From Shewanella woodyi ATCC 51908 (lineage in GTDB: Bacteria; Pseudomonadota; Gammaproteobacteria; Enterobacterales; Shewanellaceae): DNA of 64,000 nucleotides. This document shows, piece after piece, positions 1-64,000 of this stretch (positions within the stretch are counted from its first letter, which is position 1; each line of letters starts with the position of its first letter). A program made the translations under genes and the position numbers. The DNA is taken from contig NC_010506.1 in NCBI RefSeq assembly GCF_000019525.1, forward strand, positions 1,364,001 through 1,428,000, written 5' to 3'. The notes below the pieces were generated by a model. The model was not told the DNA's origin and searched no databases. It saw only the letters and a program-made list of their open reading frames with translations.

Positions 1-1
1 C

Positions 2-478
2 TTAAATCCTAATAATATTTTAGAGAAGCAAACACAAAACTTGCTAATCGATATGCTGGGTTCCATGGCTCACAATGTTGAGATCGAACTGCTGGAATCT
101 GCTTTTATGTTAGATCTGAAACGGGTCGAAGAGACTATTGATCTATTAAGCAGCTATGGCTTCTCCTTTGTGTTGGATGATTTTGGTACTGGCTTTTCCA
201 GTCTTAGCTTACTCAGTAAGATTAGAGTCAATGGAGTTAAGTTAGATAGGAGTATTCTCGAGCATACGGTCGATCCTAAGGGGCAAACTCTCTATAAGCA
301 CACCTGTATGTTATGTAAAAGTTTAGGTTTTAATCTGATTGCTGAGGGGGTCGAAACCAAAGAGGAGGCCGATTTTGTCAAACAGGCTGGTGTTGATTGC
401 ATACAGGGGTGGCTATACGCAAAAGCGATGCCGATGCAGGAAGCTAAAAAGTATGCTCAATCGATAGATAAGCACTAA
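2..478 (+). CDS. EAL-domain c-di-GMP phosphodiesterase, C-terminal part
   Basis: The reading frame is open to the left edge, so this is the 3' end of a longer gene whose start and EAL signature lie outside the window. What remains is the second half of an EAL domain: the ELLES metal-site segment, the DDFGTGFSSL loop, the lysine in VKLDR, the IAEGVET glutamate, and the final QGWLYAKAMP segment. All catalytic residues that fall in this part are present, so the domain is probably active in hydrolysing c-di-GMP to pGpG. Any N-terminal sensory or GGDEF domain cannot be seen. A strong terminator follows directly. Confidence 0.9.
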   Translation, partial: LNPNNILEKQTQNLLIDMLGSMAHNVEIELLESAFMLDLKRVEETIDLLSSYGFSFVLDDFGTGFSSLSLLSKIRVNGVKLDRSILEHTVDPKGQTLYKHTCMLCKSLGFNLIAEGVETKEEADFVKQAGVDCIQGWLYAKAMPMQEAKKYAQSIDKH

Positions 479-497
479 GTAGATACATCGATTAAGT

Positions 498-521
498 AAA
501 AAGGGGCGTTATGCCCCTTTT
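498..521. terminator. Rho-independent terminator after the EAL gene
   Basis: A perfect 9-10 bp inverted repeat (AAAAGGGGC, GTTAT loop, GCCCCTTTT) lies about 20 bases after the EAL stop codon. The A-tract and T-tract flank it on both sides, so it can act in both directions between the convergent EAL and transporter genes. Confidence 0.85.
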
Positions 522-527
522 CAATTA

Positions 528-613
528 ACTTAGTTACTTAGTTACTTAGTTACTTAGTTACTTAGTTACTTAGTTACTTAGTTACTTAGTTACTTAGTTA
601 CTTAGTTACTTAG
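528..613. repeat. 8-bp tandem repeat (ACTTAGTT), about 10.7 copies
   Basis: Ten perfect copies of ACTTAGTT run from 528 to 607, followed by a partial copy that contains the stop codon of the minus-strand transporter gene. The absence of sequence variation between copies suggests recent expansion by slippage. Every unit contains stop codons on the minus strand, so changes in copy number would not extend the transporter. Confidence 0.97.
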
Positions 614-2142
614 CTTCTTTGCAGCTTAAGTAGCCACTTACCATAGAGGTAGATACCTACGGCAGAGATGGTGCCGATCGCAGCGATAATATACCAAGCC
701 ATGCCGATATCATGTGTGTTGTAGAGTAGGGTCGTTAGAGACTGAGCTGACTCACCTGTATAGCTGACTAGAGTGGTAAAGGCTTCACCTTGAGGAATTG
801 CATCGATCTCGGATTGATTCATGCCACGCTCAGCTAGCAGTTGAAGAGAGAAGATCTCTTTTGATGCAAACATCTCGTAGAGTTTCGGACCAAAATAGCC
901 CTCTAATGTCCAGCCAATCCCTTGTGGTAGCATGACAAACCCTAGGTACATGGCTTTCTTACCTTCAGGTGCTATGTTACCCATAAATTCATTCTTTTTA
1001 GGGCTGATCATCATCTCACCGAACGAGAACATGGCGATGGCCAACACCATCATCCAAGCTGCATTAGTGGCACCAATTAGCACGAAAGCCAAGATACTCA
1101 TTAGACAGCCACCTAACATGGCTGTGGTTATGCGGTATTTGGCCGTTAGCGCTGCGACCAAGAAACAGCTGGTCATGATCATACCCGCATTGAGGTTGAG
1201 CATGCCCTCAGGCATCACCTTAGTTCCCGTATTATCCAGTCCAAGCCAGAACTGTAATATACCGTTTGATGTGCCTTCAGGACCAAATAATGAGGTGACG
1301 ATTACGCTAGTATCGACCCACTCTGCAATATGGATTGGCAGTACGTCAAACAGAGAGTTAAACAGGAACCAGAAACCAGCAAAAACCAACATGTAATAGA
1401 TGACGATAGGTTTTTTCAGCTCGTGCCAAGCATCCTTCCAAAGTACTTCTTGATGTAACTCGCCCGCTTTAATCTTACGTTTACGCTCTAAACGCTCCTC
1501 TTTTCCAGGCTCCTTATAAGCGAGTAGAAAAAGGAAGTTAAGGGAGATAATCGCGGCGCAGGCGTAAAACACATTGTCCCATGAGAGCTGACGCATATGT
1601 ACGGCAACAAGCGGACCTAAGAATCCGCCAATATTAACCACTTGATAGAAAATCCCCCAGGCCATGGAGGTGTTTTGTCTGCCTGTAGAGAGAACTAGCG
1701 TACCCTGAATCCCAGGTTTAAATATACCTGTACCGGCAGCAAGCAATATGGCGCCAAACAGGAAACCATAGAAGCTAGGGAAGAAGGCCATCATGAGGTA
1801 GCCGGCAATCTTGATGATAGTTGAAGCGAAAATGGTCTCTTTATAGCCTACGCGATCTGAAATCCCGCCAGTGAAAACGGGGATAAATGTCTGCATAAAT
1901 GCCCAGATGGCGATAATGACACCGTAATCGCTAAGGCTGATGCCGAGTCCACCCTCAGAAACAGGGGCTTTTGCATAGAGGCCTGCACTGGCTTTTACTC
2001 CGTAATAGGCGATACGCTCAACGAGCTCCATTCCGCCTACAATCCAAAAAATATAACTTAAGCTCGCAATCGAGGCCCACATGCCTAACTGCTTCACTTC
2101 CCGCAGATCGTTATCCGCGTAAGCGTCTTTGGAATCGCTCAT
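610..2142 (-). CDS. POT/MFS-type inner-membrane transporter
   Basis: A 510-residue polytopic membrane protein with about 12-14 hydrophobic helices. The first helix carries ELVERIAYYGVKA, close to the ExxERFxYY signature of proton-dependent oligopeptide transporters (POT/PTR). The later GTGIFKPGIQGT and SFGEMMISPKKNEF segments also fit that family. The long loop around residues 210-240 is rich in Lys/Glu and cytoplasmic by the positive-inside rule. The substrate is probably di- or tripeptides or amino acids but cannot be read from sequence, since the motif is not canonical. It is a single gene whose stop codon sits inside the 8-bp tandem repeat, convergent with the EAL gene. Confidence 0.8.
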   Translation of the reverse strand: MSDSKDAYADNDLREVKQLGMWASIASLSYIFWIVGGMELVERIAYYGVKASAGLYAKAPVSEGGLGISLSDYGVIIAIWAFMQTFIPVFTGGISDRVGYKETIFASTIIKIAGYLMMAFFPSFYGFLFGAILLAAGTGIFKPGIQGTLVLSTGRQNTSMAWGIFYQVVNIGGFLGPLVAVHMRQLSWDNVFYACAAIISLNFLFLLAYKEPGKEERLERKRKIKAGELHQEVLWKDAWHELKKPIVIYYMLVFAGFWFLFNSLFDVLPIHIAEWVDTSVIVTSLFGPEGTSNGILQFWLGLDNTGTKVMPEGMLNLNAGMIMTSCFLVAALTAKYRITTAMLGGCLMSILAFVLIGATNAAWMMVLAIAMFSFGEMMISPKKNEFMGNIAPEGKKAMYLGFVMLPQGIGWTLEGYFGPKLYEMFASKEIFSLQLLAERGMNQSEIDAIPQGEAFTTLVSYTGESAQSLTTLLYNTHDIGMAWYIIAAIGTISAVGIYLYGKWLLKLQRS

Positions 2143-2366
2143 ACCTTTCCTTTAATTATTATTATTTAATGTTATTAGTACTGATTGCTTGTGATTAAAT
2201 AGGTTAGTTGGATGTGCCATAAGGCTAATCGGCTGTAACCGCACCGATACTCTACCTAATTCAGTTGAAAAACACCAAGCGATTAGTTGAAAGTGAGTTG
2301 TGTTCAGCATCGATTATCATAAGCATAGAGAAGGATAAGTAAGGCTAAATAATGGGAGGCGAGTTA

Positions 2367-2933
2367 ATGGAGCAAGTACAAGTGAGGAAAGGGTTTGAGA
2401 TAAGCTTGCTCAATGAGCAGAGCCTTGAAGCGTTTTTCAATTATTTGGATGAACAGTTATCAGAAAGTGGTCAGGGAGAGGTGCCTTTATTTCAGCCTCT
2501 TTCACGAAGTCATACTGGGATGACCGATGAGATGAAACTTAGGTTCTCACAAGGTCTCGTCACCCAGTACAAAGAGCCTGGTTGGCGACAGATATGGGTG
2601 GCAAAGGATTGTGATGGCAATATTCGGGGTCATATCGATCTGCGAGGGCATCCTGAGGATCATACCCAACATAGGGCATTGCTGGGGATGGGAGTGCATA
2701 CTCAAGCTAGGCGGACAGGGTTAGGCAAACGTTTTATTCGAACCGTTGAGCAGTGGGCGATTGATGAGAGTGAACTTGTTTGGCTTGACCTCTGGGTATT
2801 GTCTAATAACAAACCCGCTATAGGTCTCTATGAATCGACAGGGTTTAAGAAGTTGGGTGAGGTGGAAGATATGTTCAGAATAGATAATGAGTCTCATCAT
2901 TTTACCAGAATGGCAAAGAGGTTAAGAGGTTAA
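2367..2933 (+). CDS. GNAT-family N-acetyltransferase
   Basis: Starting at 2367 gives 188 residues. That ATG has GGAGG seven bases upstream, so I prefer it to the in-frame ATG at 2352, which lacks a ribosome binding site. The core shows GNAT features: the beta strand GHIDLRGH, the acetyl-CoA loop GMGVHTQARRTGLGKRF (Q/RxxGxG/A motif), and the C-terminal WVLSNNKPAIGLYESTGFKKLG segment. It probably acetylates an amine on a small molecule or protein. The neighbours give no clue to the substrate. Confidence 0.85.
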   Translation: MEQVQVRKGFEISLLNEQSLEAFFNYLDEQLSESGQGEVPLFQPLSRSHTGMTDEMKLRFSQGLVTQYKEPGWRQIWVAKDCDGNIRGHIDLRGHPEDHTQHRALLGMGVHTQARRTGLGKRFIRTVEQWAIDESELVWLDLWVLSNNKPAIGLYESTGFKKLGEVEDMFRIDNESHHFTRMAKRLRG

Positions 2934-2938
2934 CAAGA

Positions 2939-2962
2939 ATGAGGGGCATAGCCCCTCATTTT
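2939..2962. terminator. Bidirectional terminator between the GNAT and IMPa-type genes
   Basis: A hairpin with perfect arms (AATGAGGGGC / GCCCCTCATT, loop ATA) followed by T-rich sequence lies in the short gap between the convergent genes. Confidence 0.85.
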
Positions 2963-2986
2963 ACTCTGTTACTGGCAGTGATTTGT

Positions 2987-5962
2987 CTAATCTAGCGGCC
3001 ATACCTGATTGCCATCGACAGGCACAGATTGCAGATCTAACCCTAAGCAGTAGTCACCTGGGTTATAAACATAAACCTGTTTGGCGATCATGCTGAAGTT
3101 AAACCCTGCAACTTGATCTTTAGCTGCTTGACTGGTCGCGAGTCCCCACATCTGATAGACCTCACGGTAATCGAGCTGAGTTGAGTAGCTCATTGCCACC
3201 ATTAAGAAATCATTATTTGAGATCCCTTTTGCAGCATCCAAACTAAATTGACTAAAGCCCAGTTGTGCTCGCTTTTGTAGCCAGAGTGCTTCTGAAGTTT
3301 TGGCGCGCTCAAATTCACGTAACAAGATATGCAAACGGGCGAGTAGGTGCCATCCATCCTCCAGCGCCCCATTTTTCTGTGCGGCGACCATCATCTGTAA
3401 CATAGTCGCCATGCCATTAGACCAGCTGGTGAGTTTAGCCTCTTGCATATAGTTAAACGGGTCGGCTTGTTTCATGCTGGCCTGTAACACCTCAAATTCA
3501 TCCTTAATAGATAAGCCCTGACATGAGGGAAGTTTACCACTCTCTTTAAAACCACGAGATTTGGTGTAGTAGGAGTATGGGTTGGTCGAGGCGTGTCCCT
3601 CATGACCATCAAATCTGAGTTTCCCCTTCTCTAAACCGTGGCCAAGCTCATGAATATCACCGTGTCCTGTTGGGCTGAATGACCAGTTTGCGTCATAGGG
3701 ATTACCTGAGCAGCCGGCTCCACATGTGGCTTGATCCGCATTCATATGTTTTACCGTATCGAGATTATCAAGCTCCCAACCTTGTGCTATTGCGAAGTCG
3801 GTTATCTCGCTAACAGAGTCAATGTAGGGGCCTTTGAAACCCGCTAATAGGTGCGGGTAGTTATGAACATGGGTCATAATGGCTTGCCCCATCTTCTCTG
3901 GTGTATCCCAAAGCGGCTCATGGGACATGGTGGTCTTCATCTTATCAAGGCGTGAGTGAACTTCGAAATGTTCAGTGGCAAGCTCCGCCCAGTCAAACTC
4001 TGAATCGTTGAGTTGCTGCATAAATTGGGCGCCGTCCATACCGTTACGCCAGTAAGGGTGTAATCCAACACTGCTAAAGGTAAACTGAGTGGCCAAATCG
4101 CCTTTATCAAACTTCACCTGCATGGGGCCGCCATAGGGCGAGGTAAACTTTATTGTTTCACCTGGCTTTATCTCCACATGGGTGGATTGCAGGTATTTAG
4201 GGCGATTATAGCCATTTGTTGCATACTCATGGGTTGAAGCAGATCTTTGGGTGTTGATAAATACCCAAGTTTTTACATCACTGCTATCGTTTCTTGAGAC
4301 TGTTACCGTTTGACCTGGCAAGGCATAAACACCTGCAGAGCGAAATCCCTGTTTACTGGTGATGCTGACAGATTTGTCTGTTGGCGTAATATGGGAGAAG
4401 TCGGTGCGACTAAAGTTACCTAAGTCAGCAGGAGCTGGATTTATCTCGCGATAGTTGTAGACAGTGTTGTCGGCAAACATAGCTTGAAGATAATCCATTG
4501 TATCGCTTGTTGCGACATCCATAGGGTAGCTTAACTGGCTGCGGTAGCTGTCACCAAGTAGGGTGATATATTTGTAGAGTTGGTGACTCTCTTGCTTAAA
4601 CATATCCAGATGTTGGCTATCGAAGGATTGAAGCTGAGCCCTGATGTTATTGAGTGCGGGTTTGTACAGTTCGTTAAGACTGGCATCACAGCTGGTGGCA
4701 CAGTTTGCTAAGGTAAAGTCTGGTGATTGCTCCTTTAAAAGGGTTAGCCACAAAGCCTCATCGGTGAGAGATGGTTTAGCGGTGAGCATTGCTTGATAAC
4801 TTGACCAATCGGCTTTGTCGGGAGAGAAAAAGTTTCCAGGTCCACCAGGGCCTTGCATGGAGAAATCCATCATACCTAGCACTGTTTGGGTCAGTGGTAC
4901 GCTGTTCCAGCTATGCAGGTGCATATAGAGTAGTGGTGTCTTTTGCTGCTGGGCTGAGGTCAGTAGTGTACTAACATCTCGCTCACTCAGATCGCCATTT
5001 GAGCCAGTGATAATCAGATCTGCCTGATTTAGACAGCTCGATTGAGCCGCTTTATCGTCACAGAGAGTGACGTTCCAGTTTGAATATTGAGTCGCAATCC
5101 AAGCCGTGATCCGTGAAACTGTGCTGCCGCCCATTAGGAACAGACGCACCTCTTGCGTTTGTGCTTGAGCAAGCTCCTTATCAAGTAACCAAGCAAGTAG
5201 CCCTTTGAAGTTCTCTTGATAATCTAGATTGTTCCCTTGCTGCATACTCGAGATAATATCGGTACCAAAGGCGGCGTTTCGTTGACCGTTTTTATCGCTG
5301 GCAGCAGCAAAAATTCTTCCACCATTACCTCTAATAAGCTCAAAACTTTTGCTTTGAGGGTAGTAGTGTGCAGCTTGATTGAGACGGATCATCTGCGAAT
5401 GCTGCCCAGAGTCATATCGGATACTGTTACCTTGATAGATGCTCTGTAAAAAGTGGGCATTATCTTGACGATACAGATCGATAAAATTAAGTGAGCGCTT
5501 GATAAGCTGCGATTCGAGTCCTGACACTAGTTTAGGATCGCCAAGCTTGATGGCTGCACTGATCTGATCTTTGAGTGAGATATTGAGCTGATCTTCGCTG
5601 CTCTTACCTGCACTGTCAGTGACATTCAGTGCCACCTTAAGCTGAGCATCTTCGATAAGTGAGGATGCATCGATGACGAGATTTGAGCTGGTGTCGCCGC
5701 TGAGAGCGACCTGTGGACCGCTGACTATTCGCCATTGGTATTTGGCTTCGCCTTCATTATGCAAGCTGACCTCGGCGGACAGCGTAATAGGAAGATGATT
5801 CCAGCTCTCAATATCTTGGCCCAGTTCAACATCGGGGGCTGCTAAAGTAGGGGGAGGAGTGCCGCCACCATTGTTATCACTTGAGTCATTGTCGGCGTCA
5901 CCGCCTCCACCACATGCCGTTATGCTAATAAATAAACAGGTTGAGAGCAGCTTATGCTTCAT
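2987..5962 (-). CDS. IMPa-type (M88) zinc metalloprotease, surface lipoprotein
   Basis: A 991-residue protein. The N-terminus is a lipoprotein signal with lipobox ITAC and the acylated cysteine at residue 17, followed by a Gly/Asp/Asn-rich linker and an Ig/PKD-like domain (about residues 40-130). The catalytic motif HELGHGLE lies near residue 770, giving the HExxH zinc site with a glutamate-containing HEGH segment downstream. Layout and length resemble Pseudomonas aeruginosa IMPa, a peptidase that cleaves O-glycosylated mucin-like proteins. By analogy this enzyme may attack host or environmental glycoproteins at the cell surface; that role is inferred. The gene is monocistronic and convergent with the acetyltransferase. 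Confidence 0.85.
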   Translation of the reverse strand: MKHKLLSTCLFISITACGGGGDADNDSSDNNGGGTPPPTLAAPDVELGQDIESWNHLPITLSAEVSLHNEGEAKYQWRIVSGPQVALSGDTSSNLVIDASSLIEDAQLKVALNVTDSAGKSSEDQLNISLKDQISAAIKLGDPKLVSGLESQLIKRSLNFIDLYRQDNAHFLQSIYQGNSIRYDSGQHSQMIRLNQAAHYYPQSKSFELIRGNGGRIFAAASDKNGQRNAAFGTDIISSMQQGNNLDYQENFKGLLAWLLDKELAQAQTQEVRLFLMGGSTVSRITAWIATQYSNWNVTLCDDKAAQSSCLNQADLIITGSNGDLSERDVSTLLTSAQQQKTPLLYMHLHSWNSVPLTQTVLGMMDFSMQGPGGPGNFFSPDKADWSSYQAMLTAKPSLTDEALWLTLLKEQSPDFTLANCATSCDASLNELYKPALNNIRAQLQSFDSQHLDMFKQESHQLYKYITLLGDSYRSQLSYPMDVATSDTMDYLQAMFADNTVYNYREINPAPADLGNFSRTDFSHITPTDKSVSITSKQGFRSAGVYALPGQTVTVSRNDSSDVKTWVFINTQRSASTHEYATNGYNRPKYLQSTHVEIKPGETIKFTSPYGGPMQVKFDKGDLATQFTFSSVGLHPYWRNGMDGAQFMQQLNDSEFDWAELATEHFEVHSRLDKMKTTMSHEPLWDTPEKMGQAIMTHVHNYPHLLAGFKGPYIDSVSEITDFAIAQGWELDNLDTVKHMNADQATCGAGCSGNPYDANWSFSPTGHGDIHELGHGLEKGKLRFDGHEGHASTNPYSYYTKSRGFKESGKLPSCQGLSIKDEFEVLQASMKQADPFNYMQEAKLTSWSNGMATMLQMMVAAQKNGALEDGWHLLARLHILLREFERAKTSEALWLQKRAQLGFSQFSLDAAKGISNNDFLMVAMSYSTQLDYREVYQMWGLATSQAAKDQVAGFNFSMIAKQVYVYNPGDYCLGLDLQSVPVDGNQVWPLD

Positions 5963-6157
5963 CTTAATACTTCCGATGTTTTAATTTTGTTGCATTTTGC
6001 ACTAAAGATGGTTGCAACGCAAAATATTCTTTAATAACAATAAGTAAGCCAAATAATTGGCAGGGTCATAATGTTGGCGGCAGGAGGGATAACATAAAAT
6101 TTAATATAAATCTTATGCTTAGTGGTTCAAGGTGTTAATCGATAAAGCGGATAGGGG

Positions 6158-7954
6158 TTAGCCTGTTTGACACTGGTCTTTAAGCTCACTGGCGAAGACG
6201 AAGTTATTCTTTCCTCTCTGTTTTGCTTGATACATAGCCTTATCAGCTTTATTAATCAAAGCTGTGCCGTCAAGCCCGTCATCAGGGGCAACAGCTATAC
6301 CTAAGCTGAGGCCAATTTGGCAGAACTGCTCCTGAAGTAAGAAGTTAATGGCTAGCGAGTCGATCATCTTGTTTGCGATATGCTCGATGACACTGAGATC
6401 GTTAACATAGGGGAGTATGATGACAAACTCATCTCCGCCGACTCTGGCTATAATGTCATCCTCCCTTACTGCCTCGGAGAGCCTTACTGCGACCTCCTTT
6501 AAGAGTTGATCTCCAGCTTGATGACCTAAGGTGTCATTGATGCTCTTGAAGTTATCTAGATCGGCAAACATCACCACCAGCTTGTTGCCTTTCTTAAGTC
6601 CTGCTTTTAAGTACTCCTTCATCTGTTGACCTGCATACTCGCGGGTTGGTAGACCCGTTAAGGTGTCATGGTGGGCCATATGGTTGAGCTTTTTCTGAAG
6701 TTGATCTCGCTCTATAGCATTGTTTTTAAACACTTCCATCGCTTTGGCCATCTTACCCACTTCATCTTTGCGCTCGGAGACTGAGATATTGATATTGAGC
6801 TCATTACGAGACAGGCGGGTCATCATATGTGTCATGGCGACGATAGGCAGTGAGATGTCGGCCGCCAACAGATAACCGAGAAAGAAGATAACGATGGCAA
6901 TAATGACGCCACTTAAGATAAGAAAGTGGCTCATGGTATAGACAGGAGATAAGATCTCATTAGTGTCTATCTCGGCGACAATGGCCCATCTGGTTCCCAG
7001 AAAGTCGACAGGTGCAAACGCTGAAAATACAGAGATACCACGGTAATCCTCTATTCGAGCACTGCCGGACTCTCCGGCAAGGGCACGATGAACCGAGGGG
7101 GTGTCGACCTGAGTTTGGAGTATACTTCGGCCTTGAAAGAAGCGAGAGTCGCTGCGCATCAAGAGATCTGGGCCCACAAGATAGGTCTCACCGCTCTCTC
7201 CCATACCAGCAGTTACCTGCATGACTCGGTTCAGTGGGGCGAGGGGCATCTGAAATGCGATGATGCCGATATAGCGGCGGTTACTATCAAATACCGGTGA
7301 TGCGATAAAGCTGGCTGGAGCTTGATGACTTGGTTCATAAGGGGAAAAATCTGCAAAAAGGTGCTGACTTATCTTTGGTTGTGCGTTGAGCTCCTTGATT
7401 AAGTGACTTAAGTGAGTTTCCCGCCAAGGACCTGTCAGTAGGTTGGTCGCAAAGTCCTCCTCTTTTTTGACACTATAGATAAGATCTCCTTGGGTATTAA
7501 ACAGAAAGAGATCGTGAAACTCCCGAGTTGAAACTAGGTTTCTAAATGCTGGGTGATACTCGCTATGGTACTTGTCATAGAGCGAAGCGTTATCGGCTCG
7601 GTGCAGTGCGCTTTTCTGTTCATTCGAGAAGGGGTTCATGTGAATATAGGTATCTTGAAGTTGCCTCGTTTGCTCGCTCTCCATGGCAAGCCAAGCTTGA
7701 GAAAACTCTTTGATAGCTGAGATAACAAGGGGACTTTGAGCGTGGAAGTAGAGGTCTTTTTCGATAACAGAGAAGTAGGTATTTAGCGATGAGGCTCTAG
7801 ACTCTAACAGCGAGCTCAGTTTGTCTTCTGCCGAGTTAGTCATCTCATTCTTGGCGATGGTAAAGGCGATAAAGGCTGTGATTAATGCTGAAAGCAGCGC
7901 AAAACAGATCATAACAACAGGAAATTTATGGGTGATCTTTAAATCTGTGAACAT
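6158..7954 (-). CDS. Membrane diguanylate cyclase (dCache-HAMP-GGDEF)
   Basis: 598 residues. A first transmembrane helix at about 13-33 is followed by a periplasmic double-Cache sensor (to about 335), a second helix (about 340-365), a HAMP linker containing DEVGKMAKAME, and a C-terminal GGDEF domain. The active-site VGGDEF lies near residue 505, and an RxxD inhibitory site (REDD) sits five residues upstream, so it should synthesise c-di-GMP with product inhibition. The Cache domain suggests an external small-molecule signal. The final domain shows TGLPTREYA and the usual DNFKSINDTLGH segment. Its product could feed the riboswitch at about 54.9 kb, but that link is inference. Confidence 0.93.
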   Translation of the reverse strand: MFTDLKITHKFPVVMICFALLSALITAFIAFTIAKNEMTNSAEDKLSSLLESRASSLNTYFSVIEKDLYFHAQSPLVISAIKEFSQAWLAMESEQTRQLQDTYIHMNPFSNEQKSALHRADNASLYDKYHSEYHPAFRNLVSTREFHDLFLFNTQGDLIYSVKKEEDFATNLLTGPWRETHLSHLIKELNAQPKISQHLFADFSPYEPSHQAPASFIASPVFDSNRRYIGIIAFQMPLAPLNRVMQVTAGMGESGETYLVGPDLLMRSDSRFFQGRSILQTQVDTPSVHRALAGESGSARIEDYRGISVFSAFAPVDFLGTRWAIVAEIDTNEILSPVYTMSHFLILSGVIIAIVIFFLGYLLAADISLPIVAMTHMMTRLSRNELNINISVSERKDEVGKMAKAMEVFKNNAIERDQLQKKLNHMAHHDTLTGLPTREYAGQQMKEYLKAGLKKGNKLVVMFADLDNFKSINDTLGHQAGDQLLKEVAVRLSEAVREDDIIARVGGDEFVIILPYVNDLSVIEHIANKMIDSLAINFLLQEQFCQIGLSLGIAVAPDDGLDGTALINKADKAMYQAKQRGKNNFVFASELKDQCQTG

Positions 7955-8126
7955 ACCTTCTCCTCAAATAAGCACAGTTAATAGAGGTTAACTACATATT
8001 GAAAGGGTAAGTAAGTTTAAAGTTTCTTTGACTGAGATCTGCCTGTTATATATCGGCAGTTAATCTTTAACTATAGTCGATATTTTTCAAGTTGACCTAA
8101 AAAGTGCAATTTCAGTGAAAATAGTG

Positions 8127-8738
8127 TCACAGCTCGCTATTTCCACCGAAGTGACAGACACTGAACTGGGCAATTTTTATCTTTTCGGACCAGTAGTTTT
8201 TCGGCCAATGTCCCTTAATAAGCAGGGCGTCTATAAAATGTTTAGGGGTGGGCATTTTTTGCCAAACTTGTGGCAAGAATACGCCTCGTTTATTGTCTTC
8301 AGTGAGTACGATACCGACTCTGTTTTGTGCTAAGTAATGGTGCAGATCTTCTCTGCAGTTGACCGTTAAAGAGCGTAAAGGCGAGAGTATAGAAAGCTCT
8401 ATGGTGATCAGCTCTAACAGCTCTGTTGTTAAAGGTGAGAAACGGGGATCATGAAGGGCACTTCGTAGTGTTAATGTGGGGATGGTTTGATGGAGTCTTT
8501 GTGGCGTTTCAATATGGCCTATGCAGCCGCGTAACTCTCCTTGCAAAGTTAAGGTGACGAAACAGCCTAAGGTTTTATTTAGTATTGAGCTGGCGCGAAG
8601 ATCTAACTCATGAACTAAGTCTGTGCTAGCTGCTGGGTTTGTTTGAGGGGCAAAGTGTTGCTGCAAGGTGTCCCTTGAAAGTCTCAGTAACTGAGATTTT
8701 TCCTCAAAGGTGAGCTCAATAGAGGGCGAAACTGGCAT
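8127..8738 (-). CDS. amrA: AmmeMemoRadiSam system protein A (AMMECR1 domain)
   Basis: 203 residues with the AMMECR1 fold signature: FVTLTLQGELRGCIGHIE, with the family's LRGCIG motif, then LHDPRFSPLT and a C-terminal VFLPQVWQ segment. In bacteria this protein is encoded with a MEMO-like protein and a radical SAM enzyme. All three are present here, and this gene overlaps the MEMO gene by 23 bases, showing translational coupling. The biochemical role of the bacterial three-protein system is not settled. Names follow the family convention (system protein A). Confidence 0.9.
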   Translation of the reverse strand: MPVSPSIELTFEEKSQLLRLSRDTLQQHFAPQTNPAASTDLVHELDLRASSILNKTLGCFVTLTLQGELRGCIGHIETPQRLHQTIPTLTLRSALHDPRFSPLTTELLELITIELSILSPLRSLTVNCREDLHHYLAQNRVGIVLTEDNKRGVFLPQVWQKMPTPKHFIDALLIKGHWPKNYWSEKIKIAQFSVCHFGGNSEL

Positions 8739-9522
8739 AGCCTACAACTCGACTTCTGTTACCTGAAGTATCACCTGAGTTTTGATAACTTAATTGATGT
8801 GTTTGTAGCTTATGGTACTCAGCTTGTATTGCAATAGCATTAAGTGCTCGACTTCCACAAGCTTGTTCTGGGGTTAATGCGCTATTGTGATTGATTATCT
8901 GTCTGCAGGTCTCTCTGTCCAGTTCGGCCGCTTCTTGATAAGAGTGATAGTGACTTAGGTCTGAACTTACAACGATTAAGGTTTCATCTCCTCCCCATAC
9001 CTGCTCCAGTATTGAGGCCATAGCGTGGGGGGAGATATCTCCTACGAGTATAGGGATCAGTTCAAACTTATCCAAACAGAGCTGTAGAAAGGGGAGTTCA
9101 ACCTCTAGGCTGTGCTCTTCATTATGGGGAAGATCTGAGATAAGTATCTTACTATGTTCGCTTAATTGACGAAGGGCCACCTTGTCTATTACCTGTTGGC
9201 CCAAAGGTGTTTCGAAACTTTCGGAGCTAGGTAAGGCGCAGCCTTTTAGGTGCACTCTGTGGGCAGGTCCCAATAAGACCACGCGCTTTATCTGTTTTCG
9301 CCTAGGAGCTAAAAGTGCAAAGGCACTGGCGGCGACTTGACCTGAGTAGATGTAGCCAGCGTGAGGGACTATGATAACTTTAGTTGGTGAGGATTTTAGC
9401 TTAGGGTCATTTGTTAGTGAGGCGCAGCGTCCCAGGTAGGTGTTTATCATCTGTTTTAGTGCTGTTGGCTCTGCTGGATAGAAGCGACCAGCGACCGCTG
9501 CTTGTCGAGTTAAGCTTGTCAT
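8716..9522 (-). CDS. amrB: AmmeMemoRadiSam system protein B (MEMO-like)
   Basis: I take the ATG at 9522 (MTSLTRQAAVAGRFYPA), which has a G-rich stretch just upstream, over an in-frame TTG four codons earlier. The MEMO fold shows AGRFYPAEP, IVPHAGYIYSG, LGPAHRV, HNEEHSLEVELPFLQ and VVSSDLSHY, which hold the conserved histidines and cysteine-equivalent positions of the MEMO/extradiol dioxygenase-like family. Members bind metal. It is co-transcribed with protein A and diverges from the radical SAM gene at 9583. Confidence 0.92.
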   Translation of the reverse strand: MTSLTRQAAVAGRFYPAEPTALKQMINTYLGRCASLTNDPKLKSSPTKVIIVPHAGYIYSGQVAASAFALLAPRRKQIKRVVLLGPAHRVHLKGCALPSSESFETPLGQQVIDKVALRQLSEHSKILISDLPHNEEHSLEVELPFLQLCLDKFELIPILVGDISPHAMASILEQVWGGDETLIVVSSDLSHYHSYQEAAELDRETCRQIINHNSALTPEQACGSRALNAIAIQAEYHKLQTHQLSYQNSGDTSGNRSRVVGYASFALY

Positions 9523-9582
9523 TGGCGCCCCCAACTTATGGTCTTACACTAGGTTTAAAGTATAGTCCTGAGGGGTGATTAT

Positions 9583-10731
9583 ATGAAGTTTAGCCCTAAG
9601 AAAGATAGCGGTAATAATCATGTTGTCACGCAAAAAAGCGTGGCTCAGGTTCAGTCTGATAGCTCAAGCATCGTCGATACTCGTTACTGGCATGCTCTGG
9701 ATGATGGACGGATTCAATGCGATCTTTGCCCTCGTCATTGCCAGCTCAGAGAGGGTAAACGTGGTGTCTGTTTTATACGGCAGAATATCGACAGTGAGAT
9801 AAAGCTCACCAGTTATGGTCGCTCTAGTGGTTTCTGCGTCGACCCCATCGAGAAGAAGCCCCTTAACCACTTCTACCCTGGCAGCTCTGTGCTCTCTTTT
9901 GGTACTGCTGGATGTAACTTGTGTTGTAAGTTTTGCCAAAACTGGGATATTAGTAAGTCACGCCACTTTGATACATTAGGCTCGCAAGCATCTCCTGAAT
10001 TACTGGCCGCTACGGCTAAAAAAATGGGCTGTAAAAGTGTGGCGTTTACCTATAACGATCCAGTCATCTTTCATGAGTATGCTATCGATGTAGCCCAAGC
10101 TTGCCATGAGATAGGTATTAACTCAGTTGCGGTTACGGCCGGATATATCTGCCCCGATCCCAGAGTTGAGTTTTTTAACTTTATGGATGCAGCCAATGTT
10201 GACCTTAAGGGGTTTACACAAGAGTTTTATCATAAGATCTGTAGTGGCAATCTCAGTGATGTGCTCGACACCTTGCTTTACCTTAAGCATGAAACTCAGG
10301 TCTGGTTTGAGATAACCACTTTGCTTATTCCCGATGAAAATGACAGTGTTAGAGAACTAGAGCAGCAAACTCAGTGGATTGTGGACAATCTAGGGCCCAA
10401 TGTACCACTGCATTTCAGTGCTTTTCATCCAGACTTTCATATGTTGAAAAAAACCAGAACCCCTGTATCGACATTGATGCGCGCCAGAGAGATTGCACTA
10501 AAGCAGGGGCTTAATTATGTCTATACCGGTAATGTGCATGACAGCGCTGGTGGCAGCAGTTATTGTCCAAGTTGTCATCAACGGGTCATTGAACGGGATT
10601 GGTATAAGTTAGGGGAGTACTGTTTAGATAGCGCTGGCCATTGTCATCATTGTGGTGAGTCCATTTCGGGACGTTTCGATGGGGCACCGGGCCACTTTGG
10701 TCATAGAAGGATCCCGATTAGAATTGGCTAA
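9583..10731 (+). CDS. amrS: AmmeMemoRadiSam system radical SAM enzyme
   Basis: 382 residues. The radical SAM cluster is C111-x3-C115-x2-C118 (AGCNLCCKFCQNW), within a pyruvate-formate-lyase-activase-like barrel. An N-terminal cysteine set (C46, C49, C53, C63) and a C-terminal CPSCHQ/CHHCGE pair look like additional metal sites and are typical of this family. GAGG lies 9-12 bases before the ATG. It diverges from the AMMECR1 and MEMO genes, completing the trio. The substrate is unknown; the usual idea is modification of a small molecule or of a partner protein. Confidence 0.92.
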   Translation: MKFSPKKDSGNNHVVTQKSVAQVQSDSSSIVDTRYWHALDDGRIQCDLCPRHCQLREGKRGVCFIRQNIDSEIKLTSYGRSSGFCVDPIEKKPLNHFYPGSSVLSFGTAGCNLCCKFCQNWDISKSRHFDTLGSQASPELLAATAKKMGCKSVAFTYNDPVIFHEYAIDVAQACHEIGINSVAVTAGYICPDPRVEFFNFMDAANVDLKGFTQEFYHKICSGNLSDVLDTLLYLKHETQVWFEITTLLIPDENDSVRELEQQTQWIVDNLGPNVPLHFSAFHPDFHMLKKTRTPVSTLMRAREIALKQGLNYVYTGNVHDSAGGSSYCPSCHQRVIERDWYKLGEYCLDSAGHCHHCGESISGRFDGAPGHFGHRRIPIRIG

Positions 10732-10745
10732 AGGGATGCGCGTAA

Positions 10746-10776
10746 TAAAAAGGCGGCTCAATGGCCGCCTTTTTTG
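10746..10776. terminator. Terminator between amrS and valS
   Basis: GGCGGC and GCCGCC arms with a TCAATG loop are flanked by an A-run on the left and a T6 run on the right, so the hairpin can end transcription of both convergent genes. Confidence 0.9.
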
Positions 10777-10815
10777 CTCTGTCTTGAACTTAATATTCAA
10801 GACTTATAGCGCATT

Positions 10816-13716
10816 TTAACCTTCCAACTTAGCTAGCTCAGCTTTCTGCTCAGTTAACTTGTCGATATCACGCTGATATTCAGCTTGCTTAGCGCGCTCT
10901 TTCTCAATCACGGCTGCTGGCGCTTTAGCCACGAAACCTTGGTTAGAGAGCTTACCTTCGATGCGCTTAAACTCACCAGCAGCCTTCTCGAGCAGCTTGT
11001 CGATACGGGCAACCTCTTTAGCCACGTCGATAAGACCTGCCATCGGGATCAGTAGCTCCATATCACCGATCAACTGGGTGGTTGACATAGGTGCGACATC
11101 ATCTTCAGACATGATAGTGATGGTCTCAAGCTTAGCGAGCGTGGTGAAGAACACCTGATTTGCCTCAAGGCGAGCTTTGTCTTTGTCGCTCACACCACGT
11201 AGTAGGGCATTAAGCGGCTTAGATGGCGCTATGTTCAGCTCAGCGCGGATGTTACGTACCGCAGTGATCACTTGCTTCACCCACTCAAGATCTTCCATCG
11301 CTTCACTATCAACTTTGTCAGCTTGATATTCAGGGAAACTCGCCAACATCAAGGTATCACCTTCAACACCTGCTAATGGCTGCACACGCTTCCAGATGGT
11401 CTCTGTCAGGTAAGGCATCATCGGGTGCATCAGACGTTGCATCTTCTCAAGTACAGTCACTAAGGTGTGGCGTGTACCACGAAGCTGAGCTTCGGTGCCA
11501 TTTTGCATTACAGGCTTAGTTAGCTCTAAGTACCAGTCACAGAACTGGTTCCAAGTGAACTCATAGATGGTGTTTGCCGCTAGGTCGAAACGGTAGTTCT
11601 CCATGTGCTCGTCATAGGCTTTAACGGTTTCATTAAACAAACCGATAATCCAGCGATCTGCAAGAGACAGTTCCATTTCACCGCCATGTTGACCACAATC
11701 GAGTGCTTCACCGATAGAGTCCTCTGCTGCATCATCTGCTTGTACTTCAGTATTCATCAGTACGTAGCGTGATGCGTTCCAGATCTTGTTACAGAAGCTG
11801 CGGTAACCGTCGAGGCGCTTCATGTCCCAGTTAATGTCACGACCAGTCGATGCCATAGAGGCTAAGGTAAAGCGCAGTGCATCGGTACCGTGAGCTTCGA
11901 TGCCGTCACTAAACTCTTTGCGTGTGCTCTTTTCAATCTTAGCGGCCAGTTTTGGCTGCATCATGTTACCAGTACGTTTCGTCACTAGTGACTCAAGATC
12001 GATACCGTCAATCATATCCAATGGATCGAGTACGTTACCCTTAGACTTCGACATCTTATTACCAGCTTCATCACGGATAAGACCCGTCACGTAAACTGTT
12101 TTAAATGGCACTTGAGGCTTGCCGTTTTCATCTTTAATGAAGTGCATGGTCATCATGATCATGCGAGCAACCCAGAAGAAAATAATATCAAAACCTGTTA
12201 CCAACACATCTGTTGGGTGGAAAGCTTTAAGCTCGGCGGTATCTTTTGGCCAACCTAAGGTCGAGAAGGTCCATAATGCAGAGCTAAACCAGGTATCGAG
12301 TACATCGTTGTCTTGGCGAAGCACGATAGAATCGTCAAGTTTGTGCTTAGCACGAACTTCGCTTTCATCACGGCCAACATAGACCTTACCCGCCTCGTCG
12401 TACCAAGCTGGGATACGGTGACCCCACCAAAGCTGACGTGAGATACACCAGTCTTGAATATCACGCATCCAAGAGTTGTACATGTTCTCATACTGCTGTG
12501 GCACAAACTTGATATCGCCGTTATCCACCGCTTCCATGGCTGTTTTTGCCATAGGAGCAACTGACACATACCACTGATCTGTCAGTAAAGGCTCAATGAC
12601 CACACCAGAGCGATCGCCATAAGGAACTTTCAATCCGTGGGGATCGATTTTTCCAAGTAAGCCTAAGGTTTCAAATTCGGCAACAATCGCTGTTCGGGCT
12701 TTAAAGCGATCAAGACCTGCATAACGCTCAGGAAGCGTGTTATCTAACTCGTTATTTGCTGTGCCATCTGTGTTTACCACTTCGGCGCTTGAACGAATTG
12801 CGGCATCGAAGGTTAAGATGTTGTACATAGGTAGCGCATGACGCTTACCCACTTCATAATCGTTAAAATCGTGAGCTGGGGTGATCTTCACACAACCAGT
12901 ACCGAACTCCATGTCGACATAGTCGTCGGCCACAATCGGGATAAGACGGTTAACGATTGGCAAAAGAATAAACTTGCCAATAAGCGAGGCATAACGCTCA
13001 TCATCAGGGTGAACCGCCACGGCGCTGTCACCTAACATGGTTTCAGGACGGGTGGTTGCCACTTCAAGGTAATCTTTACCGTCAGCGGTCAATGCGCCAT
13101 CGGCTAGTGGATAGCGGAAATGCCACATGCTACCTTGCTTCTCTTTGTTCTCAACTTCCAAGTCTGAGATAGCGGTGTGCAGTGTTGGATCCCAGTTTAC
13201 TAGGCGCTTACCACGGTAGATTAGGTCATCTTCATACAGACGAACAAAGACCTCTTGAACCGCATCAGACATGCCCTCATCCATAGTGAAACGCTCACGA
13301 TCCCAATCAACCGAAGCGCCAAGACGGCGTAGCTGCTTAGTGATGGTGCCGCCGGACTCATTCTTCCAGTCCCAGATACGGTCAATAAACGCATCGCGAC
13401 CTAAATCGTGACGATTTAAGCCCTCTTCAGCTGCCACTTTACGCTCAACCAACATCTGAGTTGCGATACCAGCATGGTCGGTACCGACCTGCCAAAGGGT
13501 GTTTTTGCCCTTCATACGCTGATAACGGGTCAAAGTATCCATAATGGTGTCTTGGAAAGCATGACCCATATGCAAACTACCCGTCACATTTGGTGGCGGG
13601 ATCATGATGCAATAGTTGCCCTTAGACTCGTCGCCATGGGGCTTGAAGTAACCTTTCTCTTCCCAGTTTTGGTAAAGAGACTGTTCGATAGACTGCGGAT
13701 TGTATGTTTTTTCCAT
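10816..13716 (-). CDS. valS: Valyl-tRNA synthetase
   Basis: 966 residues, the normal length for class Ia ValRS. The HIGH motif appears as HMGH at residues 49-52 ([13 protein letters not shown]) and the KMSKS loop at about 553-557. The editing (CP1) domain lies between them, with [10 protein letters not shown] and a downstream DHAFND-like segment. The C-terminal 60-70 residues form the coiled-coil tRNA-binding arm rich in Lys/Glu/Ala. It charges tRNA-Val and hydrolyses mischarged Thr-tRNA-Val. It lies 15 bases after holC and is surely co-transcribed with it. Confidence 0.98.
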
Positions 13717-13731
13717 GGGAGCGTGTGCTTC

Positions 13732-14202
13732 TCAAACTAAATTAAGTGGTTGTTTTGCTAAATCCTGAGTGTTTAATGTAACACCCAAGCTTCGATACTG
13801 CCTATAGCGCTCGCGGGCGATCGCTTTATGTCCAGTATCGTTGGCAACGAAATCGATAATCTGGCCAAAGTTTACCGCAAATGAGGGTACTTGGTCTGCA
13901 AGATTAATCAGAAGGTGGCGATTTTTATTGGGGCCGAGGTTATCAAAACCTATCTCAACCGGAGCTCCGGTTGTCGGTCCTTCCCCTTTTAAGTTATGGG
14001 GAACGAAAGAGCGTGGTTCAAACTGCCATAAAAGTTCATCGATGGCGTAAGCCTGTTCTCTATCCTGACAATGAAAATAGACCAACTGCTGCTTGATAAA
14101 TGCCTGCTGAGCCAGTTCACAAGCCAGATGAAACATCTGCTCCAATGCCGTTCCCGAGCTGCGAGGCTCTGTTGGCATAAGATAAAATAGGGTTTGTGTC
14201 AT
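13732..14202 (-). CDS. holC: DNA polymerase III chi subunit
   Basis: 156 residues. The sequence opens with a beta strand (TLFYLMPTE) and shows the family's CELAQQAFIKQQLVYFHCQD, AIDELLWQFEPRSFVPHN and INLADQVP segments. Chi links the clamp loader to single-strand binding protein. The gene directly precedes valS, the usual order, but its usual upstream neighbour pepA lies about 17 kb away at 31095-32603, so holC-valS must use a promoter in the sequence just right of 14202. Confidence 0.93.
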   Translation of the reverse strand: MTQTLFYLMPTEPRSSGTALEQMFHLACELAQQAFIKQQLVYFHCQDREQAYAIDELLWQFEPRSFVPHNLKGEGPTTGAPVEIGFDNLGPNKNRHLLINLADQVPSFAVNFGQIIDFVANDTGHKAIARERYRQYRSLGVTLNTQDLAKQPLNLV

Positions 14203-14400
14203 AGTTAGGCTTATTCAGCGGACGAAAGAGGAGATTTTACACTAGATACAGCCAGTGATCAGCCACTTTTTCTGTTCTCTGACTTTCATCTCTATCATCA
14301 GGGTTTAGCTTGCCTGACAGCAAGTTTCAAATATCTTTATGTTGGGTTCATTGGGCTGGTTTGATGTTTGGTTGGTTTGCTGGATACCACAGCAGCGAGG

Positions 14401-14567
14401 TTGTTTATTGCTTGCAGCAGGCCAAATGTGTAAATACTTCTATGACTCGGCGCAAGTATATCCCTATAGCCTCTACGACAGCGTCCATGCTGTCGAAGGT
14501 CATAGCCGCGTTCACACTTGATTATTGATCTCTTCGATTGAGGTTTTGGGCTGTAACTCATTTTTGG
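14401..14567 (-). repeat. Structured GGA-hairpin repeat, copy A (inverted)
   Basis: Read on the minus strand, this copy starts with CAAAAATGAGTTAC and TCAATCGAAGAGA, as the other copies do. It then shows an outer stem (GTGTGAACGC with GTATTTACAC), a middle stem CTATGAC/GTCATAG, and inner hairpins. One inner hairpin has arms CGACAGC/GCTGTCG around ATGGAC (14476-14495); another is the TATAGGGATATA segment. It ends with GCAAGCAATAAACA. The middle-stem sequence differs from the other copies but still pairs. No open frame here looks coding. Confidence 0.7.
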
Positions 14568-14640
14568 ACAATAATACGTTAGACCTAAAGTTCTGGAAGT
14601 GACAATTGCTATTAGAGAAAGTATAGAGTTCTGAAATGCG

Positions 14641-14765
14641 GTAACGCCGTGTTAAGTAGTGAGTAACGTTATCACCTAACCTAAACCATTACACCGTAAA
14701 CACAAAACTCAATTGGAACTAAAATGCCAAGCGTTGGGAGCCTGCCTTAAACGCTTTGTATGGAT
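14641..14765. other. Possible degenerate attC-like site
   Basis: The stretch has GTAACGCCGTGTTAAG at the left and an inverted pair AAGCGTT / AAACGCTT at 14733-14760 at the right, next to the stop of the 14786-15469 gene. The AACGCC and CTTAAACGCTTTGT wording resembles Vibrio-type attC sites, but a complete set of core boxes is not present. Confidence 0.3.
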
Positions 14766-14785
14766 TATAAACCCACCTGATTTTG

Positions 14786-15469
14786 TTATGTGTTCTTTTT
14801 CGTTTGTGTGTTGATCGACGCTTGAACTATATCCATAATTTTGTAAGGTTTGACTTTTATATGAAACAATGAGACTTGAAAATGAGTACCTGCAAGGATT
14901 AGGTAATCCTGCATCATTCGTTTTTCTAGGACTTCAATATTAGATACTACATCTGCTAACTCCATTTTGAGTGACGTTAGATACTGAATCTCAAAATGTT
15001 CATATACTTCAACAGGAATTGTATCTTTGTGTTTATCAATTACAGTCCCAGTAATATCATGAATTTGTCTCTGATTAGTGAACAATGACTCTGGAATATG
15101 CAAGCCCCAGTTTCGATGTTGATTGAAGCTATTTGAAATTTGCGCTTCTTCATTAGTTAGCTGTTCAAAGCTGACATCTAAGCAAGAAGCTCCTTTGACT
15201 AGTAATTTGCGAAACTTCCTGTACGAAACAGCACTTTTAGATTCATCACCGAACAAGTTAAATAAATAGTATAGAAGTGCTTTTGACTTATCACTGATGG
15301 ACTCATATGCGGTTGCCTCCACTACTTCAGCGTCGGGGTCGGACTCTATTAAGTCATTAATTTCTAAAAGGTAACGCTTAAGCCTTGCCTTATACTTCAC
15401 AGTATCTGCAATTATTTGGGACAAATAATAAATGTAATCCTCTTTTTCTCGAAATTTGTAAACTCTCAC
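14786..15469 (-). CDS. Protein of unknown function, 227 aa
   Basis: I do not recognise a family. The protein is soluble, mostly helical, and rich in Lys, Glu, Tyr and Ile. It has a charged helical N-terminus (YKFREKEDYIYYLSQII) and a region near residues 105-125 with SFNQHRNWGLHIPESLF. No signal peptide or membrane segment is visible. The gene is AT-rich compared with valS/holC and is a lone minus-strand ORF between attC-like hairpins, which is how an integron gene cassette would look. It could also be an ordinary orphan gene. Confidence 0.65.
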   Translation of the reverse strand: MRVYKFREKEDYIYYLSQIIADTVKYKARLKRYLLEINDLIESDPDAEVVEATAYESISDKSKALLYYLFNLFGDESKSAVSYRKFRKLLVKGASCLDVSFEQLTNEEAQISNSFNQHRNWGLHIPESLFTNQRQIHDITGTVIDKHKDTIPVEVYEHFEIQYLTSLKMELADVVSNIEVLEKRMMQDYLILAGTHFQVSLFHIKVKPYKIMDIVQASINTQTKKNT

Positions 15470-15505
15470 TTAATAGTGACCTCTAATACGTATTTGGCAT
15501 AGAAA

Positions 15506-15606
15506 ACATAACGTCCGACTCACCGATCACATTTTTGTTGGCGACTTTTTGTGCGTGTTTCTGCACAAAAGGTGACAGTGAAAATTTGTCCGGTGCAGTT
15601 GCTTGA
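15506..15606. other. attC-like recombination site
   Basis: The boundary heptamer ACATAAC at 15506-15512 is followed by an imperfect long hairpin: CACCG/CGGTG outer arms, CTTTTTGTGC/GCACAAAAGG inner arms and an octanucleotide loop. It ends near GTTGCTT, just before the stop of the 15615-16016 gene. A compact palindrome placed directly after the ORF stop, with AAC...GTT ends, is the expected cassette architecture. Confidence 0.5.
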
Positions 15607-15614
15607 TTAGTGGC

Positions 15615-16016
15615 TTATCCAATTTGAACCTCTTTAATATCAGGATGCTTCTCAAGCAGCTCTTTAAAGTAGACAAAACAACCATCTGAAGTGCTCATCT
15701 TGTTTTTGCCTAAGAGCTTTTCTTTAAAGCTACGATGTTTGTCAACTTGGAATACCCACTCTAGCTCAGCTGTTGGATCATCACCTTGCTCGAAGAAAGC
15801 ACAAGAACCAATAAGATAATTGTTACCCTCATATTCCAGTTCGCTATACCAGCCCCAATCTTCTGCATCTGGTTCGGAAATGGCCAACTCGTCCGACAGC
15901 TCCTTTCGAAGCCACTCCAAAAGCGATAGCCCATAAATAGGATTTATAGGGTTTTTTCTCTCTTTTGAAACATCAAACAGAGATGTCCTGAAATGAATCA
16001 CTTGGTTCATAATCAT
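15615..16016 (-). CDS. Conserved hypothetical cassette-type protein, 133 aa
   Basis: A small soluble protein with a distinctive middle section (DAEDWGWYSELEYEGNNYLI) and an acidic stretch before ELEWVFQVDKHR, then a LLGKNKM segment. I recall similar short proteins in mobile gene cassettes but cannot name a domain or function. The ORF lies tightly between two attC-like palindromes (15506-15606 and 16024-16090) with almost no room for a promoter, as expected for a cassette gene. Confidence 0.7.
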   Translation of the reverse strand: MIMNQVIHFRTSLFDVSKERKNPINPIYGLSLLEWLRKELSDELAISEPDAEDWGWYSELEYEGNNYLIGSCAFFEQGDDPTAELEWVFQVDKHRSFKEKLLGKNKMSTSDGCFVYFKELLEKHPDIKEVQIG

Positions 16017-16023
16017 CCTTGCC

Positions 16024-16090
16024 CACTAACATTTGTATAGTGTGCATGTGCGTATACTTGGCAAAACGCGCATGCACATTTAACAAACCT
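16024..16090. other. attC-like palindrome
   Basis: An ACTAACATTTGTATA start is followed by near-perfect arms TGTGCATGTGCG / CGCGCATGCACA (11 of 12 paired), then AACAAAC, which can pair with the early TTTGT. ACATTTGTATA also opens the site at 20729. Both sites share, in opposite orientation, a CGCGTTTTGCCAAG block. The right-hand core box is not clear. Confidence 0.4.
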
Positions 16091-16296
16091 ATTCTTTAAG
16101 TCTTACTAAAGTAAAGTTATTGATTGATAAGCACTCTACCAGAGTGATGTAGGATAAACGAGTACGAAATTTTAAAAGTGAGCATTGATATTGATGTCTT
16201 ATCTAAAATGTTCAGTAGCAGTTACTTATCGATTAGCAAAAGTAGGTCAACTGGCTTACTACTCTTCTGTGCCGTTTATCGCCCGTAACACATAAC

Positions 16297-16584
16297 GGGG
16301 CAAAAATCAGTTACGAAACCCAACCAAGTAAAGCCAAATCGAAGAGATACTCTTGCTTAAAATCAGGGGGGTGTAGATGCGGCAGTGACCGTCCGTGACA
16401 TGGACGTCACGGCCGAGACTATAGGGATATACTCGTGTCGTGTCACTGAAGTAGCTGCACATAAGCCTGCGGCAAGCAATAAACAGCAATGAAGGTTAGA
16501 CCTTCAGACACATTCCCAATACCAATTCAGATAAAAGTTAACACATAGAAAATGTAATCAGCCTTCATTTGAAGGCCCACCTTC
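16297..16584 (+). repeat. Structured GGA-hairpin repeat, copy B
   Basis: The copy begins GGGGCAAAAATCAGTTACG immediately after an ACATAAC heptamer (16290-16296). It has a middle stem CAGTGAC/GTCACTG, a hairpin with arms CCGTGAC/GTCACGG around ATGGAC (16393-16412), and a TATAGGGATATA hairpin near 16420. A small GAAGGT/ACCTTC hairpin follows, then the terminal palindrome GCCTTCATTTGAAGGC at 16561-16576. The final 80 or so bases are nearly identical to copy E. Confidence 0.8.
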
Positions 16585-16842
16585 TCGCCACCAAACAGAT
16601 GTTTGGCGTTTTTGTTGTTTGAATTTCACTTCAGTTGTCGATAGTTTATCTATAAATCATGTTTAGCCCGTGATAGCAGTGCTTATACCAAAGCTTTAGG
16701 TATTTAAGTTGAGATAGAATATGCGAAATTCAACGCCATACTTAACCTTGCAGTGCAACAAATTATTATGGATGTCTTAGTTATCCTCTCTAAGAGATGG
16801 ATGGATCGCAGTTCATTATCCTAACCAGAGAGTCTAGGTTAG

Positions 16843-16925
16843 GCGTTCTAGATGAATCGCCCTGTGCGGAGCCGCATGCAGGGTGGTGTGGGGGCTGGAG
16901 GCTAGATACCTCCGGCTACCCGATT
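16843..16925 (+). mobile_element. Group II intron 3' remnant (domains V-VI)
   Basis: A domain-V-like hairpin, CCCTGTGCGG paired with CCGCATGCAGGG and carrying the 2-nt TG bulge on the 3' arm, is preceded by a CGC triad. It is followed by GGTGTGG and a domain-VI-like hairpin (GGGGCTGGAGG with CCTCCGGCTACCC, bulged A), ending CCCGAT. This is how the 3' ends of bacterial group II introns look. No reverse transcriptase or 5' ribozyme part is visible within 300 bases to the left, so it is a fragment. GTTAGGC sits just upstream. Confidence 0.6.
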
Positions 16926-16933
16926 AGCTTTCT

Positions 16934-18337
16934 TTAACTACTAAACTGAAAGCTTTCTACCATTTCTATTCTTTGTTTTAAGCTATCTAGACTAATAGAG
17001 TTTCTGAACCCACTAAAACTAGTGGATATTTGAACTATTTTGTCTGAGTAACGCTTTTGCTCTTTACTAGAACTTTCATCATTTTCTATATCTTCATGAC
17101 GTTTCAAAGAATCCCCAACAGTATTATTATAATCATCGTACTTGGCCCCGATTAAATAGCTTTCTACTAAAGCGCAAGAATGCGAGCCTAGCAATTCTGA
17201 TAGAGGAATCATGGCGTACAGGTCACTAATTAACTTTTCTGGAGTATCACCCTTATTGATATAGTCATTATAATTATCATAATGGTACTCTTTAGCAATT
17301 ATTAGAAATGCTAATAATGAAGGGTAAAGATATATGTTTTCAGCTGTTGATTGGATGACCAAATTTATCTTTGCGAAAAGTTGTTCAACTTCACGTAAAG
17401 ATAATTTTTTAGCATTAGCTAGTAATTTAAAAGTATCTTTTAGGTGATCCTTGTCATATTGAAACTCTTGATATTGCATTCTTTTTTGAAAGAAATCATT
17501 AAACCCAAAGTTTATGTAAAGTTGATCAATAAATGCATCTAGGTCACTTTCCGGTAGAGTATATTCAATATCAATAAATCGCCTTAAATAACCTATCGCC
17601 TCGAACTTATCGCCATATATGCCTTTTACGCTGTGAGATAACTGAACCTTGTCCATAGCTAAAACGAAAACCAGACCTTCAATATCAAGTAAGTGTTTTA
17701 TCCTTTCAAGTAATTCAATTGCATAAGTTGGTCTACACCTATCTAATTCATCAATGAAAATGAACAAACGGGTAGATGGGCTTCCTTCATTGCTTAGGAC
17801 TTTAGATACGCCAGATTTAAATTGGGAAATTGCTTCTTTATTTTTTGTGTATTCTGATAAAAAGTCTTTAGTTAAACCTTCCATCACTTTAGATGACTCA
17901 TCCTCAATGATTTTTTCAGCATCTAAAATTCCTGCTGTACCTACTTTTATTAATGCAGGTAGTCCTTTCCTTAGAATATGAGAACCTGCTTTTTTTGTAG
18001 TTTCCCATGCTTTATTTTTCTCTTCATCACCATTAATTAATGTTTCTATACTTTCGTTTATTTCACCAAGAAAAGCCTGTAAAGGATCACTAGCAAAGTC
18101 AGTTTCCCATGCACTAAAATAAATAGAATTATGCTCCTTAATTGCTAACTGAGCATGTAACATTTCTAGAAATGTAGTTTTACCTTGCCCCCAAGGAGCA
18201 TTTACCGATAAAACGATAGGTGAACTAATGTTCTCTAATAAGGTTGAAAAATTATCAACATGAGGTTGACGGTTCAATCTGTCATTTTTAAAAGGATTTT
18301 CTGAATCTACTATGACTTTATGAGATTTAAATTCCAT
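16934..18337 (-). CDS. KAP-family P-loop NTPase
   Basis: 467 residues. Walker A is at about residues 47-55 (APWGQGKTTF) and Walker B near 195-205 (FIFIDELDRCRP), followed by the family's YAIELLERIKHLLDIEGLVFVLAMDK segment. There is no obvious transmembrane insertion between the Walker motifs, so it is probably cytoplasmic, unlike many KAP proteins. Base composition is clearly AT-rich. The gene sits alone between a group II intron remnant and an attC-like site. KAP NTPases are common on plasmids and defence-type islands; a defence or addiction role here is only a suggestion. Confidence 0.88.
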   Translation of the reverse strand: MEFKSHKVIVDSENPFKNDRLNRQPHVDNFSTLLENISSPIVLSVNAPWGQGKTTFLEMLHAQLAIKEHNSIYFSAWETDFASDPLQAFLGEINESIETLINGDEEKNKAWETTKKAGSHILRKGLPALIKVGTAGILDAEKIIEDESSKVMEGLTKDFLSEYTKNKEAISQFKSGVSKVLSNEGSPSTRLFIFIDELDRCRPTYAIELLERIKHLLDIEGLVFVLAMDKVQLSHSVKGIYGDKFEAIGYLRRFIDIEYTLPESDLDAFIDQLYINFGFNDFFQKRMQYQEFQYDKDHLKDTFKLLANAKKLSLREVEQLFAKINLVIQSTAENIYLYPSLLAFLIIAKEYHYDNYNDYINKGDTPEKLISDLYAMIPLSELLGSHSCALVESYLIGAKYDDYNNTVGDSLKRHEDIENDESSSKEQKRYSDKIVQISTSFSGFRNSISLDSLKQRIEMVESFQFSS

Positions 18338-18359
18338 TTTGCACCTAGTGTGATGTGAA

Positions 18360-18450
18360 AGCTAACGCCCTGTTAACAGGCAAAAAATTGTTGGCTAAAA
18401 TAGTGACGAAGGAACAAAAGCCAACTGTTTTTTGTCCTTGTTTAACAGCT
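18360..18450. other. attC-like site, left part (split by the IS)
   Basis: This is the best attC candidate. AGCTAACGCC is followed by a long imperfect hairpin: CTGTTAACAGGC and GGCAAAAAATTGTTGGCT (18379-18396) pair with AGCCAACTGTTTTTTGTCC (18419-18437) and TTGTTTAACAG, with one extrahelical A and a short mismatch. That is the attC pattern. The expected closing core box is missing here, because IS sequence begins, and GTTATGT occurs at the other IS edge (20058-20064). Confidence 0.6.
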
Positions 18451-18529
18451 TGATAATCATTGAGCCTCCTCCCTAGCAAACCGCATTAGCAGTATGCTGA
18501 AGGTGACGAAACCAACAGGAGAAAGCTCA

Positions 18530-19573
18530 ATGAGATTTTATAATAACTCACATCCATACTACTGTGGAATTGATTTACATGCGCGCTTACTTTATGTCTG
18601 CATTATTGATTCTAAAGGGAAAGTTGCTGTACATAAAAAGATTGATGCAGACAAAGGTGACCTGTTGCGCATACTTGAACCATATATAGGTAATGTCATA
18701 GTCGGCGTTGAGTGCATGCACTGCTGGTATTGGGTCTCTGATTGGTGTGCTGAACTTGGCATCGACTTTGTCTTAGGCCATGCCCTGTATATGAAGGCTA
18801 TTCACGGAGGTAAAACCAAAAACGATAAAATCGACTCCTTTAAAATAGCGTCGCTACTTCGTGGTGGTAACTTCCCAATCGCTTACAACTACCCTAACGA
18901 AATGCGTGCTGCCCGCGACCTACTACGTCGCAGAATGAAGATAGTCCGTCACGGTGCCATGCTCAAAGCTCATGTTGTTAATACAAACAGCCAGTACAAC
19001 TTACCTGCGACAGAGTTAAATCTTAAAAACATTTCCGCAAGACAAAAATTACGTCAACAATATAAAGACCCTATCGTACAGCGAAATATAGACTTAGACA
19101 TGGCACTTCTCGATTGCTATGCCAAGGAACTCGCTCAGGTTGAATGGTTTATTGAGAAACAAGCCAAAAACCATAATCCCGTTTATCTTGAATTACTTAA
19201 AACCGTTCCAGGTATTGGTAAGATTTTATCGCTGACTATCCTTTATGAAATCGGTGATGTCACTCGGTTTGAATCAGTTCAAAAATTTGCCTCATACTCT
19301 CGTTTAGTGAAATGCAAAGCTGAGTCAGCTGGTAAAACCTACGGCACCAACGGCAATAAAATCGGTAATGCGCACTTGAAATGGGCGTTCTCTGAAGCGG
19401 CAGTGCTTTACCTTCGTGGTAATGATAAAGCGCGTAACTATCTTAACCGATTACAAAAACGGATGAGCAAAGCCAAAGCACTATCTGCGCTAGCTCATAA
19501 GCTTGGACGTTGTGTCTACTTCATGCTGAAAAACAAAACGGTGTTTGATGAACAACGATTTTTGAAAGGATAA
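18530..19573 (+). CDS. IS110-family transposase (DEDD recombinase)
   Basis: 347 residues from the ATG at 18530, which has AGGAGAAAG just upstream; the earlier in-frame ATG at 18494 lacks such a site. The N-terminal DEDD domain shows GIDLHARLLYV, VGVECMHCWYW and KNDKIDSFKIASLL. The C-terminal Tnp20 domain shows LKTVPGIGKILSLTILYEIG and NGNKIGNAHLKWAFSEAA, with the usual serine region. The frame is intact, so the element may be active. Members use an element-encoded guide RNA to choose target and donor DNA. Confidence 0.95.
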   Translation: MRFYNNSHPYYCGIDLHARLLYVCIIDSKGKVAVHKKIDADKGDLLRILEPYIGNVIVGVECMHCWYWVSDWCAELGIDFVLGHALYMKAIHGGKTKNDKIDSFKIASLLRGGNFPIAYNYPNEMRAARDLLRRRMKIVRHGAMLKAHVVNTNSQYNLPATELNLKNISARQKLRQQYKDPIVQRNIDLDMALLDCYAKELAQVEWFIEKQAKNHNPVYLELLKTVPGIGKILSLTILYEIGDVTRFESVQKFASYSRLVKCKAESAGKTYGTNGNKIGNAHLKWAFSEAAVLYLRGNDKARNYLNRLQKRMSKAKALSALAHKLGRCVYFMLKNKTVFDEQRFLKG

Positions 19574-20039
19574 GTCGCGCAATAAGGTGAGCTGAACGTC
19601 TAACTAGATACTCTTAAAAAGAGAAGCGAGCATGACTGTGAATGATGTGGCTAATGAAATAATAATTTCTCACCATCATCACTATGCCAAGTGCGACTTA
19701 AGCTACATAGACTTGATTAGACACCTTATTGGCGCGCATTAATTAATACAATCAACAAAGTCGTTTACCCCCTAAATGAGCCTGAAACTAACTGTGCTAT
19801 AAGCACCTGAGACTTGAATAGTGCCATCTTAGGGTTAACCGATAACTGTCTAGTGCCCCTGATATTCCAAAGGATTGGACTGCGTCAGGCTGCGATAAGA
19901 TCGTAATAAGAGAGCCTCTATATGTGTTTGCTGTAAACGATGATTTGACAGCGCACCGACATGCGAAGTGGATGAATTTGTTGATTGATTTAAATTTGAC
20001 TGCACAAGCAGCCAAACTAGTTAAGCTCGCCTATTGACT
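19574..20039 (+). ncRNA. Non-coding right end of the IS, likely bridge/seek RNA region
   Basis: The 466 bases between the transposase stop and the right inverted repeat hold no convincing gene. In IS1111-group elements the guide RNA that pairs with target and donor is encoded downstream of the transposase, so this stretch is where it should lie. I did not derive its fold. Self-complementary segments are present, for example around 19855-19890. The assignment rests on position and family knowledge. Confidence 0.45.
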
Positions 20040-20057
20040 GGCGGGAGGCTCATATGT

Positions 20058-20064
20058 GTTATGT
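20058..20064. other. attC core-like heptamer right of the IS
   Basis: GTTATGT directly follows the IS right end and lies next to the stop of the 20073-20648 gene. It is the reverse complement of the ACATAAC heptamers at 15506, 16290 and 20729, and could be the displaced end of the site at 18360-18450. Confidence 0.45.
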
Positions 20065-20072
20065 AACGGGAC

Positions 20073-20648
20073 CTATTGAGTTAAACCATGATTCAAATAA
20101 TCTTGGTTAAAATCGGAAAAGGCCTGAAGTGTTCTAACTGTAGGGTGCGGATAAAATACAGGAGTAAGACCATTATCCTTACAAAACTTCAAAACCTCGT
20201 GCCCCATAAGTTCAATCGTTTTCTTTTCTTGTTTATCAGAGATATTTGCTCTGCGCCAATGGTTGAAATAAATTCTATCTTCAAAATTCGAAACGGCTTT
20301 ACCAACGACTCTAGCATATTGAATCGGAGTGACTTCTGTGAAATTTACATGAGGTAACTGATTATCTAGAAATTCGTAGAAATGGATAGGATCAAATCCT
20401 CCATGATTACGACAAGCAGCTAGTTGTTCAACTGCATCGCGATGATTGATATAACCGTTTGCATAATCTCCATTTAAAGAGCAAGTAAAACCCAAGTTGT
20501 GGTCAACAAATGCAAACAAAAATTTCTTTTGTATTCTTGAGTATGCTGTCTCAATTGCACAATTGTGATATTGAATAGTAAAAAACGCTACATCCACTCC
20601 TTGAACAATCATTCTTTGTTCAAAAGCAGAAATATTATTGAAAATCAT
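20073..20648 (-). CDS. Protein of unknown function, 191 aa
   Basis: I do not recognise the family. The protein is soluble, rich in aromatic residues and histidine, and starts with NISAFEQRMIVQG. The middle holds GYINHRDAVEQLAACRNHGGFDP, and the C-terminal part is helical and ends in SDFNQDYLNHG. It has no signal peptide or membrane segment. It lies on the minus strand between the attC-like palindrome at 20729 and the split site at 18360/20058, the same arrangement as the other candidate cassettes. AT-rich. Confidence 0.65.
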   Translation of the reverse strand: MIFNNISAFEQRMIVQGVDVAFFTIQYHNCAIETAYSRIQKKFLFAFVDHNLGFTCSLNGDYANGYINHRDAVEQLAACRNHGGFDPIHFYEFLDNQLPHVNFTEVTPIQYARVVGKAVSNFEDRIYFNHWRRANISDKQEKKTIELMGHEVLKFCKDNGLTPVFYPHPTVRTLQAFSDFNQDYLNHGLTQ

Positions 20649-20728
20649 AGTAAATCCTTTTAACTCATTTGCTTAATTATAAAGTGGGGTGAATCAACTC
20701 GATATTCAAGAGGCCTAAATGATTAGTT

Positions 20729-20803
20729 ACATAACATTTGTATATACGGCTTGCGCGTTTTGCCAAGCCATGTTGAGAAAGCGTGCGCAGCAATATGCCT
20801 GAA
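20729..20803. other. attC-like recombination site
   Basis: ACATAACATTTGTATA is followed by the hairpin GGCTTG/CAAGCC around CGCGTTTTGC, then GCGTGCGCAGC, which can pair with the TTGCGCG part. It lies upstream of the 20073-20648 gene as a preceding cassette's site would. It shares its first 11 bases after the core with the site at 16024. Confidence 0.45.
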
Positions 20804-21160
20804 AAGTTAATTAATAACAGCTTATTAAACATTTATGCTTAAGATTGTATCCAATACACATTCGGACAAAACTTAGTCGCACACTTTGTTTGCCTCGTAT
20901 CTCCTGCAAACCGAGCAAGCGCGTTTTTAGTTACTTGAATTTACATCTATTTTTATTTTCACTCAACAACAAACCGTGAACTGATTGCGCAAAAACTTAG
21001 AGATTTACCGCACTAAACCGATACTACTGTATAAAAGTGCAAACATTGGTTAGCTAAAAGGTTGTCGCTAGACGGAACCCATACCTTTCTAACTGATGAG
21101 GAAAAGTATTACAAAGAGGTCAGTGCTGCGTAGGACAAATTACTGGAGATAACACATAAA
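20804..21160. other. Intergenic region without a recognised gene
   Basis: This gap between the attC-like site and the tandem repeat block holds no credible ORF, terminator or known RNA. Its right end carries AACACATAAA, a near match to the ACATAAC heptamer that precedes copy B of the structured repeat. Confidence 0.5.
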
Positions 21161-21437
21161 GGGGCAAAAATCAGTTATGAAACCCTACCAAGTAAAGATA
21201 AATCGAAGAGACAAATGAACAGGTGTAGGTGCGGCTGCGAGTTTCGGTTTCAAGGATGAAACCGTAAAGCGGCCATGGATGGCTTCACAGCGTCTCGCAG
21301 AAGTAACTACACATTCCCCCGCTGGAGGCGATAGGTAACCATTAAGGTACGACCTTCAAACAGACCACCAAATAACAAAACACCAGAATATTAATCAAGA
21401 AATGTAATAAGACTTCATTCGAAGGCTAGCTAACTTT
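21161..21437 (+). repeat. Structured GGA-hairpin repeat, copy C
   Basis: First of three head-to-tail copies. It begins GGGGCAAAAATCAGTTATG, has outer stem GTGTAG/CTACAC and middle stem CTGCGAG/CTCGCAG. Hairpins are CGGTTTCA/TGAAACCG with loop AGGA (21245-21264) and GCCA/TGGC with loop TGGA (21272-21283), then AAGGT/ACCTT. It ends with CTTCATTCGAAG. Confidence 0.85.
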
Positions 21438-21764
21438 GGGGCAAAAATCAGTTACGAATAGCTACTAAGCCAAAATCGAAGAGATAAATTATCAGGTGTA
21501 GGTGTGGCTGCGAGTTTCCAAAACAGGGATGTTTTGGTATAGCCCACAGGGCAGAAAATGTTCCAGACATTTTTCTGCATTTCCTACTATCCGTGTAGGT
21601 CAGACGTGCTTGTGGCGTCTCGTAGAAGTACCTGCACATAAGCCTGCGGCGGGCAATAGATACCAGTTAAGGTATGACCTTCAATAACCTATCAAATATC
21701 AAACTAACCAAATGAAACAAGTAAGCGAATGTGCTTAGTCTTCATTCGAAGGCTAACCAATTTT
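21438..21764 (+). repeat. Structured GGA-hairpin repeat, copy D (longest)
   Basis: Middle copy, 327 bases, with the same start, outer stem and middle stem (CTGCGAG with CTCGTAG, one wobble). Its first inner hairpin, arms CCAAAACA/TGTTTTGG around GGGA (21518-21537), contains ACAGGGATGT, a complete match to the core of the CsrA binding consensus. Two or three extra hairpins then occur, two of which present GGA on the opposite strand. It ends with CTTCATTCGAAGG. Confidence 0.85.
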
Positions 21765-22038
21765 GTGGCAAAAATCAGCTACGAAACCCTACCAAGTAAA
21801 GCCAAATCGAAGAGGAACATTAACAGGTGTAGATACGGCTGCGAGTTTCGGTTTCAAGGATGAAACCGTAAAGCGGCCATGGATGGCTTCACAGCGTCTC
21901 GCAGAAGTATCTGCACATACCCTGCTGGAGGCGATAAACAGCAATGAAGGTACGACCTTCAGACACATTCCCAATACCAATTCAGATAAAAGTTAACACA
22001 TAGAAAATGTAATCAGCCTTCATTTGAAGGCCCACCTT
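21765..22038 (+). repeat. Structured GGA-hairpin repeat, copy E
   Basis: Third tandem copy. Its structured centre is almost identical to copy C: CGGTTTCA/TGAAACCG with loop AGGA at 21849-21868 and GCCA/TGGC with loop TGGA at 21876-21887. Its 3' third is almost identical to copy B, including the terminal GCCTTCATTTGAAGGC palindrome. The outer stem GTGTAGATAC/GTATCTGCAC has a single wobble. The C-like centre and B-like tail suggest recombination between copies. Confidence 0.85.
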
Positions 22039-22216
22039 CACGTTTACTTCACGCTTGTAGAGTTACGCTAACCATATTTGATGTCATTGCTAGGTTCTAG
22101 CACTTTTCAAAAACACAACTGATCTTATGGTTACTAAAAATTAGTGCTTAGTGATGACGTAAATATTAATTTAATACTGTTTAATGAAATGCTTTTTGAT
22201 AAAAGGGAGTCATGAT

Positions 22217-22579
22217 ATGAGAAAAATCGTATTAATTAGTGCATTGTTATTTGCATCATCAAGCGTATTGGCGGCTCAAAGTCCTGAGACTAAAGGCGGG
22301 TTTACTGGCCCTAGCTCAGTGGCGGTAAAAACGGTGGAAGTCGCTTTAGAAGCTAAGGATGACACGCAGGTTCTATTAACTGGTCACATTGTTTCAGGGT
22401 TAGGTGGGGAGGAGTACCAATTTAAGGATGATACAGGAACCATTATTATTGAGATTGATAACCGTGATTGGAATGGCATTGAAGTGACGCCTGAAACTAA
22501 AATAGTGATCCACGGTGAAGTGGATAGTGGATGGTCATATACCACTATCGATGTTGATACTGTTCAATTAGCTAAATAA
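22217..22579 (+). CDS. Periplasmic BOF-fold protein (YgiW/YdeI type)
   Basis: 120 residues from the ATG at 22217, which follows GGGAG at a suitable distance. A signal peptide (KIVLISALLFASSSVLA) is followed by a small beta-barrel domain with GGFTGPSS, VLLTGHIVSGLGGEEYQFKDDTG and VIHGEVDSGW, the pattern of the bacterial OB-fold (BOF, NirD-like) family. Family members in Enterobacteria are linked to stress tolerance. It is monocistronic with its own terminator and is the first ordinary chromosomal-looking gene right of the repeat block. Confidence 0.88.
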   Translation: MRKIVLISALLFASSSVLAAQSPETKGGFTGPSSVAVKTVEVALEAKDDTQVLLTGHIVSGLGGEEYQFKDDTGTIIIEIDNRDWNGIEVTPETKIVIHGEVDSGWSYTTIDVDTVQLAK

Positions 22580-22600
22580 TTTCGAATGCCACAGTTATTT

Positions 22601-22633
22601 AAAAAGGTTAGTGATAACTCGCTAACCTTTTTT
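22601..22633 (+). terminator. Terminator after the BOF gene
   Basis: AAAAAGGTTAG and CTAACCTTTTTT arms with a TGATAACTCG loop, followed by T-rich sequence. Confidence 0.9.
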
Positions 22634-22710
22634 ATTGAGTGTGTTTTCTAGTTTTACATGAGTTAAATCTTACTCAGCATTGATGACGTCAGTATATATC
22701 GCCAAACATT

Positions 22711-23001
22711 TTAGGCCGAAATAACCCAAGTCACTTTTCCTATCACTCTGTTTTGTCTGATGGGCCCCATCTCCTGCATTGAAACACTGTGGCTATTTTC
22801 TCCTTTAAACCAGAGGTTGCCGGCGCTGTCGACATTTGAGAGAGTTTTGATCAGCTGCCCCAGCCTTGGATGTTCAAAAAGATAGATGCCACCGGGTTTA
22901 AGTTTAGTGCGAAGGGCACCCATGCAGAGGACAAAACTTCCCGCAGGGATGCGAGGTTGCATACTGACTCCTGAAACGCGGCAAATATTGACTCCAAACA
23001 T
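22711..23001 (-). CDS. sodX: Nickel-type superoxide dismutase maturation protease
   Basis: 96 residues of the S24/S26 signal-peptidase-like fold. The catalytic serine lies in GVSMQPRIPAG (S13) and the probable catalytic lysine in GQLIKTL (K52). Short S26 proteases of this size next to sodN remove the Ni-SOD leader so that the metal-binding histidine becomes the N-terminus. It is the last gene of the sodN operon, about 45 bases after sodN. It lacks a membrane anchor, as usual for this family. Confidence 0.9.
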   Translation of the reverse strand: MFGVNICRVSGVSMQPRIPAGSFVLCMGALRTKLKPGGIYLFEHPRLGQLIKTLSNVDSAGNLWFKGENSHSVSMQEMGPIRQNRVIGKVTWVISA

Positions 23002-23046
23002 AGGTACTCCTTGGTATTCGTTAACTTATAAACTGTCGATGAAGTG

Positions 23047-23547
23047 TTAGGTCAGTTTTGGATAGACTAAGGTTTCTGATGGTGGATAGGGGCAGGTCGC
23101 TTGGTAGGTTTCTAGCCCTTTTGTTTGCCAAAATATATCGGCAAATCGGTTCACTTTTTCCAGTAACGTTAAGCAAGCTTCGCGACTGATATGTTGTTTC
23201 GCTTGTGAGGCATTGAGCATGATGCTGTGTGTCAGTTCATGAAGCTCTGGGAAGAGTTCAAGCTGAGGTTGTTTAATGTAGTCTCCCCATATCACATTTA
23301 TTTCATCTTTGACTTTGCGGCCATGGCTCTCCTTCTCAGCGACAAGTCGTGAGAACTGAGCATGATCATTGGGGCTTGGTTCCGGCTTTGCCGACAGCTC
23401 TTCGAGAAGGTCGACCATACGGATCATTGTAAGCACGGCAAGTTGTGCTGTGATTGGATCGTAGATCTTACAGGGGATATCGCAGTGGGCTGACACACGG
23501 GTAAAAGGTCTGTTTTTATCACGTAAATTTAATAGTGTATAAAGCAT
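23047..23547 (-). CDS. sodN: Nickel-containing superoxide dismutase precursor
   Basis: 166 residues. After a 20-residue leader comes the nickel hook H21-C22-D23-I24-P25-C26-x-x-Y29-D-P, where the histidine must become the N-terminus after cleavage. The usual glycine after the second cysteine is lysine here. The rest is the expected four-helix bundle (KVKDEINVIWGDYIKQ, ELTHSIMLNASQAKQHIS). The enzyme dismutates superoxide in the cytoplasm. Neighbours: a small His-rich protein 3 bases upstream and the maturation protease downstream. Confidence 0.95.
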   Translation of the reverse strand: MLYTLLNLRDKNRPFTRVSAHCDIPCKIYDPITAQLAVLTMIRMVDLLEELSAKPEPSPNDHAQFSRLVAEKESHGRKVKDEINVIWGDYIKQPQLELFPELHELTHSIMLNASQAKQHISREACLTLLEKVNRFADIFWQTKGLETYQATCPYPPSETLVYPKLT

Positions 23548-23550
23548 GAG

Positions 23551-23754
23551 CTATCCCTTGTCTGATTGTGTGCGCTTGCGACGGTATAGATGGACGAGTG
23601 CACCTATTGCGATCACTGCAGGTAAGATCCACAGCAGATGGATAAGCGAAGCTGACCAGTGCTGATGATCATGGCCTGGATGGGCCGCAACTAATGGTGA
23701 GGTAAGTGCCGCTACCAAGAGGAGCATGCTGCGAGTTGCTATTGTGTTTTTCAT
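23551..23754 (-). CDS. Small His-rich membrane protein of the Ni-SOD operon
   Basis: 67 residues: a signal peptide (LLLVAALTSPLVAA), then HPGHDHQHW, a single transmembrane helix (LIHLLWILPAVIAIGALVHLY) and a basic tail (RRKRTQSDK). If the signal peptide is cleaved after the Ala-Ala, the mature N-terminus would be a His/Asp cluster facing the periplasm, well suited to bind nickel or copper. It ends three bases before sodN and is surely co-expressed. A role in nickel handling for Ni-SOD is my inference from context. Confidence 0.8.
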   Translation of the reverse strand: MKNTIATRSMLLLVAALTSPLVAAHPGHDHQHWSASLIHLLWILPAVIAIGALVHLYRRKRTQSDKG

Positions 23755-23792
23755 TCGGCTTTGACCTTAGTCTGTTTTGATGGATAGGGTGT

Positions 23793-24056
23793 TATACCCA
23801 AACTACCTGAGAATGCTCGTTTCAGAGGCGTTGCGCGAGTTCAATTCTAGACGCATTTGCGTAGGAATGGTTACTCCCTTTTAAGCGAATGCAACAACGA
23901 AGTGGGCTTGCGCAAAGCCTTCTACGATGGGTTTTAATGCTCTTTATTCTGCGTTATTGATTTTGCCAAGGGAATAGCCATTACCTACAATCAATGCCTT
24001 GCCTAAAGTGCATTAAATTCCCACTGAATCCTGCATTTCCAAGTAGCTTGGGTATA
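23793..24056. mobile_element. MITE, 264 bp, with TATACCCAA-type terminal inverted repeats
   Basis: The ends are TATACCCAAACTACCTG and CAAGTAGCTTGGGTATA reversed, giving near-perfect terminal inverted repeats of about 16-17 bases. The interior has no gene. Similar TATACCCAA-ended short elements are scattered in marine gammaproteobacteria. It lies inside the Ni-SOD operon, between the upstream gene and the His-rich small gene. Confidence 0.8.
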
Positions 24057-24090
24057 ATTTGCATTAGTCTCGTTAAGCTGGAATTTCTGG

Positions 24091-24495
24091 TCAGTGAAAT
24101 ACCGGTTGCTGGTATTTGAGGTTTACGCCTCCTGAGATCTCAAGCTGCTGTTTTTGATAGAGGTAGAGCTCTTTACAGCTTAAGTTTATGCCGTGGAGGA
24201 TTGCTGCATAGATAGGCTCGTGATCGGCTTGGGTCATCAACCTGTTCTTGAGTTGATGATAGGGCTGCATAATATGAGAAAGCTGTGCATCGACTCTCCC
24301 TAACCTACCGTATAGCTCTGATAAATTATGGTAACTGGCTAACCAAGCCATCAAGATCTGTTCATTGTCACTATAGTTTTTATAGAGATGATCGATACGC
24401 TCCATGGCGGTCAAGTATTGGCTTTCTGCACTCTTCCAGTCACCAGCTCTAAAAGATTGGTTCGCTTTGCAGATCAAGTTTCGCCAAGTTTCCAT
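24091..24495 (-). CDS. Helical (TPR-like) protein at the head of the Ni-SOD operon
   Basis: 134 residues from the ATG at 24495, which has GGAGG eight bases upstream; an upstream in-frame ATG would run into the operator. It is all-helical, with a TPR-like first pair (CKANQSFRAGDWKSAESQYLTAMERIDHLY) and later LASYHNLSELYGRLGRVDAQ, plus a His at the end. I do not know a precise family. Between it and the next gene is a MITE. Its promoter carries a Fur-like box, so it is probably expressed with sodN under iron limitation. Confidence 0.75.
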   Translation of the reverse strand: METWRNLICKANQSFRAGDWKSAESQYLTAMERIDHLYKNYSDNEQILMAWLASYHNLSELYGRLGRVDAQLSHIMQPYHQLKNRLMTQADHEPIYAAILHGINLSCKELYLYQKQQLEISGGVNLKYQQPVFH

Positions 24496-24523
24496 AACGT
24501 TTTTCCTCCATCGGTATAAATAC

Positions 24524-24544
24524 AAATGAGAATTAATATCATTT
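24524..24544 (-). promoter_or_regulatory. Fur box-like operator upstream of the Ni-SOD operon
   Basis: On the minus strand the sequence reads AAATGATATTAATTCTCATT, close to the Fur consensus GATAATGATAATCATTATC and to the common AATGATAATnATTCTCATT form. It lies 30-50 bases before the start codon at 24495, where repressor binding would block RNA polymerase. Confidence 0.7.
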
Positions 24545-24559
24545 ATGATCTTGGGTTGT

Positions 24560-25169
24560 TTGTAAAGGACTGAGGAAGATTTAGGCTGATATTTACATTT
24601 GTGAGTGATGACGACTTAATCTATTGCTCATGGCCTTACTCCTGTGCCACTTAACAGAGCGCCCGTTTTGATCTGCACCTGCTGCTTAAGAGTGGCTATT
24701 TTTAAAATAAAAAATAGGAGAGACATTTTTAATCACTAGGACTAATTTAATACTTTAAGTGGTAACGGAAAGTAAAACTCTACAAGCTACTCGAGTTTAA
24801 TATGCATAAAAGTAGTGAGAAAATATAATCGATATCCATTTAAACTCGGTTCTGTTTGATATTAATGTGACGAATCTAAATTTATTGATATTTAGATTTT
24901 GCCTTGTGATTACAGTTGTGGTATTCGGCCTAACTCATTGACTTTTATTGCTTATGTGGTTGGTTGTTGGTCAATATTTATTGGCGTCCACCTGCTAATA
25001 ATTTATTATATTAACCTATTTAAAGATTTGTAACGCTTGGCTGATATGAGTGTTGCGCCATTGTTTTATTTAATACTTAAATGTGATGGTGAGCTTAATT
25101 TTATACCTCTTTGTATAAAATTAATGCTTACTTTCTCGCAGCTATAATATTTTACCTTTGAGGTGTTAG
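24560..25169. other. AT-rich intergenic region, no gene seen
   Basis: About 600 bases between the divergent Ni-SOD operon and the AAA+ gene. No plausible ORF or known RNA was found. The right part should hold the promoter of the AAA+ gene, whose start has GAGGTG just upstream. Confidence 0.5.
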
Positions 25170-26960
25170 ATGCAAAGCTTTCCTAGTGAAGCAAATAAAA
25201 GGTTCTCTTGTATCCCATTAATTAATTCATGTATTGATTGGGGAAGATATAGCTTCTCTGGTGAACAGCATCGTTTATTGATTGGGCTAATCCTTGGTGC
25301 TTTTGTACTTTATAATTACGAAATTTATGTGGGCTTTATTCTCAATCCACCTGTATTAATACTTATCCCCGTAGTCTTGCTTTGCCTTGTCGGGATAGTG
25401 CTTCGGCTCACCTCTGATGTTGTTAAGGAGCGTCTTAGCGAGGTGGAGTGGGAGTATGGTTCCCGCTGGTACTTAGGGGCGTTTTTTCTTGTTCTAATCT
25501 GGCAAGCTATTCTATTGCACTTACATGTGGTTGATATGTATTTTAGTTGGGATAATGCTATTGGTAGCTCTTATCGACGAGGAGAGCTATATAGCGCTAT
25601 TTCAACCACCTTGGCTGTTTTTCTCCTTCATTACTACGCACTTGCTAAACCTGCTGTAACTTCGGGATTCCTTATCTATTTCGCGACAATGAAAAAGGAG
25701 GAGATTGGAGTTGAGGTTAAAAGTAGCGATCCAGTAATCGATTGGGCAAAGATGCGCCAAGATAAGATCAATAACTTTACTGGTATGCGCCGCTCTATTG
25801 TGACAGGTACAGTGCGTTTCGATAGAACAAAGTATTGTGATAAAGATACCGCTGAGCAGTATGTTTTCGATTTCCTTCAACTTTCTCCTAAGGCAAAGAT
25901 TGCACACTTTACTATGCCAGAGTCTGAAGAGCTTGGCTTAATTGAGAGCTATATTGTGCATCTAACTCGTGCTGCGCTGGAGTTTGGTTTCAAACCAAGT
26001 CAAATATCAATAAGTGGCAACCAATATATTCGTAATAAAGATGCCAGTAATTTATCGCAACAGACCATCGCAGAATTTTTCTCTGACATCGCGAGTGTTG
26101 AACAAGAGCGAGCCAACGAGGAGATCGCGAAGGAGCAGAGAGTTCAAGTGCTTGATAGCATGATAGGTCTAAAGCGGGTGAAAGAGGAAGTTAGGCGGCT
26201 TAATGCCATGCTCACTTATAACCAGCAGCGCCAGCAAGAGGGATTAGCAGAGCTGGAGCAGGGGGCGTACCACATGGTCTTTACTGGTAACCCTGGTACA
26301 GGTAAAACCGTTATTGCTCGCCTGATTGCTGAGATGTTGTTTGATAAGGGAGTATTAAAGAATAAAAAAGTTGTTGAGGTGACCCGTAGCGATTTAGTGG
26401 CTCAATATATTGGGCAAACAGCGCCTAAAGTGAGAGCTGTGGTCGATAGTGCCATGGGGGGAGTTCTGTTTATCGATGAAGCCTATAGTTTAGCGAAAGG
26501 CGGTGAGAATGATTTTGGCTCCGAGGCGATAGATGAGCTGTTAAAGCTGATGGAAGATAGACGTGGTGACTTTGTTGTTATCACCGCCGGTTATCAAAAA
26601 GATATGGATGACTTCCTGCAGGCGAACGAAGGACTCAAGCGCCGTTTTGCCCGCTTTATTCATTTTGATGATTACTCTGATGGTGAGTTGCTGGGTATTT
26701 TGTCGCTTATGGCTGGAAAAGCGGGTGACAAATTTGAAGAGGAGTTTAGTCGTGAGTTACCTGAACTGATAAGTCAGTGGCGCGCAGCTTATGGTAAAGG
26801 ATTCGGTAATGCTGGCTCGGTACGCCAGATGTTGGAAGCTATGCAGAAATCGCGTCCTCTTCGCCTGATAGAGCAAGGTATTGAGATGAAGGGCGATGCA
26901 TTGGTGATGCTTACCCGTAGTGATTGGGACTCGGCTGTTGAGATGACCAGCTTTGGTTAA
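25170..26960 (+). CDS. Membrane-anchored AAA+ ATPase of the CbxX/SpoVK type
   Basis: 596 residues. The N-terminal third has four hydrophobic helices (about residues 30-52, 55-75, 103-125 and 143-165). A linker domain of about 150 residues follows (YVFDFLQLSPKAKIAHFT), then a CbbX/CfxQ-type AAA+ domain from residue 330. Walker A is TGNPGTGKT at about 372-380, Walker B GVLFIDEAYSL at about 431-441, and an arginine-finger-type GLKRRFARFI segment follows. Soluble CbbX remodels Rubisco; membrane-fused versions are uncharacterised. The gene stands alone. Confidence 0.88.
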   Translation: MQSFPSEANKRFSCIPLINSCIDWGRYSFSGEQHRLLIGLILGAFVLYNYEIYVGFILNPPVLILIPVVLLCLVGIVLRLTSDVVKERLSEVEWEYGSRWYLGAFFLVLIWQAILLHLHVVDMYFSWDNAIGSSYRRGELYSAISTTLAVFLLHYYALAKPAVTSGFLIYFATMKKEEIGVEVKSSDPVIDWAKMRQDKINNFTGMRRSIVTGTVRFDRTKYCDKDTAEQYVFDFLQLSPKAKIAHFTMPESEELGLIESYIVHLTRAALEFGFKPSQISISGNQYIRNKDASNLSQQTIAEFFSDIASVEQERANEEIAKEQRVQVLDSMIGLKRVKEEVRRLNAMLTYNQQRQQEGLAELEQGAYHMVFTGNPGTGKTVIARLIAEMLFDKGVLKNKKVVEVTRSDLVAQYIGQTAPKVRAVVDSAMGGVLFIDEAYSLAKGGENDFGSEAIDELLKLMEDRRGDFVVITAGYQKDMDDFLQANEGLKRRFARFIHFDDYSDGELLGILSLMAGKAGDKFEEEFSRELPELISQWRAAYGKGFGNAGSVRQMLEAMQKSRPLRLIEQGIEMKGDALVMLTRSDWDSAVEMTSFG

Positions 26961-26971
26961 TCGCTTTTCCT

Positions 26972-27000
26972 GCGCCTATGGGGGTAACCCTTAGGCGCTA
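26972..27000. terminator. Hairpin after the AAA+ gene
   Basis: GCGCCTA and TAGGCGC arms around GGGGTAACCC, without a T-run. Possibly a terminator or an RNA-stabilising hairpin. Confidence 0.4.
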
Positions 27001-27108
27001 TTGCGATTTAGGGAGAGCAGGCTGTTAATGCTAATACTTTTTGTGTTTACTGTTTGTATTACTATACCTGCCTAAATCGCGTGCACTATTTGCTGCTTTC
27101 CTGTTTTT

Positions 27109-28059
27109 TTAAACTTCGCTATCACCTTTTCTTAAAGCGCTCGGGCTAAACCCATAGTGGCGCTTGAATGCTGCACGTAAGGTTCTGGCATCTGCGTATC
27201 CTATTCTATCGGCAATATTATCCAGCGTTAGACTTGAATTTTTCACCAGTTGATAAGCTTTAGCTAGCCTCCAACTGCCAAGGTAGGCCATGGGTGAGAG
27301 GTCAAGCTCAGCCTTAAATTTACGTTGTAGGCTTGCTCTGGACATACCCGCCTCATTACAGATAGTCGCTAAGGTCCAAGGCTTTTCAGGATTATCATGG
27401 AGTAGTTGCAGCACTTTCGCCAGACGTGGGTTGCGCAGTGCGGCTAGAAAACCATGAAGATGCTCATTTTCTGCGATATATCTATGTAATAACTGGAAAA
27501 AAAGCACCTCTGTTAAACGATCGATAATCACGCTTCTTTGACTGTTTGTGCGTTGAATTTCACTATCGATCTGTCGAACAGTTGTCCAGATCGGGTTATC
27601 GACTTCAATGTGAGTAAAGTGAAAGATGCTTGGAAGCGCATCCAAAATAGGGTGCGAGATAGCTTCATCATACTCAACCATGCCACACATGATACGGTTT
27701 GTGATCTCCCCCTCTTGAAACAGCGGGTTACCTAGCTCGCAGGCATCACCAGCTAACTGGCAAGGGACTAATTCGCTGCTTGTTTCATCGGCTATCCAAT
27801 GCATATCTCCTTTAGGGAGCATGACTATGTCCATCTGCATTATCGGCAGTTGCGCTTCACTTGTGCCTATCACAAAGTCGCCATGAAGCGCGATATGAAA
27901 TCTAGGGGTGGGCAGGGGAGGAAGTGAGATCCCCCAAGGGGCTGCAAGGTCTGAGTGGAAAAAGATACTGCCACGAAATCTTAAGGTTGCAATGACATCA
28001 TCGAGAATATCAAAGGTTGAATCTTGTTTTTTGAGCCGATGAGAACCTTCTTTGAGCAT
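27109..28059 (-). CDS. AraC-family transcriptional regulator with cupin sensor
   Basis: 316 residues: an N-terminal cupin-type ligand domain (about 20-190, with FHIALHGDFVIG and VMLPKGDMHWI) and a C-terminal double helix-turn-helix of the AraC/XylS type (about 215-310). The second HTH carries LDNIADRIGYADARTLRAAFKRHYGFSPSALR. The layout is that of the AraC/cupin_6 group. It diverges from the two cytochrome P460 genes with about 75 bases between, so it probably controls them. The ligand is unknown. Confidence 0.92.
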   Translation of the reverse strand: MLKEGSHRLKKQDSTFDILDDVIATLRFRGSIFFHSDLAAPWGISLPPLPTPRFHIALHGDFVIGTSEAQLPIMQMDIVMLPKGDMHWIADETSSELVPCQLAGDACELGNPLFQEGEITNRIMCGMVEYDEAISHPILDALPSIFHFTHIEVDNPIWTTVRQIDSEIQRTNSQRSVIIDRLTEVLFFQLLHRYIAENEHLHGFLAALRNPRLAKVLQLLHDNPEKPWTLATICNEAGMSRASLQRKFKAELDLSPMAYLGSWRLAKAYQLVKNSSLTLDNIADRIGYADARTLRAAFKRHYGFSPSALRKGDSEV

Positions 28060-28133
28060 GTCAGATACCTGTGTTTTTGATGACTAGTCTATTATCTATA
28101 CTTGTAACTTATTCATAACAAAGCAAGGGTGAA

Positions 28134-28769
28134 ATGAAAATGAATACAATTAAAATGTTGCTGTTATCGACAATAACTTGCGCACCTCTTCTGTTTACAG
28201 GCTCAGTTGAAGCTAAGCAAGCTTATGAGTTTAAGAATGGTGAGTTAACAAGGCCAACGGGCTACCGTGAGTGGGTCTATGTCGGCACGCCTGTGACGCC
28301 CAATGATATGAACAATGGCAAGGCGGCTTTTCCTGAGCATCACAATGTCTATATCGATCCTAAAAGCTGGGCGCACTGGAAAAAGACAGGAAAATTTAGA
28401 GATGGCACCATTTTAATCAAGGAGCTGGTGAGTGTCGGTTCCAAAGCTGCTGTAAGTGGTCAAGGCTATTTCCAGGGGGAGTTTATAGGTTTAGAAGCGA
28501 CGATTAAGAGTAAGGCTGATTTTCCTAATGAGCCGGGTAATTGGGCGTATTTTAGTTTTTCTGGCGAAGGCCATAAGACCTTAACTAAGACGGCAAAAGC
28601 TTTCCCGTCAGCAGCTTGTAATGGGTGCCACCTTGTTTCTGCGGCCGATGATTTTGTCTTTACACAATACTACCCAGTATTGAGCGCAGGAAAAGGTACT
28701 GGTAAAAATGCTACGGGTGGTCATTTAAATGATCTGAAAAACAGTTATGTGGAGCCGGGGGCTAAATAA
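28134..28769 (+). CDS. Periplasmic cytochrome P460-family protein 1
   Basis: 211 residues with a signal peptide of about 27 residues. The heme c motif CNGCH is at C162-C165-H166 near the C-terminus, as in cytochrome P460. The preceding domain shows GYREWVYVGTPVTPND and DGTILIKELVSVG, whose lysine (K96) is at the position of the family's heme-crosslinking lysine. Cytochromes P460 oxidise hydroxylamine; homologues in non-nitrifiers have unclear roles. The stop overlaps the start of the next gene (TAATG), so the pair is translationally coupled. Confidence 0.9.
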   Translation: MKMNTIKMLLLSTITCAPLLFTGSVEAKQAYEFKNGELTRPTGYREWVYVGTPVTPNDMNNGKAAFPEHHNVYIDPKSWAHWKKTGKFRDGTILIKELVSVGSKAAVSGQGYFQGEFIGLEATIKSKADFPNEPGNWAYFSFSGEGHKTLTKTAKAFPSAACNGCHLVSAADDFVFTQYYPVLSAGKGTGKNATGGHLNDLKNSYVEPGAK

Positions 28770-29320
28770 TGAAAGCGACTTGTTTTAACTCTATCTATGC
28801 AGCCCTTATTTTAATTGGACTCGCTACTCCTGTTCTCGCACAGGAGATCTTCTCTCCCAGTGTGGACAAGAGTGGAAATATCAGTTTCCCAGCCGATTAC
28901 CGCAGTACTATGGAGCATTTAGGTTCATGGTTTGTTCCGACGGGGGGAGCCAGTGGTTTTCACCATGTCTATACCGAGATGGAGAGCGTCGAGTACTTCC
29001 AAAAAAACGGTGTTTTCCCCGATGGCGCGGTTTTGGTAAAAGAGCTGTTAGTTTCTGAGGCGAATAATTACACCACTGGAGAGGGAGTACACTCAGCTAA
29101 TGGCGAGTATAAGCAGTGGTTTGTGATGGTAAAAGACAGTCAAAACCGTTTTACCGATAATCCTGTTTGGGGAGATGGTTGGGGTTGGGCCCTATTTAAA
29201 CCAGGCAATACCAGTAAAAACCTGGCAACCGATTATAAGAAAGACTGCTTAGCCTGCCACGTTCCAGCTAAGGGAACTGATTGGATCTATACCCAAGCTT
29301 ATCCCGCTTTAAGTGAATAA
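28769..29320 (+). CDS. Periplasmic cytochrome P460-family protein 2
   Basis: 183 residues, a diverged paralogue of its neighbour: signal peptide (to about 25), FPADYRSTMEHLGSWFVP, FHHVYTEMESVEYF, DGAVLVKELLVSE (candidate crosslinking lysine) and the heme motif CLACH at C160-C163-H164. Tandem P460 genes with an adjacent AraC regulator suggest an inducible detoxification module, possibly for hydroxylamine or nitric oxide. That function is inferred from the family. Confidence 0.9.
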   Translation: MKATCFNSIYAALILIGLATPVLAQEIFSPSVDKSGNISFPADYRSTMEHLGSWFVPTGGASGFHHVYTEMESVEYFQKNGVFPDGAVLVKELLVSEANNYTTGEGVHSANGEYKQWFVMVKDSQNRFTDNPVWGDGWGWALFKPGNTSKNLATDYKKDCLACHVPAKGTDWIYTQAYPALSE

Positions 29321-29344
29321 AGACAAGCGTCTATGTTTTAAGTC

Positions 29345-29370
29345 GGGCTCGAAAGAGCCCCTCTTATTTA
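29345..29370 (+). terminator. Probable terminator after the P460 pair
   Basis: GGGCTC and GAGCCC arms with a GAAA loop, followed by CTCTTATTTA. The stem is strong but the T-tract is weak. Confidence 0.55.
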
Positions 29371-29676
29371 GATAAGAATAACCTAGTGCTTCTGTCCGTT
29401 CTATCCAAAAGATAATACCTCTAACAACTTTTATTTTCCTTACATCTATCTGTTTTAGGATCTGCCTCTAAGAATCAATAAGTCAGTGAGTTTATTATCT
29501 GGTCAGTTAAATAATAAGCAGATATACTCCGCATCTTCATTTTTGCCAGTCTGGCACAGATAATATTTAACCTTCTGTAAATAAAGAAATTTATATAATT
29601 CTAGCTTGGTAAGATAAAAGGCAGTGAGGGATATCATCCCTGATAAGTATGTTTATTGGTTTTTAGTAGGTGCTAA
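29371..29676. other. Intergenic region with two small palindromes
   Basis: No gene is seen. TGCCAGTCTGGCA (near 29546-29558) is a perfect palindrome with a central T, and GGGAT/ATCCC around ATC lies near 29629-29641, shortly before the next gene. Either could be an operator; no regulator is implicated. Confidence 0.4.
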
Positions 29677-31008
29677 ATGAGCTTCTTTGATAATGCTGTG
29701 ATTATCTTGTTTCTGATCGGAACAAGTTGTTTCTTCTCTATGTCTGAAATTGCCTTGGCTGCGTCACGCAAAATTCGTCTTAGACAGATGGCCAGCGATG
29801 GCGATCTTCGAGCTGAAAAAGTCCTGATGTTGCAGGCAAACCCTGGTAACTTTTTTACTGTGGTTCAGATTGGACTCAATGCCGTTGCCATTATGGGCGG
29901 GATCGTGGGTGAGTCAGCGTTTACGCCCTATATTCACTCCTTCCTCGCGCCTTGGTTGAGTGAACCTTGGTTGGGTAAGGTGAGCTTTTTCCTCTCTTTC
30001 GTCTTAGTGACTAGCTTGTTTATTTTGATGGCCGATCTTATGCCTAAGCGTGTGGCGATGGCGATCCCGGAAAAAGTCGCACTAATATTAGTCGGCCCTT
30101 TGCTTGTTAGTATCACTGTCTTTAAGCCACTTGTGTGGTTCTTTAATAGTTTAGCGAGCATGCTATTTCGTCTGTTGCAGATCCAAACCTCTCGTAATGA
30201 TGAGGTGACCTCAGATGATATCTATGCGGTGATGGACGCAGGGGCAGAAGCCGGCGTACTCGATAAAGATGAGCAGTTGATGATGGAGAAGGTGTTTGAG
30301 ATGCAAACCATTCCCGTAACGGCAGCCATGACAGCTAGGGAAAGCCTCTCCTATTTTCTGCTTCAAGACAGTGAAGAGGAGATTAAACGTAAGATATCTG
30401 AAGATCCCCACTCAAACTTCTTGGTGTGTGATGGTCAATTAGACGTGATTAAAGGCTTTGTGAATGCTAAGAAGCTATTGATATGCGTGATAAACGGCCA
30501 GAGTATTAGTTTGAAAAATAATGAGCTGGTTGAGAGCTGCTTTATCATTCCCGATACCTTAAGTTTGTCGGAATCCATGGAGTATTTTAAAAATAGTCGC
30601 GCCGACTTTGCGGTGGTGATTAATGAATACTCGCTAGTGGTTGGTATCGTGACGTCTAAAGATCTGCAAGATGCGGTGATGGGAGCTTGGTCTCTGCCTG
30701 AGAGTGAGGAGCAGATTATTGCTCGTGATGATAACTCTTGGTTGATGGATGGTGTCACCCCTATTACAGATGTAATGCGTGCACTGGATATCGAGGATTT
30801 CCCTCAAGATCATAACTATGAAACTATCGCTGGTTTTATGATGTATATGCTGAGGAAAATACCTAAATGTACTGACTCTGTTACCCATTCAGGCTTTAAG
30901 TTTGAAGTGGTGGATGTTGATGCTTACAAGGTGGATCAGCTACTTGTCACACGCCTCAATGCTCACCCCGTTACAGATATTTCACTGATTCCTGAGCCTC
31001 AGGCTTAA
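29677..31008 (+). CDS. CNNM/HlyC-CorC family membrane protein
   Basis: 443 residues. The N-terminal DUF21/CNNM domain (about 1-185) has four hydrophobic helices and ends LRLLQIQTSRNDEVTSDDIYAVMDAGAEAGVLDKDE, a family marker. Then come two CBS motifs (about 205-335) and a C-terminal CorC/HlyC domain (SWLMDGVTPITDVMRALDIEDFP, about 350-430). Family members export magnesium or other divalent ions or modulate ion homeostasis. It has its own AGGTG ribosome site and converges on pepA across a strong terminator. Confidence 0.92.
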   Translation: MSFFDNAVIILFLIGTSCFFSMSEIALAASRKIRLRQMASDGDLRAEKVLMLQANPGNFFTVVQIGLNAVAIMGGIVGESAFTPYIHSFLAPWLSEPWLGKVSFFLSFVLVTSLFILMADLMPKRVAMAIPEKVALILVGPLLVSITVFKPLVWFFNSLASMLFRLLQIQTSRNDEVTSDDIYAVMDAGAEAGVLDKDEQLMMEKVFEMQTIPVTAAMTARESLSYFLLQDSEEEIKRKISEDPHSNFLVCDGQLDVIKGFVNAKKLLICVINGQSISLKNNELVESCFIIPDTLSLSESMEYFKNSRADFAVVINEYSLVVGIVTSKDLQDAVMGAWSLPESEEQIIARDDNSWLMDGVTPITDVMRALDIEDFPQDHNYETIAGFMMYMLRKIPKCTDSVTHSGFKFEVVDVDAYKVDQLLVTRLNAHPVTDISLIPEPQA

Positions 31009-31012
31009 ATCA

Positions 31013-31046
31013 TAAAAAAAGGTGAAGCCGTAGCTTCACCTTTTTT
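31013..31046. terminator. Bidirectional terminator between the CNNM gene and pepA
   Basis: GGTGAAGC and GCTTCACC arms with a CGTA loop, flanked by A7 on the left and T6 on the right. It would end pepA transcription, so pepA and holC are transcriptionally separate here. Confidence 0.95.
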
Positions 31047-31094
31047 ATACAAGATGTAAAAACTGGGACCTATTAGTCACAGTTTTACTTATCT

Positions 31095-32603
31095 CTAATC
31101 GCCTTGCTCAACACCAGCTCGATTGATAAGGAACTGAGTTAATAAAGGTACAGGACGACCTGTTGAGCCTTTATTAGCACCGCTGTTCCAAGCTGTACCT
31201 GCAACATCTAAATGTGCCCAGTTGTACTTCTTGGTAAAGCGTGAAAGGAAGCAAGCGGCTGTGATAGAACCAGCGGCGCGGCCACCTAAGTTAGTCATAT
31301 CTGCAAACGGGCTTTCAAGGTGCTCTTGGTACTCATCCCACAATGGCATGCGCCATGCGCGATCGCCACTCTGCTCACCCGCATTTAGCATCTCATGCGC
31401 AAGTGGATTATGACCTGAGAACAGACCTGATGCGTGTTTACCTAGAGCGATAACACAGGCACCCGTTAAGGTTGCCGTATCGATAACTAGCTCAGGATCG
31501 AAACGCTCAACATAGGTCAACACATCACACAAAACCAGTCGGCCTTCAGCATCTGTATTTAATACTTCAACAGTTTGACCTGACATAGTGGTGAGGATAT
31601 CGCCTGGACGGTATGCGTTGCTTGAAGGCATGTTTTCACAACCTGCAAGAATACCAATGACGTTGATAGGCAGCTTCATCTCACACAGGGCTTTCATTGC
31701 ACCGATAACGCCGGCTGCACCGCCCATGTCGTATTTCATCTCATCCATGGCTTCGCCAGGTTTGAGTGAGATACCACCCGAGTCAAATGTTAGGCCTTTA
31801 CCAACCAGAACAATCGGCTTTTCAGTACTGTCTACTGCGCCTTTATATTCCATAACGGTCATAACAGATTCGTTATCACTACCACGACCTACAGCAAGGT
31901 ATGAGTTCATGCCTAGCTTAGCCATCTGCTCTTCGCCCACCGTTGTTACGGTTAGCTCTTCGCAGGTTTCGCTAATTTGACGAGCTTGTGAGGCAAGGTA
32001 AGCTGGATTACAGATGTTAGGCGGCATGTTTGCCACATCGCGACAAAGCTGCATACCGGCAGAAACGGCCATACCATGGTCAATAGCGCGCTCACCAACA
32101 GTCAGTTCACGACGAGTCGGTACATTGAAAACCAGTTTACGCAGTGGACGACGAGTCTCATCTTTGCTGGTTTTCAGTGCATCGAAACTGTAAAGACTGT
32201 TTTGCGTTGTTTCAACCGCCTCACGAACCTTCCAATAAGTATCACGACTTTTAACATGTAACTCGGTAAGGAAACAGACTGCTTCCATAGAACCTGTTTC
32301 ATTAAGTGTCTTGATGGTTTTAGTGATGATCTGCTTGTATTGACGCTCATCCAACTCGCGCTCTTTACCACAGCCAACGAGTAGAACTCGCTCACTGAGC
32401 ACGTTTGGTACATGATGCAAAAGCAGCATCTGGCCAGGTTTTCCTTCCAAATCACCGCGGCGAAGTAAGTTGCTGATGTAGCCTTCACTAATTTTATCAA
32501 GCTGCTCAGCAATACCTGATAGGCGTCTGGGTTCATATACGCCAACGACTATACAAGCCGAACGTTGTTTCTCCGGACTACCGCTCTTAACGCTAAACTC
32601 CAT
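31095..32603 (-). CDS. pepA: Leucyl aminopeptidase (M17)
   Basis: 502 residues. The C-terminal catalytic domain carries the M17 metal and active-site motifs: [16 protein letters not shown] (Lys and Asp ligands), [11 protein letters not shown] and the signature [12 protein letters not shown] near residue 350. It forms hexameric di-zinc aminopeptidases; in E. coli the same protein also binds DNA at the carAB promoter and in Xer recombination. GGAGAG precedes the start. Usually pepA is followed directly by holC-valS, but here a terminator and a different gene follow. Confidence 0.97.
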
Positions 32604-32825
32604 GAGCTCTCCTAGATTCTTAAAGACAAATTTTATTATTTATTAGATAATGTCTGCTTGTGCCCAAAAAGGGCCTAAAATTGGTGCACCAATAGTTTGT
32701 TTTTTTAGGTGTTTCCCTGCCATTTTTAGTTTATGGCTGGTCACAAAACTACCAAAAGTAGACAGTCTACATGAAAGTTTGACTGACACCAGCATAATTA
32801 TAAGTTTAGAGACTGGATCCTGCCT

Positions 32826-33938
32826 GTGATTGTATTTAGATACCTGATTCGTGAAGTTTTAAAGGCACAAATTGCGGTACTTTTCGTGTTATTAGCTATT
32901 TTTATTAGCCAACACTTTGTTCGTGTACTTGCTAATGCGTCGGACGGTGAATTTCCCGCTTCATTAGTGATGACCCTACTTGGACTCAACCTACCTTACC
33001 TTGCAGTTCTGGTACTTCCTCTTAGTTTTTTCCTTGGTATTTTAATGGCTCATGGGCGTATGTACGCCGAAAGTGAGATGGTTATATTGCACAGTGTTGG
33101 GGTCAGTGAGTGGTATATCACTCGAGTGACACTATTGCTTGCAGTGATCAATATGCTGATCACTGGAGTATTAGCCGTTTACGTGACGCCATGGGCAGAG
33201 GAGAGACAGAATCAGGTTTTAGAGCACGCTCAATCTGAAGCGGGTTTAGCTGCGATCACTCAGGGGCGTTTCCAAACCAGCCCCAATGGCAGAGCCGTAC
33301 TCTTTGTTGAGCGTATCGGTCGTGACAATGAGTTAGATAAAGTGTTTGTTGCCCAGTTGCCCGACCCTGAAGCAGAGCAAGGTCAGAGTAATATCGTACT
33401 GGCCCAAGGCGGTAAGGTCATCGAAGATGAAACTGGTGGTCAACGCTTACAACTACGTGATGGTGTGCAGTATCAAGGAACGCCTAAACAGGTCGACTTC
33501 CAAGTGATTGAGTTTGGTGGCTATCAGATGCAGATAAAGGAGCAGGAGGTGAACGAGCGCCGCCGTAAACTTTCTGCCTTGCCAATTGAAGAGTTAATGA
33601 AGCAGGAGGGGCCAGAGAGCAAGGCTGAGTTCCATTGGCGACTAGCTATCCCTCTATCTATTCCCTTGCTGACTCTCATCGCAGTGCCTATGGCTAGAGT
33701 CAATGTTCGTCAGGGTAAATTTGCTAAGATGTTCCCTGCTATTTTGCTCTATCTTGGTTACTTTGGGTTGATGATCGCGGGAAGAAAAGCACTGGAGGAC
33801 GGTATCATTCCTGGGTATTTAGGCATGTGGTGGATCCACCTCTCGGCACTTATCTTAGGGGGATTACTCTTAGGTAAAGAGCGGCCATCCGGCGTTAAAA
33901 TCACCGGCTTATTTAAGCGTAAGCAGGTGACATCATGA
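32826..33938 (+). CDS. lptF: LPS export system permease LptF
   Basis: 370 residues with the YjgP/YjgQ layout: three N-terminal helices, a periplasmic jelly-roll beta domain (about 130-270, with LFVERIGRDNELDKVF) and three C-terminal helices (LLTLIAVPMARVNVRQGKFAKM). The start codon is GTG (VIVFRYLIREVLKAQ). Together with LptG it forms the membrane part of the LptB2FG transporter that lifts lipopolysaccharide out of the inner membrane. It is divergent from pepA, which is the usual neighbourhood. Confidence 0.96.
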   Translation: MIVFRYLIREVLKAQIAVLFVLLAIFISQHFVRVLANASDGEFPASLVMTLLGLNLPYLAVLVLPLSFFLGILMAHGRMYAESEMVILHSVGVSEWYITRVTLLLAVINMLITGVLAVYVTPWAEERQNQVLEHAQSEAGLAAITQGRFQTSPNGRAVLFVERIGRDNELDKVFVAQLPDPEAEQGQSNIVLAQGGKVIEDETGGQRLQLRDGVQYQGTPKQVDFQVIEFGGYQMQIKEQEVNERRRKLSALPIEELMKQEGPESKAEFHWRLAIPLSIPLLTLIAVPMARVNVRQGKFAKMFPAILLYLGYFGLMIAGRKALEDGIIPGYLGMWWIHLSALILGGLLLGKERPSGVKITGLFKRKQVTS

Positions 33939-34993
33939 GAATTTTAGACTTCTATATTGCCCGCACTTTGGTAAGCACTTCGGCGCTTTGTTTGCTTATT
34001 TTGACTGGACTGTCGGGCATCATTAAGTGGGTTGATCAGTTAAGAGTAGTAGGCCGTGGCTCCTACACCATGCTAGATGCAGGTATCTATGTACTGTTTT
34101 TGATCCCTCGCGATATCGAGATGTTTTTCCCTATGGCAGTGCTATTGGGCGCCTTGATAGGGATGGGGATGTTGGCGTCAAACTCTGAATTAGTGGTGAT
34201 GCAATCGGCAGGTCTGTCGAGACTGCAAATAACCCTGTCGGCAATGAAAACTGCTGTGCCTTTGATGCTGATTATTATGGCGTTAGGTGAGTGGGGCGCG
34301 CCAGCGGCTGAGCAGAAAGCCTATGAACTGCAGGCGACTAAGATATCGGGCGGTAGCTTGATTAAGTCGAGTCGCGGGATCTGGGCTAAAGATGGAGATC
34401 TGTTCGTCAATATAGGCGAGGTGGAGGATATCAATAACCTTCGCAATATCACCCTTTATAAGTTTAACAGTGATCTTGCTCTGACCCGTACTATCCATGC
34501 TGAACGCGGTGTCTTCTCCAAAGATCATTGGCGTCTGCTGGATGTCAGACAGACAGATCTGACCGATGAGAGGGTGACCTTAACAGATTTGACTCTCTAT
34601 CGCTGGGAGTCGACCTTAACGCCAGATAAGCTGAGTGTGGTGTCGGTCAAACCTGAGTCTCTGTCGATACAGGGGCTAATAGGGTATTTAGACTATCTTG
34701 AGGTGAATAACCAAGACGCTTCACGTTATGAGCTAGCCCTGTGGCGTAAGTTTATGCAGCCAGTTACGGTTGCGGTTATGATGTTGGTGGCACTCTCATT
34801 TGTCTTTGGTCCTTTAAGAACTGTGACTATGGGGGCGCGGGTACTTTTAGGGGTCATTGCTGGGTTTAGTTTCTACATCAGTAGCGAGATTTTCGGTCCA
34901 TTGACCTTAGTTTATGGTCTGCCTGCCTATATTGGCGCCATGATGCCTGCGTTGATATTTGGTGTTGGGGCGATCTACTTTATTAGGAAATAG
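33935..34993 (+). CDS. lptG: LPS export system permease LptG
   Basis: 352 residues with the same six-helix plus beta-domain plan as LptF. The N-terminal MRILDFYIARTLVST and C-terminal FGPLRTVTMGARVLLGVIAGF are typical. The start overlaps the lptF stop by four bases (ATGA), so the two are translated together. Confidence 0.96.
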   Translation: MRILDFYIARTLVSTSALCLLILTGLSGIIKWVDQLRVVGRGSYTMLDAGIYVLFLIPRDIEMFFPMAVLLGALIGMGMLASNSELVVMQSAGLSRLQITLSAMKTAVPLMLIIMALGEWGAPAAEQKAYELQATKISGGSLIKSSRGIWAKDGDLFVNIGEVEDINNLRNITLYKFNSDLALTRTIHAERGVFSKDHWRLLDVRQTDLTDERVTLTDLTLYRWESTLTPDKLSVVSVKPESLSIQGLIGYLDYLEVNNQDASRYELALWRKFMQPVTVAVMMLVALSFVFGPLRTVTMGARVLLGVIAGFSFYISSEIFGPLTLVYGLPAYIGAMMPALIFGVGAIYFIRK

Positions 34994-35060
34994 AATCAGT
35001 TTATTAGTTACGGGTTGAGAGTTACGATCTAAGGACTACGAGTTAAGAGCCGTTAAAGTC

Positions 35061-35108
35061 AAAGTTGCGGAGCATTGAGAGCTTGCCTCAGTGTTAGCCC
35101 GCAACTTT
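35061..35108. terminator. Long hairpin after lptG
   Basis: AAAGTTGCGG and CCGCAACTTT form a perfect 10-bp stem. Inside it CATTGAG and CTCAGTG pair with one wobble. It lies in the convergent gap between lptG and the RDD gene, followed by CTTGG rather than a T-run. Confidence 0.5.
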
Positions 35109-35173
35109 CTTGGATGTAGCTTGAACCTGCGACTCGAAGCTTTCTTTAGCTTATCTTGAACTCGTTACTTCTT

Positions 35174-35698
35174 CTAAACGCCGTGCCAGTTACGCATCTG
35201 GTTAGCTTCTTTCGAGAGTTGGACAACCTCTGAGCGTGTCATCATATCCTGTAGGGCTAACTTGTCTCCATTGATCAATATCCACAAGTTACCTATCCCT
35301 AGAAGTGACCAAACCAGACGAGCGGCAGCGGTGATCATACTCAGGCTCTGTCCGTTAGGGTGCTGAACCTTAAGTCTCCAAGCTCGCATACCCAAAGTTT
35401 GGCCGCCGTAGCTCCAAAAAGAGATATAGAACAGACCAACACAGAGTGCTATCCAAAACTGGTATATCCCTTTATAGAGTGAGTCACCGTTGAGTAGATC
35501 TGATACATGCTCATAGTTACCCATTTCGATAAGGCCTGAGGAAGTTAGCCCTGTGAACACGCCGAAACCTATGGCACCGGCAATCATATAGACGGCAACG
35601 GCCAGTAATAGATCATAGACAATGGCACCACAGCGGCGAAAGAAGCCTGCGCGGGGGAAGTTTGCATGCTCACTATTGGGCATCGAGCTCTCTTTCAT
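35174..35698 (-). CDS. RDD-family membrane protein
   Basis: 174 residues. The RDD family signature is visible: RCGAIVYDLLLAVAV in the first helix (Arg-Asp pattern), GLFYISFWSYGGQTLGMRAWRLKV in the second half, then RLVWSLLGIGNLW. There are three to four hydrophobic segments. Family members are small inner-membrane proteins of uncertain role, sometimes linked to ion stress. Two in-frame ATGs occur near the start (35698 and, six codons in, the Met of MPNSEH); I keep the first. Confidence 0.85.
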   Translation of the reverse strand: MKESSMPNSEHANFPRAGFFRRCGAIVYDLLLAVAVYMIAGAIGFGVFTGLTSSGLIEMGNYEHVSDLLNGDSLYKGIYQFWIALCVGLFYISFWSYGGQTLGMRAWRLKVQHPNGQSLSMITAAARLVWSLLGIGNLWILINGDKLALQDMMTRSEVVQLSKEANQMRNWHGV

Positions 35699-35760
35699 GT
35701 TAACTCTCTCTAGGTTATTGAGATCTTATTGCTTGTTAATCAAATAATATAAATTGAGCT

Positions 35761-36015
35761 TTAGCTCTCTTTAGGGTCATCTTTGATGTAGTAGATGTCA
35801 CTGAACCCCATCTTGGCAAACTCTTTATCTCTAAAGTCACGGGCTGCCGATTTTCCTTTAGATGTCATAACAACCTGCTGCTCCATCATATGGTAGCTAG
35901 TTAGATCTATCCCTTCGGCTGCTGCAACCGCTTCATGGATATTATTAAATTTGTCATAGGCGAAGTTAATCTCTTTTGCCTGTTTATTAAATTTGTAGGT
36001 AATTCTACGGGCCAT
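35761..36015 (-). CDS. Small conserved protein, DUF2960-like
   Basis: 84 residues, strongly charged and without signal peptide. The pattern MARRITYKFNKQAKEINF, followed by HEAVAAAEGIDLTSYHMMEQQ and KGKSAARDFRDKEFAKMGF, matches my memory of the short DUF2960 family of Shewanella and Vibrio. The function is unknown. It lies between the RDD gene and the acetyltransferase on the same strand. Confidence 0.75.
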   Translation of the reverse strand: MARRITYKFNKQAKEINFAYDKFNNIHEAVAAAEGIDLTSYHMMEQQVVMTSKGKSAARDFRDKEFAKMGFSDIYYIKDDPKES

Positions 36016-36071
36016 AATTTTCTCAACTAATTATTAAATATGAATCTAAATCTAAACTTAAAATGACCAAG

Positions 36072-36554
36072 CTAGCTTATCTCCAGCACCATATAACAGG
36101 CATCAGGAGTATAACTTTCCAGGCTTTTATCAATCTTTTGACGGATAAAACCTTGTCTAAGCCAGTAACTGTCGGCGCCTTGTACTGCCACCAGTGAGAT
36201 ACTGCTCAGAGCCGCGTCAGCAGCACCTTGTACTAATTTGTCAAACGCTAAGCGTCCTGCGCCTTTTCCCTGTGCCTTAGCAGACAGAGCAATATCATGC
36301 AGGTAAAGGGTATTGGGCTGTGCTTTAGCTTGAACTTTTTGCTCAAGTGCTGGTGGTGTGCCTAACTCCCAAGGGTGAGCGAGGCAGTAACCTAAGGTCT
36401 GATGGTTATCTTCAATCACAAAACAAGTTTGTGGTGATAATTGCCATTTACTCTGTAGCACCTCCAGAGACTCGGGGACAATACCTGGGTAACACTCCTC
36501 TTGGATATCAAGAATGATCTTCCAGTCATCAGATATGATACTTCGTAGTTGCAT
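36072..36554 (-). CDS. GNAT-family N-acetyltransferase
   Basis: 160 residues from the ATG at 36554 (MQLRSIISDDW), which has GAGGG four bases upstream; an earlier in-frame start at 36578 lacks it. GNAT features: YCLAHPWELG, YLHDIALSAKAQGKGAGRLAFDKL (acetyl-CoA loop QGKGAG), then SISLVAVQGADSYWLRQGF, the usual final strand and helix. The substrate is not predictable. It is close to the M32 carboxypeptidase gene (about 40 bases), possibly co-transcribed. Confidence 0.85.
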   Translation of the reverse strand: MQLRSIISDDWKIILDIQEECYPGIVPESLEVLQSKWQLSPQTCFVIEDNHQTLGYCLAHPWELGTPPALEQKVQAKAQPNTLYLHDIALSAKAQGKGAGRLAFDKLVQGAADAALSSISLVAVQGADSYWLRQGFIRQKIDKSLESYTPDACYMVLEIS

Positions 36555-36593
36555 GAAACCCTCAGGCCTTGTTATCAAGAGACGTATAATACT

Positions 36594-38084
36594 TTATTTA
36601 AGGTACCTTTGCTCTAGGTGACGTTTGAAATATTCGGGATTTAGGGGCTCGCCAGTGGCCTGTTTGACCAGTTCATCGGTCGACAGTAAACAGCCTTTTG
36701 ACCAGATGTTTTGCTCAAGCCAGTCAAATATAACCTGTATTTTACCTTGGGCCACTAATGCATCGACCGAGCCTAAGCTCTTTTCAATCGCGTAACGAAA
36801 TTGCGCTGCGTACATAGCCCCTAAGGTGTAACTTGGGAAGTAACCTAACTCTCCTACAGCCCAATGTATATCTTGCATACAGCCATTTTGATAATTCCCA
36901 CTGGTATCAACACCTAACAGGCTTTGCATATTCTCAGCCCAGAAGTCGGGCAGGTCGGCTACCGCTAAACTGGCATCCACTAAGCCTTTTTCAGCTTCAA
37001 ATCGCAGTAGAATATGACAAGGATAGGTGACTTCATCTGCATCGACTCGGATAAAGCCTGGCTCGACTCTGGTATAGAGCTTAGTTAAAGCTTGGGTATC
37101 GAGCCCCTTGCCTAAATGCTGGGAGATGAGTGGCTCAAGTTGGCTAAGGAATCCTGCTCCACGGCCTAGCTGCATCTCACAGAAGAGGCTTTGGCTTTCA
37201 TGAATTGCCATAGAACGGTGTCCACCTACAGGCTGACCACGCCACTGTTTAGGCAGACTTTGCTCATATCTGGCATGGCCTGTTTCATGAATAACTCCCA
37301 TTAACCCTTGGGTAAAATCAGTTTCATCAAAACGCGTAGTTAAGCGAATATCCCCAGGGACACCGCCGCAAAAAGGGTGGCTGCTGGTATCTAAACGACC
37401 TTGGTTGAAGTCAAAGCCGAGAAAGTTCATCACGTCTCGCCCTAGCGCTTCCTGTTTTTCGGCTGAGAACGAGGGAATATCGACTTTCAAATCATTTAGC
37501 TGATTCGCCTGAACTTGGATGATCATCTGTGGTAGCCAGCTCTTTAAACTGCCGAACACTTTCTCCAAACGACGTGTTGTCATGCCAGGCTCAAATTTGT
37601 TTAGGAGAGCGTCATAGGGGCTGATGTTTTGGGCTTGTGCGCGGATGGCCGCTTCCTCTCTGACTAGCGTGATAAGGGCTTCTAGGTTCGGTTTAAACCC
37701 CTGCCAATCATTGTTTTTGCGCTGCACACGCCATGCATGTTCACACTGGTAGGCGAGCTGAGTCTTACTTTGTACAAGCGAAGCTGGGACGATATTGGCC
37801 TGAAAGTACTGATACTGCATCTCTCGCAGATTGGCTGCTTGCTCCATATTCAGCACTTCATCTGCCGCAAGATTTAGTGTTTCCTCAATAAAGTCGGCGG
37901 TTTTTAACTCATGAATATGCCCTGCAAGTTCGGCCATTGCCGCCCCTCTTGCTTCACTGCCACCACTTGGCATCATGGTGGCTTGATCCCAGTCGCCAAG
38001 TGCGCTTAAGTGTTCAAAATGTGAGATTTTTTGAAAATGTTGACTGAGCTTGCTGTAGTGAGGATTGCTGTTTGAGTTGGCCAT
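36594..38084 (-). CDS. M32-family metallocarboxypeptidase
   Basis: 496 residues, the usual size of Taq carboxypeptidase-like enzymes. The zinc site HETGH is at about residues 263-267 (GVIHETGHARYEQSLP). Other family motifs are SPYDALLNKFEPGMT, HPFCGGVPGDIRLTTRF, and DEVTYPCHILLRFEAEKGLV with the third ligand. It removes C-terminal residues from peptides in the cytoplasm. Confidence 0.95.
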   Translation of the reverse strand: MANSNSNPHYSKLSQHFQKISHFEHLSALGDWDQATMMPSGGSEARGAAMAELAGHIHELKTADFIEETLNLAADEVLNMEQAANLREMQYQYFQANIVPASLVQSKTQLAYQCEHAWRVQRKNNDWQGFKPNLEALITLVREEAAIRAQAQNISPYDALLNKFEPGMTTRRLEKVFGSLKSWLPQMIIQVQANQLNDLKVDIPSFSAEKQEALGRDVMNFLGFDFNQGRLDTSSHPFCGGVPGDIRLTTRFDETDFTQGLMGVIHETGHARYEQSLPKQWRGQPVGGHRSMAIHESQSLFCEMQLGRGAGFLSQLEPLISQHLGKGLDTQALTKLYTRVEPGFIRVDADEVTYPCHILLRFEAEKGLVDASLAVADLPDFWAENMQSLLGVDTSGNYQNGCMQDIHWAVGELGYFPSYTLGAMYAAQFRYAIEKSLGSVDALVAQGKIQVIFDWLEQNIWSKGCLLSTDELVKQATGEPLNPEYFKRHLEQRYLK

Positions 38085-38282
38085 GTGAGCTCTTTATTTG
38101 ATTGCCTATTTGACTATGGTACTGATTTTTAATCCAAGATCATAATGCAATAGTCCGCTTTTAAATGTGGTTTCTATCCTGTCTCTGTTTTGCTATAGTT
38201 TCAAAGTTGAAATGTGAGGGGAAAGTTAATTTTTTCTTTTATTTCAGTAAAATGGAATGTTGTATTGTACATGGAGGCTACT

Positions 38283-38918
38283 ATGGTGGAATTTTTATTC
38301 GCCCAAGCTAATTTACCTTTTTCTATCTCACTCTCATTTGTCCTCCTGTTGGGGATATTCGAAGCGCTCTCTTTAGTTCTTGGCTACAGCTTAGTGGGAG
38401 CGATGGATGATTGGGCTCCTATCGATCTGGATGTGGACGCCGATGGCTCAGCTTCTGGTTTTACCGGAGTATCCGGTTGGCTGTGTCTTAATCGATTACC
38501 CCTGCTTATCTGGTTTGTATTGGTGTTAGTGAGTTTCTCTATCACAGGGTACACAAGCAACTTTCTCTCTCTGTTATTAACTGACCAACCACTTCCTCAA
38601 ATTATCAGCTTACCTATTGCGCTTATATTGACAGCTTTTTCGTGTAGATATGTTGGGGCGGCAGTTGCTAAGGTATTGCCTAAAAATGAGAGCACAGCTG
38701 TCTCTATCGATACGCTATTAGGCAGTATTGGGACTGTGACATTAGGTTGCGCGATTAAAGGCAACCCGAGCGAGGCTTTGGTTAAAGATCAGCACCAACA
38801 GAAACACTATGTATTGGTCGAACCTGAAGTGGCGGGAGTGGAGTTTCAAACCGGCACTCAAGTGGTACTGCTAAAGCGTGAGGGCACGGTTTGGTCAGCG
38901 GCTAAATTCGATTCTTAA
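38283..38918 (+). CDS. yqiJ: YqiJ-like inner-membrane OB-fold protein
   Basis: 211 residues from the ATG at 38283, which has GGAGG nicely spaced upstream; longer in-frame starts lack this. Three to four hydrophobic helices (about 10-35, 75-100, 110-130) are followed by a C-terminal soluble domain with TAVSIDTLLGSIGTVTLG and HYVLVEPEVAG, as in E. coli YqiJ. It precedes the flotillin gene by about 30 bases, the conserved yqiJ-yqiK order. NfeD-like OB proteins usually partner with flotillins in membrane microdomains. Confidence 0.9.
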   Translation: MVEFLFAQANLPFSISLSFVLLLGIFEALSLVLGYSLVGAMDDWAPIDLDVDADGSASGFTGVSGWLCLNRLPLLIWFVLVLVSFSITGYTSNFLSLLLTDQPLPQIISLPIALILTAFSCRYVGAAVAKVLPKNESTAVSIDTLLGSIGTVTLGCAIKGNPSEALVKDQHQQKHYVLVEPEVAGVEFQTGTQVVLLKREGTVWSAAKFDS

Positions 38919-38949
38919 TTCAAAACAGTAAAATTTTAAGGGAAATAAA

Positions 38950-40764
38950 ATGGACCAAATTCAAGGTATTGGCTCAACGCTAGGCGGAGGCTTCGTGTTT
39001 ATTGTTGCCGGCGCAGTGTTGTTGGGCATATTAGTTATCGGGCTTATTTTTGCCAAGCTGTATCGACGTGCTTCGAAAGAGATGGCATTTGTTAGAACTG
39101 GTTTTGGCGGTGAGAAAATAGTTAAAGATGGTGGTGCGATAGTACTGCCTGTATTGCATGAAACCATTGCGGTTAACATGAATACCCTGCGTATCGAAGT
39201 GGAGAAGATGCAAAAAGATGCATTGATCACTAAAGATAGAATGCGTGTGGATGTGAGAGCTGACTTCTATCTTCGTGTCGCTCCGAGTGCCGAAGGGATC
39301 TCCATGGCGGCGCAAACTTTAGGTTCGCGTACCACACGTGTTGAAGAGGTTAAAAAGTTGATGGAGTCTAAGTTTGTTGACGTGCTTCGAGCCGTTGCTG
39401 CTGAGATGACCATGACTGAGATGCATGAACAAAGATCTGATTTTGTGCAGAGAGTTCAGAATAATGTGGCTAACGATCTTGAGAAAAACGGTTTGGAGTT
39501 AGAGTCTGTCTCACTGACTGGCTTTGATCAGACGGATCTACAGTTCTTTAATGAAAATAATGCTTTTGATGCCGAAGGTCGTGCTCGCTTGGCAAAAATC
39601 ATCGAAGAGAAGCGCAAAGAGACCAACGACATCGAGCAGGAGAACCGCATTAAGATTGAGATGCGTAATCTAGAAGCTGAAAAAGAGTCATTGGATATTG
39701 AACAAGCTGAGCAGGAAGCGAAATTGATCCAGCAGCAGGCACTGGACTTTAAGCGTGCAGAGCAGAAGGCTGAGATTTTAAAGCAGCAGGAGCAGAAAAC
39801 ACGTGAAGAGCGTGAGGCTGAAATTGCGAAAGAACGCGCAATTGAGAGTGCTGAGATTGAGAAAACTAAAGATATCGAAACCCGTGAAATTGAGAAGCGT
39901 AAAGCGATTGAGCAGTCTCGTATTCAGCAGCAAAGGGATATCGAAGTTGCCGAACAAGATAAGCAGATCGCAATTGCACAGAAATCGGAAGAGGAGTCAG
40001 CGGCTAGGGCTAAGGCTGCTGAAGCTGAGAAGTTAAAGGTTGAGAAGCTCGAAGCCGTTATCACCACCCGTCAAGTTGCTGAGGCAAATCGTAGTAAAGA
40101 GATTGAGGTGATTGATGCTCGTAAAGAAGCTGAGCGTGAAGCGGTGGGGATCACGGTTCAGGCGGAAGCTGAGAAGCGTGCAGCCGAAGATAAATCCAGT
40201 GCGATATTGATTGAAGCTAAAGCCAGCGCCGATGCGAAAATGCTTAAAGCTGAAGCGGATGAGAAGGTTTATGCGGTTGAGGCAGCCGGTAAGCAAGCGC
40301 TTCACGAAGCTGAGAATGTGCTAAGTGATGAGCAGATTGAGTTGCAGAAGTCCTTAGCTGTGCTGGAAGCCCTACCTGAAGTGGTTAAGCAGTCAGTGAA
40401 GCCTCTTGAAAATATTGAGGGGATTAAAATACTGCAAGGTTATGGCGCCACGGGAAGCAGCGCTTCGCAATCAGGTGTGATGGCTCAAGCTGGACAAGGC
40501 GGTATTGCTGAGCAGGTGACCAGTGCTGCACTTAACTATCGTGCTAATGCGCCAGTGGTTGATGCCATGCTGCGTGAGTTAGGTTTAGTGGATGCAGAAA
40601 AGGGCGGGCTTAACGATCTGCTTAGCGGTAACAACTCGCTGGCATCTGATACCCTCTCAATTTTAGACCCTAATAAACTCAAGCTCAATGGTAATGGTCC
40701 ATTAGTCGATGGTGCTGAGGGAGTTGATGGGCTAGATAAGAAAGAGAACCCAAATCTGAACTAA
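38950..40764 (+). CDS. yqiK: Flotillin (SPFH-domain protein), YqiK-like
   Basis: 604 residues. One N-terminal membrane helix (about 12-37), an SPFH domain (about 40-200, with RTGFGGEKIVKDGGAIVLPVLHE), then a very long Glu/Lys/Ala coiled coil from about 205 to 430 and a flotillin C-terminal region with KSLAVLEALPEVVKQSVKPLE, followed by a low-complexity tail. It oligomerises in the inner membrane and organises microdomains. Co-transcribed with yqiJ and ended by a strong terminator. Confidence 0.95.
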   Translation: MDQIQGIGSTLGGGFVFIVAGAVLLGILVIGLIFAKLYRRASKEMAFVRTGFGGEKIVKDGGAIVLPVLHETIAVNMNTLRIEVEKMQKDALITKDRMRVDVRADFYLRVAPSAEGISMAAQTLGSRTTRVEEVKKLMESKFVDVLRAVAAEMTMTEMHEQRSDFVQRVQNNVANDLEKNGLELESVSLTGFDQTDLQFFNENNAFDAEGRARLAKIIEEKRKETNDIEQENRIKIEMRNLEAEKESLDIEQAEQEAKLIQQQALDFKRAEQKAEILKQQEQKTREEREAEIAKERAIESAEIEKTKDIETREIEKRKAIEQSRIQQQRDIEVAEQDKQIAIAQKSEEESAARAKAAEAEKLKVEKLEAVITTRQVAEANRSKEIEVIDARKEAEREAVGITVQAEAEKRAAEDKSSAILIEAKASADAKMLKAEADEKVYAVEAAGKQALHEAENVLSDEQIELQKSLAVLEALPEVVKQSVKPLENIEGIKILQGYGATGSSASQSGVMAQAGQGGIAEQVTSAALNYRANAPVVDAMLRELGLVDAEKGGLNDLLSGNNSLASDTLSILDPNKLKLNGNGPLVDGAEGVDGLDKKENPNLN

Positions 40765-40806
40765 ATCTTAACTTAAGTGGTAGGATTTGAATTTAGCATT
40801 CAAGTA

Positions 40807-40832
40807 GAAAAGCGCCTTAGGGCGCTTTTTTT
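40807..40832 (+). terminator. Terminator after yqiK
   Basis: AAAGCGCC and GGCGCTTT arms with a TTAG loop followed by T7. Confidence 0.95.
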
Positions 40833-40885
40833 GTTTAGTGGTAAAGTGATGTCACTTTTTGATGATTAGTCACATCTCTTTTTAA

Positions 40886-41428
40886 TTAAACTGACTTTTC
40901 ATAGGCGATAGATAACCATTTGATCACTTCATCATCGATATCAGATAACTCGTGTAACTGTATTCTATGGGTGCACATGGTGCCAAATGGACCTGAATTT
41001 TCTAGTCGTCCTTGCACTTCAATGTCTTTGAGTTTTAAGCCCAGATCTACTCTAGATTTAGTAGCGGGCTTAATTAATGCGAACTGTTTTGCGCGTATGA
41101 CACTCACACTGGCTTTTTTAGGGCTAAGGGTGACATCATTACCAAACTTCAATACGACGGATATCAGTTTGTCATAGAGTGGTTTTAGTGTGGCTTTACC
41201 ATCATATTGTGCCGAAACTAGATCTTCACTCGGTGCATCTTGCTCTTTTGATAAAGTGACTATGGTATTGGCAAAACCATGTGTTACGCCATGTTCCGTC
41301 TTCAGAAATTTTACCGCTATTGAGTGCTTTTCTAGTTTCTCTTTTTTGAGTATTTGAAACCATTCCTCCAGTGTTTTCCCTGTTTTTTCTGGCATGTTGT
41401 TAATCATTGTTTGCAGGGTTTTGTCCAT
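40886..41428 (-). CDS. DUF4287/DUF5655-like protein
   Basis: 180 residues. The N-terminal half (MPEKTGKTLEEWFQILKK, then HGVTHGFANTIV) fits DUF4287, and the C-terminal half (KPLYDKLISVVLKFG, HRIQLHELSDIDDEVIKWL) fits DUF5655. The two domains are commonly fused in small cytoplasmic proteins of unknown role. It starts 5 bases after the end of the next upstream gene (41434-42402), so both are in one minus-strand operon. Confidence 0.8.
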   Translation of the reverse strand: MDKTLQTMINNMPEKTGKTLEEWFQILKKEKLEKHSIAVKFLKTEHGVTHGFANTIVTLSKEQDAPSEDLVSAQYDGKATLKPLYDKLISVVLKFGNDVTLSPKKASVSVIRAKQFALIKPATKSRVDLGLKLKDIEVQGRLENSGPFGTMCTHRIQLHELSDIDDEVIKWLSIAYEKSV

Positions 41429-41433
41429 TTTTC

Positions 41434-42402
41434 CTACCTTTTTATTAAAGATGAAAGGAACTCATTGGGAGAGTCTAAACCCAAATAGATGAGTTTGCCC
41501 GTATCGAGCTTAATCTCTACATTAGGCTGCCCTGACAAGTTAAACCTTTTAATGTGGTGAGCTCTACGTATGGTTTTAGTGTTTAGTTGTACTGAAACAA
41601 TATCATCAAATGGAATAGTGAGCGGGTTCCATACACCGTACCTCACAATAATACTTGTGGATGTAATGGAGATAGGTCTAATCGAAATCGCTCTATATTC
41701 GGCGATGAAGAACACTAAGCCAATTAGCGTCATTATCGAAATAACATTTGCAGAGATTGGCGACCATAGAAAGTGCAGTACTAAGTGCATTATGGGGAGT
41801 TCAAACACAATGATAAGGATGAAACCTAATAAGTTGCTCTGAGTACCATCCTTCATATGACAGCTAAAATGTTTCTCTCCATGAAAGTCGTTTCGATTAA
41901 CTCTTTTTGTAAATAAAGCATAGGTCCATACTCTTGCCTCAAAAGAGAGCAGAGCACTTATGGCGCCTTTACCTAGAATAGACTCAATGGGTTGTGAAAT
42001 GGCTAAGTCAGGATCTTTGCCTTGGTTTAATTGCGCTTTGATAGCAAAGATAACAGTAAAAATAGTGATGATTTCTAAGGTGACAAACACAGCAATGGCA
42101 AGGTAACGCCCAGACTCTAAATAATGCCAAACTAACTTCGAGTTTTCAGGGATCACTAAGCTACCAAGCAGGATAACTAAGCAGCTATAGGCCAAGGCCT
42201 TAACGGCAGCCTCCTTCCTATCTTTAATGCAGATAAAGCAGAGGATAGGTAGAAATATTAAACCATCTACCACTAAAAGCCACTCAGGTTTAGTGCTACC
42301 AAAATCATTTAATAGCGTTGAGCTCTGGTAATAAAACACCCATGAACAAGCCATGATCAGTAGAGAGATGAAAGGAATATTTCTCTTTGTCAAAATCTTC
42401 AT
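41434..42402 (-). CDS. Polytopic membrane protein of unknown function
   Basis: 322 residues. About four N-terminal helices, a middle segment, two more helices (about 190-235), and a C-terminal soluble part with ITSTSIIVRYGVWNPLTIPFDDIVSVQL, which looks like a bacterial PH-like domain. I do not recognise the family as a whole. GAGGAG precedes the ATG. It is co-transcribed with the DUF4287 gene. Confidence 0.7.
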   Translation of the reverse strand: MKILTKRNIPFISLLIMACSWVFYYQSSTLLNDFGSTKPEWLLVVDGLIFLPILCFICIKDRKEAAVKALAYSCLVILLGSLVIPENSKLVWHYLESGRYLAIAVFVTLEIITIFTVIFAIKAQLNQGKDPDLAISQPIESILGKGAISALLSFEARVWTYALFTKRVNRNDFHGEKHFSCHMKDGTQSNLLGFILIIVFELPIMHLVLHFLWSPISANVISIMTLIGLVFFIAEYRAISIRPISITSTSIIVRYGVWNPLTIPFDDIVSVQLNTKTIRRAHHIKRFNLSGQPNVEIKLDTGKLIYLGLDSPNEFLSSLIKR

Positions 42403-42442
42403 CGACTCCTCTTACAGTTTAAATAGTTTATCAAGATTAACA

Positions 42443-42901
42443 CTATACATTGCCAGTGTGGGAATTAGCTGAAATTGGCTTATGTAAAAATTGATTTATT
42501 TTGTGTTGAATGTAAATAACATGGAGAAAGGAACTTAATATTGGGTTTAACCAGAGATCACCTCCTTTTTTAGCCCCAATGATTTGATTGATCCTATTTC
42601 TTACTTTTATCAGCCATGTAATATGAAAGATAGAAGAGATAACGTGCATAGCCTTTGAGAAAATAAGTAGCTCTTGACTGCCGCTTGCGACAAAGAAAAT
42701 AATAAGGCTAAAATAGGAGATGAGATGTATCGTGATGGCAGAAATCGAGAACCATTGTGGGATTGGATTTACCACATTTTCATTAACTATTCTTGTGAGA
42801 GTGAACAGTTGATAAATGACATAAATGCCAAAAGTAAGTACACAAAACGTAATGGTTTTAGGTATTGAGTTTGAGTGGAATATATTTTTTATGTTTTTCA
42901 T
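42443..42901 (-). CDS. Small membrane protein, DUF4234-like
   Basis: 152 residues from the ATG at 42901 (MKNIKNIFHS), with AGGGAAG upstream; the longer frame begins further out without a binding site. Three hydrophobic segments (ITFCVLTFGIYVIYQLF, IHLISYFSLIIFFVA, AMHVISSIFHITWL). The first, followed by a basic segment, and the repeat of FGIY-type sequence recall DUF4234. No function known. Confidence 0.6.
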   Translation of the reverse strand: MKNIKNIFHSNSIPKTITFCVLTFGIYVIYQLFTLTRIVNENVVNPIPQWFSISAITIHLISYFSLIIFFVASGSQELLIFSKAMHVISSIFHITWLIKVRNRINQIIGAKKGGDLWLNPILSSFLHVIYIQHKINQFLHKPISANSHTGNV

Positions 42902-43032
42902 TTTCTTCCCTGAACAGTTGATAAACATACATCTAGGTAGATTGTTATAATTAAAACCGAAGGCCACACTCTATGGAGTCTACTAGTACCTTTGTTACTC
43001 TGAAAAATCACATTGAATTTATTTTATTAAAA

Positions 43033-43374
43033 TTAGCGACCTTGGAGTGAAAACCAAGCTTTTTGCATCTTTTTTAGTAGCTTGTTAAAGCTGTTTTCAT
43101 CTAAACCTTCATCAGGTGGGTCACCACTATCCTCCTTTATTTTACGTTGCTCTTGCTTCGCTTTTTCCACATTCTTAAATTGAGGCGGTGGAATGGGGAA
43201 AAAGGAGATTAAAGGAAATATTGCTAAAAACAGGAAGGCTCCTTTTGACATGCCTCTCCCCCATTTTACCAGTTTAAACATCACTTTAATTAGGGTCAGA
43301 AAGAGGATGACGACAACAATATATTGCAGTAACTCATTTATTAAATAGTTAAGTAGATCCATATATTTTGTCAT
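43033..43374 (-). CDS. Small membrane protein of unknown function
   Basis: 113 residues with two hydrophobic helices (YIVVVILFLTLIKVMF; AFLFLAIFPLISFFPI) followed by a charged tail rich in Lys, Glu and Asp (KNVEKAKQEQRKIKEDSGD). No family recognised. One of several small membrane proteins on the same strand. Confidence 0.55.
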   Translation of the reverse strand: MTKYMDLLNYLINELLQYIVVVILFLTLIKVMFKLVKWGRGMSKGAFLFLAIFPLISFFPIPPPQFKNVEKAKQEQRKIKEDSGDPPDEGLDENSFNKLLKKMQKAWFSLQGR

Positions 43375-43566
43375 CCAATTTACCTACGTCATTATAATAG
43401 ATGGGGTGAAGATGCCCTTTTTCAAGTCGCTTATAACTAATTGATTCGTAAAGAGGATTGATTGTTGACTAGCCAGAACGGAAATTTCAGACCTCTATTG
43501 GTTAGTTTCTTGGTTTTCGGGAGGGGTAGGGACAGTGCGGGAAGCGCTAAAGTCTATTTTATGAGC

Positions 43567-43974
43567 CTAGGGCATATCAAAACAACTAAATGTGTTTGGT
43601 TTTATTTCATTACTGCTATCAACATTAAACTTCAAAAAGCGACTAGAGCATTCACTGTCTTGCCATGGTTGGCAGCTAGACACTGATACTGTACAACTAT
43701 TACCAAAACATCCATAAGTTAGCATATTTACTTTATTCATTTTATTAAGCTCGAGTAACGAAGCTACAACAGAACCTACAGTCTTCACAGCTTTTCCTTC
43801 ACAGGCATAATTATCTGCTGAAATGGGTATGTTTGAGTATTTTAATATTTTTTCGATCAACTCATGGGTATCAGGCCTTTGCTCTGAGTTATCATGAAAA
43901 TATAAATAAGTACTTGAAGCTCCTAAAGTTATACCAACAATAAAGATTATTAAATATATCAATCTAGTTAACAT
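43567..43974 (-). CDS. Small secreted or membrane-anchored Cys-rich protein
   Basis: 135 residues: an N-terminal hydrophobic helix (LIYLIIFIVGITLGASSTYLYF), then a soluble part with six cysteines, including YGCFGNSCTVSVSSCQPWQD, compatible with disulfides in the periplasm. No family recognised. AT-rich. Confidence 0.55.
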   Translation of the reverse strand: MLTRLIYLIIFIVGITLGASSTYLYFHDNSEQRPDTHELIEKILKYSNIPISADNYACEGKAVKTVGSVVASLLELNKMNKVNMLTYGCFGNSCTVSVSSCQPWQDSECSSRFLKFNVDSSNEIKPNTFSCFDMP

Positions 43975-44004
43975 TGTGAAGGTACTCTCGCCGGCGCATA
44001 AGGT

Positions 44005-44343
44005 TTAAAGCAACCGCGCGTCTTTTCGCGTCGTATTGTCTTTGCTTGGTAAGTGCTTTGTGAGTACATAGGCCAGTAACGGCAGCCATGATAATAAAGC
44101 TATGAATAGCCCATAAAGCATGTAATTAGTCTTATTGATATATGGCCACCCAAGCTCCGTACCCCATGGGTATTCACTTAGTATTTCATCGGTGGCGAAC
44201 AATCCAATATACACACCTTCATAACCAGCTAAGAGTGTAAAAAATACACCTAAAAGTACAAAAGCGAGAATGATGAGCTTATTCATGATGGCCATTGAAC
44301 GAGCCTGAAGAGTTACTCGTTCTTGATTGATTTTTAATATCAT
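44005..44343 (-). CDS. Small two-helix membrane protein
   Basis: 112 residues with hydrophobic segments LIILAFVLLGVFFTLLAGYEGVYI and YMLYGLFIALLSWLPLLAYVL. The start is uncertain: Met at the MAIM or MNKL positions, about 18-21 codons in, would place the first helix directly at the N-terminus. No family recognised. Confidence 0.5.
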   Translation of the reverse strand: MILKINQERVTLQARSMAIMNKLIILAFVLLGVFFTLLAGYEGVYIGLFATDEILSEYPWGTELGWPYINKTNYMLYGLFIALLSWLPLLAYVLTKHLPSKDNTTRKDARLL

Positions 44344-44438
44344 ACAATGACTGTATCGAAGTTTCTGTGTCGATTCAATGCTTCACTTGGCATGATTCTT
44401 TGATGGGGGCTTGCAAATAAGTCGTATTAGTTATGTGC

Positions 44439-44891
44439 TTACTTTTTGTAATATGGTTTAAATGATATGCCATATATATCTTCAATTTCTTGTTGGCTTT
44501 TCTCTACACAATTAAAAGTTGATACGTAGGCGGCTTCAGTCAGTATTCCATTACGCATATTTTCCTCGAATAAGTATGTAGTGTATCCGGTATAGTCATT
44601 AACAGGGGCGTAGAATAGTTGATTGTTAATTTTGATGATATTTTCAGTTTCGTTACCTTTAGTCCCATCGTCGTCACTATAAAAATATGATGTAGTATTG
44701 GATTTTAAATTAAACTCAATCCAATTTTCAGGACTCTTTATAGAGCTTTTGTCAAATATAGTAGGATCAACTATTTTGCCGTCATCATTAATTAAAACAT
44801 CACTAACGACAAGGCAATACATGGTATCAGCGATACTAGGTTGTCCAAATAGTATAAATGTTAATATGACAATATTCTGTATTGTTTTCAT
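44439..44891 (-). CDS. Secreted protein of unknown function
   Basis: 150 residues with a signal peptide (IQNIVILTFILFGQPSIA) and a beta-rich mature part (WIEFNLKSNTTSYFYSDDDG, FYAPVNDYTGYTTYLFEEN). Two cysteines (MYCLVV; FNCVEK) could pair. No family recognised. AT-rich, as the surrounding genes are. Confidence 0.55.
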   Translation of the reverse strand: MKTIQNIVILTFILFGQPSIADTMYCLVVSDVLINDDGKIVDPTIFDKSSIKSPENWIEFNLKSNTTSYFYSDDDGTKGNETENIIKINNQLFYAPVNDYTGYTTYLFEENMRNGILTEAAYVSTFNCVEKSQQEIEDIYGISFKPYYKK

Positions 44892-44956
44892 AAAAAATTC
44901 CTACAAATAAATCTTCGCATAAAGGGCTGAGACTTATTGGCTATACTTGAATTAAG

Positions 44957-45013
44957 CGCCAGCTAACGAGAAGGCATCCGAACTAACGAAGTGGGGGTTC
45001 ATGCGTTATCTAG
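44957..45013. other. Weak attC-like palindrome
   Basis: AGCTAACG is followed by GCAT and GAAC segments that pair with GTTC and ATGC further on, and the stretch ends GCGTTATCT. It lies about 75 bases beyond the stop of the 45090-45470 gene. Size and AAC...GTT ends suit a short attC, but the cores are not canonical. Confidence 0.3.
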
Positions 45014-45089
45014 TTGCCACTTGGCACACCCGAAATAGCAATCTGAGCGAAAAAATGAACATTGTCCTCATCATCATTTGACATGAGCT

Positions 45090-45470
45090 TTAAAACTTTG
45101 GCCATAATAAACCCTCTACTTGGTCATATTTCTCAGCAACCTTAAGAAACGGCTCAGCCCAGCCGCTACTTAAGCTGAGCTCTTGTAGAGGTCCTGTCGG
45201 TGCAAACATAACACCCACCTCAGCCCTTTCTGGCAAAGCGTATGACTTCGCCATGTTTAGAAATTTAGTAATCTCTTTCGTAGCATCCGCTGCATCTTCC
45301 CAGTAAGACCAGAAAAAGTCATTATCTGGGATTTGCACAAGCTCAATTGCAGATTCAAGTACGTGAACCAATGCTTCATAAGGCTCTGATTTATTTATTG
45401 ATCCGTGAATCAATTCTTTGGTGCGATCTAGTTTCATTGAGACAGTTAACAGCTTATTCAATAGCCGCAC
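45090..45470 (-). CDS. Protein of unknown function, 126 aa
   Basis: A soluble helical protein (KELIHGSINKSEPYEALVHVLESAIELV; FFWSYWEDAADATKEITKFL). The start could also be the Met at MKLDRTKE, 11 codons in. No family recognised. A GATAACG sequence lies right of its start and a weak attC-like palindrome left of its stop. Confidence 0.5.
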   Translation of the reverse strand: MRLLNKLLTVSMKLDRTKELIHGSINKSEPYEALVHVLESAIELVQIPDNDFFWSYWEDAADATKEITKFLNMAKSYALPERAEVGVMFAPTGPLQELSLSSGWAEPFLKVAEKYDQVEGLLWPKF

Positions 45471-45692
45471 GATAACGTTCCGGCCTGCTTTCCTATTTTT
45501 GATTAACTTATCACCGCTAATTGACTGGCGTAAATAGATTACTTTTTATAGAGGACAATATAGAGCAGCACAAGTGTTCAGAAGAAAAGGTGTGTGGGGT
45601 TTTATGAGGCCTGTATAGCACCTCTGCTGCTCTCAGTACTTTGATATCAATAAGGTTATCAAATCACCTTTGAGTTATTGATGCATCAAGCT

Positions 45693-45821
45693 TTACTCGA
45701 AGTTATCAGGCTCACCATGAAAAGCTTTTATCATGAGCCCAATTGCAGCAACTAAGCAGGGGACAGCGAAAGTGCTTATGGTCACTAAAACCATAACTGG
45801 CACACTGTTTATAAACTCCAT
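45693..45821 (-). CDS. Possible 42-residue single-helix membrane peptide
   Basis: An ATG at 45821 opens a 42-codon frame on the minus strand. The peptide begins MEFINSVPVMVLVTISTFA, continues through a hydrophobic stretch with Pro and Cys, and ends in the polar tail IKAFHGEPDNFE. A single central transmembrane helix with a charged C-terminus is typical of real small membrane proteins. The upstream sequence lacks a strong Shine-Dalgarno motif, so this remains a candidate. Confidence 0.5.
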   Translation of the reverse strand: MEFINSVPVMVLVTISTFAVPCLVAAIGLMIKAFHGEPDNFE

Positions 45822-45950
45822 GGGGGGAACCTTAGTTATTTAATACCAAGGAACACAATCGCACATGGAGCTATTTCGAATTTTGATTTTGTTCACATAA
45901 ACAGCTACTTAAAATAATGTTAATCTCATAGATCTAAAAGGTTAATCTAA

Positions 45951-45967
45951 GCCTTCATTCGAAGGCC
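45951..45967. repeat. Solo tail palindrome of the structured repeat family
   Basis: GCCTTCATTCGAAGGC is the same terminal palindrome that closes copies B-E. The rest of the element is not recognisable here, so this is either a remnant or a chance palindrome. Confidence 0.4.
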
Positions 45968-45994
45968 AATACAGTTCAGGAAGGAGTAATAATG

Positions 45995-46627
45995 TTAATC
46001 CAGTAACAGCGCCAAAGCAGGTTGACGGTTACCTGGGTAAACTTGATAGGCTTTGTGATGTTTAATCAAACTGGCCTTTTTATCTCCTTGGCTAATAAGT
46101 AAGCCATGTTTGGCGGCGGCTTGGGCTAGTAACTGCTCATCTGCGCGTACATAAAGGGTGATAGGTTTGACAATTTTCTGCTCTTTAATACGCTGCTGGT
46201 ACTGCTCGACAGAGATGATTAAACTGCAGCGACCGTCACTGTCGAGTTTTAACTTAGTATCCACTTCGGCATCGAGAATGACTAACCAGTCACTCTCTTC
46301 AAGCTCAGTTAACATAGCTTGTAGCGCATCACCTAGTTGGGTCTTGTTTAGTACAGCGCTGTATTGATTATCAATGCGCTTAAATAGCGAAGGGAGCTGA
46401 GCACCGGCACCTTTGCTTCTAGCTTCGCGGATCCAGCGAGTGAGATCTTGGGCGACAAGTTTGGCAAAACGGCGCTCTTTTAAGGCTTGAACCATCCAGC
46501 TACACAAAAAATGACTTTCAGCAGTTGCGGTATTGATGGCGTTACTACCTGCCGCTCGCTGTTTGAGTGCTGAAAGTCCTGCTTGTACTAGCTCTAAAAG
46601 GGCTTGGTTATAGGTTTGCTCTGTCAT
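45995..46627 (-). CDS. DUF2913-like protein
   Basis: 210 residues, soluble and helical: YNQALLELVQAGLSALKQRA, then HFLCSWMVQALKERRFAKLVAQDLTRWI and a later LVILDAEVDTKLKLDSDG. This fits my memory of the gammaproteobacterial DUF2913 family, which has no known function. Standing alone on the minus strand. Confidence 0.65.
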   Translation of the reverse strand: MTEQTYNQALLELVQAGLSALKQRAAGSNAINTATAESHFLCSWMVQALKERRFAKLVAQDLTRWIREARSKGAGAQLPSLFKRIDNQYSAVLNKTQLGDALQAMLTELEESDWLVILDAEVDTKLKLDSDGRCSLIISVEQYQQRIKEQKIVKPITLYVRADEQLLAQAAAKHGLLISQGDKKASLIKHHKAYQVYPGNRQPALALLLD

Positions 46628-46726
46628 GGGATCTCTACCCTATGCAATAAAGCGGCGATTATAACCGATAATTTTAGGAATACTATAACCACAACGGGCA
46701 ACCAGAGCCGATAACTTTAATGTGGG

Positions 46727-47365
46727 TTACATAGGCACTAAACTTGCCGCCATTTCGATTAATTGAGGTGCAGGTCGCACTCTAAAGTTAGGGTTTACAT
46801 ATTGGAAATGGATAAGCCCAGTACCATCACTGATGTAGATGGCGGGAACGGGTAACACCAAACGCTTGTCACCTTGTGGAGTGACTTTCAGTAGCTCATC
46901 AAGCTTTAGCTTTTTCATGTAGCGCTCTGTGGTTTTTTCGCTGGTGTAATAGGCGAGGCCAAAAGCTTGCATGGCGTTAAGATTAGTATCGGAGAGCAAA
47001 GTGTAGGAGAGCTTTTGATCTATCATAGAGGCATTAAGCTTCTCAGGGCTGTCGGGGGAGATACCGATAAGCTGGAAGCCCATCTCAATGAGCTTAGGTT
47101 CAATCTCTTTTAGCTGTCCCATCTGTGAATTACAAAATGGGCACCAACCACCTCGATAGAAGAAGATAATGCTTGGTTTCCCTTGAGTTAAGCTCAATAA
47201 GTCGAGGGTTTCTCCCTTGAGGTTTGCTACTTTGGCCGAAGGTAGCATCTGACCATTCATCAATGGCATCACATTGAGATCATTGCTGGCGATAGGTTTC
47301 GCGGTTGCGATGAGGGAGAGACTGGTTAAGCAAAGTAGCAGCACGTTAAGTGTTTTGGTGAACAT
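46727..47365 (-). CDS. Secreted peroxiredoxin-like (AhpC/TSA) protein
   Basis: 212 residues with a signal peptide (LLLCLTSLSLIATA) and a thioredoxin fold. The active site is GGWCPFCNSQMGQL, a CxxC rather than the single peroxidatic cysteine of classical Prx, so it may be a thiol-disulfide oxidoreductase or a Prx of the AhpC/TSA-like group. It then has GISPDSPEKLN and LLSDTNLNAMQAFGL. Periplasmic by signal peptide. AGGAAG precedes the start. Confidence 0.85.
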   Translation of the reverse strand: MFTKTLNVLLLCLTSLSLIATAKPIASNDLNVMPLMNGQMLPSAKVANLKGETLDLLSLTQGKPSIIFFYRGGWCPFCNSQMGQLKEIEPKLIEMGFQLIGISPDSPEKLNASMIDQKLSYTLLSDTNLNAMQAFGLAYYTSEKTTERYMKKLKLDELLKVTPQGDKRLVLPVPAIYISDGTGLIHFQYVNPNFRVRPAPQLIEMAASLVPM

Positions 47366-47443
47366 CTTGGTTTACTTCCTATTGAAATTGTTATGCAGAA
47401 CAGACCGAGGAAGGGATGATTTTGTTGCAGGCTAGCAGGTACA

Positions 47444-47470
47444 AAAATGCCGCTCATGGGGAGCGGCATC
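47444..47470 (-). terminator. Terminator after the DEAD-box helicase gene
   Basis: Arms ATGCCGCTC and GAGCGGCAT around ATGGG; on the minus strand this is followed by TTTTTG, the correct polarity for the helicase gene. Confidence 0.9.
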
Positions 47471-47501
47471 GATAGTAAAGCGGTTAGGTTAGCTCAAGGG
47501 C

Positions 47502-48800
47502 TTACTTAGATTTCTTAATCTTAGCGTTAGATGAGTTCTTCACCTTAACGCGGCGACCTTGCATATTTCGCTCACCGATCACCTGTTCAGAGACATTGTC
47601 CTGACGGTTTTGCTTCTTGGCGAAGCTGCGGCGGGTCTGTAGGTGTTTAATCAGTAGATCACGGCTGCCCACTTCATAACCCGCGATGGTGATACGAGGA
47701 AGTTTTTTACCGATAAGTTTTTCGATATCGGCTAAGGTGCGCTCCTCTTCACGGCTCACCAGTGAGATGGCAACCCCTGACTTACCAGCGCGGCCAGTAC
47801 GACCGATACGGTGTACGTAATCTTCGGCTAGGAAAGGAAGGTCGTAGTTAACAACATACTCTAAGTCTTGAATATCCAGGCCACGAGCAGCAACCTCGGT
47901 GGCGACTAGTACGCGCACTTTACCCTCTTTAAACTCGCGCAATGCACGGCGACGGTTACCTTGGGCTTTCTCACCATGGACAACAGATGAGGGGATACCA
48001 TCAAGGTTTAGCTCTTTAACTAGCTTGTCGGCAGCATCACGGGTTGCGGTAAAGATAAGTACTTGTTTCCAGTTCTTTTTACCGATCAGCTCAGAAACAA
48101 GCTCACGCTTACGGCGCTGCTCTACCGGATAGACCACTTGGCTAACGGTATCGGCAGTGGTGTTCTGCTTATCGACGCTGATAAGCTTAGGCTTATCTAA
48201 GAAGTCGTTGGCAAGCTTTTTAACCGAAGATGAGAAGGTGGCTGAAAACAGCATTTTTTGGCTGTTTTTATTCACCGCTTGTAATACTTTTTGGATATCG
48301 CTGACAAAGCCCATATCTAACATACGGTCGGCTTCATCGAGCACCATAAAGTCGACATTTGATAGGTTAAGGTTACAGGCTTGAATATGCTCAAGTAGAC
48401 GCCCTGGAGTCGCGACTATGATGTCCACGCCTCGCTTAATCTTTTGCGCCTGAGTCTCCAGCTTTACACCGCCGTAGATGGTCAAAACAGAGACCTGCAT
48501 ATGCTTGCTGTAATCATTGATATTGTCGGCAATCTGACTCGCTAGTTCACGAGTTGGCGTTAATATCAGTGCGCGAGTGTTAGAGCGTTGTGTCTCACTC
48601 GGCTTGTCGATCATCTTCTGTAAGATAGGCAACGCGAAAGCGGCGGTTTTACCTGTGCCAGTTTGGGCACTTGCCAGTACATCTTGGCCACGGCGAATCG
48701 CCGGGATCGCTTGCTGCTGAACTGGTGTCATTTTCTGATAACCACATTCTGAGATGGCGCGCAAAATCTCGGGAGCAAAACTAAAAGATTCAAATCTCAT
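47502..48800 (-). CDS. DEAD-box ATP-dependent RNA helicase, RhlE-like
   Basis: 432 residues from the ATG at 48800 (MRFESFSFAPEILRAI), the normal start of the family; a longer open frame exists but adds an unlike N-terminus. All motifs are present: Q-motif TPVQQQAIP, Walker A ASAQTGTGKT, PTRELASQ, DEADRML, SAT in FSATFSS, ARGLDI and HRIGRTGRAG. The C-terminal tail is basic (KKQNRQDN and KVKNSSNAKIKKSK). Likely acts in ribosome assembly or mRNA turnover, important in the cold. Confidence 0.93.
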   Translation of the reverse strand: MRFESFSFAPEILRAISECGYQKMTPVQQQAIPAIRRGQDVLASAQTGTGKTAAFALPILQKMIDKPSETQRSNTRALILTPTRELASQIADNINDYSKHMQVSVLTIYGGVKLETQAQKIKRGVDIIVATPGRLLEHIQACNLNLSNVDFMVLDEADRMLDMGFVSDIQKVLQAVNKNSQKMLFSATFSSSVKKLANDFLDKPKLISVDKQNTTADTVSQVVYPVEQRRKRELVSELIGKKNWKQVLIFTATRDAADKLVKELNLDGIPSSVVHGEKAQGNRRRALREFKEGKVRVLVATEVAARGLDIQDLEYVVNYDLPFLAEDYVHRIGRTGRAGKSGVAISLVSREEERTLADIEKLIGKKLPRITIAGYEVGSRDLLIKHLQTRRSFAKKQNRQDNVSEQVIGERNMQGRRVKVKNSSNAKIKKSK

Positions 48801-49049
48801 CTTGGATTTCCTGTAATAAACCAATTCATATGCCAGCGAATTTTGTCTGGACTGAGTAAACAAGGCCATCAAAATGGCGGTGGCGGAGTATAGCAAGTTT
48901 GTACAGAGTTTAACAGCAAAGCCTATTGGAGGAGAAACAGATCATTTGTAGGAAAACAGAAGGGGGAAAAGGTTAAATTAATTTAAGAGGATATCAGCTG
49001 GAAAGCCTTACGCCAGCATGTTAAGTATGGATTTATAATGCAGTAAAAC

Positions 49050-49081
49050 TCCGGGAGACTGCGTCGTTTCAGCCCCCCGGA
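49050..49081 (-). terminator. Probable terminator after aminopeptidase P
   Basis: On the minus strand, CCGGGGGGCTG pairs with CAGTCTCCCGG over a central AAACGACG loop and is followed by AGTTTTAC. It lies just past the stop of the M24 gene. Confidence 0.75.
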
Positions 49082-49091
49082 TTAGCCTTGA

Positions 49092-50879
49092 CTAGATTGC
49101 CTTAGTGGCATTTTCCAGCCAAACAAGATCATCACCTTGCATCAAAGGAGATAGCTTACTCCAAACCAACTTATGGTAATCATTAAACCAGCTTATCTCA
49201 GCATCGTTTAGTAGGCTCTTATCGATAAGGCGTGCATCCATTGGGATCATGGTCAGGGCGCTAAACTCAAACATCTCACGCTCAATACCCGCCAACGCTT
49301 CACAAGGGCGAACGTAAACCAGATTCTCTAGACGTATCCCAAACTCATCGGCGCGGTAGTAGCCAGGCTCATTGGAGAGCACCATGCCTGGGAGCAGGGC
49401 AACATCGTTGCTGTTCTTGCCGATACGTTGTGGGCCTTCATGGACATTGAGGAAGTGACCGACACCATGGCCTGTGCCGTGATCATAATCGAAGCCGTGT
49501 CGCCATAGATATTGACGGGCAAAAGCATCTAGCTGCTGACCTGAAGTGCCGCGGGGAAAGCGCGCTTGATCGAGCGCAATATGGCCCTTTAAGACTAAGG
49601 TGACCATCTTTCTCTGCTCATCTGTGACCTGACCGATGGCGATAGTGCGCGTCACATCAGTCGTGCCATCAAGGTATTGTGCCCCTGAATCCACCAGATA
49701 GATGCTGTTGTTGGTCATCAGTGCTGGGGTGCCATTATTGTGGTTGTAGTGACACATGGCTGCGTTGCCACCCACTGCAGAGATGGTATCGAAACTTGGC
49801 TCACGGTATTGTGGATCTGCTAAACGATAAGTTTCTAGTTTATCGGCTAGCTGGCCTTCATCATAAAAGTGTCCGGCTGCCACTTCGCTGTCCAGCCAAG
49901 CCAGAAAGCGAGAGACCGCGACGCCATCACGGATATGACAAGCTTTCATACCGGCAAGTTCGCTGCTGTTTTTCTGTGCCTTGCTTAATGCGACGGGATC
50001 TAATCCTGCCACTAAGGTGGCGCCAGCTTGTTCTGCTGTAAGCTGTGACCAGGCATTGGAAGCGTTAGGATCTGCCAACAGCTTGATGTTAGATAGTTCA
50101 CTTAGGACTGCTTCAAGCTCATCTTCGGCTCTGAAAGTGACGCCTGTACCAACATGGGCCTCAATACCACTAGGCAGCTTATCGAGCTGAGTGAATAGCA
50201 CCAGATCGCCGTTTGCATGAAGCAGAGCTGAGCCTAAGATAACCGGTAGGCGAGGCACATCGCTGCCGCGAATATTCAGTAGCCAACAGAAAGAGTCGAG
50301 TGAAGTGATAAGCGCCATATCGGCACCTGATTTTGCCACTACTTTTCCTATCTCAAGGCGTTTCTCTTGGCTGGTTTTTCCGGCGCTTTTCGCATCAAAT
50401 AAGATAGCGGGTGCGCTCGAAGGCGCAGGTCTGTTTTGCCAGTGAAGATCCACAGGGTTTTGCTTAACTGAGATAAGTTGCATATCAGACTTTGTCAGTT
50501 CAGCTACGGCTTTTTTCTGCCAGCTTAGAGGGTGTAAGCGTGGATCATATCCGATACGGGCATTGGCGGTTAAGGTGTCGGCTAGCCATTGAATTTGTGG
50601 CGTATCGGTTAGGCTTAAGTACTGAAAAAGCTCGCCATCGACCTGAAGTTTAACTTGTACTGTATAGCGGCCATCGATAAATATCGCTGCGCTCTCTTTA
50701 AGTACGATAGCCATACCAGCTGAGCCGGTGAACTCACTAACCCACTGTAGACGCTCATTACGCTCTGGCACATATTCACCTAAATATTCATCGGCGCGGG
50801 GAATGATAAAGGCGTCGAGGTTATTTTTTGCCATTTCGCTGCGTATTGCATCTAGGCGTGAGGCGATTGTTTGTGTCAT
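49092..50879 (-). CDS. Xaa-Pro aminopeptidase (M24B), three-domain type
   Basis: 595 residues, the size of the cytosolic aminopeptidase P1 type with two N-terminal creatinase-like domains (about 1-310) and a C-terminal pita-bread domain. The metal ligands sit in LVDSGAQYLDGTTDVTRT (two Asp), HGTGHGVGHFLNVHEG (His), LSNEPGYY (Glu) and GIRLENLV (Glu). It removes N-terminal residues before proline. GGAG precedes the ATG. Confidence 0.94.
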   Translation of the reverse strand: MTQTIASRLDAIRSEMAKNNLDAFIIPRADEYLGEYVPERNERLQWVSEFTGSAGMAIVLKESAAIFIDGRYTVQVKLQVDGELFQYLSLTDTPQIQWLADTLTANARIGYDPRLHPLSWQKKAVAELTKSDMQLISVKQNPVDLHWQNRPAPSSAPAILFDAKSAGKTSQEKRLEIGKVVAKSGADMALITSLDSFCWLLNIRGSDVPRLPVILGSALLHANGDLVLFTQLDKLPSGIEAHVGTGVTFRAEDELEAVLSELSNIKLLADPNASNAWSQLTAEQAGATLVAGLDPVALSKAQKNSSELAGMKACHIRDGVAVSRFLAWLDSEVAAGHFYDEGQLADKLETYRLADPQYREPSFDTISAVGGNAAMCHYNHNNGTPALMTNNSIYLVDSGAQYLDGTTDVTRTIAIGQVTDEQRKMVTLVLKGHIALDQARFPRGTSGQQLDAFARQYLWRHGFDYDHGTGHGVGHFLNVHEGPQRIGKNSNDVALLPGMVLSNEPGYYRADEFGIRLENLVYVRPCEALAGIEREMFEFSALTMIPMDARLIDKSLLNDAEISWFNDYHKLVWSKLSPLMQGDDLVWLENATKAI

Positions 50880-51128
50880 AGGAGCTCCGTTTTTTGACGA
50901 TAAGGTTGGAGTTAAATGCTTACCGATTTTTTGTTATGGAATTATTTGCGGCGATTATCGCAGCTCAATAGGGCCTAGGGAAGTTTCACCTGCATGATTT
51001 TTTATAAGGTTAAGCGCGGAGTTGTAAACTTTGAAACACTTTACTTGTTACTTTCCTGTTTAGATCTATTAGATTAAAGCATTCCGCTGAACGAATATTG
51101 AATGTAATTGGTATCATAGGAGTGTTTA

Positions 51129-52319
51129 ATGCCATTTAATGTGTGGGTACTGACCTTAGCCCAAGCTTTTGCCATGAGTGCAGCCCCTATGATGATGTTG
51201 CTTGGGGGGATCATTGGCATCGAGTTGGCACCCGAGCCTGGTTTGGCGACACTGCCCATCACGGCGATGGTGATAGGAGTTGCTATCTCTGTCCTGCCAG
51301 TTACCCAATTGATGCGACGTTTTGGTCGTAAACCTGTCTTTATTTCAGGCTCTATTTTGTCAGCCATAGCCGGACTTGTTGCCGCCTATGGTACCCATGA
51401 GAAAAATTTCGTCATTTTCTGCGTCAGCGGTATTCTGCTTGGGGTGAGCGGCGCTATCGTGCAGCAATATCGTTTTGCTGCGATGGAAGCGGTTGAGCCC
51501 AATTTGGGGGCTAAAGCCGCATCTAGGGTGCTATTGGGTGGATTAGTTGCCGCCTTTTTAGGACCTGAGCTGGCAGTATTTGGTAGTGAATTAGTTGATA
51601 TTCCCTATGTAGGCGCTTTTATGTTCCTCACCTTCATCTGTTTACTGGCAGCTTTTACGCTCTCATTTTATCGTGAGCCCAATCGAGCTAATCTGGCTCA
51701 TCAAGATGTTGATCAAAGTGAGATACGTGCTTTTGGTACCATCTTGAATCAGCCTAAAATCTGGGTTGCTATTGCGGGCGCCATGATAGGCTTTGCCATG
51801 ATGAGCTTTGTGATGACGGCAACGCCACTGCATATGCATCACAATGAACATTACTCTTTGGCCGACACTAAGTGGGTGATCCAGAGTCATATTATTGCCA
51901 TGTATCTTCCCTCCCTATTTACTGGGTACTTGGTGGCTAAGTGGGGAGTCACAAGAATGATGTTGATTGGATTAACTGCTTATCTGGTGACCATAGTTAT
52001 TGCGCTGGCGGGAAGCGAACTGCTTAACTACTGGGTGGCTCTGGTGTTACTCGGCTTGGGTTGGAATCTATTGTTTGTCGGTGGCACTGTGCTTCTGCCT
52101 CAGTGTTACCGTGCAGGCGAGGGCTTTAAGGTTCAGGCGTTAAATGACACCTTGGTCTTTGGTGCGCAAGCTTTAGCATCATTAAGTGCTGGCTGGGTAA
52201 TACATCAGTTAGGTTGGCAGTTACTGCTCAATATCTGTATCCCCTTTATTGCATTGCAACTTCTCCTGATGGCTTGGTGGCGCTTTAGTGAAAACAGTCG
52301 AGCCAGCGCTGTCGAATAA
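51129..52319 (+). CDS. MFS transporter
   Basis: 396 residues with about 12 hydrophobic helices. A charged loop near residues 55-70 (PVTQLMRRFGRKPVFISG) is the MFS motif between helices 2 and 3. The central loop (REPNRANLAHQDVDQSEIRAFG) is short. AGGAG lies seven bases upstream of the ATG. Substrate unknown. Confidence 0.85.
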   Translation: MPFNVWVLTLAQAFAMSAAPMMMLLGGIIGIELAPEPGLATLPITAMVIGVAISVLPVTQLMRRFGRKPVFISGSILSAIAGLVAAYGTHEKNFVIFCVSGILLGVSGAIVQQYRFAAMEAVEPNLGAKAASRVLLGGLVAAFLGPELAVFGSELVDIPYVGAFMFLTFICLLAAFTLSFYREPNRANLAHQDVDQSEIRAFGTILNQPKIWVAIAGAMIGFAMMSFVMTATPLHMHHNEHYSLADTKWVIQSHIIAMYLPSLFTGYLVAKWGVTRMMLIGLTAYLVTIVIALAGSELLNYWVALVLLGLGWNLLFVGGTVLLPQCYRAGEGFKVQALNDTLVFGAQALASLSAGWVIHQLGWQLLLNICIPFIALQLLLMAWWRFSENSRASAVE

Positions 52320-52484
52320 GTCTTTACCTCCACTTATCACTGGAGTGCAAATTCAATCAATGCAAATAGTTAGAGATAATGTTTAGTGAAAAGCTATCCC
52401 TCTCTTTTGTAAATTTATGGTAGAATTTTGTTTCAAACTGGCGTGTTTCCTCTACCTGTTTTAGGTAGAGTCGTGGAGAGAGTG

Positions 52485-53264
52485 ATGCAAACAGTAACGG
52501 TCGATATCGGTGGCAGCAAAGCACTCTTTGAGATGCATTTTGATGGGCGAACCGAGCAGTATAAAATTCCAACCGGCGAACATTTCAATATAGATAGTCT
52601 CAACCAACAACTTCAGGAGTTGGAGTCAGATTATGGTTTTAAAGATTACCGTTTAGCCATCGCACTGCCTGGTCTAGTTCAGGATAACCAGCTGCTTTCG
52701 AGTAAATCTCTTATCGGGTTAAATGGTCTATCTAAGAGTGATATCAACACTCAAGCTCAAACAGTATTGATCGTCAATGATATTGATGCGGGCATGCAGG
52801 CCGTTACTGATAGCAGGCATGATTGTGAACTGCTAGTGATGTGCGGTACTGGGATTGGTATGGCTATCTCAATTAATGGCAAGCTATTTACTGGTGCTCA
52901 CGGTCTGGCGGGAGAGTTAGGTCACTGCCGAGTAATGACTGAGTCGGGAGAGTTTAGTCTGGAGCAGTTGGCAAGTGGCGGTTCCATTCAAACTCGTGAG
53001 ATAAAGTCTCAGGCTGATCTATTTCGTGCAGGAAGTTATTTAGGCATGGGGATGGCTTGGGCCGTTAACCTGTTTAACCCTAATCGTATCTGGCTAGCCG
53101 GTGGCATGATGAATAATGCCGATTACTATCGAGGTTGCATCTCAGCCCTGAATGAGATGGCGCTAACAGCCCCACTTTCACAAGCTAAAGTTGCAAGGGT
53201 CGACGACATGGAGACTATAGTTTGTCGAGGGCTAAAAGTGATGTTAGATAGAAGCTGTAATTAA
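52485..53264 (+). CDS. ROK-family sugar kinase-like protein without the zinc motif
   Basis: 259 residues from the ATG at 52485, preceded by GGAGAGAG. The actin-fold phosphate-binding loop is VTVDIGGSKALFE, the phosphate-2 region MCGTGIGMAISING, and the catalytic Asp lies in VNDIDAG (residues about 105-110). The family's CxCGxxGC zinc motif is absent; after GLAGELGHC the sequence goes directly to RVMTESGEF. It may be a small kinase with a changed substrate. It follows an MFS transporter. Confidence 0.85.
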   Translation: MQTVTVDIGGSKALFEMHFDGRTEQYKIPTGEHFNIDSLNQQLQELESDYGFKDYRLAIALPGLVQDNQLLSSKSLIGLNGLSKSDINTQAQTVLIVNDIDAGMQAVTDSRHDCELLVMCGTGIGMAISINGKLFTGAHGLAGELGHCRVMTESGEFSLEQLASGGSIQTREIKSQADLFRAGSYLGMGMAWAVNLFNPNRIWLAGGMMNNADYYRGCISALNEMALTAPLSQAKVARVDDMETIVCRGLKVMLDRSCN

Positions 53265-53458
53265 ACCTATCTATGACATTTTCAGACATACCCGCGATAT
53301 CTTGAGCATAACGATGAACTATTCGCTGACACTTTGTATATTTTATGCTAGAAAGGAGCCTCTCTCATGACTGGACAGTTAATCGGTTTTGACTAACTTG
53401 TCGAGCAAGCCTGGAAGCCATAGGGTTTCCTAGTATAAAAAATAGAAAGGGTAAGCAG

Positions 53459-54676
53459 ATGACCTTAGGTGTAGGCGGTTCAACCGCAGAGCAAGAGTTA
53501 GCGAAATTAACCGACATGACAGAGGGCACTGGTCCTATTAGTTATGATGAATATAGCCGTCGTATTGAGAAGGCGCAGGCCTTGATGACAGCCGAGGGAA
53601 TCGAGGCTATCTATGTCAATGCTGGGACTAATCTGTACTACTTTACTGGTACTCGTTGGTACGCGAGCGAGCGTATGGTGGGAGCCATTATTCCGGCAAA
53701 GGGTAAACTTGAATATATCGCTCCAGCTTTTGAGCTTGATACCCTTGAAGGCTTTATGGTTGTTAAAGGTAAAGTGAATACTTGGCATGAAGATGAGAGC
53801 CCCTATTCACTGTTTGGTGATGCGCTAATACAGATGGGTGTCAACAGTGGCAAGGTAGGCATCGATGAGTCGGCAGCTTTCTTTATCTTTGATGGTGTTC
53901 GTCAAGCTCATAATCAATTTGAATATGTGAACGCAAAACCTGTGACTGCAGGCTGTAGAATGATCAAATCTGAGGTTGAACTTAGCCTATTGCAGCGTGC
54001 TAAAGATATGACGTTAGAGGTACATAAAGCCGTTGCCCGTATTTTACATGAAGGGATAAGTGTTGGTGAGGTTGAGGCCTTTATTCATGAGGCCCACAAG
54101 CGAGTTGGTGCTCCTGCTGGTTCTTACTTCTGCATCGTTCTATTTGGTGAAGACAGTGCTTATCCACACGGGGTTAAGTCGCCTAAAGTACTTGAGTTAA
54201 ATGATACTGTACTTATCGATACAGGGTGTCAGCTACAAGGCTATAACTCCGATATTACCCGCACCTTTGTTTTTGGCACGCCAAGCGCTCGTCAACGTGA
54301 GCTATGGCAATATGAACAGGATGCGCAGTTAGCCGCATTTGATGCCGCTAAAATTGGTTCGACCTGCGCAAGTGTCGACAGAGCAGCCCGTGATGTACTT
54401 GAAGCCGCAGGTTTTGGCCCTGGTTATAACCTGCCGGGTCTTCCACACCGAACTGGTCATGGTATCGGCTTAGATATCCATGAATGGCCCTATTTAGTGC
54501 TTAACGATCAAACTCCTCTGGCAGCAGGCATGTGTTTCAGTAATGAACCTATGTTGTGTGTTCCTGGAGAGTTTGGTGTTCGTCATGAAGATCATTTCTA
54601 TATGACAGAGACAGGCCCAGTTTGGTTTACTCAGCCTGCTCATTCCATTGATGATCCTTTTGGTTACGAAGCGTAA
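53459..54676 (+). CDS. M24-family Xaa-Pro peptidase
   Basis: 405 residues, of the two-domain prolidase-like type: an N-terminal creatinase-like domain (about 25-165) and a C-terminal catalytic domain. Ligands are in LIDTGCQLQGYNSDITRTF (two Asp), HRTGHGIGLDIHEWP (His), FSNEPMLCVPG (Glu) and FGVRHEDHF (Glu). It cleaves dipeptides or N-terminal residues before proline. A second M24 enzyme besides the gene at 49092. Confidence 0.93.
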   Translation: MTLGVGGSTAEQELAKLTDMTEGTGPISYDEYSRRIEKAQALMTAEGIEAIYVNAGTNLYYFTGTRWYASERMVGAIIPAKGKLEYIAPAFELDTLEGFMVVKGKVNTWHEDESPYSLFGDALIQMGVNSGKVGIDESAAFFIFDGVRQAHNQFEYVNAKPVTAGCRMIKSEVELSLLQRAKDMTLEVHKAVARILHEGISVGEVEAFIHEAHKRVGAPAGSYFCIVLFGEDSAYPHGVKSPKVLELNDTVLIDTGCQLQGYNSDITRTFVFGTPSARQRELWQYEQDAQLAAFDAAKIGSTCASVDRAARDVLEAAGFGPGYNLPGLPHRTGHGIGLDIHEWPYLVLNDQTPLAAGMCFSNEPMLCVPGEFGVRHEDHFYMTETGPVWFTQPAHSIDDPFGYEA

Positions 54677-54696
54677 AGCGAATATTCTTACCTGCA

Positions 54697-54736
54697 GATA
54701 AGGCATCTAAATCCAGTGGATGCCTTATCTTGTTTC
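54697..54736 (+). terminator. Terminator after the M24 peptidase
   Basis: Perfect arms GATAAGGCATC and GATGCCTTATC around an 11-base loop, followed by TTGTTTC. Confidence 0.8.
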
Positions 54737-54935
54737 ATACCGATAAATTTATACTGATTAGTATTACTCTTTTTCTTCATTAAAATTCACTTTCAGCATT
54801 TAATCTTAAAATACGTATTTTTAAGCGATTAAAATCAACAATTTAAAATATGTTAAATTATTGTGTTGCATATGTAGTTAAATTAAGTCTATCCTAAATA
54901 ACAGATGACAGCGTTGTCATCCAAAGCAGTAACTT

Positions 54936-55020
54936 GTAAATGTACAAAGGCAAACCAATCGAAAGGTTGGGACGCAAAGCTTCCGGTCTAAGGGGATAGT
55001 GTTTGAGAGGGTCGCACTCT
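54936..55020 (+). promoter_or_regulatory. c-di-GMP-I (GEMM) riboswitch upstream of chitinase
   Basis: The conserved GEMM-I core is clear: AAAGGCAAACCA, GAAAGG-TTGGGACGCAAAG (tetraloop/receptor), then a CTTCCGGTCTAAGG stem around position 54980. This is the class that binds c-di-GMP. The sequence from about 55020 to 55195, before the chitinase ATG, would be the expression platform and can form several hairpins (for example around GTAACG and GAACCG), but I cannot say whether binding turns the gene on or off. Confidence 0.93.
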
Positions 55021-55200
55021 TAACGTTATTTTGGTACCTATGATAGCGGGGATGTTACAGGAAGTTTCTTCATGAAGAGCCTAGTAACGATAAGAACCGA
55101 AAAGGTCTATGTACTGGGTGTTTATGGTATTAAGAATAGGTTTTCTCCTGTTCATGCTTTGTTTGCCTTATTGAATACTTATAAAAATATAAAGCAATAA

Positions 55201-57801
<2,601 letters not shown>

Positions 57802-57819
57802 GTTATCACTTCCATTAAG

Positions 57820-57846
57820 TAGGGGGATCACTTCCCCCTATTTTCC
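57820..57846 (+). terminator. Terminator between the two chitinase genes
   Basis: TAGGGGG and CCCCCTA arms around ATCACTT, followed by TTTTCC. Confidence 0.85.
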
Positions 57847-57948
57847 TTCCTTACTATATACCTAAGCACTCATCTTTCATGGCTAAGCTGTGTTAATTCG
57901 CATCTTGTGAGCCGCTTTCGTTGGTTGCAGTGCTTTAAGTGAGTCACC

Positions 57949-59646
57949 ATGAAACATTACCTATCCTTAGCTATTTTAACCACTTTGAGTCCTATAACGC
58001 TTTTTGCCGCAGAGCCTGTGCATTTTACTCTGGCAGAGGTTGATGCCAAAGAGTCTGCTTTGACCGACTTTCCCTTGATGAGAGCGGTGAAGTCATCTAT
58101 CGCGACCAGAGACAATGCTATTGTCGACGCCATTATCCCCTTGAGCCCTAACAATCCGGATAATGTTAAGCGCCTAGAGTCTGTGTTGAGTGAAACACAG
58201 TTTGAGTTTCTTTTTCCTGTTCGCGCTGCTGAATATACCTATCAAGGTTTGTTGCAAGCCGCGGCTAAGTTTCCCGCTTTATGTGGTTCATACATAGATA
58301 ATCGTGATGCCGATGCTATCTGCCGTAAATCCCTAGCTACCATGTTTGCCCATTTTGCACAGGAAACCGGTGCCCATGATAAGTGGATGACTGAGCCACA
58401 ATGGCGACAGGGCCTTTATTGGGTGCGTGAAGTGGGTTGGGATGAAACCAAGCGCGGTGGTTACAATATGGAGTGCAGCCCTGACACTTGGCAAGGGCAG
58501 GTTTGGCCTTGCGGCACCTTTGCTGATGGCAGTTATAAGAGCTATTTTGGACGCGGCGCTAAGCAGCTCTCCTACAACTATAACTATGGGCCTTTCTCTG
58601 ATGCCATGTTTGGTGATGTCAGTACTTTGCTCAATAACCCTGAAATGGTGGCCGATACCTGGCTGAACCTAGCCAGTGCAGTGTTTTTCTTTACTTACCC
58701 CCAACCACCTAAACCTTCAATGTTGCATGTTATCGATGGAACGTGGCAGCCCAATGCACGAGATACACAAAATGGACTCTCAGCTGGATTTGGCGCAACC
58801 ACCCATATTATTAATGGTGGCATTGAGTGTGGTTCAGGCAGTGAGAAGCCGCAATCGCTGAATCGGATTGAGTATTATCAAGCACATGCGCAATATCTTG
58901 GCGTTCCAGTGGAAGCCAGTGAGGTGCTAGGTTGCAAGGATATGAAGCCTTTTGATAACCAAGGGGCAGGTGCCATGTTGATCTATTGGGAGCAAGATTG
59001 GTCATATATTGCAGGAAATCCCAATGGTGGCAAAAGCTATGCCTGTAAGTTGGTGGGGTATCAGACTCGTTATAGTGCTTTTAAGCCCGGTGATTATCAG
59101 GGCTGTTTGATGCACTTTTTCCCAGAGGTTGTCATCGATGATTCTGGTACGCCAACGGATCCCACAGATCCGGTTAATCAAGCGCCAACAGCTAATATTC
59201 AGGGAGTGAGTGAAGCAGAAAGTGGAGCGGTTATCACTCTGTCAGCGTCCCAGTCTAGCGATCCTGAAGGTGGAGTGCTCAATTACCGCTGGAGCTTACC
59301 TATTGGTGCAAGTGCCCCCTCTGTTGAGCAAGCATCATTGTTATTAACTTTACCAAGCCCTAGCAGCACAGAAACCATATCAGTCTCTCTTGAGGTGACC
59401 GACGATGCGGGGCTAAGCGCGTCGATTAACCATAATGTGCTGGTTACAGTCAGTGGCGGTACGCCCCCTGATGGGGAAGTGCCTTATCAAGCTGGTTATG
59501 CTTATGTGGCGGGAGAGCGAGTTTCTCATGCTGGTGGAGTTTATGAATGTAAACCATATCCCTATACAGCTTGGTGCGCTGGCGCATCATGGGCATATGA
59601 ACCCGGAGTAGGCGTTGCATGGCAAGATGCTTGGATAGCGAGATAG
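57949..59646 (+). CDS. Secreted GH19 chitinase with chitin-binding module
   Basis: 565 residues with a signal peptide (to about 21). The GH19 domain spans about 75-390; the catalytic Glu is E139 in FAHFAQETGAHD, and YFGRGAKQLSYNYNYGPFS is the substrate-cleft signature. Then comes an Ig/PKD-like domain (about 405-500) and a C-terminal CBM5/12-like module with GYAYVAGERVSHAGGVYEC. GH19 enzymes attack chitin with inversion and complement GH18 enzymes. Confidence 0.95.
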   Translation: MKHYLSLAILTTLSPITLFAAEPVHFTLAEVDAKESALTDFPLMRAVKSSIATRDNAIVDAIIPLSPNNPDNVKRLESVLSETQFEFLFPVRAAEYTYQGLLQAAAKFPALCGSYIDNRDADAICRKSLATMFAHFAQETGAHDKWMTEPQWRQGLYWVREVGWDETKRGGYNMECSPDTWQGQVWPCGTFADGSYKSYFGRGAKQLSYNYNYGPFSDAMFGDVSTLLNNPEMVADTWLNLASAVFFFTYPQPPKPSMLHVIDGTWQPNARDTQNGLSAGFGATTHIINGGIECGSGSEKPQSLNRIEYYQAHAQYLGVPVEASEVLGCKDMKPFDNQGAGAMLIYWEQDWSYIAGNPNGGKSYACKLVGYQTRYSAFKPGDYQGCLMHFFPEVVIDDSGTPTDPTDPVNQAPTANIQGVSEAESGAVITLSASQSSDPEGGVLNYRWSLPIGASAPSVEQASLLLTLPSPSSTETISVSLEVTDDAGLSASINHNVLVTVSGGTPPDGEVPYQAGYAYVAGERVSHAGGVYECKPYPYTAWCAGASWAYEPGVGVAWQDAWIAR

Positions 59647-59667
59647 CCTAAGTCTTTATTGTTAAAA

Positions 59668-59695
59668 TTAAAACGCGCCTTAGAGGCGCGTTTTA
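59668..59695. terminator. Bidirectional terminator between GH19 and FKBP genes
   Basis: AAAACGCGCC and GGCGCGTTTT arms with a TTAGA loop; A and T runs on both sides serve the convergent genes. Confidence 0.92.
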
Positions 59696-59720
59696 CATCT
59701 TGGATAGCGTGGCGTAACCA

Positions 59721-60191
59721 TTAATCGATACTGATCAGTTCAACATCAAAAATTAGCACTGAACCACCGACTATTTTACCTGTGCTGCGATTCCCATAGG
59801 CTAAGGTACTTGGGATAAAGAAGCGGACCTTCTCACCTGTTACCATTAACTGAACACCTTCGGTCCAACCTTTGATGACGCGGTTGAGTGGGAATGCGAT
59901 AGGCTCGCCTCGCTCCACTGAACTGTCAAATACAGTTCCGTCAATTAAGGTGCCGTGGTAATGGACGGTGACTGTGTCGCTGGCTTTAGGATGAACGGTT
60001 CCATCCCCTTTCGCTAACACCTTGTATTGAAGTCCTGAAAGGGTTTCAACTACCCCTTCATTGTCTTTGTTTTCAGCTAAGAAGCTTGCGCCAATCTTAA
60101 TATTTTCCTGGGCAGCTTTTTGGTTGTTCATAGAGGTGAAGAAGTAAAAGATAACGCAGGCGATAACGACAACAGCTAACAGCATTTTCAT
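59721..60191 (-). CDS. FKBP-type peptidyl-prolyl isomerase, membrane-anchored
   Basis: 156 residues. An N-terminal hydrophobic helix (LLAVVVIACVIFYFF) not followed by a clear cleavage site suggests an anchored periplasmic protein. The FKBP domain runs from about 50 to 154 (VTVHYHGTLIDGTVFDSSVERGEPIAFPLNRVIKGWTEG and VRFFIPSTLAYG), with the usual Tyr, Phe and Trp pocket residues. It speeds proline isomerisation in folding of envelope proteins. Confidence 0.93.
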   Translation of the reverse strand: MKMLLAVVVIACVIFYFFTSMNNQKAAQENIKIGASFLAENKDNEGVVETLSGLQYKVLAKGDGTVHPKASDTVTVHYHGTLIDGTVFDSSVERGEPIAFPLNRVIKGWTEGVQLMVTGEKVRFFIPSTLAYGNRSTGKIVGGSVLIFDVELISID

Positions 60192-60310
60192 AATTTATAT
60201 TCGTTTAAGGGAAATTCGTCAGCCATGATATCGAATAGCTTAACAGGGGTAAATATAGGTTTTGCAATGACTATAGTCCCAAAGCAAGGGGGTTACTGTA
60301 ATGGAGACGA

Positions 60311-60922
60311 TTAAAGCGCTTGTAGCCAAGTTTGTCCCATACTGGAGGTAAACCAGTATAGGGAAGCACTATTGAGTACGATCATGCACCAGAGTGTGAC
60401 TCTGAAGCTGACTTTCTGTGATTTATGCCTAAGCCAACTCTGAGCGAGTAGAGCCCCTGGCCAGCCTCCCAGTAGCGCCATTAACTGCAGTGTGCTCTCC
60501 TTAGTTCTCCACCTGCCTTTGCGTGCTGCGGATTTATCCAAGGCGTAGGCGATAAAGGTGATGGTACTCATCAAAAGGTAGATAAGAGGAGAAAAGCTGG
60601 GCAGCAGGTCGTGATATAGAGCCATCGCAAGGGATGCGGCTAAGGAAAGGATCAGTAAAAGGCTGAACTTACCTTGGCTCGGCGTTTTTCTTAATAAGTG
60701 TGCTTTAGCTTTTGCATCGATAATCTTGGCCTGATGAGCCGTTTCGCGCCCTTGCTTATCCTTTGTGAGAGTAAAGGTTACGGTGTCTTGGAGCTGTGGG
60801 CGTCTTGGTTGATATTTGAAGGATTTGATATGAACAAAAACCTGAGTTTGCTGACCTAAGGGTTGGATGAAACCAAACCCTTTTACGTCATCCCACTGAA
60901 CAAGCTTGCCTTTGAATTTCAT
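60311..60922 (-). CDS. Cold-shock domain - DUF1294 membrane fusion protein
   Basis: 203 residues. The N-terminal cold-shock domain (about 1-65) has GKLVQWDDVKGFGFIQP and VFVHIKSF, the two RNA-binding motifs. The C-terminal DUF1294 domain (about 90-200) has four hydrophobic helices, with YALDKSAARKGRWRTKE and LGGWPGALLAQSWLRHKSQK as its signature. This fusion recurs in gammaproteobacteria and tethers a nucleic-acid-binding domain to the inner membrane; its function is unknown. Confidence 0.92.
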   Translation of the reverse strand: MKFKGKLVQWDDVKGFGFIQPLGQQTQVFVHIKSFKYQPRRPQLQDTVTFTLTKDKQGRETAHQAKIIDAKAKAHLLRKTPSQGKFSLLLILSLAASLAMALYHDLLPSFSPLIYLLMSTITFIAYALDKSAARKGRWRTKESTLQLMALLGGWPGALLAQSWLRHKSQKVSFRVTLWCMIVLNSASLYWFTSSMGQTWLQAL

Positions 60923-61009
60923 AGAGAATCTAACTTGGTACTTTAAGTGTTAGCAGTTTATCAGACAGTCCTAGCTTGGAGTATGGTGATGACCCTATTC
61001 TTATCGAGA

Positions 61010-61468
61010 TTAATTAGCTTCAAGTTTTCTTGCTCTTTTATTCGCCGTTAATCGTCTACCTGCTATCGCATTTTTACTGAGGAGAAAGAGGTTAGTGGCG
61101 CCTGCAATTAGCTCAATAGCCTGTAGAAGGTAAAAATAAACATCAAATTGACCCTCTTGAGCCCAATAATTCAATAGAAGTGCCGCTGGAAGCAGTATCA
61201 AGATGCCGTTTGCTGCGGCTATCTTCATTCTAAAAAGTTTCTGTTTAATTATTTTACTCTTGACGCCGTTGGTCAACAGATTGCCTGTTATTCCAGTGAG
61301 AGCCATGGCTGGGATCAAGATAAAGAGCCCAGGGAATACTATGTTGCTTTTGACTTGAATAATAAAGGCGTGGGTACCAAAAATTTCACCTATTAAACTG
61401 AAGCTGAAGAAGGTGGCGATACAGAGTGTCGCTGTCAGGGCAGCGAGTAGATGAAGTTTGGTTTTCAT
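61010..61468 (-). CDS. Four-helix membrane protein under MarR control
   Basis: 152 residues from the ATG at 61468 ([13 protein letters not shown]), which has AAGGGAT upstream. Four hydrophobic segments are visible ([70 protein letters not shown]). No named family comes to mind. The gene diverges from a MarR regulator with duplicate operators between them, so it is a likely target. Confidence 0.75.
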
Positions 61469-61514
61469 GTTTATCCCTTTCAATTTCTCGTAGTGTCATT
61501 CATTATTCTTATAG

Positions 61515-61529
61515 TGACAGTATGCTGTC
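61515..61529. promoter_or_regulatory. Operator 1, TGACAG-n3-CTGTC palindrome
   Basis: TGACAGTATGCTGTC, a near-perfect palindrome in the divergent promoter region. The same motif recurs at 61571, and the spacing and position suit the adjacent MarR protein. Confidence 0.7.
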
Positions 61530-61570
61530 GATATTGTTCATTATATAGACTGATATTATCTTGTCAACTT

Positions 61571-61585
61571 TGACAGTTTGTTGTC
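61571..61585. promoter_or_regulatory. Operator 2, TGACAGTTTGTTGTC
   Basis: Second copy of the motif, differing from operator 1 at 2 of 15 positions, 56 bases away (start to start) and about 50 bases before the MarR start codon. Confidence 0.7.
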
Positions 61586-61635
61586 ATTTTGCTAGTATAT
61601 CCCCTCTTCTATGGGGCTGATATGTGGGGGTTAGG

Positions 61636-62067
61636 ATGACTGAACATGAAGGTTTTACTCAGTTGGTTTTGAGCATTTTCAGGTTAAATGGGTTACTCGT
61701 CACCGAAGGAGATAATTTGAGTCAGCCAGTAGGACTGACAAGTGCCAGATGGAAGATTTTAGGAGCGGTAGAAAAGTCCCCTCAAACCGTATCGCAAATT
61801 GCCAGAACCATGGGGCAGACAAGGCAGAGTGTCCAACGTATCGCCAATGAGTTGGTGAAATTAGAGATTGTCACCTTTGAAAGTAACCCTGAGCATAAGA
61901 CAGCCAAATTAATCGTTAGAACGGCAAAAGGCGCAGCGCTTTTTGCATTGTTATCTGAGTCACTTATTCCTTGGGGCCATGATGCCGTAGAGGGGATTTC
62001 TGAGGAGGAGCTGTTGATTACTTTAAAGGTGATCACCAAATTAATCGGACGCTTTGAAGGGCGATAA
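61636..62067 (+). CDS. MarR-family transcriptional regulator
   Basis: 143 residues from the ATG at 61636; an in-frame GTG four codons upstream is possible. The winged helix shows LTSARWKILGAVEKSPQTVSQIARTMGQTRQSVQRIANELVKLEIV, and the wing FESNPEHKTAKLIVRT, followed by a dimerisation helix. It probably represses itself and the divergent membrane protein through the two operators. The ligand is unknown. Confidence 0.93.
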   Translation: MTEHEGFTQLVLSIFRLNGLLVTEGDNLSQPVGLTSARWKILGAVEKSPQTVSQIARTMGQTRQSVQRIANELVKLEIVTFESNPEHKTAKLIVRTAKGAALFALLSESLIPWGHDAVEGISEEELLITLKVITKLIGRFEGR

Positions 62068-62086
62068 TATTGGCTTAATACAATGA

Positions 62087-62117
62087 AATATTCCGGCCCT
62101 GCATGACCGGAATATTA
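62087..62117. terminator. Hairpin after the MarR gene
   Basis: AATATTCCGG and CCGGAATATT arms around CCCTGCATGA; a T-run is lacking on the + strand. Probably a terminator or mRNA-end hairpin shared by convergent genes. Confidence 0.6.
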
Positions 62118-62143
62118 ATCTAAAAAAACAGTAGGTTACATCT

Positions 62144-62173
62144 GTTAGTGTTAGTGTTAGTGTTAGTGTTAGT
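62144..62173. repeat. 6-bp tandem repeat (GTTAGT), five copies
   Basis: Five perfect GTTAGT units; the fifth contains the stop codon (TTA, minus strand) of the hotdog-fold gene. As with the 8-bp repeat at 528-613, the array sits exactly at the end of a minus-strand gene. Confidence 0.95.
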
Positions 62174-62648
62174 GTTTCGCTGGCTTTTCTGAGATCCACA
62201 GTTTTATCTCGCCTTTTACTACCACCACTCCCTCTGAGTCATAGGCCGTGACAGGTACCATAAGATCACCCGGTACCCACTGCTCAGGATTTACCTGGGC
62301 AACGCAGCGAATATCACTTCCAGCTTTGGCGGTATAGTCTAAGCTCATTCCTTTAGGTATCCATCTTAAGTGATGGGGAATAGATGCCTCTGCCATCACC
62401 CCCATTGCCATCTCTAGCCCATTACAGATGGCGATCACATGGACGGTTTTAATATGGTTGTGAACAGCATGGCGTTTCTTAATTAAACACTCACATCTAT
62501 GGGGCCTAAGTTCGGTGATAAGAGGTTTAATCGTGCCAAAGTAGGGAGCCATGCGTGCCACCATGATAGAGAAGATCTTATTGCCGAAAGGAAATCGGGT
62601 TACTCTGTTATACAGGGCCATCACCTTAGTAGGTTTCTGTGTTGTCAT
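62169..62648 (-). CDS. DUF4442-like hotdog-fold protein
   Basis: 159 residues. The pattern FGTIKPLITELRPHRCECLIKKRHAVHNHIKTVHVIAICNGLEMAMG is that of hotdog-fold thioesterase-like proteins (DUF4442/PaaI-like), with the helix containing the Asn/Glu pair; then MSLDYTAKAGSDIRCVAQ. It probably acts on an acyl-CoA or acyl carrier substrate. It is convergent with the MarR gene. Confidence 0.8.
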   Translation of the reverse strand: MTTQKPTKVMALYNRVTRFPFGNKIFSIMVARMAPYFGTIKPLITELRPHRCECLIKKRHAVHNHIKTVHVIAICNGLEMAMGVMAEASIPHHLRWIPKGMSLDYTAKAGSDIRCVAQVNPEQWVPGDLMVPVTAYDSEGVVVVKGEIKLWISEKPAKH

Positions 62649-62850
62649 CTCGATATCGCCTGATTTTTATTGTTCTGGTCGGATGAGTTAGGTTATCTGA
62701 ATAACATGGGATTAACAATATCTCTTTTTGATTGGATAAATATTGAATTTAGCGATCTATTTTTAAAATGAACCAAACTTCATTTTCACTTGTCTATCTT
62801 TGAAACGTATAATCCCCTTTTTCGTAATTGCTCATTTTTAAGGATACAAA

Positions 62851-63798
62851 TTGAATTACCTGCTTACCTATTTAAAAGGAATGGCGATGGGAGCTGCAGA
62901 TGTGGTTCCCGGTGTGTCAGGCGGAACTATCGCTTTTATTACCGGGATTTTAGATACCTTGCTTGAGAGTATTCGAAGGATCAATCCTAAGTTAATCTCT
63001 GTGATTAGAGAGCAGGGAGTTAAGCAGGCGTTTGAGTATATTAATGGCCCTTTTCTTGTCTGTGTTTTTGGTGGCATTCTGACAAGTATTTTTTCTCTAT
63101 CAAAGTTAATTACTTACCTCTTAGAAACTCACCCAATTCCCGTCTGGTCCTTCTTTTTTGGACTGATCCTCATCTCCGTTGTCCATATGTTGAAGCAGGT
63201 TAAAGGCTTCTCTTTCATCAGGCTTGTACTGTTTGCTCTAGGTACTGTGTTTGCTTGGGGGATCACCATGTTAAGCCCTATCGCACTTGAAATGACCTAT
63301 TTGAATATCTTTATTGGTGGCAGTATCGCCATCTGCGCCATGTTGCTTCCTGGTATCTCTGGGAGCTTTATTCTATTACTTTTAGGACTTTACCCTTCAG
63401 TACTCGCGGCTGCTAAGAACTTCGATATTACAATTTTAGCCATTTTTGCATCGGGTTGTATCTTTGGTCTGCTCACCTTCAGTCATCTCCTATCGGCTCT
63501 GCTTCGTAAGTTCCATGACGGTACTCTTATCTTTTTGACCGGCTTAATGCTTGGCACTTTAGGTAAGATATGGCCATGGAAAGAGGTTCTCACTTGGCGC
63601 ACAAACTCTTCAGGTCAGCAGGTTCCGCTCTTAGAGCAAAACTTGTCTCCATTACAGTTTGAACAGATCACAGGTCAGCCAGCCCATATCGCCTGGGCTG
63701 TGGCTGCATTAATTTGTGGTGTTGCGCTTGTTTGGGGATTGGAGCTATTTGCTGCAAGAAACGGTATGGCTAACGTTAATCAAGATAAAAAAGGGTAA
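62851..63798 (+). CDS. DUF368-family polytopic membrane protein
   Basis: 315 residues. The TTG at 62851 is used as start because it has AAGGA six bases upstream and gives the family's N-terminus (YLLTYLKGMAMGAADVVPGVSGGTIAFI). The hallmark repeat motif PGISGSFILLLLG recurs in the middle, and about eight helices are predicted. Recent work connects DUF368 proteins with undecaprenyl phosphate recycling; here that is only family knowledge. It precedes a lipoprotein gene by a few bases. Confidence 0.88.
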   Translation: MNYLLTYLKGMAMGAADVVPGVSGGTIAFITGILDTLLESIRRINPKLISVIREQGVKQAFEYINGPFLVCVFGGILTSIFSLSKLITYLLETHPIPVWSFFFGLILISVVHMLKQVKGFSFIRLVLFALGTVFAWGITMLSPIALEMTYLNIFIGGSIAICAMLLPGISGSFILLLLGLYPSVLAAAKNFDITILAIFASGCIFGLLTFSHLLSALLRKFHDGTLIFLTGLMLGTLGKIWPWKEVLTWRTNSSGQQVPLLEQNLSPLQFEQITGQPAHIAWAVAALICGVALVWGLELFAARNGMANVNQDKKG

Positions 63799-63802
63799 GA
63801 AA

Positions 63803-64000
63803 ATGAATCTGAAAAATGTACTCCTGCTCACTACGCTATTGGGTATCTCGGCCTGCGCCACATCTGTTTATGACACTGTAGATATCAATGTTGAACAGGA
63901 GCCGCAGCAAGATGTATTGGATTCAAAGGCAGACCCTATGATTGAGCATAATGAGCGACTCATTAAAGAGGGAAGAGAGGATGAGTGGCGAAAAGACGTT
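63803..64000 (+). CDS. Lipoprotein, N-terminal part (runs off the window)
   Basis: Starts MNLKNVLLLTTLLGISACA with lipobox GISAC and acylated cysteine at residue 18, then an acidic region (TVDINVEQEPQQDVLD) and EHNERLIKEGREDEWRKD. The frame is still open at the right edge. The family cannot be named from 66 residues. It sits 4 bases after the DUF368 gene, probably in the same transcript. Confidence 0.85.
   Translation, partial: MNLKNVLLLTTLLGISACATSVYDTVDINVEQEPQQDVLDSKADPMIEHNERLIKEGREDEWRKDV

Follow-up and report, generated by a model that had tools for sequence, protein, structure and literature searches.

Several described systems come close to the repeats analysed here. Integron attC sites are kept by fold more than by sequence and flank swappable genes, and swappable genes also lie between the sites described below. 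The sRNAs CsrB/CsrC and RsmX/Y/Z are a second point of likeness, with ANGGA in hairpin loops that fit the CsrA binding consensus. REP, BIME and REPIN sequences, together with RAYT or 'TIRYT' enzymes, resemble the present repeats: both are intergenic, numerous and arranged as inverted pairs or tandem arrays, and a related HUH enzyme lies close to some copies. One study reports both GTAG-1 and GTAG-2 REPs from Shewanella woodyi (PMC3733652). The nearest Rfam family is TwoAYGGAY (RF01731), which shares two A-N-GGA-N hairpin loops on a common stem. Extracts of two sources list TwoAYGGAY for the human gut, gamma-Proteobacteria and Clostridiales (PMC2864571) and propose it as CsrA-binding (PMC4333381). 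A literature survey, mostly at title level, turned up no earlier description of the cargo units reported here.

The window is a stretch of 64,000 nucleotides from S. woodyi ATCC 51908 (NC_010506.1, positions 1,364,001 to 1,428,000); the S. woodyi genome searched is a single contig of 5,935,403 bases. An original prediction, made from the letters of the window alone, had described five related copies (A to E) of a structured repeat, either CsrB-like decoy RNAs or a structured mobile element. All five are present where it placed them and can be aligned, with copy A on the minus strand. The repeats are long folded inverted ends of cargo-carrying units, with the 3' side outward. In the window, the unit runs from a type-II end, copy A, beside holC to the tandem type-I ends C to E, and copy B is a type-I end between two cargo blocks (Table 1).

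Table 1. Features of the cargo unit in the S. woodyi window (positions count from the first letter of the window)
Feature	Position	Strand	Remarks
Copy A	14308..14570	-	type-II end, outer side left; terminal hairpin about 14308-14324
Copy A, folded core	14427-14517	-	covariance model match, 91.6 bits; type II by tail
Two cargo ORFs, function not assigned	14786-15469, 15615-16016 (span 14786..16016)	-	between ends A and B
Copy B	16297..16582	+	type-I end; core 16371-16461; 95.5 bits
KAP-family P-loop NTPase, cargo	16934..18337	-	PF07693, found once among 42 scanned cargo proteins and attributed to this ORF on inspection of its sequence
IS110-family transposase within cargo region	18494..19573	+	NF033542, 211 bits
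Cargo ORF	20073..20648	-	no Pfam match over cut-off
Conserved inner stretch beside type-I end	21035..21160	+	similar stretches upstream of other type-I copies
Copy C	21161..21430	+	first of three tandem type-I ends; core 21223-21313; 105.3 bits
Copy D	21438..21756	+	second tandem type-I end; core 21496-21638; 77 bits
Copy E	21765..22038	+	outermost type-I end; core 21827-21917; 109.1 bits
Copy E, terminal hairpin			GCCTTCATTTGAAGGC

The common ends claimed for all five copies fail for copy A, which is without CCTTCATTTGAAGG and has a different hairpin, GCTTGCCTGACAGCAAG, at its outer end. Copy C ends in ACTTCATTCGAAGG and copy D in TCTTCATTCGAAGG. The middle stem does differ among copies as described, with pairing kept, and copy D does carry, at 21523-21532, ACAGGGATGT, the sequence that the original prediction had matched to the core of the CsrA/RsmA SELEX consensus. 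An insert of about 52 nt (about 21551-21603) splits the second loop of copy D. Inserts of 51-52 nt between GG and A of an ANGGAN loop also occur at five other loci (L094, L097, L053, L089 and L106); the hairpins inside such inserts have ATCC-type loops, which give further GGAT-type hairpins on the opposite strand.

The inner stretch beside the type-I end was considered as coding, and its window frame of 32 residues (32 codons) was searched in 127 Shewanella genomes. The frames matching it measure 20-73 aa in nearly all listed matches, and several contain internal stops; owing to these short frames and stops in several relatives, the stretch was dropped as coding. Two known RNA families match elsewhere in the window: a group II intron (RF00029, 44 bits, 16855-16924, plus strand) between copy B and the KAP gene, with no intron-encoded protein beside it in the ORF list, and a c-di-GMP-I riboswitch (66.2 bits, 54939-55059, plus strand).

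One fold is common to copies A to E: a two-part stem and a three-way junction cap with two ANGGAN hexaloops. For its alignment, 66 cores were located by anchors outside the loops, and 27 cores of 89-92 nt, at most 93% identical and without insert, were kept. Stem P1 has 10 pairs and P2 has 7; P3 (2+7 pairs) bears the loop C-ANGGAN-G, and P4 (3+3 pairs) bears ANGGAN and a 5-nt bulge. In this alignment 95.7% of cells pair, and 22 of the 32 pairs show changes on both sides. Cells changed on both sides number 127, against a mean of 37.4 in shuffles that ignore relatedness, and none of 500 shuffles reached as many; further pair types were the sole measure that shuffles matched (32 of 500). When the 3' partner was slid by 1-3 columns as a control, only 11-16 such cells were left. 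The compensatory change seen at first in five copies thus exceeds chance, and selection for a folded single strand, as first proposed, is supported. RNAalifold alone recovers 28 pairs of the same fold, minus the seventh pair of P1 and the base of P4; pair 49-68 of P4 is non-standard in 15 of 26 sequences. Minimum-energy folds predicted for individual copies match the common fold only partly and not in every copy, and that of copy B is different inside the cap.

The folding strand can be read from the mismatches. G·T cells outnumber A·C cells by 66:3 in the 27-core alignment, by 163:11 in 61 S. woodyi rows and by 34:8 in 40 matches outside Shewanella. If both DNA strands made use of the structure, the two counts should be equal; the folding strand is therefore the one bearing the ANGGAN loops, and selection acts on its folding. 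The G·T excess fits RNA best, and single-stranded DNA is also compatible with it; since single-stranded DNA too tolerates G·T better than A·C, the ratio of 66:3 alone is no proof of RNA.

The family is abundant and extends beyond the genus. With copy E as query, blastn finds 69 places in the S. woodyi genome and, with scoring limited to five candidates in each genome, one match or more in at least 88 of 129 Shewanella genomes. A covariance model of the copies, which the original prediction had proposed, yields 80 matches in S. woodyi. Across the order, with stricter filters and at most 14 candidates scored per genome, it has matches in at least 67 of 295 genomes, 20 of them Shewanella, and in 19 of 99 genera; 16 chosen genomes hold 2 to 133 matches each. 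Beyond Shewanella, stems with unrelated sequences still pair, and the loops read ANGGAN in 37 of 39 distinct rows for the first and 39 of 39 for the second, in matches to a search model that itself contains these loops. In one genus the flgE-flgF interval has a match in 5 of 13 genomes; these copies are single, lie in either orientation and have an outer stem extended into long perfect inverted repeats of differing sequence. Short inverted pairs in tandem arrays of three, BIME-like, were seen at two loci outside Shewanella (L162 and L172). A plasmid or phage origin was considered and rejected: copy C has no match in the plasmid and phage collections, and the one IMG/VR contig (L328) that matches one of two end patterns is without a model match.

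The order of the copies reveals the units. Among neighbours of opposite orientation within 10 kb in three Shewanella genomes, 45 pairs are '-+' and one is '+-' (17/0 in S. woodyi, 13/0 in G111 and 15/1 in G073). Within 40 kb the counts are 19 to 3, 15 to 5 and 19 to 2, respectively; the excess fades beyond 20 kb, as expected. The sole '+-' pair (L324 in G073) lies between two '-+' units in a '-+-+' cluster, and the genes inside it are read as chromosomal, on the xerD side. Outside Shewanella, adjacent copies 140-211 bases apart give 15 '-+' against 10 '+-' pairs (one array counted twice); both orders alternate there, and the outward-end rule can thus not be claimed for those genera.

The 3' tails are of two types: type I ends in ...AATGTAATCAGCCTTCATTCGAAGGCT and type II in ...GATATTTGAAACTTGTTATCNGACAAGT. 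In both, the terminal hairpins vary with pairing kept, as judged by eye. Scoring against seed tails classed 57 of the 80 S. woodyi copies, those within the loci analysed. Among 17 facing pairs in S. woodyi, 16 are I-II, one is II-II with weak scores and none is I-I, whereas 14 tandem neighbours comprise 10 I-I, four II-II and no mixed pairs. It follows that a unit has two different ends and that tandem copies repeat one end. The original prediction's alternative, a structured mobile element, is therefore supported, and its own criterion of mobile-type ends points to the mobile side: left and right ends are inverted, of two kinds, and tipped by varying hairpins.

The cargo between the ends is diverse. 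The set comprises 43 ORFs between the ends of 16 units, of which 42 were scanned. Among the best 25 of 26 Pfam families, UvrD, OLD-like TOPRIM, cytosine methylase, DUF2357, PDDEXK_7, GmrSD_N, KAP NTPase, T5orf172 and IS110 domains occur once each and AAA_15 in two proteins; many cargo ORFs belong to no family found. PADLOC, among the best 25 of 238 families, places GajA models in two proteins (best 3.4e-208). Read by position, the unit at L223 is Gabija-like, that at L235 is McrBC-like with a methylase, and that at L224 has a GmrSD_N protein beside an ATPase. By these predicted functions, the cargo includes anti-phage genes, a statement of presence and not of enrichment over chromosomal genes. 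Transposases of the RNA-guided IS110 family lie inside several units (in the window and at L314, L318 and L321); at L318 no long ORF other than the transposase lies between the ends, and unit ends may be IS110 targets.

These observations make folded cargo-unit ends the best-supported identity of the repeats, and the structural observation behind the original prediction is right and strong. In the account that we consider reasonably probable as a whole, a unit consists of one type-I and one type-II end with genes between them, the ends often doubled or tripled in tandem. Such units are gained, or their cargo exchanged, at given chromosomal spots. Transcripts leaving the cargo on either side would carry the fold at their edge, where it would act as RNA and its two loops could offer a pair of CsrA-type sites. 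A RAYT-like HUH transposase might move the units in trans, or cargo might be exchanged through recombination within the ends; these two options are put forward with less support than the rest.

The HUH proteins form a family like that at L230:4485-5462, with 22 matches merged into 13 loci. Seven of the 13 lie within 3 kb of a copy, against a random mean of 0.82 (0 of 5000 draws as high), and three within 1.5 kb (74 of 5000 draws as high). The other six are away from copies, and one of the seven near ones is outside the ends. The proteins at L230 and L238 have an intact HLH and a Y---NP signature, which is a class-2 signature according to an extract of PMC6006769. Against the NCBIfam RAYT model the HUH protein scores 4.5e-9 and 36 bits, below the cut-off of 80, and it has no Pfam match. 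The mixed proximity, a placement with no fixed distance, site or orientation relative to the ends, and the sub-cut-off RAYT score keep the enzyme at the rank of a candidate. Two other movers were considered and set aside. Classical Y1 transposases (PF01797) have 15 matches in S. woodyi, 13 of them IS200-like and about 148 aa long, and are not the family inside the units; IS110, in the window and several other units, is considered a passenger.

The same enzyme suggests the rival reading that survives best: the fold would be what a RAYT-like HUH (Y1) transposase recognises in single-stranded DNA, and the repeats a very large REP/REPIN relative with no RNA role. This is quite possible, although we would not expect it. 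REPIN-like inverted pairs and tandem arrays, a fold kept while the stems diverge, and the HUH genes near copies with their intact motifs all agree with it. It is less at ease with the lack of any requirement for a GTAG-type tag among the features found, with the variable placement and orientation of the HUH genes and the six loci elsewhere, and with loops in the CsrA consensus, which a DNA enzyme does not need.

Shared chromosomal spots bear on how the units come and go. Beside holC, homology of the flank with G082 and G010 stops at window position 14307, and the terminal hairpin starts at the next; this maps the insertion on its left side against the empty site. Copies are present in the holC spacer in S. 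woodyi, in G062 (two '+' copies with other genes) and in G016 ('-' and '+' copies around a 209-aa ORF). The corresponding stretches of G082, G010, G099, G111 and G041 have no model match, and no copy was found in those of the first three. By eye, G111 has a decayed copy, and G041 retains a short scar-like segment in which the two terminal hairpins are still present and which runs into sequence resembling the S. woodyi right flank. At yaaA (S. woodyi, G111 and G073), at L224 and L228 (G111) and at L232 (G111 and G073), the flanks match and the inside differs (blastn, 1e-30). The cargo thus differs among species at the same spot, which means that units were gained or cargo exchanged. Left boundaries at shared spots are offset by tens of bases from one species to another. 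Because species do not share the gene order beyond the ABC-transporter spot, the boundaries were read at the holC spacer.

Part of this pattern is also what passive, old, dispersed repeats would leave, with cargo exchanged by homologous recombination alone and no dedicated enzyme: outer tails and flanks are common at a spot, the inside differs, and breaks fall inside or near the ends. Units also lie between convergent ORFs in 9 of the 14 S. woodyi cases with both flanks called (L221-L236). We hold this reading unlikely, because it leaves unexplained the pairing of type I with type II, the covarying terminal hairpins and the many separate spots.

The loops are the feature that brings in CsrA. 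The first loop reads ANGGAN in 50 of the 51 S. woodyi copies in which it is uninterrupted; 10 of the 61 distinct rows carry an insert at that place. The second reads ANGGAN in 46 of 61, the others being 7-nt loops (six), inserts or extensions (eight) and one other loop. Among 174 hexaloop hairpins on both strands of the rest of the window taken as background, none reads ANGGAN, with the caution that the rows were found by a model trained on such loops. ANGGAN loops match the CsrA binding consensus in sequence. The sequences support a resemblance of two loops per copy to CsrA sites, kept while the stems change, and the fold may be used at the RNA level inside the ends.

It was from such loops that each copy had been proposed as its own small CsrB-like decoy RNA gene soaking up CsrA. 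Two ANGGAN hexaloops per copy, kept with a C-G closing pair as the stems change, and the many copies per genome speak for it. So does one of 19 related loci scanned, L167, which with 44 bits passes the gathering score of 43 set for TwoAYGGAY, with its proposed CsrA binding. The window itself has no TwoAYGGAY match at the Rfam gathering threshold, and none up to E=5 in 14300-22200 and 21150-22060; nor do its copies match any Csr/Rsm family in Rfam. An extract of one paper on S. piezotolerans sRNAs holds nothing on these repeats. Free decoy genes have no need of an inverted-pair arrangement around cargo genes, and the idea of decoy RNA genes is accordingly disfavoured and now looks improbable. 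Least probable is palindrome correction, in which the paired changes would stem from template switching in quasi-palindromes and not from selection on a fold: the relatives with long perfect inverted repeats in the outer stem are where correction would act, but loop and junction letters stay constant amid very different stems, and correction of double-stranded DNA favours neither G·T nor A·C.

What stands of the decoy idea, paired CsrA-like loops under selection on one strand, gives rise to a bolder version of the cargo-unit reading, which is offered tentatively and is rather doubtful. It has enzyme-less cargo units with anti-phage genes, spread in Shewanella, whose asymmetric ends would both encode an outward CsrA-binding RNA domain that ties cargo transcripts, and perhaps movement, to CsrA; other genera of the order would have related folded repeats. 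If the cargo-unit reading is right, one kind of unit, recognisable by fold and not by sequence, houses much of the accessory gene content of a marine genus, and unit cargo, including anti-phage systems, could be listed in any genome. Orphan RNA annotations, TwoAYGGAY and Ysr224, would be explained as parts of mobile DNA, and whether selfish elements recruit CsrA via RNA of their ends would become a testable question.

Compared with the known systems, the units differ from each in a definite way. Unlike integron cassettes, they have inverted and not direct ends, and an integrase gene was not noticed among the cargo ORFs listed. REP criteria ask for a palindrome of 20-40 bp with a GTAG/CGTC foot tag, whereas the present unit measures about 270 nt, forms a three-way junction with fixed loops and has other genes between the members of a pair; GTGTAG occurs inside the outer stem in Shewanella and is not kept outside it. 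The Yersinia sRNA Ysr224 (RF02770) matches several copies antisense, on the minus strand (L170 1516-1622 and L162 1516-1624), at best with E=1.2e-4 in L170 and far below its gathering score of 70. Its reverse-complement consensus has the same two ANGGAN hairpins, the difference being the opposite strand, which suggests that this annotated sRNA may be the antisense of such an element. From TwoAYGGAY the repeats differ in that the window copies fall short of E=5, in the second position of the loops, which takes any base and not a pyrimidine alone (A-Y-GGA-Y in that family), and in their place in the ends of cargo units. CsrB/CsrC and RsmX/Y/Z, finally, are individual sRNA genes of long standing that each offer many sites, whereas the repeats carry two sites per copy and are dispersed, paired around cargo.
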